Made by a program: the position numbers and the translations under genes. The notes under the pieces are model-generated. The model saw only the letters and a list, made by a program, of their open reading frames with translations. It was not told where the DNA came from and searched no databases. From assembly GCA_945787715.1 (NCBI GenBank), contig CALZJE010000025.1:1-44886 (forward strand): 44,886 bases of DNA, given 5' to 3'. Each line of letters starts with the position of its first letter. Within the stretch, counting starts at the first letter, position 1. Origin of the DNA: an uncultured Ectothiorhodospiraceae bacterium. Lineage in GTDB: Bacteria; Pseudomonadota; Gammaproteobacteria; S012-40. This document shows positions 1 through 44,886 of the stretch, one piece after another.

Positions 1-910
1 ATGTGTGCTTGAGTACACATCCGTGTCAAGCTGTAAGCCATTACAAAAGGTACTCCTCCGTTTAACCTAAAAAAAGTTGATGGTTCTATTAACACGTCTA
101 ACTGCTTCTTTTAGATTTAATTGTAACTGAGCCTGTTTAAAAGCGACAATATATCGTTATGGCATGACATTTCTTTTGTCGCTATTAAAGCTAAGCAGAA
201 CTTAGTGGCGGAGTCTTCCTGCCTGAATGTAAAAGATTCCGACAAATACGGGGTTTATAAACACGTCACGTTATTTTGTCCGAACCGAGCAATTGCAAAC
301 ATTTTTCTAAAAAATCACACCAACCAAACAACATTTAATTAGTTAAAGTATAAGCATGCTTTCCTCATGCGGAAAAATAATATGATGCATTTAAACCGAA
401 CAATATATTTCTTGGAGATAAAAAATTTGCAGTTAATATGGCGTATTATACATTAGGCTATGTCTTGCTCCGTGCATTCCTCATTTTCGAAGTAAAAAAC
501 ACCCAACGATATCTTTTCTCAATAATTTTGAAAAATTTTCATTCTGCGATTTTTTCGAATTACACTATAACTTTATCTCAACACCTTTGATTCTGATGAG
601 CGCCCACTTTCTGTTTCTGTCATAGCCCTGGCACGCAACCTGGATCGAGAGATAATCCATTTTCGTCAAGACTATGATTACATCGTCATATTTTTCGTTT
701 TTCACTCCCCACAAGTTTAAAAAAAGTGTACTCTTGATATCAACAAGACGAAGCAATGTTTTGTAAAGGAATGACATGTAATATAAATTATTCTTTTTCT
801 TCTTCAAGCACCAGTACGATAAAGCGATGATCGATTGAGTTATACGAAAAAGCTTCGCTTTTAATCATGAAGAATTAACATTTTATAAGATGGGGAATTG
901 AGCGGTTTAT
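1..910. other. Gene-poor left edge
   Basis: No intact gene is recognised here. The stretch is AT-rich with many stop codons in all frames. It holds a short ATGTGT/ACACAT inverted repeat at 1-20 and the parA relic at 595-689 described separately. The rest looks like decayed intergenic DNA. Confidence 0.6.
595..689 (+). pseudogene. Relic of a ParA-type ATPase gene (internal fragment)
   Basis: This 95-bp stretch aligns without gaps to 2625-2719 inside the intact parA-like gene, with about 10 mismatches (near 89% identity). It corresponds to the part of the protein between Walker A and Walker B, ending at the YDYIVI strand. Similarity stops abruptly on both sides, so no start, P-loop or C-terminus is present. 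It is either the remnant of a second, diverged parA copy or of a local duplication. The fragment cannot make a functional protein. Confidence 0.8.
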
Positions 911-997
911 ATGGAAAGTTTATGTTTAAGTGGCGTTAGGCGCTATGTGCCGCCATGTATTAAGGTATCAAATCGATTCCGGTACAAATGGTCTGAA

Positions 998-1618
998 ATG
1001 AGTAGATGCCATAAATACTTCGTCATTTTATCTCTTACCATTGGGGCTCTCACTTGTTCAAGTCTTTGTGCACAAGAGTCTCCGAACAATAAGGGGCGAA
1101 GTGAACATATTAAGGACGAGACTGGAGAAGCGCATGTCGATTTTGTGGTGCGTCTAGGGCAAGGGGGATTTAGGGATAGTCGATCACCTGAAAATAAATT
1201 AGGTGGGGGCCAGTTGGCGCTTGATATCAAACCAAGGGGAACACCAATAGCACTTTCAATCTCCAGTGAATATTATACAAATAGTGCGAATCCTACACAT
1301 ACATACGAAATTTCAAGCTTATTTGCTATTAATATTTTATATCATTCTCAGTTCGAAAAAATGGAAAAGCTGAATTATTTTCTCGGCGGGGGCATTGGCC
1401 GACTTGAGGTTCCGAATGGGGAAACTGAATCCGATAAGAGCACGACAGGAAGTCTAATTAACGTAGAAGCTGGAGTTCACTATCCAGCATTTTGGAAAAT
1501 AGGAGTCTATGGAGTTGTCAAATATCTGCGGGCTCAAAAAAGCGAGAATGGAAGAAAGGTCATAGATTTTAATGAAGGAATTGTGCTCTTAGGTTTTACT
1601 TTCAACTTTAGTTTATAG
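998..1618 (+). CDS. Putative outer-membrane beta-barrel protein
   Basis: The predicted protein has 206 residues from the ATG at 998. That start begins a standard Sec signal peptide (basic MSRCHKY, then a hydrophobic stretch, then a cleavage site near SLCAQ). A longer reading from the ATG at 911 adds 29 residues in front of the signal and is less likely. The mature part has alternating polar and hydrophobic strands, several glycine-rich turns (LGQGG, LGGGQ, FLGGGIGR) and ends in an aromatic strand, FTFNFSL. A terminal aromatic strand is typical of small outer-membrane barrels. No specific family was recognised; it may be an OmpW/OmpA-barrel-like protein of unknown role. It stands alone among gene relics. 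Confidence 0.6.
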   Translation: MSRCHKYFVILSLTIGALTCSSLCAQESPNNKGRSEHIKDETGEAHVDFVVRLGQGGFRDSRSPENKLGGGQLALDIKPRGTPIALSISSEYYTNSANPTHTYEISSLFAINILYHSQFEKMEKLNYFLGGGIGRLEVPNGETESDKSTTGSLINVEAGVHYPAFWKIGVYGVVKYLRAQKSENGRKVIDFNEGIVLLGFTFNFSL

Positions 1619-1770
1619 CTCCATTCATGCGAAAATTAAAGTTCTCAAAATACAAGTCTGGATGAATAGTTAGCGCCTAGCAATTTAATCGAAAGGGACC
1701 TGCGTCCAAAAGAACTTCGACATGATTCCGGAATACATATTCCAGATTCAATCATCACAGGAATGACATT

Positions 1771-1839
1771 GAGTTCCACACTGACAATACCAGGCGTGAG
1801 CGTAATGGCATTCGTGTAAATGACACGACAGAGATCCAT
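1771..1839 (-). pseudogene. Fragment resembling Na+/H+ antiporter subunit E (MrpE/MnhE)
   Basis: Reading leftwards from 1839, the frame gives MDLCRVIYTNAITLTPGIV followed by SVEL. This closely resembles the MrpE/MnhE hallmark (A-N-x-I-T-L-T-P-G-T-x-x-V). Downstream the family pattern is lost, and no membrane segments precede it. Only about 23 codons are recognisable, so this is a relic if the resemblance is real. No other Mrp subunit gene is nearby. Confidence 0.45.
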
Positions 1840-2102
1840 TTAAAGCGCGTCGTTATAATAACAGTTTTGCTTCGGGAAAAATTTTTTAGCGTATAATATG
1901 CGATGTGTGTATTTATTAATCATCCCGAGTATCGTTTTTTGTACACATGTGATATTTGATCGACTGCATGTCGGTTTTCTTACAGCTAAGTTGTATTAGT
2001 GATTAAATTACAGACAAACTCCATTTGATTTCAAATAGGCACCGCTTCCAGTTTCAAATTAATTTATTACTTTGATTGTTAAAGATTAAATTCTGAACAC
2101 TT

Positions 2103-2155
2103 AACCCGGATATTTCATAAATTGACAAATTTATCGCGAAGCAATTTGATTTGAC
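2103..2155. repeat. Single end of the CCCGGATATTTCAT repeat family
   Basis: This segment matches the left arm of the palindromic element at 28110-28322 (AACCCGGATATTTCATAAAT here, AGCCCGGATATTTCATGAAT there). The match continues through TTTATCGCG and GCAATTTGATTT. Only one arm is present; no partner arm was found up to parA. It is probably the surviving end of a mobile element or MITE. Confidence 0.7.
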
Positions 2156-2465
2156 TCAATATATATTCCATGGGTCGTGCTGGCAGGCCAGACCTTTTTT
2201 TTAGAGTCGCGTCTCGCTCTGCAGCAAATGACTGTGATACTTTGCGCTCTGCTTTACACGAAATAGAGGGGTACCAATAGCTTTCCCTGAGTATATCTAT
2301 TTTAATCGACATTGTATCAAGTCGACCTGCCGGTAAAGCTCATGCTAGAATTAGGCAAGATCGAATGATGAAAATTTCTGAGTGTGATTGAAACTGTTAA
2401 CGCCTCTGAAGAATGCTTACAGGTAGAGATTTTTTAGTTTTACTCAATTAAAGTGGATTAGGTGC

Positions 2466-3098
2466 ATGCCAGCAAAAGTTTTTTCAATTACTAATCAAAA
2501 AGGTGGGACGGGTAAAACAACCCTTAGCATGAACTTTGCCGCTGGATTGACAAGACGAGGCCGAACACTTGTTATCGATGCCGACCCACAGAGATCAGCA
2601 GGGCAATGGACTGGGCTCGCTTCAGATGAGCGCCCATTTCCTGTTTCTGTAATAGCCGTGGCAGGCAACCTGGCTCGAGAGGTAAACCATTTTCGTCAGG
2701 ATTATGATTACATCGTCATTGATTGCCCACCGACTCTTGAAACCGACACGGTTAGTTTGGCTATGTCTGCATCCGATACAATGCTAATCCCTGTACTGCC
2801 CTCGCCTATAGATCTATGGGCTAGTGTGAGATTGGCGAATGCGATTGAGCAAGCTAAGATGAGCAACCGAGAACTCAAGGCATTCCTGGTAATTAATCAA
2901 CTTGAACCACGCAATGCCTTGTCTCGCGCAATGCAACAGGCTTTGGAAGAATTTGATATTCCTTCACTAACTGGAGGTTTGCGTCGTCGAGCGATTTATC
3001 GAACCTCTGCCATTGAAGGTGTCAGTGTTTTTTGTATGGGAAAACGGGGTGAGGCGGCAGCACAAGAGATTGAATCTATCATAGAGGAGCTTTTATAA
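2466..3098 (+). CDS. ParA/MinD-family partitioning-type ATPase
   Basis: The 210-residue protein is a small, HTH-less ParA-type ATPase. It has a deviant Walker A motif KGGTGKTT at residues 12-19, a switch I-like DADPQRSA, and Walker B YIVIDCPP. The length matches stand-alone ParF/ParA proteins of plasmids, integrative elements and some chromosomes, not the longer chromosomal Soj. Such ATPases bind DNA non-specifically in the ATP form and position plasmids or protein cargo. A 59-residue gene follows after 2 nt and is probably its partner. No ParB homologue or clear centromere repeats are visible nearby. A relic of a related gene lies 1.9 kb upstream, suggesting an old accessory module. Which cargo it moves is unknown. 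Confidence 0.9.
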   Translation: MPAKVFSITNQKGGTGKTTLSMNFAAGLTRRGRTLVIDADPQRSAGQWTGLASDERPFPVSVIAVAGNLAREVNHFRQDYDYIVIDCPPTLETDTVSLAMSASDTMLIPVLPSPIDLWASVRLANAIEQAKMSNRELKAFLVINQLEPRNALSRAMQQALEEFDIPSLTGGLRRRAIYRTSAIEGVSVFCMGKRGEAAAQEIESIIEELL

Positions 3099-3100
3099 CC

Positions 3101-3280
3101 ATGAAACAACTAGGATCAAAATTAGCCGACAGCGTTCGTCAAGTGAAAACACAACAAGCAGAGAAAGAAGGAAAAGAGCAAAAGGTGCAAGAAGACAAAA
3201 CGCCTGAGCCGATACTAGTATCTTCTAGACCTGAAGCACCGTTACCTTTATTTACATCCAGACGCGTATGGCCTGATTAA
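3101..3280 (+). CDS. Small basic protein, likely ParA partner
   Basis: This 59-codon gene starts 2 nt after the parA stop, preceded by GAGGAG, and reads MKQLGSKLADSVRQVKTQQA onward. It is rich in Lys, Gln and Glu in the first 35 residues, as expected for a helix. It then has a proline-containing tail that ends in SRRVWPD. There is no signal peptide or membrane segment. The tight spacing implies co-translation with the ATPase. In ParA-type systems a short, charged partner often stimulates the ATPase or links it to cargo, so that role is inferred here from position only. I do not recognise a named family. Confidence 0.75.
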   Translation: MKQLGSKLADSVRQVKTQQAEKEGKEQKVQEDKTPEPILVSSRPEAPLPLFTSRRVWPD

Positions 3281-3399
3281 CCTAGGAAAGTACGAATTAA
3301 CTAGAGGCAATCATTAAATACTTCAAGTCGCCTCACGCAAGGGGCTATTGCATGATAGATCAGGCAATAGTCCTATTATATTCAAACTCGACATACAAT

Positions 3400-3432
3400 A
3401 AAGCCTGGCATTACACCAGGCTTTATCTTTTT
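3400..3432 (+). terminator. Terminator after the parA module
   Basis: AAAGCCTGG (3400-3408) pairs with CCAGGCTTT (3416-3424) around a 7-nt loop. It is followed by a T-rich run to about 3432. Because the phoX-like gene converges on it, it may act for both strands. Confidence 0.75.
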
Positions 3433-3454
3433 AGTTCAAAGAAAAAAGTTAACA

Positions 3455-4984
3455 CTACAATTTCCGCATTAAAAACAGCTGCGCACTTTGTTCAAGTTGT
3501 TTTTTCTTGATGCTTCCATCTTTAACACTATGCGCTTGGACAGCGCCTATTAATAGCGTTCCGCCTTGTTTGCTATCAAACAGAGGCGTCACATCCAAAA
3601 TACCAGAGGATTCCCAGTTGCCAATATCCGATTTTTTAGGATCAGTAGTATCTTTTGGATAACGTGCATTACGATCTATCTCACCTATACGAACATAACT
3701 ACCTGAAGCTGGATCTACTCGCCAGATTGATGCTTCAACTCCTTTTACACTTCCAAATAGTTTTTTAGGGTAGACGGAACGATCTTCCTGAACATAGATA
3801 TAACCATCATACCCCCAAGTCAGATTGTCTGGATTACGGATTCCCATATCAGGTTGAGGTAAAGCATCGGCATCGTGCAAGATAGTCACAGTTGCTTTTG
3901 GCTTCTTAAGCTCATCAAAATCTAAATCGACCGTATAAACTGCTCCCCAGTTATCTTTGGGAAATAGCTTACCGCGCCCCGTAGAGGCAAAAACAATTTG
4001 TGTTGGCTTGGCAGGATTTTCATGCAGATCTTCTGGACGAGAAAAAGTAAAACATCCTTTTTCTTCGCGTAATGTTTTTGCATCTAGATAACCGTTTGAA
4101 TCATACCCTGAATGGCCAGTACGAGAAGAGTCTTGTACTGTCAGTGGAATAAAATGACCACTACGCTGCTGGTCAAATCCATGAAACGATTCTGGATTTT
4201 TATCACCATTTTTTGCTTTCCAACAAAAAAACTCGCCCTGCTTCAGGCCATTACGGTCAAGAAAACTTTTATCCCCAACGCCATTTTTCTTTCCTATATA
4301 TAGATAAAGTGGCGCTGCTTGGCGATCATCCCCAGCTAATAGCACGACTGTATCATCACGACCACTTTCTACCGGTGTTATATTCTCCCACGCTCCGCGA
4401 CCCATCGCAGGAAATGCCCAAAGTTCTCGATTATCAACATCGAGTACCCACTCTGTTCCATTATCACTCTCTTCACCACTAAAAAAGAGATTGTCATCAA
4501 ATTGATATTGACCTGCTTCAACACTCCTAGCAGAACATAATCGATTTAAGCCCTGTTCGCTCTCGTTTACCTGGTCAGCACTTGTTACAAGCTCACCATT
4601 ACGATCATAAATTTTATCGTAAGCAAGCCCTGCTTTTTTAACTTTTAGTGTACTTCGATCAACATCCAGGTAACTAATACGAGCACCGCTTAAAACAACA
4701 CCAGAATCAAGTTTGTAAGGCGCACCTTGTTTTGGTTGCAGTTCATGATTGGCCAATATGCGCACTGTATTTTTATTAACAATAAACGCACCCAATCCAT
4801 CTAATACACCTGGAGGTGAATAGTTATCAATTTTTTGTCCCACAGTGAATAGAGGAGTAACTGCCCAGCCATTATTGGTTGCGTGAGTATCAGTACGCAT
4901 CATTGAAGGAATGGATTCGGCCCAGGCTGCATTAGCTGTTGCCATCAAAAGCAATCCAGTTGCTAATTTTCCAATATTTTTCAT
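3455..4984 (-). CDS. PhoX-like (DUF839) secreted protein
   Basis: The 509-residue protein begins with a Sec signal peptide (MKNIGKLATGLLLMATANAA, cleavage near AWA-ES). The body resembles the PhoX/DUF839 beta-propeller family. Features include ILANHEL near the N-terminus, SGEESDNGTEWVLD in the middle, SRPEDL, and NPDNLTWGYDGYIYVQED. The C-terminal part carries GNWESSGILDVT. PhoX enzymes are calcium/iron-dependent alkaline phosphatases, but they normally use a Tat signal with twin Arg; none is present here, so this may be a divergent relative of unknown substrate. It is a single gene facing the parA module. No Pho box was identified upstream. Confidence 0.7.
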   Translation of the reverse strand: MKNIGKLATGLLLMATANAAWAESIPSMMRTDTHATNNGWAVTPLFTVGQKIDNYSPPGVLDGLGAFIVNKNTVRILANHELQPKQGAPYKLDSGVVLSGARISYLDVDRSTLKVKKAGLAYDKIYDRNGELVTSADQVNESEQGLNRLCSARSVEAGQYQFDDNLFFSGEESDNGTEWVLDVDNRELWAFPAMGRGAWENITPVESGRDDTVVLLAGDDRQAAPLYLYIGKKNGVGDKSFLDRNGLKQGEFFCWKAKNGDKNPESFHGFDQQRSGHFIPLTVQDSSRTGHSGYDSNGYLDAKTLREEKGCFTFSRPEDLHENPAKPTQIVFASTGRGKLFPKDNWGAVYTVDLDFDELKKPKATVTILHDADALPQPDMGIRNPDNLTWGYDGYIYVQEDRSVYPKKLFGSVKGVEASIWRVDPASGSYVRIGEIDRNARYPKDTTDPKKSDIGNWESSGILDVTPLFDSKQGGTLLIGAVQAHSVKDGSIKKKQLEQSAQLFLMRKL

Positions 4985-5695
4985 TCACGACTTTCCTTTT
5001 GGAGTGTTTAGGGATCAACTTTATTTTAGAATTATGACAAACTTGTTACACAAAGATTATTAATTGCTAGGTCTATAGCCAAATCAAAGGCATTGCATTG
5101 CATGACAGATAAAGCAATGACTCCGTTATACGCAAATCAGCTACCACTGAAACAACTCGAATTGTGACGTTTAAATTTTTGGACTCAGGACGGCAATATA
5201 ACAGTTGGCTCTGTGGCTGAACCGTAGTTACATACACCTTCATTCCCTTCCACCCCATAGCCAAGCTAAACCGAAGCATTTACCAGTGTTTGGTAAGTAG
5301 TAAAAAATTCGCCTTGGTCACATATTATTAATAATTCCTTTACGCTACTCGTTGTGTTGTGAATGCCTAGGGCAAAATTAATATTGAATATCAAAACGAA
5401 ATATTTCTTGCCTAATGCTGGTCATCTCTAACTTAGGTAGAAACATAAAGATCATACAAAAGGTTGTTTTCAAAATAAAAATAATGGCTGGGAAGCTTCT
5501 CTTATGTCAACATCAAATGATTAACATTATTCAAGCATTGAAAGATAAGCTATTCTTGGCTAGGAATAATTCAATCATTGCCTCAACTACCGCAACAACA
5601 ATAAAAGTAATATTTGCCTAATTACCTCAACTAACGTTAAATAAACCTATCTACCATTCAATACTAGTAATAGTAAATCACCAGGATACTAAACC
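4985..5695. other. Intergenic region upstream of DUF211
   Basis: About 710 bases with no recognised gene. A segment at about 5096-5130 resembles 3343-3377 on the other side of the phoX-like gene (about 25 of 35 positions, sharing ATTGCATGA, AGAT and GCAAT). Short open frames here (5073-5279 minus, 5415-5621 plus) lack ribosome sites and family resemblance. Confidence 0.5.
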
Positions 5696-5968
5696 GTGCC
5701 ACAGCTCAACCGCATTGTTCTTGACGTTCTTAAACCTCACCAGCCATCTATACTCGAATTTGCTAGCACAATTGCAGATCAACACCCAAATTGCCAGGTA
5801 AAAATCACAGTGTCTGAAGTGGATGAAAAAACTGAGACAACGATTATCACTATTGAAGGCGACAACATACCGTATCAGGCTATTGCAGAAACAATCAGCA
5901 ATCTTGGGGGTTCAATCCACAGTATTGATGAAGTTGCAGTCAACAACGTCGCCAAGAGTGAAACCTGA
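5696..5968 (+). CDS. DUF211 family protein
   Basis: The protein has 90 residues and starts at GTG 5696, with AGGA about 9 nt upstream. It matches the small alpha/beta DUF211 family: an N-terminal segment LNRIVLDVLKPHQPSILEFA, a central strand pair with TTIITIEGDNIPY, and a C-terminal LGGSIHSIDEVAV. Family members are best known in archaea and form ferredoxin-like domains. Their function is not settled. The next gene, 23 nt downstream, is a VIT1/CCC1-like transporter; this pairing is characteristic of the family and suggests that DUF211 senses or regulates the transported metal. That role is inference. Confidence 0.8.
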   Translation: MPQLNRIVLDVLKPHQPSILEFASTIADQHPNCQVKITVSEVDEKTETTIITIEGDNIPYQAIAETISNLGGSIHSIDEVAVNNVAKSET

Positions 5969-5991
5969 TGTAGATCACGATATAATTTCTC

Positions 5992-6573
5992 ATGCTCGAC
6001 GAATTACGCTTTTTATTTAAACTTACCAGTGCCAACGATATTGCCCGACGCTATTTTGTCACCAATGGTTTTGATGGGGCACTCACTATGCTGGGGCTTA
6101 TTATGGGCTTTTACAGCAGTAATTCTGTCTCGATAACAGTGATCATCAGTGCCTGCCTGGGGGCTGCAATTGCACTTACGGTTAGCGGTCTGGTTAGTGC
6201 GTATATCAGCGAATCAGCAGAACGCAAAAAAGAATTGATTGAACTTGAACAGGCTCTGGTAAAAAATCTGGATGATTCAGCACACGCTAGAGCAGCAAAG
6301 CTTGTGCCTTTTTTTATTGCTGCAGTAAATGGCCTTGCTCCCCTGCTGCTCTCCTTGTTTATTATCTCGCCACTCTGGTTTAGCTTTTTTGGAATTGTCT
6401 TCCCATTTAATCCACTGCTTTTATCCATCATCATTGCTTTTGTCACCTTGTTTGCGTTGGGTGCTTTTATCGGAAAGATCAGTGGACACTTCTGGTTACG
6501 GAGTGGATTCAAGACTTTACTTGTCGCTATTGTTACCGCAGGTATCATTCTTAGTGTTGAAAAACTGCTATAG
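5992..6573 (+). CDS. VIT1/CCC1-family (DUF125-like) membrane transporter
   Basis: This 193-residue integral membrane protein has about five hydrophobic segments: ALTMLGLIMGFY, VSITVIISACLGAAIALTVS, LVPFFIAAVNGLAPLLLSLF, PLLLSIIIAFVTLFALGAFI and FKTLLVAIVTAGIILSV. A charged cytosolic loop (ESAERKKELIELEQAL) sits between the second and third. The opening ARRYFVTNGFDGALTMLG is the hallmark of a subgroup related to vacuolar iron transporters. Characterised VIT1/CCC1 proteins move Fe2+ or Mn2+; substrate and direction here are not known. It forms an apparent two-gene operon with the DUF211 gene. The module looks archaeal-like and may have been acquired by transfer. Confidence 0.75.
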   Translation: MLDELRFLFKLTSANDIARRYFVTNGFDGALTMLGLIMGFYSSNSVSITVIISACLGAAIALTVSGLVSAYISESAERKKELIELEQALVKNLDDSAHARAAKLVPFFIAAVNGLAPLLLSLFIISPLWFSFFGIVFPFNPLLLSIIIAFVTLFALGAFIGKISGHFWLRSGFKTLLVAIVTAGIILSVEKLL

Positions 6574-6691
6574 AAATTTCACTACTTCAATATAATGATA
6601 GTTGTCCGCAACAATCAACGCTTAATTTTAAAAGCACTAACAATGATAATTAGCGGGAAAGAAGACGCGACACTATCTACAAAGAAGTTCA

Positions 6692-7375
6692 TTATATTGG
6701 TGGATCAATTCTGTCTGTATTAGAACTATTCACACGGAACCAACCAGCGATAGAGAAACGATCACGATTGGCGGGCAACACTTCGTGTGGAAACTCCTCA
6801 CTTAAAAACACAACTATAGTACCAAACTTTGGGATCACTTTAATCGCTTCTTGCTCATGTTCTCCGGTGTAAAGAACCAACTCTCCACCATCCTCAGGCA
6901 ACCAATCCGGATTGAGGTAGACGATAAGAGACAGAATCCGATTAGCCTCTCCTTTGAAGGCATCTTGGTGTAATTTATAATAATCACCTTGTCCGTAGTG
7001 GGAAAAGTGGCTTTCAAATGAAAACAAACCGAGAAACAAACGGCTATTGAGGAAGGTTTGAAGAGATCCGGTCCAGTGCTGCCAGGCTTCACCCACTTCA
7101 GTTTCATCGTTAATCCAGCAAACTTCATCAGAACGTACAACGTTGTTCATGACGTGATCTTCATTCCGGCCAACACCTGCCTTTTTGAATTTAAATGACG
7201 GCATTTCCTGGACGTGATTCCAAAGCATATTAACAAGGTTAGACGGCAAGGCATCAGGAAGAATACTGTATCCTTTGTTAAAAATATTTTGAGCAATAGT
7301 CTCAAACAAAGGAACGTTATCGCTTTCACCGATTTCAATAACTATTTTATTGCTTCTCTTCATCAATCGGATCAT
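6692..7375 (-). CDS. 2-oxoglutarate/Fe(II) oxygenase, prolyl-hydroxylase-like
   Basis: The protein has up to 227 residues; an alternative ATG 12 nt downstream (7363) gives 223. The double-stranded beta-helix signature is complete. The iron ligands are His and Asp of KLHQDAF and the distal His of EEFPHEVLP. The 2-oxoglutarate-binding Arg is in RDRFSIAGWFRV. The stretch ILSLIVYLNPDW..EDGGELVLY is typical of SM-20/EGLN-like enzymes and resembles the Pseudomonas PHD that hydroxylates a proline of EF-Tu. EF-Tu as substrate is inference. The start lies within the 3' end of the upstream RRM gene, overlapping by about 29 nt, so translation of the two is probably coupled. Confidence 0.8.
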   Translation of the reverse strand: MIRLMKRSNKIVIEIGESDNVPLFETIAQNIFNKGYSILPDALPSNLVNMLWNHVQEMPSFKFKKAGVGRNEDHVMNNVVRSDEVCWINDETEVGEAWQHWTGSLQTFLNSRLFLGLFSFESHFSHYGQGDYYKLHQDAFKGEANRILSLIVYLNPDWLPEDGGELVLYTGEHEQEAIKVIPKFGTIVVFLSEEFPHEVLPANRDRFSIAGWFRVNSSNTDRIDPPI

Positions 7376-7640
7376 CTACTTTTTTTCTCGTCGTTTTTTC
7401 AACTGCAATTTCAACAATCAACTTTTGATCTTGTAACTCTTCATCATGTTTTTCTAACGCTCTTTGTGCCGAACCAGGGTTTGCAAATGTCACAAATGCA
7501 TAACCCTTAGGTTGTTTTGTTTTTTTATCTGTTGGATAAACAACCTCTGTGATTTTTCCATAAGCGGAAAATAGTTGCTCTACGGTGTTCGCATCGTATG
7601 ATGCGGGAATATGACCCACATAAATTTTTTGACTGTTCAT
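7347..7640 (-). CDS. RRM RNA-binding protein
   Basis: The protein has 97 residues from the ATG at 7640, preceded closely by AAAAGGTC. A longer frame extends upstream to 7736 but lacks RRM character. It carries one RNA-recognition motif with RNP2 IYVGHI and RNP1 KGYAFVTF. The other RRM landmarks are VEQLFSAYGKITEV between the two RNPs and AQRALEKHDEELQDQ after RNP1. A highly charged tail (VEKTTRKKVDDPIDEEKQ) follows. Single-RRM proteins of this kind occur in cyanobacteria and various proteobacteria as RNA-binding or chaperone-like proteins; the target is unknown. Its last codons overlap the oxygenase start. Confidence 0.85.
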   Translation of the reverse strand: MNSQKIYVGHIPASYDANTVEQLFSAYGKITEVVYPTDKKTKQPKGYAFVTFANPGSAQRALEKHDEELQDQKLIVEIAVEKTTRKKVDDPIDEEKQ

Positions 7641-8433
7641 TTGACCTTTTACTAATTTTTTTAATAATAATGTTGAAATACGAGGTAAATTTTCACCGGT
7701 ATTTTCTTGGGCGATTATTTGCCAAAGTTTTTCCACCCGCTTTCCGCGAATTGAGCGTATCTGGGTACTCGACCGATATTATGCGCCAAGAAACGATTTT
7801 ATGTAAGACTGACTACTCTTTCCTATCCCAATCAGATTTATCTCCAAAATATTCAGTAAGAAAATCAACAAATGCTCTTACCTTTGCCGGTAAGTAACGC
7901 ATTAAAGCAATCACTACGTTTTATACACTGTTTTTGAGCAGACGTAATCCTTCAAACTCATTAAACGCAAGGAGCAAGATCATGATTGCACTCAGACGTG
8001 ACAATAAACGTAGGCACTGCTGTGACTCACAGCGAGTACAATCTGTCGAGCAATGATCCTCTTGAATTATTACTAAATTGGGAGCAACTTTTGAGCATGG
8101 CATTAAACCAGAGCGCCAGTAAAATCAGTTTGAGACTAAGCATGGGATGAAAATAGTTGCGTCTGCGAAAGGTGATAAAGGTTCATTACATAATTCTTCA
8201 GGATGCAGTTTTGTACCAGTTTCGTTTGGAAAACGATCAATCAGATTCGCTCGAATTAACAACAGAGAGAACTGTTTATGTCTCGGTTATTTCCAGTACA
8301 ACTAATATCGAAGGTGAAAAATTGGTGCTCGATTTACCCTGAGACATAGCAACTCTTGTTAACGAAATCTAAGCAGCTATACTTTATATTTTGTGTATTC
8401 ACAAAAGGATCTAAAAAATCAAGGAGGAACAAA
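7641..8433. other. Intergenic region with gene debris
   Basis: About 790 bases. The only recognisable piece is a LysR C-terminal fragment at 7813-7920. A 52-codon frame at 8147-8305 (plus; MKIVASAKGD..) and a 61-codon frame at 8157-8342 have no convincing ribosome site or family match. Near 8421 lies the strong Shine-Dalgarno of the CDGSH gene. Confidence 0.55.
7813..7920 (-). pseudogene. C-terminal fragment of a LysR-type regulator
   Basis: Reading leftwards from 7920 gives NVVIALMRYLPAKVRAFVDF followed by LTEYFGDKSDWDRKE and a TAG stop. The pattern (Y/H)LPAKVRxFVDFL is the characteristic end of the LysR effector-binding domain. The frame closes immediately upstream with a TAA, and no helix-turn-helix region exists in the next 500 bases. 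Only about 35 codons survive. Confidence 0.75.
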
Positions 8434-9087
8434 ATGAGTGATAAAGATAAATTCAATTTCCCAGGTGGTAAAATCGATGTTGAATGGGACGGGCACCTGT
8501 GCATTCATATCGCTGAATGCGGGCAAGCAAACGGTGACTTGTTTATTGGTGGCCGTCAACCCTGGTGCCAACCAGATTTAGTAGAATTAAAAGATGTTAT
8601 TGAGGTTGTAGAACGTTGCCCATCAGGTGCATTGACGTATCAAGCAAAAGATTCATCGATCAAAGAAAAACCTGCCGAAGAAAATACAATTTCTGTGAGT
8701 TATAACGGTCCCTTATTTGTACGTGGTGATATTGAAATCGAGAACACACCGGCTGATATGGAAGGCATCGCATTTCGAGCAACATTATGCCGATGCGGTC
8801 ACTCGAAAAACAAACCATTTTGTGACAATACGCATGAAGCAATTAAATTTCAAGATTATGGTGCCGTTGGTGACAATGGGGAAGGATTATCCAATAGTGG
8901 TGGTAAATTAAAGATAAAGCAGCTAGAAGATGGACCACTATTGTGCTCAGGAAACATAACGATAAAAAGTGGTAGCGGAAGAACCGCTTGGGAAGGGACT
9001 CAAGTCGCATTGTGTCGCTGTGGTGCTTCTAAGAATAAACCATTTTGTGATGGCAGTCATGTTGCTGCTGGATTCAGGAGCAATTGA
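8434..9087 (+). CDS. Fused divergent 4Fe-4S domain and two CDGSH iron-sulfur domains
   Basis: The ATG at 8434 follows a perfect AAGGAGG (8421-8427) and yields 217 residues. Residues 1-70 resemble the Fer4_19 domain, with cysteines in DGHLCIHIAECG, PWCQPD and ERCPSGAL. Two CDGSH modules follow. The first reads CRCGHSKNKPFCDNTH, with Asn-Thr replacing the usual Gly-Ser. The second is canonical, CRCGASKNKPFCDGSH. CDGSH domains bind labile 2Fe-2S clusters through three Cys and one His, and both sets of ligands are intact. Proteins of this layout are thought to act in cytosolic redox or Fe-S handling; a precise role is not known. The gene is monocistronic with a terminator at 9143. Confidence 0.85.
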   Translation: MSDKDKFNFPGGKIDVEWDGHLCIHIAECGQANGDLFIGGRQPWCQPDLVELKDVIEVVERCPSGALTYQAKDSSIKEKPAEENTISVSYNGPLFVRGDIEIENTPADMEGIAFRATLCRCGHSKNKPFCDNTHEAIKFQDYGAVGDNGEGLSNSGGKLKIKQLEDGPLLCSGNITIKSGSGRTAWEGTQVALCRCGASKNKPFCDGSHVAAGFRSN

Positions 9088-9142
9088 GCAAGGAAGTTTA
9101 AACGAAAATTAAATAGCTAATCAACCCAGCTCGATATCCATA

Positions 9143-9177
9143 CCCATCGCAATAAATATTGGATGGGCCTTATTTTC
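9143..9177 (+). terminator. Terminator after the CDGSH gene
   Basis: CCCATC (9143-9148) pairs with GATGGG (9162-9167), extended by an inner CAAT/ATTG pairing with one bulge. It is followed by CCTTATTTTCT. Confidence 0.6.
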
Positions 9178-9226
9178 TGGCGTCGTTCAATATGACCTCA
9201 AACAACGTTTGTTTAGCCTATTCTCA

Positions 9227-10891
9227 CTACACCATATGCACACTAATTTGATTAAACGGAATAGACCAATGATGTTTATTGCAAGTATCAACAGCTAAAC
9301 GTTGAAATAAACGAGGAAGTCCCAAATACTGGTTTGCTGCCTCACCATTAAATGTCGCAATTGCGACGAGATCTAATGAAGAAGCACCTGCTTTTTCAAA
9401 TTCAACTTTAAACAGTTTTACCAAGTCAGATATTCCAGCAGCACTTAAACCGTCAATTAAATCTGCTTCCATTTTTTGGCGTATTTCGCCTGTAATCTCT
9501 TTTTGGTGTTGATAGTCAAGACCAAAATTAATTAACAGTGTAAACCCGTTTGCTGAGAGGTTACGAGGATTTTGCGCAATATAACTTAGTATGTCATAAG
9601 TTTTTAATGCATCAAGTTCTTTTAACTGCACATACTCTGGTGTTTGTACCACAATTTCACCGTAGGTATTATCATTCAGTAAAACCCACTCACCTGTACG
9701 TGATGGAAACCAGGGTTCTTCTTCGTGAAAACGACGTGAGCAATATGTCACTAATTCCTTGACAGGTATTTGTAATGACCCACCCAACAAGCAAGGATTA
9801 TAGAGCGTAGCGTAAAAACTGAGTGTCTTAACGTGCCATGGCAAGCCGTTGTATATAATTTTTTCCCCTTCACGCACCGGCCCTAAGTTTAATATTAATT
9901 TAGCTTCAGTAAGAAAACGTGGCAGAGATTTTTGTACGGCTAGTGCGGCGCCAGCAAGTACAATGAGCAGCAAGCCTAAAAGCACCCAATCGCCACGTAT
10001 GTAAAATACTGCCATGCCTGAAAGCAATACGATTAGTGTTGTCAGCAAGTAAAATAATAGGTTTCCGACTCGGGCAATAAAAGTAGGTCTGCGTTTAAAT
10101 CTTCGTAAAACAGTGCGCTGATATAAACGTGCTAAAAGACGCAATACGACATAAACGGCAATCATGACAAGAGTGGCAATCAACAAATTTAATACTCGAC
10201 CACCTAATAAATTCTTTAATACTTCAACTGGGTCGTTACGTGACGATTTAGCAGGTGAGAGTATTTCTTGCAACTCGAACTCAATTAAATTCAGTCTATT
10301 CTGCAAATCATCCCGCCGCTTACGCCATCTATCCTCCAAAGCAGCAAAGGCTTCTTTTAATGTCGCCGTTGGCGCTTCTTTTCGGTAACGTGTGATGTTT
10401 TCAAGAGCAGGCTGAGCAACATCCAGTCGTTGTTGAAAATATGCTTGATCATTGCGTAAGCGTTCAATTTTTCGTGGCCGTTCAGATAAACGTTTAAGCT
10501 CAACCAATATGGGTTCAAATACGGATTGCAGTTCTTCACGCCAATCAAATTCTTCATCCGTTTTTATGCCAAACAAGGAGAGATCAGCGGCTCCGGTACT
10601 TAACATTTCCAATGCTGTTTTTAATGATTGTTGATCCAGGGATATCTGCTTTATCTCTTCTCTGATTTGCTCTCGCGTGAGTTCATCATCAATTTCTTTT
10701 AGTTCATTTCTTTTTTCTACCAATTGCCGGCGTGTCGCATTTATGGCAGCTACCAGAGTTTCTAGATGCTCCCAGCTACTTATATTTACGGAACTAGAGC
10801 TCGGTTCAGACTCATTATTATTCGTTACGTCTGCTATTAGCTGAAAAGAAACAGACATTATTATCAAACTAAAAAACAACCTAAAAATCAT
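9227..10891 (-). CDS. MscS-family mechanosensitive channel-like protein
   Basis: The 554-residue protein has an N-terminal signal sequence (MIFRLFFSLIIMSVSF). A long periplasmic coiled-coil region of about residues 40-215 follows, rich in Glu/Arg/Gln. Three membrane segments come next: VLNLLIATLVMIAVYVVLRL, VGNLLFYLLTTLIVLLSGMA and WVLLGLLLIVLAGAALAVQK. The part after the third segment (VREGEKIIYNGLPWHVKTLS and GSLQIPVKEL) corresponds to the MscS beta domain. The large extracytoplasmic region recalls MscK/MscM-type channels but is shorter. It would gate in response to membrane tension or have another signalling role. It lies 48 nt after the phoQ-like gene and is probably cotranscribed with it, so envelope stress control is plausible. 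Confidence 0.7.
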   Translation of the reverse strand: MIFRLFFSLIIMSVSFQLIADVTNNNESEPSSSSVNISSWEHLETLVAAINATRRQLVEKRNELKEIDDELTREQIREEIKQISLDQQSLKTALEMLSTGAADLSLFGIKTDEEFDWREELQSVFEPILVELKRLSERPRKIERLRNDQAYFQQRLDVAQPALENITRYRKEAPTATLKEAFAALEDRWRKRRDDLQNRLNLIEFELQEILSPAKSSRNDPVEVLKNLLGGRVLNLLIATLVMIAVYVVLRLLARLYQRTVLRRFKRRPTFIARVGNLLFYLLTTLIVLLSGMAVFYIRGDWVLLGLLLIVLAGAALAVQKSLPRFLTEAKLILNLGPVREGEKIIYNGLPWHVKTLSFYATLYNPCLLGGSLQIPVKELVTYCSRRFHEEEPWFPSRTGEWVLLNDNTYGEIVVQTPEYVQLKELDALKTYDILSYIAQNPRNLSANGFTLLINFGLDYQHQKEITGEIRQKMEADLIDGLSAAGISDLVKLFKVEFEKAGASSLDLVAIATFNGEAANQYLGLPRLFQRLAVDTCNKHHWSIPFNQISVHMV

Positions 10892-10939
10892 TATAACTAC
10901 ACCTTAATGTAAAAATTATCAGACGGCGGATCATTGTGT

Positions 10940-12289
10940 TTAGGGCTGCGGCAAGCTGATTAAAAACCACGCACCACCTAACTCGCTACGGTTAACCTCC
11001 ATATTGCCCTGATAAGCACCAACTATATTATTAACAACTGCGAGACCAATGCCATGACCACCTTTTTCATCTGAGCGAATACCACGCTCCAATACACGAG
11101 CCGCCAGATGCTCATCAATACCAGGGCCATCATCTTCAATCGAAATAAATATTTGTGCCTCGCCCTGGGCATCTTGGCCTAACTCTGCAGATACACGCAC
11201 AATTTGTTGACACCACCTAAACGCATTATCTATTAAATTCCCTAGCAGCTCGAACAAATCTGATTCGTCGCCTTGAAAAAGTAAATCATCATTCATAATG
11301 ACTTTACAGTTAACGTTTTTATCTGCATAAACTTTTCCCAATGAAGTACCTATTTTACTGGCAATCGTTTTTATTTCTATGGGTTGAGATAAAGGAGTTT
11401 GCCCCGATGTCGCTGCTCTTTGCAATTGATAATCCACTATCTTTTTCATTTGATCCACTTGCTCAGCAACAATTTGACGAAACGGTCTGATTTTGTCTTC
11501 GGTTTCTGTTGTGCTCTGTAATAATGCGAGAGGCGTTTTCAAACTGTGCGCTAAATCGGAGAGTGAATGTCGGTAACGTTCTAAATGTTCTTGATTACTC
11601 TCTATCAATCCATTTAAATTTCGTGTTAACCCACGTAGCTCTTTTGGATATCGACCAAGCAAGCTTTCTTGTTCACCAGATTCTATTTTTTCGATTTCCA
11701 GTGCAGCTCTTCGCAACGGCCTTAAACTCCAGCTAAGTATCGTGCCTTGAACAGCTAATAGTACGAAAGCGACGCCACCTAACCACATCCATAAACGATT
11801 CCTAAATTGAGTGGTTTCTTTGTTATAACTCTCCAGCGTTTCCGCAACGCTGACTGTATAGACATGCACTTTATTCGATAAATCCCAAGACACACCAAAG
11901 TTATAACTGAACAATTCTTCATTTTCATGAAACATTTTTTCAAATTTTATTTCGGTGCTACTTGAGAGCTTTACTACTGGCAAACTCTTCTCACCTAAAG
12001 ATGGAGATTGCCAAAGTTTTTCACCCATATTATTCGAGATCTGTCCATATAGGCCTGACTTAGGTTGATTGAAACGCACAATCGGCAGTACATCGGGAAT
12101 AAAAATAGACCCATTCATTTTTACTTCTGCAGCCGCTATCAGCGCCAACACGCGCCCTTGAAGGCGATCTTTTACCGCTGTGCGTGCACTTTCTTGAAAC
12201 GCTTTATCAAGTGTATAGCCTGTTAATCCCAAAAATGCAGTAAGCACGACACTGAGCGCAATTAACAAACGTGACGTCATTGAAAGCAT
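10940..12289 (-). CDS. Sensor histidine kinase, PhoQ-like
   Basis: The protein has 449 residues. The first membrane segment is at about 8-26, followed by a periplasmic sensor of roughly 140 residues, and the second segment is near 167-187 (WLGGVAFVLLAVQGTILSW). The H-box SDLAHSLKTPLALLQ carries the phosphoacceptor His248. The ATPase part shows the N-box (LLGNLIDNAFRWC), the G1 box (EDDGPGID) and the G2 box (GGHGIGLAVV). The H-box sequence, with Ser-Leu-Lys-Thr-Pro, is typical of PhoQ orthologues. PhoQ senses divalent cations, acid or cationic peptides in other bacteria; the signal here is not known. The start lies 4 nt after the response-regulator stop. Confidence 0.85.
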   Translation of the reverse strand: MLSMTSRLLIALSVVLTAFLGLTGYTLDKAFQESARTAVKDRLQGRVLALIAAAEVKMNGSIFIPDVLPIVRFNQPKSGLYGQISNNMGEKLWQSPSLGEKSLPVVKLSSSTEIKFEKMFHENEELFSYNFGVSWDLSNKVHVYTVSVAETLESYNKETTQFRNRLWMWLGGVAFVLLAVQGTILSWSLRPLRRAALEIEKIESGEQESLLGRYPKELRGLTRNLNGLIESNQEHLERYRHSLSDLAHSLKTPLALLQSTTETEDKIRPFRQIVAEQVDQMKKIVDYQLQRAATSGQTPLSQPIEIKTIASKIGTSLGKVYADKNVNCKVIMNDDLLFQGDESDLFELLGNLIDNAFRWCQQIVRVSAELGQDAQGEAQIFISIEDDGPGIDEHLAARVLERGIRSDEKGGHGIGLAVVNNIVGAYQGNMEVNRSELGGAWFLISLPQP

Positions 12290-12293
12290 AGTC

Positions 12294-12971
12294 TTATTTG
12301 TTACTCATGTTAAATCGATAACCTCTGCCACGGAGAGTTTCTATGAGTTTGAGTTCATTGTTCGGATCCAACTTACGTCGCAAACGACCAATGAATACCT
12401 CAATAACATTGCTGTCGCGATCAAAGTCCTGATCATATATGTGCTCAGTCAATTCAGTTTTAGATATCACTTTATTTTTATGCATCATCAAGTATTCAAG
12501 GGTTTTATATTCGAAGGCAGTCAAATCAACAAGATCATCGTGGAGAGTCACCGATTGCGTATTGGTATTCAGTGACATTGGGCCATTTTGAATAATAGTA
12601 TGCGACAAGCCAGATGCTCTGCGCACAAGTGCCTTTAATCTCGCCAGGAGTTCTTCCGTAAAAAAAGGTTTCACCAGATAATCGTCAGCGCCGCCTTCCA
12701 AACCTTGTACTTTTTCTTGCCAGCGACTTCGTGCCGTAAGGATTAATATGGGGAAACTGCGGTTATTTTCACGCCATTGTTTTATGACTTCCAAACCAGA
12801 AATATCGGGCAAGCCAATATCAACAACGGCAACGTCATAAGGGAATTCTTCACCCAAATAAAGCCCTTCTTTACCGGTGCCACTCTCGTCTACTGCATAG
12901 CCAACATGTTTAAGATGAGTAACCAGTTGTTGACGTAGTGTTTCCTCATCTTCGATGACTAAGACGCGCAT
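12294..12971 (-). CDS. OmpR-family response regulator, PhoP-like
   Basis: The protein has 225 residues. The receiver has the acidic pair in LVIEDEE, the phosphoacceptor Asp51 in VVDIGLPD, the Thr of LTARS and the Lys of YLVKPF. The C-terminal winged helix includes DLTAFEYKTLEYLMMHKNKV, the recognition helix region SNVIEVFIGRLRRKLD and the terminal wing ETLRGRGYRF. These match PhoP/OmpR-type DNA-binding regulators, which bind direct repeats spaced by 10-11 bp. The gene is first in an apparent three-gene unit with the kinase and an MscS-like protein. A GAGAGGG Shine-Dalgarno precedes the ATG. Tandem CTGAAT repeats upstream of nearby genes are candidate targets. Confidence 0.88.
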   Translation of the reverse strand: MRVLVIEDEETLRQQLVTHLKHVGYAVDESGTGKEGLYLGEEFPYDVAVVDIGLPDISGLEVIKQWRENNRSFPILILTARSRWQEKVQGLEGGADDYLVKPFFTEELLARLKALVRRASGLSHTIIQNGPMSLNTNTQSVTLHDDLVDLTAFEYKTLEYLMMHKNKVISKTELTEHIYDQDFDRDSNVIEVFIGRLRRKLDPNNELKLIETLRGRGYRFNMSNK

Positions 12972-13090
12972 AAATTACCCTCTCCCCATGCCAGTTTTAA
13001 ATCAAGCTCGCGCATCCTGAAATATCAATCGGGCGTAAAAACAGTTTATTAGAATGAGCGACTTATAGGATACCTTAATTTTGCGATAGA

Positions 13091-13125
13091 CAAAATGAAA
13101 AGGGCTTGCCATTACTGACAAGCCC
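13091..13125 (-). terminator. Terminator after the candidate RNA / cytochrome c gene
   Basis: On the minus strand GGGCTTG and CAAGCCC (13102-13125) form a hairpin with a 10-nt loop. TTTTCATTTTG follows (13091-13101). It ends transcription coming from the cytochrome c gene and the structured region before phoP. Confidence 0.8.
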
Positions 13126-13140
13126 TCTTCTTTCTTATCG

Positions 13141-13310
13141 GCACCGAACTGGGGGAAACAGTGCCTCTTTTGTTAGGAGGTTGCCCGAGAATGGGAAGCC
13201 TGCTGCGGGAAATTCGTTTTCCCTCGTTGCGACCGCATGGATGGCGGAAGTGCCGGTTTTGCAGGAGCAATAAACCGATCGACTCCTATTCTCAAACAAT
13301 CTCCAGGGGG
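13141..13310 (-). ncRNA. Candidate structured RNA between cytochrome c and phoP
   Basis: The segment is clearly more GC-rich than its surroundings and has no coding potential. A long-range helix closes it: GGAGGTTG (13176-13183) pairs with CAATCTCC (13297-13304), and after a 3-nt internal loop GAGAAT (13187-13192) pairs with ATTCTC (13288-13293). Inside are further local hairpins, including CGGTTT/AAACCG and GGGAAA/TTTCCC around a TTCG-type loop. Outside, GTGCC-type arms form another hairpin near 13141-13165, followed by the terminator. The minus strand is favoured because the terminator and cytochrome gene lie on it. It could be a 3'-UTR-derived or independent small RNA. I do not recognise a known RNA family. 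Confidence 0.5.
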
Positions 13311-13330
13311 TTAGGGGTAGATAGGGAAAT

Positions 13331-13660
13331 TTATAAAGCTAAGACAAAATCGACCAATTTTTCGATGTTTTCGTCTTTCACACGAGGCGAATAAGGAGGC
13401 ATTGGTATCCCTTTTGTGACTTCCGTCCAGTTACCTTTACCGCCTTTTTTAACCTTTGCAATGAGTTTGTCTCTAATACCGTCCTCATCTTTGTAGCGCG
13501 CAGCAACATCCTTCCAAGCTGGGCCAACAACTTTCTTCTCTATGGAGTGGCACGCTAGACAACCGCTTTTTTTCGCCAATTCCAAGCCTTCCGCACTGAA
13601 AACGAGTGGAGCGCTTGTCATGCTTCCTGCCAACAACAAACCGATTGCTAATTTTTTCAT
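13331..13660 (-). CDS. Class I cytochrome c (c551/c5-type)
   Basis: The 109-residue protein has a Sec signal peptide (MKKLAIGLLLAGSMTSAPLV, cleavage near FSA). The single haem site CLACH lies at residues 34-38, and the distal Met ligand is in GIPMPPYSPRV. The C-terminal helix NIEKLVDFVLAL is typical of c551/c552 proteins. It would carry electrons in the periplasm, for example to a terminal oxidase or peroxidase. The gene is monocistronic. Three CTGAA-type hexamers lie about 115 nt upstream of the start. The 3' region holds the candidate RNA. Confidence 0.9.
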   Translation of the reverse strand: MKKLAIGLLLAGSMTSAPLVFSAEGLELAKKSGCLACHSIEKKVVGPAWKDVAARYKDEDGIRDKLIAKVKKGGKGNWTEVTKGIPMPPYSPRVKDENIEKLVDFVLAL

Positions 13661-13767
13661 GTCTTATTCTCCTAAAAACAATATACAAATTGTTAAATTT
13701 AAATTTTAGTCAAGGTGTTAAGATCTTTACTTCAAAAGCACTTTCTGAAGTGTTGAACATAGATTAA

Positions 13768-13794
13768 CTGAATGAAACTGAACGGATGCTGAAT
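13768..13794. promoter_or_regulatory. Tandem CTGAAT-type repeats upstream of cytochrome c gene
   Basis: CTGAAT (13768), CTGAAC (13778) and CTGAAT (13789) are spaced 10 and 11 bp apart. Single-turn spacing of direct hexamers is what OmpR/PhoB-family dimers usually bind. The array lies 108-134 nt upstream of the cytochrome start. Binding by the nearby PhoP-like regulator is a guess. Confidence 0.5.
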
Positions 13795-13838
13795 GAGATA
13801 ATTTATTTTGAAACGTTAGGGCATGTCGTCAATTAAGC

Positions 13839-14387
13839 TTAATCACAGAGATCCGTAATTCTCTTCGTCAGTTGTTCCATTTCCTTATGAATAATATTTC
13901 GCACCAATAAAGGCCCTATAAGAGGTGGGATTTTAATCGTTGGCGTTAAATCAGCTTCATAAATTATTTGCGTGCCATTTTCCACTGATGTCACTTTCCA
14001 GCGCTCAAAGCCTGACTCAAAATGTCCTTTTCCTGGTACAACAACTGCGACAACGGCTCCATCACTAGAATCGTTAATAAACTCTTGTATTTTGTTGATC
14101 GTAAGACATAGATTTAACAGACAAGGACGCAACTCTTGCTTAATCTTCTGATGACCATTTTCATCCACTGAAAGTAGTTGACTACGAACAATCAAGTTCG
14201 AAAGTTTGCTGAACCCAGTGTAGTCGTTAAGTAATGAGCTAACTTTTTCTGAATTTGAATCCAACGTGATTCGATAATTGACTAATATCCGACCCTGATA
14301 AAAATGTATGTCACTCCGGTTAAAGTCAATGACATGACTGTGAGAAACTGAGCTTAAACCCATCAGACAAAATGCTAACTTTTTCAT
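13839..14387 (-). CDS. START/SRPBCC-like periplasmic protein
   Basis: The protein has 182 residues from the ATG at 14387, which has GGAG 6 nt upstream; a TTG four codons earlier is less likely. A signal peptide (MKKLAFCLMGLSSVSHSHVI) precedes a domain with SRPBCC/polyketide-cyclase features. These are a strand-rich start (FYQGRILVNYRITLD), SLLNDYTGFSKLSNLIVRSQ, a central FERWKVTSVENGTQIIYEAD and a final helix RNIIHKEMEQLTKRITDLCD. Such domains bind lipids or hydrophobic ligands. Two Cys of LRPCLLNLCL may form a disulfide. A tandem CTGAAT site sits upstream, as for the cytochrome gene. Confidence 0.7.
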   Translation of the reverse strand: MKKLAFCLMGLSSVSHSHVIDFNRSDIHFYQGRILVNYRITLDSNSEKVSSLLNDYTGFSKLSNLIVRSQLLSVDENGHQKIKQELRPCLLNLCLTINKIQEFINDSSDGAVVAVVVPGKGHFESGFERWKVTSVENGTQIIYEADLTPTIKIPPLIGPLLVRNIIHKEMEQLTKRITDLCD

Positions 14388-14468
14388 ACGCATCTCCAAT
14401 AGCTTTCAATATTAGTGCTTAATAAAAATCAAAAATATTTTCTCAATATGTAGTCTATGTGGATTAAA

Positions 14469-14485
14469 CTGAATGGGTGCTGAAT
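14469..14485. promoter_or_regulatory. CTGAAT-N5-CTGAAT site upstream of the START-like gene
   Basis: Two perfect CTGAAT hexamers (14469-14474 and 14480-14485) are spaced 11 bp apart, 82-98 nt upstream of the minus-strand START-like gene. The shared block GATTAA..CTGAAT..GGTGCTGAAT is similar to 13762-13794. It lies in the divergent promoter region with the WYL regulator. Confidence 0.5.
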
Positions 14486-14593
14486 AGGTTTTGAAATTTC
14501 TCCATCGTCGAATGAGTTTTATTTCACACCAATACTGACACTATGCTGTCAGCAGAAAAATAATATAATAACGTCACTATAAAGGAGTTTAGT

Positions 14594-15292
14594 ATGCGCC
14601 GTGCAGATCGTTTATTTCGAATTGTTGAATACCTTAAAGCAAGAAGACAAGCTGTTACCGCTGATTCACTTGCTATAGAGCTTGAAGTAAGTGTACGCAC
14701 CATCTATCGAGATATCTCTGATCTGTGCCTATCAGGTGTTCCGATTATTGGCGAAGCCGGTGTTGGTTATATGATTGATAAAAACTATGTGCTTCGCCCA
14801 CTGATGTTTGAAGTTGATGAGTTGGATGCGCTTATGCTCGGTGCGCAGATGGTTGAAAGCTGGGGTGATAAAGATCTTGCTAAGTCAGCACGAAAAGCGG
14901 TTGATAAAATATCTGCAATTTTACCTGAATTATTAAAAGAAGAGATGCTCAGTACAGCGATATTTTCTCACCCAAGCCAGGCCAAAACAAAAATCACCAT
15001 CGACTTCAGCGCACTGCGAAAAGCAGTGAGAACGAGAAACGTTGTTGAATTTGACTACACCACAGAAGACAATCGAATTACTCGACGCCGCATCCGCCCA
15101 CTCTGTCTTGCTTTTTTTGGTCCGGTATGGGTAACAACAGGCTGGTGCGAATTGCGACAAGACTTTAGAAACTTTCGCCTGGATCGAATGAACATGCTAG
15201 TAGTAACTGAAGATATTTTTCGCCATGAAAGAGGGAAACGATTAAGTGACTATGAGGAAATCATTAACGCGACGAAACCCGACCTAAAATAA
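14594..15292 (+). CDS. YafY-type HTH/WYL transcriptional regulator
   Basis: The protein has 232 residues, with AAAGGAG 6 nt before the ATG. The N-terminal winged helix is typical of the HTH_11 family (ADRLFRIVEYLKARRQAVTA, then LEVSVRTIYRDISDL, then GVGYMI). The C-terminal part is a WYL-type ligand domain, with VRTRNVVEFDYTTED, RRRIRPLCLAFFGPVWVTTG and the final arginines FRNFRLDRM. WYL regulators respond to small ligands or nucleic acids. The gene is transcribed divergently from the START-like gene and may control it. It is convergent with prc. Confidence 0.85.
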   Translation: MRRADRLFRIVEYLKARRQAVTADSLAIELEVSVRTIYRDISDLCLSGVPIIGEAGVGYMIDKNYVLRPLMFEVDELDALMLGAQMVESWGDKDLAKSARKAVDKISAILPELLKEEMLSTAIFSHPSQAKTKITIDFSALRKAVRTRNVVEFDYTTEDNRITRRRIRPLCLAFFGPVWVTTGWCELRQDFRNFRLDRMNMLVVTEDIFRHERGKRLSDYEEIINATKPDLK

Positions 15293-15340
15293 CACAAGAC
15301 CAGGAATTGGAAATTTTAATAGATATAAAAAAATCAATAA

Positions 15341-15369
15341 AAAAATCCGCAATAAATCGTGGACTTTTT
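15341..15369. terminator. Bidirectional terminator between WYL regulator and prc
   Basis: TCCGC (15346-15350) and GTGGA (15359-15363) form a short stem flanked by an A-run on the left and CTTTTT on the right. The flanks can extend the stem and serve as T-tract on either strand of the convergent pair. Confidence 0.5.
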
Positions 15370-15393
15370 ATCAATTCAAATGACTAACAAACT

Positions 15394-17523
15394 TTACAAT
15401 TTATCGTCCGTAGATTTAGATATAGAGAGGCTGTTTTGTGTTAATTTTCCCTGCCCCGGAATTCTGATCAAATCGACAAGAATTGTCGCTGCTTCACGAA
15501 GCTTTATCAATTGAAGCTCGTCGCTTAAACTTTCTTTTTTAGCATCGTCTTTATCATCATCGGCAGAATCCTCTGCTAAGGAAACCGGCTCCATTCCACG
15601 CGACACACGAAATTTATTTAAGCGTTCATTGCGTGCTTCTTCTCTTTGCTCACGTTCCATTTTTCTTTTAGATTTAAGCAGAGATAACTCTTTACTATCT
15701 AAGACTTCTTTTCTCACTTCCGCTTGCGCCAGAAGAAACTTAAAGCCACTATCAAACTTAACACGGGCTTCATGACGCACCTTAGCATCTTTTATGTTAA
15801 CGGGTGCTTGATTGTTAGGTGTAAACCCTGCAGCAGCAATTCTCGCCCAAGGCAAGGCATTTTCCAAAGATCGTTCACCTTGATCATCATTCTCAACTGC
15901 GGTTGGGTATACAATATCAGGCACAACACCACGATGCTGTGTACTATCCCCGTTAACCCGAAAAAACTGCGCCATTGTCATTTTGAGCTTGCCGAGTGTG
16001 TCATCATTGCCTCGAGCATAGCGGTTTAAATCAACTATGGTTTGCACAGTTCCTTTCCCAAAGGTTGGTTCGCCAATAATAGTTCCTCGACCATAGTCCT
16101 GGATTGCTCCTGCAAATATCTCCGATGCTGATGCACTATATTGATCAACTAAAACTGCTAATGGACCAGTGTAAGCAATGTTTTCATCTTTATCCTCGTT
16201 CAATTGTATTTCGCCACTACTTTCACGAATTTGAACAACAGGACCAGACTTGATAAATAAACCAGTCAAAGAAACCGCTTCTACTAGCGATCCACCGCCA
16301 TTACCGCGCAGATCAATCACAATACCATCAACTTTTGCTACATTTAATTCGTCGATAATTTTTTGTGTATCGCGGGTTGTACTGCTGAAGTCTTTTTCAC
16401 CTCGGGCGGATGCTGCGAAATCCATGTAAAAAGTTGGAATTTCAATTATGCCTATTTTTTTATTTTCATCTCCAACAGGAACTTCTAGAATCGATTTTTT
16501 CACCTGCTGATCTTCGAGTTTAATTTTATTTCTAACAATTGTTATATATTTATCTGGACCATCTAGCCCACTATCTTTAGGTAATATATGTAATTGCACC
16601 GTAGAATCTTTAGGGCCACGAATTTTATCGACAACGTCATCCAAGCGCCAACCGATAACATCCGCCACTTCACCACTTGTACCCTGCCCTACACCAATAA
16701 TTCTATCTTCAGCATGAAGAAATCCACTTAAATCTGCTGGGCCACCCTTGATAACACGTTTCACTACAGTATGTTCATCGACTGTTTGCAACACTGCGCC
16801 AATCCCTTCTAGAGAAAGACTCATATTGATATTGAAGTTTTCCGAAGTCCGAGGTGAGAAATAGGCGGTATGGGGTTCTAAATTTCGCAGGTAAGCGTTG
16901 ATAAAAAATTCGTAAGCATCTTCTGCTTTAAATTGATCCGATCTCGCCTTTAAACGTTCATATCGTTTCTGTAACGTTTTTTTCAGCTCTTTCTCTTCTT
17001 TTTTCGCCAGTAAAAGTGTTAAATAATCATTCTTAACTCTTTTACGCCAGATTTCATCTAGCTCTTTTTCATTTTTAGCCCAGCTTGCCTCAGTTCTATC
17101 AAACAAATAAGTTTCATTAATGGAAAAATCAAAACCTTCTTCGATACGTTTTAATGCAAAATCGGCCCGTTCGATACGACGATCATTAAATTTTCGGAAC
17201 ATGATAAAAGCAGGTTCCAAATCACCTTTCAACAAGGAGTCATCCAGCACTGATTTGTATCGACTAAATTCGTCAATATCATTTTGAGTAAAAATACTGC
17301 GGTTTGGATCGAGTGTTTTTAAATATTCTTCGAGAATACGACTAGATTGCTCATCATTTAACCGGCTTTTTTTGTAGTGGTATTGATCAACAAACTTTGT
17401 AATTAAAACTGTGGATAAACCATGTTTTGGCAAAGGTTCTAGTTGCTCATGAGGTGTCGCTAAAGTTTGTCCAATTCCACTGGAAATCAGTAAAGAAACA
17501 AGGGCTATACTTCTTTTAATCAT
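15394..17523 (-). CDS. prc: Tail-specific C-terminal processing protease Prc
   Basis: The protein has 709 residues from the ATG at 17523; a TTG five codons upstream is possible. After a signal peptide (MIKRSIALVSLLISSGIGQT) comes the N-terminal lid region. A PDZ domain follows (SLSLEGIGAVLQTVDE.. GGPADLSG.. DRIIGVGQG), then the S41 peptidase core (VDGIVIDLRGNGGGSLVEAV). The catalytic Ser is in YSASASEIFA (about residue 467) and the Lys in FGKGTVQ (about residue 490). The C-terminal DUF3340 region has charged helices (KSKRKMEREQREEARNERL). Prc degrades or trims periplasmic proteins with non-polar C-termini, such as penicillin-binding protein 3 and peptidoglycan hydrolases. Length fits the family (682 in E. 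coli). Confidence 0.95.
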   Translation of the reverse strand: MIKRSIALVSLLISSGIGQTLATPHEQLEPLPKHGLSTVLITKFVDQYHYKKSRLNDEQSSRILEEYLKTLDPNRSIFTQNDIDEFSRYKSVLDDSLLKGDLEPAFIMFRKFNDRRIERADFALKRIEEGFDFSINETYLFDRTEASWAKNEKELDEIWRKRVKNDYLTLLLAKKEEKELKKTLQKRYERLKARSDQFKAEDAYEFFINAYLRNLEPHTAYFSPRTSENFNINMSLSLEGIGAVLQTVDEHTVVKRVIKGGPADLSGFLHAEDRIIGVGQGTSGEVADVIGWRLDDVVDKIRGPKDSTVQLHILPKDSGLDGPDKYITIVRNKIKLEDQQVKKSILEVPVGDENKKIGIIEIPTFYMDFAASARGEKDFSSTTRDTQKIIDELNVAKVDGIVIDLRGNGGGSLVEAVSLTGLFIKSGPVVQIRESSGEIQLNEDKDENIAYTGPLAVLVDQYSASASEIFAGAIQDYGRGTIIGEPTFGKGTVQTIVDLNRYARGNDDTLGKLKMTMAQFFRVNGDSTQHRGVVPDIVYPTAVENDDQGERSLENALPWARIAAAGFTPNNQAPVNIKDAKVRHEARVKFDSGFKFLLAQAEVRKEVLDSKELSLLKSKRKMEREQREEARNERLNKFRVSRGMEPVSLAEDSADDDKDDAKKESLSDELQLIKLREAATILVDLIRIPGQGKLTQNSLSISKSTDDKL

Positions 17524-18039
17524 ATTTATACCAAGCAAGTAATTAATAATTCAAACTTATGAAAATTGATGACTAGTGTCCTATCAGTACCAACTAAGGG
17601 GTCTTCTCTTCTCGGAGAGCCTCCTAATACCTTTATATCATCCAAATGTGCATTGGTCATGCCGATTAAGTGAATAAGATAAAAGATCCCATTATATTAA
17701 TATAAGTTCAATCTTAATGTTTTCAACGTCTAATTATTAAGTCGGCTAGCCGTTAGAGAGCTGAATAATAAATAGTCAAATATATGGGCTTTCTTCAAAT
17801 ATAGCATCAAAAGTTGCTAGCCACTCGCTTTTCTCTGAAAAATCCGCAGCTCAGTCTCCAATAATTAATCCACAAACATCGGATTACACTTATATTTTTA
17901 CTATAGAGGTATGGAGGGAGGAAATGATTACAGTATTGAGAGGAATTAATGATACTCAGCCGATACATTTCGGTATTCGGCTGAGTTTGGCGCCCTAGGA
18001 AGCCTACCCCCAAATAGGAAGGTTCCTAGCCCTATAACA
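17524..18039. other. Intergenic region with hairpins
   Basis: About 515 bases without a gene. A strong hairpin, ACTCAGCCGATAC / GTATTCGGCTGAGT (17954-17986), and a second CTAGGAA/TTCCTAG hairpin near 17995-18030 lie just after the carbonic anhydrase stop. They probably end its transcript, although no clear T-run follows. Nothing else was recognised. Confidence 0.55.
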
Positions 18040-18849
18040 TTAATTAATTGGAGCTAACAACTTAGGATTGACAACAAGTTTTCTCACACCATGGGCATGA
18101 TCTTCTTCAAACACGTTGCTTTCACACCATTCACTCAAGCTGTTTATATCCACTTTTGCACAATGAGGACGCACGCTCCAAGAAACTTGAAGCGGTGAAC
18201 AGCTCTCACCGGTGTATTTAGGACCCGTTGTTGACCCTAGGAACTCAACGGGATTACCTGTTGTCGTTGGTAGTGCTTTTGCCTGATGTAAACCGTTAAC
18301 CATGTTTCCATCATATGATAGATCCTTGAAGTTCATTGCCGATGAATCATTAACGACTGTGAATACTTGCGTTTCTACACGTAGATCAGGATTTGCACAA
18401 CTATCAGATAGACAAGAACCCAAGCCTTTTCCTGGTTTCACTTTACATGAAGTATGAACCCAGTGAACTTCAACTGTATCGCCAGGTTTAATCCCTTTAC
18501 AATGATTGACTTTTGGCTCTTTTAACTCAGCTTTAGTAAGCGATGTACTCATATTACACTGATATCCACCACCCTGGCCTGCATGACTACCGTGGCCGCC
18601 ATCTCCTGCAAAGATAGAGAAATCTTTCGCTTTATGCTCGGCATTGTTATGAAAATGTATATTACACAAGTTCATTTCTTTATGACTTGGCGCCAATGAA
18701 AAAACACGTTTGTTTTCGCCAGCAAAGTTGTCAATATCTCTAGGAGTTTGTGGTCCAGCACCGTCACATGATCCTCCCGCCATGCTGCTTGCTGAAAAAA
18801 GACCAATCACTAGTGCGATACCAGCCTGACCAAATCCACTCATTCTCAT
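18040..18849 (-). CDS. Delta-class carbonic anhydrase-like protein
   Basis: The protein has 269 residues. AAGGAA lies 6 nt before the ATG, and the signal peptide is cleaved near SSMAGG. The mature part is rich in His and Cys. Candidate zinc ligands lie in MNLCNIHFHNNAEHKA and DTVEVHWVHTSC. A Gly/His-rich loop (GDGGHGSHAGQGGG) and NVFEEDHAHGVRKLVV near the end match the delta-class/CA_like family. That family was first described in marine algae and is widespread in marine bacteria. Several Cys suggest periplasmic disulfides. The enzyme would interconvert CO2 and bicarbonate in the periplasm. It is a single gene with no clear partners. Confidence 0.8.
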   Translation of the reverse strand: MRMSGFGQAGIALVIGLFSASSMAGGSCDGAGPQTPRDIDNFAGENKRVFSLAPSHKEMNLCNIHFHNNAEHKAKDFSIFAGDGGHGSHAGQGGGYQCNMSTSLTKAELKEPKVNHCKGIKPGDTVEVHWVHTSCKVKPGKGLGSCLSDSCANPDLRVETQVFTVVNDSSAMNFKDLSYDGNMVNGLHQAKALPTTTGNPVEFLGSTTGPKYTGESCSPLQVSWSVRPHCAKVDINSLSEWCESNVFEEDHAHGVRKLVVNPKLLAPIN

Positions 18850-19616
18850 TTTGCGTTCCTTATAGGTTATTTATAGAATTTATTCTCATTCAATCTAAAA
18901 AAATCAGTTCAATTAACCTAAAAAAACAGTTGATCCCTGGAATATGCTCCAAGAGCACTTCCAAAATGGCGTAACTCTGTCTCATGTTTCGCTTAGCTAG
19001 ATGAAAAAACTCGCTTCGCCAACCAGATCAAGACACATTTATCATCACGCTATTTAAAAAATTATTCTACGTTCTATTTTCACGCCCAACTGATTCTTTA
19101 GGATAAATATATATCCTAAGAGCGGCAGTACCACCATTCATAGTTTTATCTCATTTAATAATAGCCTGCTCTTCAAGTGCACTTACATACCCTGAAAACA
19201 CCCTATACCAATATTTGTATAATCAAAGCGCAGGTCGTTTGAAACTAAGCAAACCATAATTACCGCTCTTATTCGCCTCCCAATTAACTTTCTTAGACTC
19301 AAGTAATAGCTAAGAATATACATATTAAACAAATTGTATACTTCTTAATCCAAATACTACACTGAATGATCCCGGAAAGTTCCGGAAAGTAAATTTAACA
19401 ATGCCACCAATGTTTTACAATGGAAAAAGACAAACAATTAACAAATGCAGTTGCTGTTTTAAAGTGACTGTAAATTTTCAATTTTATTTGGATGAAAATA
19501 ATACAACCAGACGATGAAATTGCAAAAGCTGAAGTAGGTGAAGAGGGTGAAGAGGGTGAGAAGTTTTCGAGGCAACAGGAAATACGGCTTCGCTAGAACA
19601 CGAAGCCGACTAACAA
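18850..19616. other. Intergenic region upstream of carbonic anhydrase and after purA
   Basis: About 770 bases without a recognised gene. Small repeats occur: a GGAAAGTTCC-type duplication near 19373-19391 and three GGTGAAGAG-type units at 19536-19562. A 34-codon frame (19492-19596, plus) spans the latter and is low-complexity (EVGEEGEEGE); it overlaps the purA terminator and is not called as a gene. Confidence 0.5.
19585..19608 (-). terminator. Terminator of purA
   Basis: CGGCTTCG (19585-19592) pairs perfectly with CGAAGCCG (19601-19608) 9 nt after the purA stop. On the minus strand TATTTCCTGTT follows. Confidence 0.65.
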
Positions 19617-21076
<1,460 letters not shown>

Positions 21077-21092
<16 letters not shown>

Positions 21093-22261
21093 GGTTCAAC
21101 TAACCAAACGTTTTCACGCTTCACTAAAATTCGTTTGCAGCCCATTTCAAAACCACTAACTTGCTGGTTTGGAAGTTCACGAATCACGCTTTCACCTGAT
21201 TCACGCAGCTCATGGATTTTATTTTCAAGAGCGGCATCATCCGTTGCTGGTGCAAAAATTCCATGGTCAGCCACCTCAAAATCAGGCAACAATTGGCAAA
21301 TAGCCCGCAGATCCATGCTATAACCAGTTGCACACCGCGCTCTACCAAACACTTTTCCGATATCGTCGTAGCGACCACCTTGAGCTATCGCTTGCCAGTA
21401 GCCCGGCACATAAGCGGCAAAAACAACACCAGTGTGATAACCATATCCTCTCAGCTCGGCAAGATCAAAATGGACGTTGATATCTGCGTAACGTTTTTTT
21501 AAACCGGTATATATGTCTTCTAGCTCTTGTAATGCCGCAAGTACAGATTGATTTGCTGAACCTAAGCTTTTTTTCGCTTCGGTTAATGTTTCTTCACCAC
21601 CATTTAAATCGGCTAGGGCTAAAAATGCTGCCTGACAATCGCTATCAAGAGCGGAGGTGAGTGATGCAATTTCTGGCTTGGCTTTACGTTGAAGTGCATC
21701 AAAAAGTAACTTTTCTAAATCACTATCAACACCATATTGACCAACCAACTCTCTGAATATTCCGACATGTCCCAAATCGAGCGATATCGCTTTTAAACCA
21801 CTTCGTTTTAGAGAGCTCAACATAAGCTCAAGGACTTCGATGTCACTTGCTATGCCACTATGACCAAAAAGCTCCGCCCCAATTTGAATGGGATTGCGGG
21901 AACCACCGAGTTCTCTGGGTTGAGTTAACAATACAGGGCCGGCATAGCATAAACGAGAAGGGCCATCATGCTGCATACGATGAGCATCAATTCGAGAGAC
22001 TTGCGGTGTAATATCTGCTCGCACGCCCAATAAACGCCCTGTTAACTCATCAGTTAACTTAAATGTATGTTTCTCTAAATCGTTACCTGTTCCAACCAGT
22101 AGAGACTCTAGATATTCCACCATGGGTGTCATTACATAGCGATATCCCCAGCGTTGATATAGCTTTAATATCGATCTTCTTAAAAATTCTATTTGCTCAG
22201 CTTGCTCAGGAAGTAGCTCATCAATACCTTCTGGCAGTAGCCAACGTTCTGTATCAGACAT
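21077..22261 (-). CDS. hisZ: ATP phosphoribosyltransferase regulatory subunit
   Basis: The protein has 394 residues. It is a catalytically inactive class II histidyl-tRNA synthetase paralogue: motif-2-like TFKLTDELTGRLLGVRADIT PQVSRIDAH is kept, and a late YGYHTGVVFAAYVPG region replaces the aminoacylation signature. HisZ assembles with short-form HisG to catalyse and regulate the first step of histidine synthesis. hisG itself is not in the window. Position between DUF2065 and purA is the usual one. The last codons overlap spacer repeat copy A. Confidence 0.93.
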
Positions 22262-22273
22262 TGTTTTTTCTTA

Positions 22274-22459
22274 TCAATTAACTAGATATAATAAAATTAA
22301 ACCAATAATCATTGAAACCAATCCACCCACTCTCAAACTTCTATCATCCATTTCCGCCATCTTGACTAGCATTTGACGCAGCCCATGAGGATTGAGAAAA
22401 GGTAAAATACCTTCAAGGATTAACAATAATGCAGTGGCAACCCATATGTCATGCCACAT
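22274..22459 (-). CDS. DUF2065 membrane protein
   Basis: The protein has 61 residues from the ATG at 22459, which follows AGGTGAAA and starts the conserved MWHDIWVATALLLILEGILP. Two membrane segments are visible: residues 5-20 and the C-terminal LVSMIIGLILLYLVN. It is an inner-membrane protein of unknown function that is almost always found between hflC and hisZ in gammaproteobacteria. The stop is 12 nt before hisZ. An upstream in-frame extension runs into spacer repeat copy B and is not conserved. Confidence 0.9.
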   Translation of the reverse strand: MWHDIWVATALLLILEGILPFLNPHGLRQMLVKMAEMDDRSLRVGGLVSMIIGLILLYLVN

Positions 22460-22502
22460 ATTTTCACCTATTATCCTATAAAGATCAGTTGGACGCGAGA
22501 TT

Positions 22503-22610
22503 AGAGTGCAAGCAATTGGTTTGGATGGCGTAATGAAAAGTTTTGCGATCACCTGATTGGTGATTCAAATACTTTTTATATAGCCAGGCGAATCAATAGA
22601 TTGTGCTCTC
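22503..22610. repeat. Palindromic spacer repeat, copy B (hflC-DUF2065)
   Basis: The core 22522-22595 aligns with copy A (GGCGTAATGAAAA, GATCACCTGATTGGTGAT, TATATAGCCAGGCGAATCAA). The outer arms differ in sequence from copy A but still pair partly (AGAGTGCAAGCAATT with ATTGTGCTCT). A further block at about 22660-22684 (ATCGCGGATCAACT, then TTTTTATAGG) matches the right flank of copy A after a gap of about 50 bp. Confidence 0.7.
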
Positions 22611-22699
22611 GACAATTGCTCCTGCATTGTTCTACCTTCGCGCATCCCTGCGCTCGTAAATCGCGGATCAACTGGTTTTTATAGGATTATACACTCATA

Positions 22700-22740
22700 C
22701 AAAAAATCGGGCGGTGTTTATTCACTAAACACCGCCCGAT
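22700..22740 (-). terminator. Terminator after hflC
   Basis: ATCGGGCGGTGTTTA (22706-22720) pairs perfectly with TAAACACCGCCCGAT (22726-22740) around a 5-nt loop. On the minus strand a T-run follows (22701-22707). Such a strong terminator inside the block means DUF2065-hisZ-purA probably has its own promoter. Confidence 0.85.
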
Positions 22741-22769
22741 CATTTAACTCAGCATTCTAAAAAAGGCTG

Positions 22770-23648
22770 TTACTTTTCTTCTTTAGTAGATGCGTTGAAA
22801 TATTTAAAGAACTCCGCATCTGGCTTAACAACCATAATGTCATTCTTACTTGCAAAAGAGCTTCTATATGCATTCAAACTACGATAGAAAGAGTAGAATT
22901 CTTTATTTTGCTCATATGCTGCTGCGTAGATTTTAGCTGATGATGCATCTCCCGCACCCTTGATTTGCTCAGCATCACGATAGCCTTCCGCAATAATGAT
23001 CTCACGTTGACGATCCGCATCTGCTGTAATTCTTTCCGCTTGCTCAGCACCGCGAGAACGAAAGTCTTTAGCAACCCTTCCGCGCTCTGCTTCCATACGT
23101 CGGAAAACCGAATTACTAACATCGCGAGGAAGATCAATACGCTTGATTCGTACATCCACAACCTCAATGCCGAACTCATTCACTTGATTGCTGGCGTTCA
23201 CTCTCAAGTTGTCCATAATCTGTGAACGTTCGCCAGATACAGCTTCCTGAATAGTGCGTTTACCAAACTCATTACGAAATCCATCTTTCACAATCTGTGA
23301 AATTCGAGTCGCAGCACGACGCTCGTCACCACCCATGGATTTATAGTATGACGCCACATCAATAATCCGCCACTTAACAAATGAATCGACCACAACGTTT
23401 TTCTTCTCGCTGGTCAAATACTCTTCTGGTGGTGCATCCATTGTTAAAATACGCGCATCGAATTTGCGGATATTATTAAAAATAGGAATCTTAAAATGAA
23501 CACCAGGCTCGAAATCAGTTGAAACAATCTCACCCAGACGAAACATGATTGCTTTCTCGCGCTCATCAACCGTAAACAGTGCAAAAGATCCAATGAATAT
23601 AGCTATCGCTACGACTATGCCGATTAATTTCATATTAATAGCGCCCAT
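22770..23648 (-). CDS. hflC: HflC, protease modulator
   Basis: The protein has 292 residues. The ATG overlaps the last base of the hflK TAA stop (TAATG), so translation is coupled. After one N-terminal membrane segment (KLIGIVVAIAIFIGSFALFT) the SPFH/prohibitin domain follows. It shows VDEREKAIMFRLGEIV, GVHFKIPIFNNIRKFDARIL and a long coiled part EAERGRVAKDFRSRGAEQAE. HflC forms with HflK a large membrane complex around the FtsH protease and modulates its activity. Confidence 0.96.
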   Translation of the reverse strand: MGAINMKLIGIVVAIAIFIGSFALFTVDEREKAIMFRLGEIVSTDFEPGVHFKIPIFNNIRKFDARILTMDAPPEEYLTSEKKNVVVDSFVKWRIIDVASYYKSMGGDERRAATRISQIVKDGFRNEFGKRTIQEAVSGERSQIMDNLRVNASNQVNEFGIEVVDVRIKRIDLPRDVSNSVFRRMEAERGRVAKDFRSRGAEQAERITADADRQREIIIAEGYRDAEQIKGAGDASSAKIYAAAYEQNKEFYSFYRSLNAYRSSFASKNDIMVVKPDAEFFKYFNASTKEEK

Positions 23649-24907
23649 TATCTTGCCCCCCTGTCACGTAAGGTATCTCGTAGTCGGCGTTCGACCTGTT
23701 GAGTTGCCGCAGGTATCTCCGCTGGAGGAACAAACTGCTGTATTACCGATGGCGATGATTGCTGATTAGCTTGCCCCATCAAGCGATCAAGTGGCAAGTA
23801 AAGCAAATTGTTGCCGCCTTCTACATCAATCATAACTTTTGTCGTATTACTCATAACCGTTTCGATAGTTTCCAGATATAAACGCTCACGTGTCACTTCA
23901 GGAGCAGCTTCAAACTCTTTGAGCAGTTGCGTGAAACGACTGGATTCACCTTCGGCTTGTGCGATGACACGTTCTTTATAACCATTCGATGCTTCAAGTT
24001 GCCTTGCTGCATTACCACGCGCTTTAGGGATAATATCATTAGAATAGGCTTCAGCATTGTTAATTAATCGCTGTTGATCCTCTCGCGCTCGGATTGCATC
24101 TTCAAATGAGTCACGCACCTCTTCAGGTGGCTGAGCACTTTGCAAGTTTACACTGGTTACCAGCAGTCCGGCTTTATAGTCATCAAGAATCGACTGGATT
24201 AATATTTCGGTACGTTCCGCAATGTCACTTTGTCCTTCAGTCAGCACAAAATCCATTTTACTTTTACCTATCGCTTCACGGATCGCACTTTCCGTTGCTT
24301 GGCGTAGTGTCATGTCAGGATCACGTACAGCGAATAAATAATCTTTTGCATCTTTCACACGATATTGAACCGCGAATTTAATATCTACGATATTCTCATC
24401 TTGCGTTAACATCATAGACTCTTGAGGAACGGTGCTCGCATCACGGCCTGTCGTTGAGCGATAACCCACTTCCACGTTTCTGCTTTGATCCACATCAACG
24501 ATTTCCACGCGATCAAATGGATAAGGAATATGCCAGTGAGGTCCAGGCTGAGTGGTGTCAGTATAAGCACCTAGCCTTAATACCACACCTCGTTCTGCAG
24601 GATCGACAATATATATCCCTGAAAAAATCCACATCAGAAAAAGAACACCAGCAAACACACCGATGAGTTTGGAGCTGGGCGCTCCGCCACCGAAAGAACT
24701 GCCGCCACCGCCACTAGTGCCGCCGCCTTTTTTGCCACCACCTTTCCCACCGAAAAGCTTAGTGACTTTATCTTGCATCTGCTTCACAACTTCATCCAGG
24801 TCTGGTGGGTTTTTATCGTTGCCTTTATCGCCGCGATTACCCCATGGGTCTTTTTTATCTTTCCCATCATCATCTCCACCAGAGCCACCGGGTTCATTCC
24901 AGGCCAT
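23648..24907 (-). CDS. hflK: HflK, protease modulator
   Basis: The protein has 419 residues from the ATG at 24907 (GGAG 5 nt upstream), beginning with the conserved MAWNEPGG. A long Gly/Asp/Lys-rich N-terminal stretch is followed by one membrane segment (LIGVFAGVLFLMWIFSGIYI) and the SPFH domain (VDPAERGVVLRLGAYTD). The C-terminal coil has QAEGESSRFTQLLKEFEAAP. A glycine-rich linker (GGKGGGKKGGGTSGGGGSS) is typical. It is the partner of HflC in the FtsH-modulating complex. Confidence 0.96.
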   Translation of the reverse strand: MAWNEPGGSGGDDDGKDKKDPWGNRGDKGNDKNPPDLDEVVKQMQDKVTKLFGGKGGGKKGGGTSGGGGSSFGGGAPSSKLIGVFAGVLFLMWIFSGIYIVDPAERGVVLRLGAYTDTTQPGPHWHIPYPFDRVEIVDVDQSRNVEVGYRSTTGRDASTVPQESMMLTQDENIVDIKFAVQYRVKDAKDYLFAVRDPDMTLRQATESAIREAIGKSKMDFVLTEGQSDIAERTEILIQSILDDYKAGLLVTSVNLQSAQPPEEVRDSFEDAIRAREDQQRLINNAEAYSNDIIPKARGNAARQLEASNGYKERVIAQAEGESSRFTQLLKEFEAAPEVTRERLYLETIETVMSNTTKVMIDVEGGNNLLYLPLDRLMGQANQQSSPSVIQQFVPPAEIPAATQQVERRLRDTLRDRGAR

Positions 24908-24994
24908 GTTCACTCCATTTTCTTTAATGCCAGATTTCTCAATTATCTTCATAATTTCATTCCCAAAATATCTCGCTCGCGAAATATTAGTTGT

Positions 24995-26278
24995 TTAACC
25001 CGCACTTGATGCCTCTAAAATATAACTTTGATTGGGTACAATTTCTTCCAATCGATGTTTTTGCATACTAACTTCAATCAAAAAACCGCCGTCTTCAGGA
25101 TCACTCTCACCAACAACAACGCCAAGCTCATAGAACCTCGCGCGCATTTTTGCATCAGATGGTTTAAGTTTTACCCAACAATGGACAAACTCCTGACCAA
25201 AAAACTCTTTTAATGATTCTATAACAAGATCAATTCCATTTCCTGTTTTTGATGAAAGCCAAATGCGTTTTGCCCGGCCATTTTCATCATAGTCCACATG
25301 AGGTTCGACATCATCTAACAAATCGATTTTATTGTAAATTTCTATTTGGTGAATATCATCAGCTTCAATTTCTGCTAACACCAAATTCACCTGATCAATG
25401 CGGTCTTTTCGATCAGGATGTGACGCATCAATGACATGAAGCAATAAATGCGCTTGTTGAGTTTCTTCTAGAGTTGATCGAAATGCCGCTACCAAATCGT
25501 GCGGTAGTTGCCGAATAAACCCGACGGTGTCAGCCAAAACAATTGGGCCAGCATCTGCAATCTCAACTCGACGTAGAGTGGGGTCTAAAGTCGCGAATAA
25601 CTGATCTTCAGCGTAAACTGTTGCACCAGTCATGGTATTAAACAAAGTAGATTTGCCAGCATTAGTGTATCCAACCAAAGAGACTGTTGGTATTTCCGCA
25701 CGTTTACGAGAGCGACGACCCTGCTGGCGTTGCTTCTGTACTTTTTCCAAGCGCTTATTAATATGCTTAATTCGATCATTAAGCAGCCGCCTATCAGTTT
25801 CCAGCTGAGTTTCACCTGGACCTCTTAAACCGATACCACCTTTTTGACGTTCAAGATGAGTCCACCCCCGAATTAAGCGTGTTGACAAATGTTTAAGCTG
25901 AGCAAGCTCAACTTGTAACTTACCTTCAAATGATCGAGCTCTTTGCGCAAAAATGTCGAGAATTAATCCTGTTCGGTCAACAACCTTACACTTTAATTCT
26001 CGCTCTAGGTTTCGCTCTTGCGCAGGTGAGAGCGCATGGTCAAAAATAACAACATCAGCTTCGCATTCAATGACTGTTTGTTGTATCTCTTCCGCTTTCC
26101 CTTTACCCACAAAATATTTCGGGTCTGGACGATGACGAGACCCTGAGATAAATTCGATAACCTTTACTCCAGCAGATTCAACAAGCTCCTTAAATTCATC
26201 CGGTTCTCCGGATTCTTCAGAGCCTATCTGTAACTGTACGAGTAAAGCGTTTTCCCCGCCACGATGACGCTCAAACAA
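24995..26278 (-). CDS. hflX: Ribosome-associated GTPase HflX
   Basis: The protein has 427 residues and starts with TTG at 26278 (FERHRGGENALLVQ), which matches the usual N-terminus of the family; no ATG fits. The N-terminal HflX domain includes FDHALSPAQERNLERELKCK, DRTGLILDIFAQRARSFEGK and ERQKGGIGLRGPGETQLETD. The GTPase domain shows G1 GYTNAGKST, G3 DTVGFIRQLP and G4 NKIDLL. HflX splits or rescues stalled ribosomes during stress. It follows hfq by 71 nt. Confidence 0.96.
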   Translation of the reverse strand: MFERHRGGENALLVQLQIGSEESGEPDEFKELVESAGVKVIEFISGSRHRPDPKYFVGKGKAEEIQQTVIECEADVVIFDHALSPAQERNLERELKCKVVDRTGLILDIFAQRARSFEGKLQVELAQLKHLSTRLIRGWTHLERQKGGIGLRGPGETQLETDRRLLNDRIKHINKRLEKVQKQRQQGRRSRKRAEIPTVSLVGYTNAGKSTLFNTMTGATVYAEDQLFATLDPTLRRVEIADAGPIVLADTVGFIRQLPHDLVAAFRSTLEETQQAHLLLHVIDASHPDRKDRIDQVNLVLAEIEADDIHQIEIYNKIDLLDDVEPHVDYDENGRAKRIWLSSKTGNGIDLVIESLKEFFGQEFVHCWVKLKPSDAKMRARFYELGVVVGESDPEDGGFLIEVSMQKHRLEEIVPNQSYILEASSAG

Positions 26279-26349
26279 AACTATTTAACCTTAACAACTG
26301 TGTCAAACGAAACAACTGTGCTGTCTTGAACGAGAATCATCAAACGGCG

Positions 26350-26595
26350 TTAACCATTTCCGCTTTCTGGCGTCTCATCTGTTGTCAAACGTATATTACG
26401 AGCTGGAACGACGGTTGAAATAGCGTGTTTATATACCATTTGGTTTACAGTATTTTTTAGTAAAACAACAAATTGATCAAAAGAATCCACTTGCCCTTGT
26501 AACTTTATACCATTTACTAAGTAAATCGATACGGGTACCTTTTCTTTTCGCAACATGTTAAGGAACGGGTCTTGTAGACTTTGCCCTTTTGACAT
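26350..26595 (-). CDS. hfq: RNA chaperone Hfq
   Basis: The protein has 81 residues, with AAGGAG before the ATG. The Sm1 motif ([20 protein letters not shown]) and the Sm2 segment ([14 protein letters not shown]) are intact, with the proximal-face residues YKHAIST. The C-terminal tail is short ([15 protein letters not shown]). Hexameric Hfq pairs small RNAs with mRNAs. The gene follows miaA after a 541-nt spacer, longer than in many relatives, so it probably has its own promoters. Confidence 0.97.
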
Positions 26596-27136
26596 ATTTT
26601 TCTTCTCCTTAAGTACTTAATCTATGCCTTGTAAAAATCATGACGCCAATGCAACCAATTCTTGACTAATGAACAACCACGATTAACCCTGAACTTCAAG
26701 CAAACCTCAACAAAATAAGCTTGTATTGCAATGCGAGAAATTTCTTGAAAATATTATTCAAAAGAAACGTTGTTGCCCCCGCTTAACAAAAGGCCGTAGC
26801 GCGAATAATACACGCTCTATTAAATTTTTAACAAGTTTTATTGAATTTTTTTTATAAAAACAATACTTTTCATTTATTTGTTCATTTTATAACTCATTCC
26901 GAGTACAAAATTAGAAATAAAAAAACGAGTATGAAATTTCTCCAGAGACACAAATGTTTACTGACTTATTGACGTCACAATAAGCTTTCTCCTGCCGGAA
27001 AGATTAACAATACTCTGCTCTACCGTTGCTACAAACGTAAGTCTACCTTTTTCACTCTTACAACCGCTCTTCAGAAAATCCTTTGTAGATCTGAAGCACC
27101 ACTCAATCACCCCATAAATCTGTAAAAAAATGCAGC
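26596..27136. other. miaA-hfq spacer
   Basis: 541 bases without a gene. This is AT-rich and likely contains the hfq promoters, but no unambiguous sigma-70 or sigma-32 box could be fixed. A weak inverted repeat TTTCTTGAA / TTCAAAAGAAA lies at about 26749-26775. Confidence 0.5.
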
Positions 27137-28081
27137 CTAGCCCATTAATTTTGGGACTTTTTCTAAATTTTTCAAGGTAATTTCAATAAAATCTTGTTCA
27201 TTGGAATATATCCACTGCAACTCATCCTCAGATCTCAGCCAAGTCAATTGCCGCTTGGCTAATTGTCGTGTTGCTACGACTCCTTTGTAGACCATTTCAT
27301 CGTATGATAATTCACCATCCAAATATTGCCACACTTGTCGATACCCAACTGCTCTCATTGAAGGTTTATCCAAATTGAGATCATTTCTTGAGCGTAATTT
27401 TTCAACTTCCTCAACAAGCCCCTCATCTAACATTTCAACAAATCGGCTCTCAATGCGTTGATGTAAAATTGAACGATCTTGCGTATTCAATGCGAATTTA
27501 ATAAGCTCAAAAGGAAAACTGTGTTTTTGTTCTTTTCTCCACCATTCGCTAATAGGAACGCCAGAAATCTCAAAAACCTCAACAGCACGCTGAAGTCGCT
27601 GCGGATCATTTGGGTGAATTTTCTCCGCTGCTTCAGGATCAATTTTTCGCAGTCGCTCATGCAAAGCTTGGGACCCTTTTTCTGATAGAAATTGATCGAG
27701 CTTTGCTCGCACTTCTGAATTCGCAGAAGGTAACTCAGATAGCCCCCGAGTCAGCGCTCGATAATAGAGCATCGTACCACCAGCTAACAATGGGACTTTA
27801 CCTCTTTCGACAATATCTTCCATTGCTGCTATCGCATCGTTTCGAAATTGCGCAACGGAATATGCCTCTGCTGGATCGCATATATCAATTAAATGATGAG
27901 GATATTTTTTAAGTGTTTGTTTATCAGGTTTGGATGTGCCGATATCCATCTCTCGATAGACTAGAGCAGAATCAACACTGATAATTTCGACAGGAAAGTA
28001 TTCAGCTATTTTTAGTGCTAATGCAGTTTTCCCTGATGCCGTGGGCCCCATGAGAAAAAGTGCGAGTGGTAATTCAGACAT
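27137..28081 (-). CDS. miaA: tRNA dimethylallyltransferase
   Basis: The protein has 314 residues. The P-loop GPTASGKTALAL, the DSALVYREMDIGTSKP segment, HHLIDICDPAEAYSVAQF, AGGTMLYYRAL and DPQRLQRAVEV are all conserved. MiaA adds a dimethylallyl group to A37 of tRNAs reading UNN codons. It usually lies downstream of mutL; here the upstream side is a MITE-like element and a response regulator instead, so the canonical order is broken at about 28.1 kb. Confidence 0.97.
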   Translation of the reverse strand: MSELPLALFLMGPTASGKTALALKIAEYFPVEIISVDSALVYREMDIGTSKPDKQTLKKYPHHLIDICDPAEAYSVAQFRNDAIAAMEDIVERGKVPLLAGGTMLYYRALTRGLSELPSANSEVRAKLDQFLSEKGSQALHERLRKIDPEAAEKIHPNDPQRLQRAVEVFEISGVPISEWWRKEQKHSFPFELIKFALNTQDRSILHQRIESRFVEMLDEGLVEEVEKLRSRNDLNLDKPSMRAVGYRQVWQYLDGELSYDEMVYKGVVATRQLAKRQLTWLRSEDELQWIYSNEQDFIEITLKNLEKVPKLMG

Positions 28082-28109
28082 GGCAGAACTATAACATATG
28101 CAGTTGTTT

Positions 28110-28322
28110 AGCCCGGATATTTCATGAATTTGCGAGTTTATCGCGCAGCAATTTGATTTTACAAATGATTTTCTGATTGATACCTACACGGATGTAGGTA
28201 ATTAGAGCAACGCAGGAGCAGTTGCCGAGCGCCCGGACTGGTGTGTCCGGTCGATTGAAGAAAATTATTTGTAGAATCAAAGGGCAAGCGAGAAAACGTA
28301 AGATTCATGAATTATCCGGGTT
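28110..28322. mobile_element. 213-bp MITE-like palindromic element
   Basis: The two ends are imperfect inverted repeats of about 64 bp. The left arm begins AGCCCGGATATTTCATGAAT; the right arm, reverse-complemented, begins AACCCGGATAATTCATGAAT. The pairing continues to TTTGATT.TACAAAT.ATTTTC. A TA dinucleotide flanks both ends (TTTA before, TAGA after, counted from the CCCGG cores), consistent with TA target choice but not proof. The centre holds short hairpins (CTACACGGATGTAG and GTCCGG-type) and no gene. One arm of the same family is found at 2103-2155. It sits where mutL would be expected. Confidence 0.75.
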
Positions 28323-28330
28323 AGATAAAA

Positions 28331-28365
28331 AAACCACATTACGATAAGGCAATGTGGTTTTTTTA
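28331..28365 (-). terminator. Terminator of the GacA-like gene
   Basis: AAACCACATT (28331-28340) pairs with AATGTGGTTT (28351-28360), flanked by A-runs and T-runs on both sides. It can act on either strand. It lies about 85 nt after the stop of the regulator. Confidence 0.8.
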
Positions 28366-28447
28366 GATTTCACAAGTGTTAACACTCACTCAAAATTGGT
28401 ATTAATAGTATACCCCTATTTAACCATTTCTAAGTAAAGTGCACTGT

Positions 28448-29080
28448 CTATGCTTCCATCAATCCTCGCCTAATCGCCAAACGGGTTAATGACACATCGC
28501 TATCAACACCCAACTTTGAAAAGAGTCGGTAGCGATACGTATTAATCGTTTTAGGGCTCAGACACAATTGATCTGAAATAGACATGACTTTACTTCCAGA
28601 TGTGATCATCATCATAACCTGCATTTCTCTCGCGGATAGCGTTGAGAAAGGATTTGAATCACCACTCATCCGGCCTAATGCCATTTGTTGAGCACAATCA
28701 ATTCCAAGATAACGACGATCAGCAGCAACCTCTTTTATTGCGTTTGTCACTTCTGACACAGATGCTTGACGAGTAATAAATCCTTTAGCCCCCGCTTGCA
28801 AGAATTGACTTGGCAATGGATCTGCTGTTTGCGTACTTAAAATTAATATTTTGAGGCTACTATTAACCGCAATCAATTCCTTGATTAGGTCAAAGCTCTC
28901 TACACTAGGTGATGAAACCTCAAATACGATGACATCAACCGGATGCTCTTTTACAACACTTGCTACATCAGCCAGCTCTTCGGCAACACCCACAACATGA
29001 AACTCAGGTACATTGTCGATAATTTGAGACAAGCTGGCACAAATTAAACGATAACTGCTAATAATGAGTACATCAATCAC
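28448..29080 (-). CDS. GacA/UvrY-like LuxR-type regulator with degenerate receiver
   Basis: The protein has 210 residues from a GTG at 29080 with GGGAGG just upstream. Length and layout match GacA/UvrY. The C-terminal LuxR-type helix-turn-helix is well conserved (STLSAREMQVMMMI, LCLSPKTINTYRYRLFSKLG). The receiver is not. The acidic pair (Asp8-Asp9 in GacA) is Ser8-Ser9, the phosphoacceptor Asp54 is Glu54 (VIVFEVSSPS), and the conserved Lys104 is Arg104 (GFITRQAS). Ser82 keeps the Thr/Ser position. It therefore probably works without phosphotransfer, or as a constitutively active or atypical form. GacA activates small RNAs that titrate CsrA/RsmA. Whether a normal GacA exists elsewhere in the genome is unknown. 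Confidence 0.85.
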   Translation of the reverse strand: MIDVLIISSYRLICASLSQIIDNVPEFHVVGVAEELADVASVVKEHPVDVIVFEVSSPSVESFDLIKELIAVNSSLKILILSTQTADPLPSQFLQAGAKGFITRQASVSEVTNAIKEVAADRRYLGIDCAQQMALGRMSGDSNPFSTLSAREMQVMMMITSGSKVMSISDQLCLSPKTINTYRYRLFSKLGVDSDVSLTRLAIRRGLMEA

Positions 29081-29462
29081 AGTTGCCTCCCTTAAATATG
29101 AGTACGTTTTTGTTCTTGTGCTGTTTTACTATATTGACATCTTATTATTTTTATTGTTTATGCATGGTAAATGTATCAAGAAAAATATCAACTAATTTAC
29201 TCGGAAATTATCATAAACTAGCACTAATTGATTTTATTACAACAATAAGAAATGCTTTTGACTGACATATAACGAGGATAATTCGTACATTTCCCCACTA
29301 TTTGCACATTTATTACCCACATTGAGCAAGACCTATATAAATATTGGACGCTCACTCGCTCACTTATGTTTATCAAAATTGGGGATTTGAATTGCCTAGG
29401 ACAGTTCTGAATCATTCAGCCTCATAACAAATTTAGATACAGGAAAAAGAGGAAAGTTTGCA
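29081..29462. other. Divergent promoter region, GacA-like and rquA
   Basis: About 380 AT-rich bases between divergent genes. It contains the 13-bp palindrome at 29407-29419. No clear FNR-type box (TTGAT-N4-ATCAA) was seen. Nothing else was recognised. Confidence 0.5.
29407..29419. promoter_or_regulatory. Palindrome CTGAATCATTCAG upstream of rquA
   Basis: CTGAAT and ATTCAG are arranged as a perfect inverted repeat around one C, 44 nt before the rquA start. The half-site is the same hexamer that is tandemly repeated at 13.8 and 14.5 kb. A regulator site is possible. Confidence 0.35.
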
Positions 29463-30200
29463 ATGTTTTGGCAGCGATTTAAATGTAATGGTGTACCCGA
29501 ATATCTCGCAAGACATTATTGGTGGGCTTATCTCTGGCGAATAGGCGTTGTCTTTTTTGATCATCAAACGATCGTTAATATCATTCTTTTCGGGCAATAT
29601 GAAAAACTAGCGAATCACACATTAGAGCGGTTTGATGCAAAATCTGATGGCAATACTTTACAACTCACTTGTGTATATGGAAACCTTTCAACAAAATTGG
29701 CGAAACGCTTGCCTATTGAAGCTTTCCATTTAGCAGATGTGGCGACAATTCAATTAAATACAACAAGAAAAAAACTTCATAAAGTTTGGGGCGATAATCA
29801 TGCCCCTCTAAATCTGGTGCGCTTGAACGCTGAAAGTCTAGCCTATCAAAAAAATTGCTTTTCTTGCATAGTCATCTTTTTTCTCTTTCATGAATTACCC
29901 ACTGAGGCAAGGCAACACGCCATTGAAGAAATAGTTCGTGTTTTAAAGCCAGGAGGGAAGTTGATCATCACTGAATACAGCAACACCAACCCAATGCACA
30001 TTTTACATCGATTTCCACCATTCCGCTTTGTTCTATCATCTCTCGAACCCTATCTTCCTGGTTTTTTGGAAGAGAATCTTCTCGAAAAAATTAGTGCGGA
30101 AGCAACACGCCAAAACAAATCAATTAAGCAAACCAATCAAACAAATATTTTTAACGGATTCTATCGCGTTGTCGAAATTAATATTGCTGAAGGTGTTTAG
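29463..30200 (+). CDS. rquA: Probable rhodoquinone biosynthesis protein RquA
   Basis: The protein has 245 residues; AGAGGAAAG precedes the ATG. It is a class I SAM-dependent methyltransferase-fold protein with RquA landmarks. These are VPEYLARHYWWAYLWRIGVV, FFDHQTIVNIILFGQYEKLA, and CVYGNLSTKLAKRLP in place of the usual glycine-rich SAM motif I. A mid-domain FFLFHELPTEARQHAIEE and VLKPGGKLIITEYSNTNPMH follow. RquA converts ubiquinone to rhodoquinone, a low-potential quinone used with fumarate reductase under low oxygen. The family motif I is usually CVYGDFS; here Asp is Asn, as read. It stands alone, 382 nt from the divergent GacA-like gene. Confidence 0.75.
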   Translation: MFWQRFKCNGVPEYLARHYWWAYLWRIGVVFFDHQTIVNIILFGQYEKLANHTLERFDAKSDGNTLQLTCVYGNLSTKLAKRLPIEAFHLADVATIQLNTTRKKLHKVWGDNHAPLNLVRLNAESLAYQKNCFSCIVIFFLFHELPTEARQHAIEEIVRVLKPGGKLIITEYSNTNPMHILHRFPPFRFVLSSLEPYLPGFLEENLLEKISAEATRQNKSIKQTNQTNIFNGFYRVVEINIAEGV

Positions 30201-30483
30201 CAATTTACTGTGCAACGCTTCAAATCCACTACATTTCTGATGCACATTATCCATTTCACATTGGTATAGAATTTTGAATACTCACGTGTAACACTTGTAT
30301 TCGTTATTATTCCTACGTATTGCCCTTCGCTGTAGCGCGCAATAATGGCGTGTGCTACTCTTTACCTACGAGACTGTCCCGGAATAGAGAGTCTACTAAC
30401 TGAGCTGACATGATAAATAGCCATCGTCGCTACTATATCCACTCTGTACAAATGCGATGTACCACCAGGAAGGAGGTCTGAAT

Positions 30484-30846
30484 ATGACGTCAAGATATAT
30501 AACCAATTTGTTTGTATTAGCGGTGTTGATTTGCTGGCCAATGCATAGTTTTGCTCATGTTCATCTAGAAAAATCTATTCCGGATAAAGGTTCAACGCTT
30601 ACAAGTTCTCCAGCAAAAGTCGAGCTATGGTTTTCAAGCAAAGTTGCAGGGGAATGGAGCAAGATTCAAGTCACAGACGCCAGTGGAAAGCGGGTTGATA
30701 ATAAAAAGGTAAGCACTGGTAATGATCCAAAGCACCTTAGCGTTGATTTAGAAGCATTGTCAGCGGGTGAGTATAAAGTTCACTGGAACGTTATATCCGG
30801 TGACGGCCATCGTATCAAAGGCTTGTTTTCTTTTACCATCAAATAG
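30484..30846 (+). CDS. copC: CopC-domain periplasmic copper-binding protein
   Basis: The protein has 120 residues from the ATG at 30484, placed 7 nt after a perfect AAGGAGG. A signal peptide ends at SFA-HVHLEKS, leaving an N-terminal His that in this family binds Cu(II). The CopC domain continues with LTSSPAKVELWFSSKVAGEW and ends with the conserved GDGHRIKGLFSFTIK, which supplies Asp and His ligands. CopC hands copper to or from CopD in the membrane. copD starts 9 nt after the stop. Confidence 0.9.
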   Translation: MTSRYITNLFVLAVLICWPMHSFAHVHLEKSIPDKGSTLTSSPAKVELWFSSKVAGEWSKIQVTDASGKRVDNKKVSTGNDPKHLSVDLEALSAGEYKVHWNVISGDGHRIKGLFSFTIK

Positions 30847-30855
30847 ATTGCTCCT

Positions 30856-31782
30856 GTGGTCTTTGATTCCATTTCTACAATTGGTGCAGTACTTGATTAC
30901 ACGTCGTTAGCGTTTATTCTTGCGTTAGTATTAGCTGGTATGTGGCTAGCACCAGCTGAAACAACATCGAATATAATACAACGTCGCTATCTATTATTAG
31001 CTGCCCTTATAATTTCTGCGCTCAGTGCAATCATCGATTTGATTTTCCGTAGCGCAGCGCTTGCCGATGTTTCCCCTCTAGATGCAATGGCATTTATTCC
31101 CAAAGTACTTGATCAAAGCGATTATGGTTTTTTCTGGTTATTGCGTGCGTTCAGTTGGTTAGCTATGGCCTCTATGCTGCCATGGATATGGTTTGGCGGA
31201 AGGGGGATTTTACCCTGCATTGTTCTACTGGCTGGTACACTTACGACCGCGTTATTGATCAGTACCACAAGTCATGCCGGTGATAATGGAATCTTGACCA
31301 TAGACAATCTGATCAACTGGTTACACCTGATTGGTATATCAGCATGGGGTGGCGCTGTCTTGCTCTATGCTTTTATTATTTTACCGGGCTACACTCACCA
31401 AACTAGTTCACAAAAAATCGCCGCCACCGTGTCTCGACTTTCCAGTTTAGCCACTGGAGCGCTTGGTTTAGTGATATTAACAGGTATCTATAATAGCTGG
31501 CGTCAACTTGGCGAAATATCCAATCTTTGGAACAGTGATTATGGACAGATGTTATTAATCAAACTGGCTCTGGTTTCAATTATGATGTCCATAGGCGCAC
31601 TGAATCGCTTCCATTTCGTTCCCCAAATTGAATCATGGAGTACAGATAAAAACAAGCATGGAAAAGAACCGGTTCAGAAATTTCACCGACTGTTACGTGT
31701 CGATAGTATTGTCTTTATCGCAATACTTATCGCAGCTGTAATTTTAGGTATGCAATCTCCACCAAGTCACAATGCCATGTAG
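30856..31782 (+). CDS. copD: CopD-family copper transport membrane protein
   Basis: The protein has 308 residues from a GTG at 30856, immediately after copC. Eight hydrophobic segments are visible, starting with SLAFILALVLAGMWLAPA and ending with IVFIAILIAAVILGMQ. Conserved motifs of the family include TTSHAGDNG, NWLHLIGISAWGGAVLL and GIYNSWRQLG, with membrane His residues likely to bind copper. With CopC it probably imports or handles copper for cuproenzymes, or gives tolerance. The 3' end adjoins a truncated cytochrome gene. Confidence 0.9.
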   Translation: MVFDSISTIGAVLDYTSLAFILALVLAGMWLAPAETTSNIIQRRYLLLAALIISALSAIIDLIFRSAALADVSPLDAMAFIPKVLDQSDYGFFWLLRAFSWLAMASMLPWIWFGGRGILPCIVLLAGTLTTALLISTTSHAGDNGILTIDNLINWLHLIGISAWGGAVLLYAFIILPGYTHQTSSQKIAATVSRLSSLATGALGLVILTGIYNSWRQLGEISNLWNSDYGQMLLIKLALVSIMMSIGALNRFHFVPQIESWSTDKNKHGKEPVQKFHRLLRVDSIVFIAILIAAVILGMQSPPSHNAM

Positions 31783-31800
31783 CACCCTAATAATCACTTC

Positions 31801-32199
31801 TTGAGATGTATAGCAGAACTGGCTAAACATCGTGCAATACCATTACCTGAAGGATACAACTGGGATGATATTTCTTATGTCATTGGTGGAGCATACAAAA
31901 AGGCGCGCTTTGTCGGCAAAAATGGTTATATTCTTACAGCAGCGAAGGATGGCAAACCATTAAAAACTCAATACAACCTCGAAACAGGCACATGGTCTTA
32001 TTATCATAAGGGCGAAAAAAAACCGTACACTTGCGGCGCGTGCCACACGACGGGATTTAATAAAACAACTAATGGTAAAAAACAAGAATTTGCCAACTCA
32101 TTTGTTACTCTTGATTTCGCATGTCTAGCATGTCATGAAAACAAAGATATGTTGTGGGCAGAAAAACATGCGAAGGGTATTCATTCTCACGGTAAATAA
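31801..32199 (+). pseudogene. Truncated multihaem cytochrome c gene
   Basis: The frame can be read from a TTG at 31801 and gives 132 residues with two haem motifs, CGACH and CLACH. The sequence HRAIPLPEGYNWDDISYVIG and TGTWSYYHKGEKKPYTCGAC resembles the middle of a secreted multihaem protein family. A signal peptide and the first haem region are missing, and only 18 nt separate it from copD. The region between the two haem motifs is short compared with what I know of relatives, so an internal part may also be lost. Without a signal peptide the haems could not be attached. It is best read as a remnant, but an unrecognised start within copD cannot be excluded. Confidence 0.6.
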
Positions 32200-32353
32200 A
32201 TTCATGGAGTAATGTTTATTACCTCTGATTTAATGCCGCGTTAGAGGGTCGGATGCATGAAAGATAATTCATTACTACTGAGGTAATACACAGTTTTCGA
32301 TAGCTTACTATATGAAAAATATTCTTATCTTTCTTAATACACCACGTTAGGCC

Positions 32354-32791
32354 CTAATTGACACTGTGATCAATAAATAATACTTCCAGGCCAGGATTAG
32401 TTGTTTTTACTCCAGGCTGATAAAGATAGCAGGTTATTCTTGCGTAATTATCTAAATCCCCATCAATCATACATGTTTCTTCATACTTAATATTATTTTC
32501 TGTGAACCGCATACGTAGTACATCGATTTTGTCTACTGTCGCTTTTTCGATAGCCGCTGTTCCACTTATTTTATTTCCCTCAATAAATCGCTGAACCTCT
32601 ATCCCTTTCTCGGTAGCGATTAAATCTATCTTCCCAAAATAGGTTTTTTCAGAGTTAAGATACTTACCCAATAAATGATATTTTCCTGCTATAAACCCTG
32701 CAAGAAATTCTTCTTGAGTTTGTTCTGACATAGCCACTGGTGAAGCTAGCAATAAAATTAATAGTGCAATTGCTGAGTGATTTATCTTCAT
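32354..32791 (-). CDS. Secreted hypothetical protein
   Basis: The protein has 145 residues with a signal peptide (MKINHSAIALLILLLASPVA-MSE). The mature part is mostly beta, for example YFGKIDLIATEKGIEVQRFI and TCMIDGDLDNYARITCYLYQ. Two Cys in that second stretch may form a disulfide. I do not recognise the family. Its ATG directly follows the TAA of the acetyltransferase gene (TAAATG), so the two are coupled. The neighbourhood of small accessory-type genes suggests a niche function. Confidence 0.65.
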   Translation of the reverse strand: MKINHSAIALLILLLASPVAMSEQTQEEFLAGFIAGKYHLLGKYLNSEKTYFGKIDLIATEKGIEVQRFIEGNKISGTAAIEKATVDKIDVLRMRFTENNIKYEETCMIDGDLDNYARITCYLYQPGVKTTNPGLEVLFIDHSVN

Positions 32792-33229
32792 TTATATTTG
32801 CCTGCTGAGTTGTTTTTTCATAAATATGGCAGAGGAAGGGCATATGCCTGAAAATTGAGCTGTATTTTGTATAGCCAGGGGGGCCTCATCACGCTTAGCA
32901 ATCACATAACCGAGCGTAGAAAAATACCCATCAGCCGTAGAAGTCAGTAAATAGAGACTCTCAATACCATAGGTTCTAGCATACTTTTCTACGTAATCAA
33001 CTAATACCTTAGCTACTCTATTATTACGAAAATCCGGTAATACCGCCAAGGATCTCAAAAGGGAAGATAATCCAAGAAGCTCCAAACCAATCACTGCAAT
33101 AAGTTTTGAATCGTCGTGAACACCAAAAAAAATCAAAGATTCTGATGGCGCGACATCGGTGTTAGGTAGTTCGCAAGCAGACAGTACATCTTTAACCTGG
33201 GAGATATCAGTTATTCGTTCTACCACCAC
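32792..33229 (-). CDS. GNAT acetyltransferase, ArsN2-like
   Basis: The protein has 145 residues from a GTG at 33229. The GNAT fold is shown by LIAVIGLELLGLSSLLRSLA, the acetyl-CoA region VLPDFRNNRVAKVLVDYVEK and the strand ESLYLLTSTADGYFSTLGYV. The motif A glycines are partly replaced (RNNRVAK instead of R-x-x-G-x-G/A). The C-terminal IQNTAQFSGICPSSAIFMKK is typical of the ArsN2 group, linked in other bacteria to arsenic gene clusters. No ars genes are present here, so substrate is not known. It is followed without a gap by the secreted protein gene. Confidence 0.65.
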   Translation of the reverse strand: MVVERITDISQVKDVLSACELPNTDVAPSESLIFFGVHDDSKLIAVIGLELLGLSSLLRSLAVLPDFRNNRVAKVLVDYVEKYARTYGIESLYLLTSTADGYFSTLGYVIAKRDEAPLAIQNTAQFSGICPSSAIFMKKQLSRQI

Positions 33230-33354
33230 CGCTCGGTACTCCGATTACTATGGCCACTATCGCAGCGATCTTGTTAGCGTATTGCTCACAACCTTCGCGT
33301 AAATTTTGTTCCACATTGTTCCCTATTGACTCTTACACACCATATGGCTCATTC

Positions 33355-33726
33355 TCAAGAACTAAGAGATTGGCTTGGATAAGACATTTCCAAGACAACA
33401 CACTCAACATCTGTTTTAAACGGGCCATGCAATTCACCAGGAGGACGACTTGCATACTCACCTTCTTCTAGCCATTTATTAAATGACTCATCATAAAGAC
33501 GCCCCTTAATAATCATGATTTCTTCGGGATAGTCATGGCTTTTCGCACCGAATGCTTCCGTATCAGCCCCCGGTTTAAATCGGGTTAATCGAGTATAATC
33601 GCCCGACTTTTCATCAATAGCTAAAGTAAGTTGCTCCAACAACCCATCGGAATTTTCAATAGCCTCCCATTTCGCATCATTACTTATTGCCAAGGGATTC
33701 CAATAAGTGCAAGTGTCTTTTGACAT
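33355..33726 (-). CDS. ChrR-like cupin domain protein
   Basis: The protein has 123 residues from the ATG at 33726, with GGGGAG 8 nt upstream. The single cupin domain shows TRLTRFKPGADTEAFGAKSH, DYPEEIMIIKGRLYDE and EYASRPPGELHGPF. The possible metal ligands are His of KSHDY, Glu of PEEI and His of ELHG. It ends in CVVLEMSYPSQS. Cupins of this kind occur as the ligand-sensing part of anti-sigma factor ChrR or as stand-alone proteins; no sigma factor is nearby. Function unknown. Confidence 0.7.
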   Translation of the reverse strand: MSKDTCTYWNPLAISNDAKWEAIENSDGLLEQLTLAIDEKSGDYTRLTRFKPGADTEAFGAKSHDYPEEIMIIKGRLYDESFNKWLEEGEYASRPPGELHGPFKTDVECVVLEMSYPSQSLSS

Positions 33727-33746
33727 AGCTAAATCTCCCCTATTAC

Positions 33747-34016
33747 TCAATTCTGAACACTTTCTAATTCATCAATTAATTCCTGATGAGCTCTAAGACA
33801 AAATTCATCTTTTCGTTTAGGATACTCTCGTACCCAGCTTATTAATATTTCCAAGTTTTTATTCTACGCTTCTGGTGACGCATATTTATGGTGTCCCCAT
33901 GGCCAACTATTAGTGCTGGCAACACATACCTCTACCCCAGGATTTAAGGATATTAACTCGTTGCATTCTTTCACGGCAAATTTTAATAACGATTGATAAC
34001 ACCACTCAAGCACCCA
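33747..34016 (-). pseudogene. Broken gene with an in-frame amber stop
   Basis: One minus-strand frame from about 34016 to 33747 reads as normal protein: LLKFAVKECNELISLNPGVE, then VCVASTNSWPWGHHKYASPEA. A TAG follows at 33864-33866. The same frame continues for 38 codons (NKNLEILISWVREYPKRKDE, FCLRAHQELIDELESVQN) to a TGA. Base composition and amino-acid usage are continuous on both sides of the TAG. No start codon is available upstream before a TAA at 34032-34034, and the 5' part overlaps the end of the DUF1801 gene. It is probably a decayed gene that lost its beginning. I do not know the family. Confidence 0.6.
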
Positions 34017-34434
34017 ATAATGGTAGATGTTTTACACTGTGATATCTGAGTGATAACGAAATACAATGCTTCAATTCCTTAACTGCTAAGTCGTCGCTTA
34101 GTTTAAATATGATTGCCCTATTACCATCAAATTGAAATTGATCCCGATACAACTCTTTGAAGGTATCAACCAACTTGGTTTTACAGTGGAAATATATGGC
34201 ATATTGATCTGGATTTGATCGATCCCAATCCACTCTAACCGTGCTCCCACGCTTTGTGACATAGCTTGGCTCTCCCCATTTTAAAGTTTCTTCCAATTTG
34301 TCTGCACTATCTATTTCCAATGCAGTATCCAGTACCAATTGCCTAAGTTGTAATAATTTTTTTCGAACAGGCACTGGGTAGTTATCAATTATCTCCAGAA
34401 CCTCTGGATTCTCAACTACCTTCATATTATCCAT
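34006..34434 (-). CDS. DUF1801 domain protein
   Basis: The protein has 142 residues; an alternative ATG three codons later has better spacing from GAGGA. The DUF1801 (YdhG-like) features are IIDNYPVPVRKKLLQLRQLV, EETLKWGEPSYVTKRGSTVR and DQYAIYFHCKTKLVDTFKEL. The domain is small alpha/beta and resembles iron-chaperone frataxin-fold proteins; its role is unknown. The 3' end overlaps the broken gene at 33747-34016. It belongs to a run of small accessory-type genes on the minus strand. Confidence 0.8.
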   Translation of the reverse strand: MDNMKVVENPEVLEIIDNYPVPVRKKLLQLRQLVLDTALEIDSADKLEETLKWGEPSYVTKRGSTVRVDWDRSNPDQYAIYFHCKTKLVDTFKELYRDQFQFDGNRAIIFKLSDDLAVKELKHCISLSLRYHSVKHLPLLGA

Positions 34435-34535
34435 TCCTCAATCCAAACATAACACCAACGATCAATTAACACACTATACGTCAAATAGAGTAGCAGCTGG
34501 GTATTGAATAATTCCCTCCTTCCCATAACCTTTAT

Positions 34536-35012
34536 CTATTGAGACGCCATTTTCATGTGAACAAGAGCAACCCGATTACCTTGAGGATCTATCCGCTGTT
34601 CTATTTTATACGGAGAAAATCCAAAATCTACATACAGTAATAATGCCCGAGTGTTTTCACTAAACACTGAAATTCGTACTTCAGGGAGATTATGTTTTTC
34701 AAAAGCCACTTTTAGCATATGTGAAACGATTTTTTTCCCCAGTCCTTTTCCACGATGATTTTTATCAATAACCACATTACCAATAAAAGCAGACTTATTT
34801 CTTTCATAATCATAGAGATTAGCAAAGCCAATTATACTATTTTCCTCAACCGCGACTGTTAATTCCTTTCTCATTTGAGATAACTCTTTAACCTGGTCGA
34901 CAGTAAATGGGAATCGCCCGCTTGGATAAACAAGAAACATTTCCTCTTCACTTTTAATGAGTTTGCAAATTCGCTCATAATCTTTATCAGTCACTTCTCG
35001 AAATTCGAGCAT
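34536..35012 (-). CDS. GNAT family N-acetyltransferase
   Basis: The protein has 158 residues from the ATG at 35012, preceded by AGGAG. The N-terminal region LEFREVTDKDYERICKLIKS is followed by SIIGFANLYDYERNKSAFIG. The acetyl-CoA motif VVIDKNHRGKGLGKKIVSHM is intact (R-x-x-G-x-G). The C-terminal part RISVFSENTRALLLYVDFGF completes the fold. Such enzymes acetylate small molecules or protein N-termini; the substrate is not known. Confidence 0.85.
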   Translation of the reverse strand: MLEFREVTDKDYERICKLIKSEEEMFLVYPSGRFPFTVDQVKELSQMRKELTVAVEENSIIGFANLYDYERNKSAFIGNVVIDKNHRGKGLGKKIVSHMLKVAFEKHNLPEVRISVFSENTRALLLYVDFGFSPYKIEQRIDPQGNRVALVHMKMASQ

Positions 35013-35436
35013 AACTTCAATTCTCCTAGCATATAGCAACAATCAGAAATCACTCACCTCATGGCTCATTAGTGCATTCGCAGATATTGATATCTTCAAT
35101 TAACGTTTTTTACCAGTTTTTGATATTTTTTAAATGATCATGGTTCAGTCAAGGGATTGTTTAGGATTATAATTCGATTCGGTTTAAGCAATTGAAAATA
35201 CTGCACTCCATACCTACTCCGCTAAGATACAACTTTGTGCGGTTAACGACATCATTTATTAATTGTGCGCGAATATGTGGCATAAACACTGTGTCAGTAT
35301 AAGCAATTATTTATAGTGAGAACCAAAAATCTCTCGGTATAACTGCATGTTATGTAAAAAACTAAGCGTAAAATATTAGTGGCACGTGCTCTGCAAAGAT
35401 ATATGGGTAGAAAAATAATCATTGCAGGGCGTGCTC
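35013..35436. other. Intergenic region, nothing recognised
   Basis: About 425 AT-rich bases between divergent genes. Promoters for both sides must lie here, but no convincing boxes, hairpins or short genes were found. Confidence 0.5.
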
Positions 35437-35946
35437 ATGAACTACTCTAAAACTTTTTCCATATTTACTGGCACAATAATTTTGTTTTTTCTAATCTATG
35501 CTTTCTTAATGATTGAATCCGTATTTGCCAAGGATAAGATCTTAAAAACTACCAGTCACAATCTATTATCAGTAATTCCTGCCCCTGAGAAAAACTTTCA
35601 AAATGCTGGTTATAGAACAGGGATAAATAGTAAATCAATACCCAAATTAAATCGATCACTTTTCAAGCTGGATCAACAGGAGTTTAGACGATCGAAAGCT
35701 ATTATGATGACTGAAAGAGAGAATAGCGATACTTTTCGTGGCGCTCGGCCAAAAAATATTCTCCTTAATATTTCTGAAAGTAAATTAAATGCAAATAAGC
35801 AGATTTATCAAACAGAACATTTGATTGCTGGCCTAAAATCTATGGAAAACTTATCCAGAAAATTTAACTGTAATAATATTAATTCCACTAACACTAAAAT
35901 TATTGCATGTGCGAACAATTTAAAGACCAAGATCATTATCACCTAA
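35437..35946 (+). CDS. Hypothetical membrane-anchored or secreted protein
   Basis: The protein has 169 residues from the ATG at 35437; a TTG five codons upstream is less likely. Residues 7-30 form a hydrophobic segment (FSIFTGTIILFFLIYAFLMI) that may be a signal peptide cleaved after VFA or an anchor. The remainder is Asn/Lys/Ser-rich, hydrophilic and basic, with two Cys near the end (FNCNN, IACANN). No family is recognised. The ribosome site is weak. It precedes the GAF gene by 170 nt, on the same strand. Confidence 0.55.
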   Translation: MNYSKTFSIFTGTIILFFLIYAFLMIESVFAKDKILKTTSHNLLSVIPAPEKNFQNAGYRTGINSKSIPKLNRSLFKLDQQEFRRSKAIMMTERENSDTFRGARPKNILLNISESKLNANKQIYQTEHLIAGLKSMENLSRKFNCNNINSTNTKIIACANNLKTKIIIT

Positions 35947-36116
35947 AATCTCAACTAGCTTATGCTTTAGAAAAAGTTCATTTATTTTTTATGCGACAAA
36001 TGAATCATTGAAGTAATTATGTTGAAGAACACAACCTTGGACTTTACCAACATCCAGGTAAGCGAGAGAAGTAAGTAATTTAAATATTAATGCTCAACAA
36101 TGCAAGGAGTCAAAAA

Positions 36117-36659
36117 ATGTACCATTCATTTCCTGATACGTTTTACAACCGGGTATTGGAAGTACTACTTTCCAATATAGATAGTATTGAAAAAAGTGAG
36201 AATCCTGAGTCGATTTTAACAAATACGTTAGAATTACTTGCTCATTTTCTGCAACTTCAAAAAGGAAGGATTTTATTATGGGATACCAACACATCTCAGC
36301 TAGTTGTAAAATATTCCTACGGCTTAACTGATGTAGATATTAGCAAGGCAAAATATGAAATTTGTGAAGGAATTACTGGTAATATTTTAGATACAGGACA
36401 ACCGGTCCTGATTAATAATATATCTGAAGATGCCAATTTTCTTGGTAAAATCACACACGCTGAACTGAACAGCAGCCCTATCTCCTATATAGCCGTTCCT
36501 ATATGTTATCAAAATAGCATCTTGGGGGTATTGGCTGTAGAGTGTAAACATCAGGAAGATGGCGATATGGAAGAAAACTCACAAGCATTGAAGCTGGTCG
36601 CGGAAATGTTTGCAAATATAATTCATACCTATTCCTTAGGTGATTTTTCATGGGAATAA
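36117..36659 (+). CDS. Stand-alone NifA-type GAF domain protein
   Basis: The protein has 180 residues from the ATG at 36117, with AAGGAG 7 nt upstream. One GAF domain fills it. Its signature stretches are LAHFLQLQKGRILLWDTNTS, KYSYGLTDVDISKAKYEICE, GITGNILDTGQPVLINNISE and SYIAVPICYQNSILGVLAVE. These closely resemble the N-terminal GAF of the sigma-54 activator NifA, but no AAA+ or DNA-binding domain follows. In some NifA proteins this GAF binds 2-oxoglutarate, a nitrogen-status signal. Here it would be a free-standing sensor needing a partner. It lies upstream of the glucosylglycerate genes in the same direction, separated by a strong hairpin. Confidence 0.8.
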   Translation: MYHSFPDTFYNRVLEVLLSNIDSIEKSENPESILTNTLELLAHFLQLQKGRILLWDTNTSQLVVKYSYGLTDVDISKAKYEICEGITGNILDTGQPVLINNISEDANFLGKITHAELNSSPISYIAVPICYQNSILGVLAVECKHQEDGDMEENSQALKLVAEMFANIIHTYSLGDFSWE

Positions 36660-37091
36660 CGGCTAATCAATGATAAAAAACAAACTAACCGATAACTTTT
36701 ATTTTTAAACGTGTAAAGCAATTCAGCGTTGCTTTACACGTTAACTTCTGCACCAACCTTACCTCTGTATCTTTGAAACCTTCCGCTTTTTTATCTGTGA
36801 AAAAATAATATCTATTTAGCTAATATTCTTAACCGTTTCTGTTTTTTTGAATTTTCACCTCTGCCAACTAAATTTCACAGCTGCAATCTTTTCAACAGTA
36901 TCTATGAAACTATTTGTATCCAAATCTGTACAGCATGTTGTTTATTGCACGCTAATGATGCATTTTTATTTCGAAACACAAAGCTATATAATATATTACC
37001 CCTTAAGTTACTGATAGTAGACGAGAACTAAAAAAGGCATAACATTTGCCCTAATAAGATTATTGTTATCAAACATAGTGCAAGGAAATTA
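36660..37091. other. Spacer between GAF gene and glucosylglycerate genes
   Basis: About 430 bases without a gene. It holds the hairpin at 36708-36742 and a TATAAT at 36987-36992, about 100 nt before the glycerate kinase start, with no good -35 match. The region is AT-rich. Confidence 0.5.
36708..36742 (+). terminator. Strong hairpin after the GAF gene
   Basis: AACGTGTAAAGCAA (36708-36721) pairs perfectly with TTGCTTTACACGTT (36729-36742) around a 7-nt loop, about 50 nt after the GAF stop. It is not followed by a real T-run, so it may be a terminator or an mRNA-stabilising structure. Confidence 0.55.
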
Positions 37092-39092
37092 ATGTTGAAA
37101 ATAATTATTGCGCCGAACGCTTTGAAAGGAAGTTTGTCAGCAATCGATGCAGCAAATGCAATTGAATCAGGTATCACCCGCGCTTTGCCCAATGTAGATA
37201 CTTGTAAACTTCCAATTGCCGATGGTGGAGATGGTTTATCTGCTGTGTTGGCAAATAGCTTAAATGCTTCCCGTATAAAATGCACAGCAAATAATCCCAT
37301 TGGCAAACCTATTGAAGTCGAATATCTGTATTGTAAAGAACGACAATTGGCAATCATCGAAATGGCTTCAGCTGCAGGTTTGGCATTGCTAAGTCCTACT
37401 GAGTACGACCCATTACATGCTAATACGTATGGTGTAGGCCAAATGATTTTGTCGGCACTTGATCAAGGCGCAAAACATATTGTGCTTGGGATAGGTGGTA
37501 GCGCGAGCAATGACGGTGGAACAGGATTGGCTAATGCGTTAGGGTTTCAATTTCTCGATAAAGACGATCAACAATTAGCACCTGGGGGAATGAATCTTTC
37601 CAATACAGTGAGGATTGATCCAAAAAACATCGACCCACGTCTTTATGATATGAAATTTCAAATTGCCTGTGATGTTGATAATCCTCTTCTCGGTTCACGC
37701 GGTGCAGCAAAAGTTTACGGGCCACAAAAAGGTGCGACTGAAGATCAGATAGAAATTCTGGAAAATGGATTCAATAAATTTGCTGACGTGCTCAACAAAC
37801 ACTGCGGAAAAGATATTCATGATTGCGAAGGTGCCGGTGCTGCTGGTGGTCTTGGTGCAGCTATGATGGCTTTGTTTGACGCGCAACTATCCTCCGGCGC
37901 AGATCTGGTTCTGGATATTATCGAATTTGAAAAGCACGCTGCAGGAGCAGATCTTGTGATTACCTCTGAGGGAAAACTTGATGAGCAGACCCAATACGGA
38001 AAAGCGCCTTTTGTGTTAGCAAAGCGAGCCACAAAATTAGAGATACCCTGTGCTGTCATTGCAGGACAGGTTGAAGGGGAACAGGAAAACTATCTTGCCA
38101 TGGGGTTTTCCGCGGTGTTTTCTCTCTGTTCATCGTTAATTGATAGCCAGAAGGCAATTGAAAACGCAGCATCATTATTGGCGGACACAACTGAAAATAT
38201 AATTTTAGCTTTTAATATGAGAAACAGTTTCCTCACGAAGATAAAACAGATAGAAGAAAGGTCGACCATGATTAATAAATGTTTATTCCCCGCAGCAGGC
38301 TACGGTACACGTTTTTTACCGGCAACAAAATCCATGCCCAAAGAAATTTTACCCATCCTGGATAAGCCCCTCATACAATATGGTGTCGAAGAAGCTATGG
38401 ACGCCGGAATGAAGGAAATTGCCATTGTCACAGGTCGTGGTAAGCGAGCGCTGGCAGATCATTTCGATACAAACTACGAATTGGAACATCAAATCGCTGG
38501 CACAGCTAAAGAGGATCTACTCTCCAATATTCGTAAAGTCATCGATGAATGTCGATTTTCGTATACGCGACAAACAGAAATGCGTGGATTAGGTGATGCA
38601 ATCCTGTGTGGTGAAACATTAATTGGTAAAGAGGCATTCGGAGTAATACTCGCGGACGATTTATGTATCGGCAGCAGCGACTCAGTTATGGCGCAAATGG
38701 CAGCCATCTATCGAAAATATCAGTGCAGCATTATTGCAATCAGTGAAGTAGAAGAGTCAGAAGTACATAAATATGGAATCGTTGATGGAAAACAAATTGA
38801 TGATAATGTATTTATGGTTTCTTCTCTTATTGAAAAACCAGATCCATCAGAAGCCCCAAGCAATCTCGCAGTAATTGGTCGATATATTTTGACACCCGAA
38901 ATATTCTCAATATTAAAAAGAACGCCACTTGGAAAAAATAATGAATTGCAACTGACAGACGCACTGCAAATTCAGGCACAAGAAAATATGGTACTCGCAT
39001 ACAAATTTGATGGTAAACGATTTGATTGTGGCGGAATCGATGGTTTTGTGGAAGCAACCAATTATTTTTATCAGAAACGAATAGCGAAATAA
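37092..39092 (+). CDS. Glycerate kinase - GalU fusion protein
   Basis: This is a single uninterrupted frame of 666 residues. Residues 1 to about 378 are a GarK/GlxK-type (class II) glycerate kinase: IIAPNALKGSLSAIDAANAI, LPIADGGDGLSAVL, GIGGSASNDGGTGLANALG and ITSEGKLDEQTQYGKAPF. A linker of about 15 residues follows. Residues 393-666 are a UTP-glucose-1-phosphate uridylyltransferase: FPAAGYGTRFLPATKSMPKE, QTEMRGLGDAILCGETLIGK, GVILADDL, IEKPDPSEAPSNLAVIGRYI and FDCGGIDGFVEA. Both domains are full-length with no missing motif. The combined protein would phosphorylate glycerate and make UDP-glucose. An internal ATG (38268) with its own ribosome site may also give GalU alone. The stop overlaps the next gene (TAATG). 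Confidence 0.9.
   Translation: MLKIIIAPNALKGSLSAIDAANAIESGITRALPNVDTCKLPIADGGDGLSAVLANSLNASRIKCTANNPIGKPIEVEYLYCKERQLAIIEMASAAGLALLSPTEYDPLHANTYGVGQMILSALDQGAKHIVLGIGGSASNDGGTGLANALGFQFLDKDDQQLAPGGMNLSNTVRIDPKNIDPRLYDMKFQIACDVDNPLLGSRGAAKVYGPQKGATEDQIEILENGFNKFADVLNKHCGKDIHDCEGAGAAGGLGAAMMALFDAQLSSGADLVLDIIEFEKHAAGADLVITSEGKLDEQTQYGKAPFVLAKRATKLEIPCAVIAGQVEGEQENYLAMGFSAVFSLCSSLIDSQKAIENAASLLADTTENIILAFNMRNSFLTKIKQIEERSTMINKCLFPAAGYGTRFLPATKSMPKEILPILDKPLIQYGVEEAMDAGMKEIAIVTGRGKRALADHFDTNYELEHQIAGTAKEDLLSNIRKVIDECRFSYTRQTEMRGLGDAILCGETLIGKEAFGVILADDLCIGSSDSVMAQMAAIYRKYQCSIIAISEVEESEVHKYGIVDGKQIDDNVFMVSSLIEKPDPSEAPSNLAVIGRYILTPEIFSILKRTPLGKNNELQLTDALQIQAQENMVLAYKFDGKRFDCGGIDGFVEATNYFYQKRIAK
38255..38270 (+). 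promoter_or_regulatory. Internal ribosome site before the GalU half
   Basis: AGAAAGG (38255-38261) lies 6 nt before an in-frame ATG (38268-38270), exactly where a normal GalU would begin (MINKCLFPAAGYGTRF). It suggests that separate genes fused by loss of a stop codon, and that free GalU might still be made. Confidence 0.5.
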
Positions 39093-39964
39093 TGGATTAT
39101 AACGGTAGTCCTTCTCACATGAATGTTTTAAGGGAAAATATAAAGGACTTGATTGTTTTTACCGATCTTGATGGCACTTTGCTAGATCACGATACGTACT
39201 CATTTGACGAAGCCATGCCTGCATTAAATCGCCTACGGAAACTTGGCATACCAGTTATACCAACAACAAGCAAAACTTTTGCAGAACTAGAAGTTCTTTT
39301 ACAAGAACTCGACATGATGTCTCCAGTTATTGTAGAAAACGGAGGTGTTATTGCAATACCAATTAGTAACGATTCACCTACTTCTCCGCAACAACATCGA
39401 ATAGGAGACTTTAACCTATCTCACACGACGGTGGACTATACATCAATTATTGAAGTCTTGAAAAATATCCGTGCAAAATATCATTTAAAGTTTCGAGGCT
39501 TTAATGATATGGATGTTGCAGAAATTTCAGAAATCACAGGTTTGAACTTTGAAAAAGCCGAGAATGCAAAAAAACGATTGTGTTCCGAGCCGTTAATCTG
39601 GGTGGATAGTGATAAAAATCTCAATAAATTCGAAAATGAACTTAAAAGATATCATCTAAGCATGACACAAGGTGGTAGATTTTGGCATGTAATGGGTGAA
39701 GCCAGTAAAAGCAAAGCAATGAAAGAAGTCGTCGAAATATATCAGCGCAAGCTTGGAGAAAATTTGACAGTCATTGCACTTGGAGATAACGCAAATGATA
39801 TTTCCATGTTGAAATCCGCTGATATAGGTGTAGTTATCAGACGAAAAGATCAAAGCTGTTTATCTTTCGAAAGTGGAAATAAGATTTACACCTCAAGTTT
39901 AAGTGGGCCCGCAGGATGGAATGCGTTTTTTATGCACTTTTTAGACAACTATCCTACTAGCTGA
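39092..39964 (+). CDS. Glucosyl/mannosyl-3-phosphoglycerate phosphatase
   Basis: The protein has 290 residues from the ATG at 39092, which overlaps the preceding stop (TAATG); another ATG at 39119 is possible. It is a HAD-superfamily Cof/MPGP-type phosphatase. The nucleophile motif is VFTDLDGTLLDHDTYSFDEA, the second motif is IPTTSKT, and the end motif is LTVIALGDNANDISMLKSAD. The cap segment VIVENGGVIAIP and the substrate region GGRFWHVMGEASKSKAMKEV are typical of MpgP/YedP. It would remove the phosphate from glucosyl-3-phosphoglycerate to give glucosylglycerate. Length fits the family (271 in E. coli YedP). Confidence 0.85.
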   Translation: MDYNGSPSHMNVLRENIKDLIVFTDLDGTLLDHDTYSFDEAMPALNRLRKLGIPVIPTTSKTFAELEVLLQELDMMSPVIVENGGVIAIPISNDSPTSPQQHRIGDFNLSHTTVDYTSIIEVLKNIRAKYHLKFRGFNDMDVAEISEITGLNFEKAENAKKRLCSEPLIWVDSDKNLNKFENELKRYHLSMTQGGRFWHVMGEASKSKAMKEVVEIYQRKLGENLTVIALGDNANDISMLKSADIGVVIRRKDQSCLSFESGNKIYTSSLSGPAGWNAFFMHFLDNYPTS

Positions 39965-39978
39965 TTTAGGAGATATAC

Positions 39979-41190
39979 ATGGCAGACTTTTTTCAAAATG
40001 GAGAGATTACAACACTACACAAATTGGGTAATCACTCCATTGAATCCATGGAACAGGAATTAACAAGTTTTTCAGAAGATTATCCAATGGCATTAATTCT
40101 ACCCAGTCTTTACTCAGAATTGGAAGGAAAGGCTATGCCAAAGATTGTAAACGATCTTAAGCAGGCTACTTATATAAGGGATATCATTGTCGGGCTTGAT
40201 TGCGCAAGCAAGAAACAATTTGAACACGCCAAACAATTCTTTTCTGAGTTACCACAACAGGTTCATATATTATGGAATGATGGTGATCGTCTACGGGCAC
40301 TCGATCAAAAACTACAAACAGAAGATCTCGCACCTTTACATGCAGGAAAAGGTAGAAATGCCTGGTATTGTTTTGGATATGCATTAGCATTAGAGCATTG
40401 TCATGCTGTTGCACTTCATGATTGTGACATATTAACCTATGATCGCAGTATACCTGCACGCCTGTTTTATCCCATAACAAATCCCACTTTTAATTTTGAA
40501 TTTTGTAAAGGCTATTATCCAAGAATTAATGGCGATAAGTTTGGTGGTAGGGTTACTCGACTTTTTGTGACGCCCATATTGCGCGCATTAAAAAAAGTGC
40601 TTGGGGCTCATAATTATCTCGAATACATGGACAGCTTCCGTTATCCATTGTCTGGCGAATTTTCCATGAGTAAAAATGTCATCAAAGATATGCGAATACC
40701 TAGTGATTGGGGATTAGAGATCGGGGTACTTTCTGAAGCTTACCGAAACTTGTCACAGCATAGAATTTGCCAGGTTGATATTGCAGACCAATACGATCAC
40801 AAGCACCAAGACTTGAATGCAGAAGAAGCTATTGGTGGTTTAGAAAAAATGAGCATTGAAATCTCAAAATCGCTTTTTAGAAAGCTCGCTACTGAAGGCT
40901 GCTCTCTTTCTGAAGCTGATTTTCGCGCCATAAAAGCGTGCTATTTTAGAATAGCTTTGGATTGTACTGAACAATATTATTATGATGCAAAGATTAACGG
41001 ACTAAAATATGATCGACATCAAGAAGAAAGTAGTATTGAAATGTTCTCCCAATGTATATTAAAAGCGGGTGAATCTTATTTGACAACGCCCATGGAAGCA
41101 CCTTTTATTCCAAACTGGAACCGAGTATTAAGTGTTGCGCCTAGTTTTGGTGAGCAAATGTTGGAAGCTGTTTCTCTAGATAATCAATAA
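39979..41190 (+). CDS. gpgS: Glucosyl-3-phosphoglycerate synthase (GpgS-like, GT81)
   Basis: The protein has 403 residues, with TAGGAGA before the ATG. It is a retaining GT-A glycosyltransferase of the GpgS type. Visible features are the N-terminal MALILPSLYSELEGKAMPKI, nucleotide-binding DIIVGLDCASKKQFEHAKQF, the glycine-lysine segment HAGKGRNAWYCFGYALALEH and the metal-binding DCD in VALHDCDILTYDRS. Later come SGEFSMSKNVIKDMRIPSDW and GLEIGVLSEAYRNL. It transfers glucose from an NDP-glucose to 3-phosphoglycerate, the first step of glucosylglycerate synthesis. A mannosyl-donor role cannot be ruled out from sequence, but the fused GalU supports glucose. Confidence 0.88.
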   Translation: MADFFQNGEITTLHKLGNHSIESMEQELTSFSEDYPMALILPSLYSELEGKAMPKIVNDLKQATYIRDIIVGLDCASKKQFEHAKQFFSELPQQVHILWNDGDRLRALDQKLQTEDLAPLHAGKGRNAWYCFGYALALEHCHAVALHDCDILTYDRSIPARLFYPITNPTFNFEFCKGYYPRINGDKFGGRVTRLFVTPILRALKKVLGAHNYLEYMDSFRYPLSGEFSMSKNVIKDMRIPSDWGLEIGVLSEAYRNLSQHRICQVDIADQYDHKHQDLNAEEAIGGLEKMSIEISKSLFRKLATEGCSLSEADFRAIKACYFRIALDCTEQYYYDAKINGLKYDRHQEESSIEMFSQCILKAGESYLTTPMEAPFIPNWNRVLSVAPSFGEQMLEAVSLDNQ

Positions 41191-41237
41191 TATTGATGGT
41201 TGTAAACGTAATCACACGCAAGCGATATAGGAGGTTA

Positions 41238-41279
41238 GGGATGTGCACGTAACAGATTCTATATTACGCATCTCATCCC
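41238..41279. terminator. Hairpin between gpgS and the phosphorylase gene
   Basis: GGGATG (41238-41243) pairs with CATCCC (41274-41279), with further pairing of ACGTAA and TTACG inside. It lies at the convergent ends of two genes. No T-run is present, so its role as terminator is tentative. Confidence 0.4.
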
Positions 41280-43028
41280 CTACTGCTTGCTAAACCAATA
41301 GGCTGCGTAAGGTGGCAATGTCAGACCTTCAGATGTTAAATCAGTTTCGCATTCACCAAGCACATCAACCCAACCCACCAAATTAACTGAAAGCTCTTGC
41401 CAGGAAACATATTGCCTGACTTGAGTGAAGTTATATAGCGCAACAATAGTTTGTTTATTATCAATAGCCGTACGTTTCAATCCAAAAACTTCATTTTTCA
41501 GATCGAGTATTGATTGTGAAGCGTCGGGGTGAAATGCGAGCTGTTTCCGTCTAATGTTCAGGTAATGTTTATAGGAACGAAATACTCGCCCAGATTCACT
41601 CTCGTGATTTGCCAATAGACTTTCAAGTTCACTTCGATCCCACTTGCGTCGGTTAATCGAGCGTGTCTGACCTGTTCGCTCAACACCAATATTGTCATTG
41701 GGAGTGGCAAATAAACTATGAATATAAACCGCAGGAATTCCTTTAAACGATAAAGTAAATAATTGGGAAAGCAGGAATGCTGGGATATGCCATTGATACA
41801 TATCCACATGCGGATCACGAAATGCATCAAAGTATGAAATATTTAATTCATACGGGCTTTCAGATCCATCACGGTTTCTTTTTGTCGATATATATCCACC
41901 TCGATCACGCAAGGCATCAAGCATTGCTTGCTTTTTTTGTTCAGGCACCAATCCTTCCAGCGGCCGTAAACCGACTCCATCGTGAGATGCAGTGAAATTC
42001 AAAAAAGTACAATCAGGTGAAAGAAACATGGAATCCAGTTCTTTAGCCCAGGCTCGCAAGTATTCCGTATTATGCGAAAAAATAGCATGCAATAAAAGAG
42101 GAGGCAAACTAAACTGATAGATAACATGTGCCTCATCACCGTCACCAAAATAGGTAATATTCTCATCATGAGGCACATTGGTTTCAGTCATGATCAGCGC
42201 GCCAGGTTCGACTAACGAAAGTACATCTCGAAATAACTTTACCACTTCGTGAGTTTGTGGCAAATGAATACAGCTGGTTCCTAGTTCTTTCCACAAATAG
42301 GCAACTGCATCCAATCGGACCATTCGCGCACCTTTTCGAAAATAATCCAATAAAATATCAAGAAACTCGAGTAATACATCCGGAGATTGGTAATTCATAT
42401 CAATCTGGTCGTTGCTGAAAGTTGCCCAGACATGACGCATTCCGCTGTGGGTACGCACTCCAGTGAGTACAGGAGTACTTCTCGGACGCACGACCATCGA
42501 CAAGTTTTCATCAGGATTCATTTCAATAAAGAAATCCTTGGTTTTCTCACTTCCTGTTAGGTAATCTGTAAACCACAAGTTTTCTCGCGAGCAGTGATTA
42601 AGCACAAGATCTACGACCAAATCATAATTTTCTTCAAGCGCAGAGATATCTTCCCATGTCCCCAACTCTGGATTGACCGTACGAAAATCGGTAATGGAGA
42701 ATCCATCGTCCGAACTGTAGGGAAAAAAGGGGAGAAGGTGGAGCATACTGAATTCTGCTGGCAAATTACGATTTAAAAAACTTCGCATGGTTTGCAATGG
42801 AGGCTGACTGGGTGATTGAATCGTATCACCGTATGTTATTAATACGATGTCTTCATGTGTCCAATATGGACCAGTAACAGACCGACTACGCATATCCTGA
42901 TGATCAACAATGAGCTGAAAAATACGCTGACTTACGTTGCTACCGATTTTTTCGCCATAAAGTTGTTTTGATCGTTTGATAATATTTTCTTTATAAATCG
43001 ACTCATTATTAATTTTTAATTGATTCAT
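41280..43028 (-). CDS. GH13_18 glycoside phosphorylase, probably glucosylglycerate phosphorylase
   Basis: The protein has 582 residues from the ATG at 43028; earlier in-frame starts are possible up to 43076. It is a sucrose-phosphorylase-like GH13 enzyme: LLPFFPYSSDDGFSITDF, VVDLVLNHCSRENLWF, the nucleophile Asp240 in VRLDAVAYLWKELG, the acid/base Glu282 in LIMTETNVPH and the stabilising Asp350 in NFTASHDGVGLRPLEG. The length, longer than sucrose phosphorylase (about 490), fits the glucosylglycerate phosphorylase group of GH13_18, which includes E. coli YcjM. It would split glucosylglycerate with phosphate into glucose-1-phosphate and glycerate. The neighbouring synthesis genes strongly support that substrate; sucrose or glucosylglycerol are alternatives. 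Confidence 0.85.
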   Translation of the reverse strand: MNQLKINNESIYKENIIKRSKQLYGEKIGSNVSQRIFQLIVDHQDMRSRSVTGPYWTHEDIVLITYGDTIQSPSQPPLQTMRSFLNRNLPAEFSMLHLLPFFPYSSDDGFSITDFRTVNPELGTWEDISALEENYDLVVDLVLNHCSRENLWFTDYLTGSEKTKDFFIEMNPDENLSMVVRPRSTPVLTGVRTHSGMRHVWATFSNDQIDMNYQSPDVLLEFLDILLDYFRKGARMVRLDAVAYLWKELGTSCIHLPQTHEVVKLFRDVLSLVEPGALIMTETNVPHDENITYFGDGDEAHVIYQFSLPPLLLHAIFSHNTEYLRAWAKELDSMFLSPDCTFLNFTASHDGVGLRPLEGLVPEQKKQAMLDALRDRGGYISTKRNRDGSESPYELNISYFDAFRDPHVDMYQWHIPAFLLSQLFTLSFKGIPAVYIHSLFATPNDNIGVERTGQTRSINRRKWDRSELESLLANHESESGRVFRSYKHYLNIRRKQLAFHPDASQSILDLKNEVFGLKRTAIDNKQTIVALYNFTQVRQYVSWQELSVNLVGWVDVLGECETDLTSEGLTLPPYAAYWFSKQ

Positions 43029-43679
43029 TACAATCATCACTTGCACTACGTTGGTGAGATAAATATTCTTTCGCACTCGAGGTGAACATATTTTTATGGT
43101 TCATGGCAAATTTCAAAGCTTGCATGATCTCTTATCACTACAGCATGTTGCGTACCATAAATATAAGAACTTAAACACTAACTCGAATTATTTGTTGTCG
43201 TGGAGGTACTCCTCTATCCTTTTATATTCGCTCTGCGAGTATGTTATCTATCTCGAAGATCTTAAATCAACACCAGCTAATTTAATTTCGAAATTTCTCC
43301 ACGACGTCTGAGGGCATATTCAAACTTAGAAAATAATTATCGAACCAACTATCGAAACATGCCGAATTCAAAGTTTCCCGATAATACAGTCAATCAGTTT
43401 ATTAATGAGTTGGAAATAAAAGGTTGACGCTACAACCAAGTCTTTAGTGAAATGATCACAGATCTGAGTTTGAATTTTTATTAAACATTTATCATAACTA
43501 CTCAGCGTCTTTTTAATTAAAAACGTAGAATTGAGTGAAAGTAGAGTGAAACTAGCTTTACATCCTTTGCTACAAATTGATGAACGTAGTGATGAACTTT
43601 GTTGATAATAAATTTATCATATTTTTTCTTGGGGTTTTCAGTGGTTTCAATCTTCATAGCTTATCCACATGAGCTAATT
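43029..43679. other. Intergenic region, nothing recognised
   Basis: About 650 AT-rich bases. A 71-codon frame at 43096-43311 (plus) has no ribosome site or family likeness. The phosphorylase promoter should lie at its left end. Confidence 0.5.
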
Positions 43680-44027
43680 TTAGTATACTTGAGCATTGAT
43701 AACTCTATGCTCATGGCTTGAACCAGACAGCGTCAATTGCCCAATAAACTCACCCTCCAATTGAGTGCTGAGCTGTCTATAAATTATTGTAACCCCCTCT
43801 TTTCTTCGAATACAGGAAACGGGAGTCGCACGACCCAAGCTTGTTAAGAGTGGAAATTCCTTGCATTGACTTTGAAAGCGCTCTTTCCCAATTTTATTTT
43901 TTAACTCAATACTAAAATGACCGCTGAACAACTCAAAATCCACTTTATTTGATCCTTCACTCATTTTGTCCCATATTGGCTGGGCGATTTCAAAAATTTT
44001 CTCATCGGAAAGAATCGATAGTTTCAT
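43680..44027 (-). CDS. Hypothetical protein
   Basis: The protein has 115 residues, with AGGAG 5 nt before the ATG, so it is very likely translated. There is no signal peptide or membrane segment. The composition is normal, with an N-terminal helix (SDEKIFEIAQPIWDKMSEGS) followed by strands (TPVSCIRRKEGVTIIYRQLS, EGEFIGQLTLSGSSHEH). The order is loosely reminiscent of NTF2-like proteins, but I do not recognise a family. It is a single gene between a spacer and a pseudogene. Confidence 0.65.
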   Translation of the reverse strand: MKLSILSDEKIFEIAQPIWDKMSEGSNKVDFELFSGHFSIELKNKIGKERFQSQCKEFPLLTSLGRATPVSCIRRKEGVTIIYRQLSTQLEGEFIGQLTLSGSSHEHRVINAQVY

Positions 44028-44178
44028 TATGTCTCCTATTGTGGAGTTTACATGGTTTTGTTAATTAATGGATACTCATCGAGTATCAGCCCAACATACT
44101 GAGGATCGCCATTCGAAACAAAAACAATCCATTTATAAAAAACCTTCTCAACTATATTGCAAATGGCATGTAATATCT

Positions 44179-44779
44179 TTATATCGATTTAGATGCTCTT
44201 GTTAATTGAGGTTGATATCCCCGGGATAACCAAAATTGTTCCGCACATATATTTACATTGTCCCAAACTACTTCCAAGGCTGCTACATCGGTACTTTTCA
44301 ACCAATCTTCGACATGACTAACTAGTGCCCATCCATAAACGGCCTTTTTATCCAAACTCTGCGTTGCGCCGTTTTCTCAAATGCTCACATATTAGTATAT
44401 GCTGCGCTTTTCCAAATCGGTGCGCCTTGATTTTGAATAAAAATCCTCGTTTATGGATGGGCACTAACTAAAGCTGAACCAATACCTTGTCTTCTATAAT
44501 TTTCACTACCCAACACGAGCCAAGTAATCCAATATTTCCTTTGAACCAAGGCATGTTTTCAATGTGGCCAGAAGAAAATCCTATTATTTTTTGGTCTTTT
44601 TCTGCTAAGAATATTCTTGCGATTTTAGAGTCCACTAATTCCGTGATAAATTTTTTAATTACCTTATCATACTCCTCGTCCTTCTCAAGATACCTCGATA
44701 GATTAACGACATGATCATCCAATAATGACCACATTGAAGTAATACTCTCTACATCATCGATTGTTGCTAAACGAATCAT
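44179..44779 (-). pseudogene. GNAT acetyltransferase gene broken by frameshift and MITE
   Basis: From the ATG at 44779 the frame reads MIRLATIDDVESITSMWSLL and onward to GNIGLLGSCWVV. A one-base loss near 44503 then shifts the frame; the alternative frame resumes the GNAT acetyl-CoA motif ENYRRQGIGSALV. At that point a 140-bp element (44325-44464) is inserted. Beyond it the gene continues as SHVEDWLKSTDVAALEVVWD, NVNICAEQFWLSRGYQPQLT and RASKSI to a TAA at 44179. Removing the element and one copy of the 6-bp target repeat restores SALVSHVEDW exactly. The intact gene would have encoded about 150 residues. Confidence 0.85.
44325..44464. mobile_element. 140-bp MITE with GTGCCCATCCATAAAC ends
   Basis: The termini GTGCCCATCCATAAACG (44325) and CGTTTATGGATGGGCAC (44464) are perfect inverted repeats of 17 bp. 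Weaker complementarity continues inward over most of the element, meeting at CACATATTAGTATATG. TAACTA flanks it on both sides (44319-44324 and 44465-44470) as a 6-bp target duplication; up to 8 bp is possible depending on where the end is drawn. It has no coding capacity and must have been moved by a transposase elsewhere. Confidence 0.88.
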
Positions 44780-44886
44780 ATAACCTAACCTAGATTCAAA
44801 ATGTAAGTGCAATTCTTTTCCAAGATTGGATAAGAAAGGCCAACTGTCGTATCCTTTAAGTTATCAGACAAAAAAGGAGCCACAAA

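Follow-up and report, generated by a model that had tools for sequence, protein, structure and literature searches.

GacA is normally activated by phosphate transfer, and the acidic pair of receiver domains holds Mg2+. Because pseudo-receivers carrying Glu are common, the kind of change described below is already known, and Glu-bearing pseudo-receivers are an established class. Pseudo-receivers make up several percent of all receivers (PMC12632262; PMC4395418). In those without the aspartate, its place is taken most often by Glu, and the second acidic position as a rule holds a non-acidic residue; activating and non-activating examples of Glu at the phosphoacceptor site both exist (PMC12632262). 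In E. coli, binding of UvrY to its 18-bp site needs phosphorylation almost absolutely (PMC4682653), so that phosphate-free activity in a relative must be gained and not assumed. In Aeromonas dhakensis UvrY, D54E and D54A alike restored the measured phenotype; mimicry is therefore not demonstrated by D54E, and not every output of the GacA/UvrY family requires phosphorylation (PMC7250320). One survey of such receivers mentions neither GacA nor UvrY in its text (PMC4395418), and the literature searched gave no description of a GacA pseudo-receiver at a fixed locus that also exists in canonical and deleted form.

The locus considered here lies in a window of 44,886 nucleotides, the whole stretch of DNA that was analysed, from an uncultured Ectothiorhodospiraceae bacterium. 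The reading frame lies at the coordinates given in the original prediction, and its features are as follows.

28448..29080, minus strand: gacA ortholog with a pseudo-receiver, 210 aa, GTG start (from the open reading frame, domains, family model, and chromosomal position)
28721..29080, minus strand: pseudo-receiver domain, residues 1-120, with 28-29% identity to canonical receivers and 23 of 37 conserved positions replaced
29051..29059, minus strand: S8 S9 Y10, replacing the acidic pair D-D-H (alignment)
28919..28921, minus strand: E54 (GAG) at the phosphoacceptor position (alignment; codon read directly)
28835..28837, minus strand: S82, the conserved T/S position, unaltered here (alignment)
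28769..28771, minus strand: R104 (CGT), replacing the conserved Lys (alignment; codon read directly)
28457..28654, minus strand: GerE/LuxR-type DNA-binding domain (PF00196), residues 143-208, well kept
29086..29091, minus strand: Shine-Dalgarno sequence GGGAGG, with the same sequence and spacing in the congener (genome G001)
28327..28364, no strand assigned: perfect A/T-flanked hairpin (AAAAAAACCACATT...AATGTGGTTTTTTT), terminator-like, between gacA and miaA; read directly, and not reported by the consensus scan

The GTG start is also kept in the congener. Family scans found a PF00072 receiver (48 bits) and a PF00196 GerE domain, and the best NCBIfam model was that of UvrY/SirA/GacA, matched over the full length at 213.1 bits; this falls short of the NCBI equivalog cut-off of 280 bits, so the protein does not count as a standard UvrY equivalog. 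The structure predicted from 31 sequences shows the whole receiver fold together with a GerE domain (mean pLDDT 89.5), and Foldseek matched it to NarL-type regulators, among them LiaR, RcsB, and EvgA. With GacA, UvrY, SirA, VarA, and LetA the window protein shares its domain layout, the full-length family match, a chromosomal position seen in sister genera, and a near-identical recognition helix (SPKTINTYRYRLFSKL), whereas its acidic pair, phosphoacceptor Asp, and Lys are replaced and its score is 213 bits against the cut-off of 280. It resembles the aspartate-less receivers ChxR, HP1043, RitR, and Rem (PMC4395418, PMC12632262) in having a receiver, recognised by profile, that lacks the phosphotransfer residues, the changed residues being conserved in the one congener; unlike them, it arose in situ from a regulator that is widespread among Gammaproteobacteria, at a locus with canonical and deleted versions in sister genera. 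The A. dhakensis UvrY D54E protein belongs to the same family and has Glu at the same position, but is a laboratory single mutant in which the rest of the receiver is canonical (PMC7250320).

The phosphotransfer residues were tallied in 104 aligned GacA-type and related sequences, among which the congener is counted twice (L002, L041). Where canonical GacA has D, D, D, T/S, and K, the window protein has S8, S9, E54, S82, and R104. Asp is found at position 8 in 100 of the 104 sequences, at position 9 in 99, and at position 54 in 100, with Glu54 solely in the window protein and its congener (L002/L041); Lys104 is likewise kept in 100. The combination S-S-E-R is confined to these two proteins. 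The alignment thus confirms the Ser-Ser pair, Glu54, and Arg104 that had been read from the window sequence, and the phosphorylatable receiver (DD, D, and K) of a GacS/GacA system is lacking here. The further claim that all main catalytic positions had changed was overstated: four of five are changed, but Ser82 is the normal residue (Ser in 73 of 104) and K104R keeps the charge. The congener has Cys at position 82, and classical Y-T coupling is therefore not a constant feature. Degeneration is also seen in a GacA-like protein from another family of the class (L023 1501-2112, minus strand, in G036:C42), which has D8, Q9, N54, and Q104; its gene adjoins uvrC and it sits on a very long branch of the gene tree.

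Comparison with the congener rests on one genome, with dN and dS estimated by NG86. S8, S9, Y10, E54, and R104 are all kept there, which is what the original prediction had proposed to look for among orthologs (at S8, S9, E54, and R104), and this at synonymous sites that are saturated between the two gacA genes (NG86 gives no value); in the flanking genes, dS is 2.1 for miaA and 3.2 for hflK, and hflX is saturated. The dN of gacA is 0.16 for the whole gene, 0.23 for the receiver, and 0.05 for the DNA-binding domain. Protein identity with the congener is 75.6% for GacA, compared with 74.5% for HflX, 72% for HflK, and 64% for MiaA. The changes cluster in the receiver. Of its 37 positions with a conservation of 90% or more in canonical GacA, 23 carry another residue in the window protein, with the same new residue in the congener at 18 of the 23, and receiver identity to canonical relatives is 28-29%, against 56-68% for canonical pairs. 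The claim that the DNA-binding domain is well kept stands. Its identity is 92% to the congener and 59-68% to canonical GacA (canonical pairs, 65-71%), and in the linker and DNA-binding part only positions 121 and 188 differ among 33 equally conserved ones. Since the congener keeps the residues despite saturated dS and the receiver alone has diverged, the window GacA is very probably a conserved pseudo-receiver and not a product of decay, as the original prediction of a selected loss of phosphotransfer residues had it. Judged from this one congener, the receiver seems to have changed in a burst and then to have come under constraint again.

The gene lies in the conserved order gacA-miaA-hfq-hflX-hflK-hflC-hisZ. 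The flank was placed from open reading frames and comparison of loci:

27137..28081, minus strand: miaA, first gene of the conserved flank
26350..26595, minus strand: hfq
21077..26278, minus strand: hflX, hflK, hflC, and hisZ

Canonical GacA (D-D-D-K) adjoins miaA and hfq in the sister genomes G005, G006, G011, and G012 and in G033; for G005, G006, G033, and the congener the gene order was traced onward through hflX-hflK-hflC-hisZ. Of 104 loci, 8 (from seven genomes) showed gacA beside miaA and 19 showed uvrC instead. The window gene is the positional ortholog of the canonical GacA of sister genera. In four sister genera (G002, G003, G004, G009), gacA is absent although the miaA locus is intact, and the yccA-like gene found beyond gacA in the congener is the next gene past miaA in G003. 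In gene trees the window pair sits on a long stem without resolved placement, and a clade with the canonical GacA of the family was not rejected (p-AU 0.205 for the full protein and 0.23 for the DNA-binding part). Horizontal acquisition would be compatible with the gene tree alone, but is not supported because the chromosomal position is that of the canonical orthologs. The search for a canonical GacA elsewhere in the same genome, proposed with the original prediction, found no second GacA besides the window copy; the next paralog is 24% identical (E 1e-10).

Elsewhere in the window, a 666-aa open reading frame at 37092-39092 (plus strand) fuses glycerate 2-kinase-like and GalU-like UTP-glucose-1-phosphate uridylyltransferase parts, the latter from about residue 395. 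Next come genes for a phosphatase (39026-39964) and for a synthase (39979-41190) resembling mannosyl-/glucosyl-3-phosphoglycerate enzymes, and a sucrose-phosphorylase-like gene lies nearby at 41280-43076 (minus strand). All of these were assigned by eye, and the genes of 37092-43076 are probably a compatible-solute operon.

The companion search for GacS did turn up a BarA-like tripartite kinase in the window genome, but one clustered with another canonical response regulator. This protein (G000:C9) has an sCache_4 sensor, a kinase, a receiver, and a C-terminal Hpt-like segment with its His kept. It belongs to a clade comprising the window genus, G002, G004, G007, G009, and G010 (support 100/99), and the BarA of G033 is the moderately supported neighbour of this clade (85/80). 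In the window genus, G002, G004, G007, and G009, the kinase is encoded with its own NarL-type response regulator, in which DD, D, and K are kept; in G003, the sCache_4 kinase belongs to a different type. The sCache_4 domain was considered as a marker of GacS and rejected, since it picks this kinase beside another response regulator and so does not identify a partner of the window GacA. No sCache_4 match was found in the canonical-GacA genomes of the family (G005, G006, G011, G012), so that the clustered kinase and a canonical GacA were not found together in any genome of the family; G006 and G012 carry another BarA-like tripartite kinase. From this arrangement we infer that the BarA-type kinase may have been rewired to another response regulator. 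The correlation between kinase cluster and GacA may represent one event on the tree and not several, since a PurA tree places the window genus with G002, G003, G004, G007, and G009 in one group (87/90).

Two further observations concern these signalling genes. A response-regulator gene with an output domain in the BarA-like cluster of the window genome (L121 9506-10448; G000:C9, about 33.5-34.4 kb) appears broken, its receiver frame containing two TAA codons where G004, G007, and G009 have a long intact open reading frame. In G005, a stand-alone GacS-type Hpt protein (L129 684-1052, minus strand, in G005:C43) is encoded about 3 kb from canonical gacA; a relative with 53% identity occurs in G011 and none in the window genome, and the protein is possibly part of a split GacS relay.

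On the output side, 14 of the 15 genomes examined have CsrA, whether or not they have GacA. It is present in the window genome, where a second, more divergent csrA copy (G000:C204:826-978, plus strand) scores 74 bits against 92 for the main copy. One perfect GacA box occurs in the window genome, at G000:C22:30653, upstream of a YhcB-like gene. It was rejected as a target: one-mismatch boxes in the genome numbered five, with six for the reversed-pattern control, no CsrB/RsmZ-like or GGA-rich RNA followed any GacA-box site examined, and no relative of the YhcB-like gene was found in the congener.

On balance, these results are best read, with odds a little better than even, as a sole GacA that has been cut off from the phosphorelay and kept as a phosphorylation-independent DNA-binding protein. 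In a lineage where the gene for the BarA-like kinase adjoins that for another, canonical NarL-type regulator, GacA would have become detached from the GacS/BarA phosphorelay; sister genera would have deleted gacA while the window genus retained it. The retained protein would dimerise and bind GacA-type sites without phosphorylation. A putative fixed ion pair between Glu54 and Arg104, together with the lost Mg2+ site, may hold one conformation, probably active-like; output would then be set by the expression level of the regulator. Glu54 may also act as a phosphate mimic, a capacity that the original prediction noted for some receivers. The protein, its DNA-binding domain above all, remains under purifying selection. 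Constitutive, phosphorylation-independent activity as the mechanism itself stands at even odds.

Four other readings were weighed. The pseudo-receiver might have acquired a new direct input, sensing a ligand or partner protein, so that the regulator is still switched. Between window and congener, the beta1-alpha1 (83% identity) and beta4-alpha5 (77%) regions of the receiver are far better kept than the middle (49%), as if these surfaces were used; however, dimerisation would explain their conservation too and no partner gene adjoins the window gacA, which makes a new input unlikely. There is a slimmer chance that the protein is a passive competitor or repressor, which binds GacA-type sites without activating or is held in an inactive state. 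Activating chemistry has been lost while the DNA-binding domain was kept, and canonical UvrY is inactive when unphosphorylated (PMC4682653), but the genome has no other GacA with which to compete. Transitional decay, with the gene on its way to the loss already seen at the intact miaA locus of sister genera, would suit the position of G003 as nearest to the window genus in the PurA tree (weak support), yet it is very improbable: the dN and dS values strongly disfavour it, the reading frame is intact, ribosome-binding site and start are conserved, and identity remains at 92% in the DNA-binding domain and 75% overall in spite of saturated synonymous divergence. Equally far-fetched is the idea that the protein is still phosphorylated, either unconventionally at Glu or a Ser or through cross-talk with one of the many hybrid kinases and Hpt domains of the genome, since the acidic pair that would hold Mg2+ is gone and, while Glu and Ser are modifiable in principle, bacterial Glu phosphorylation in signalling has no known example (PMC4395418).

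The reading of a GacA retained without its phosphorelay could form part of a wider rewiring, in which the BarA-type kinase moved to another regulator, GacA became constitutive through coordinated receiver changes, sister genera discarded it, and CsrA came under different control; this larger scheme is tentative, and rather doubtful as a whole. DNA binding by E. coli UvrY depends almost wholly on phosphorylation (PMC4682653), so a GacA conserved without the phosphotransfer residues raises the question of which receiver changes can replace the phosphate. With a canonical gene in G005, G006, and G033, a pseudo-receiver in the window genus, and loss in G002, G003, G004, and G009, this one fixed locus is a natural experiment on the origin of a pseudo-receiver.
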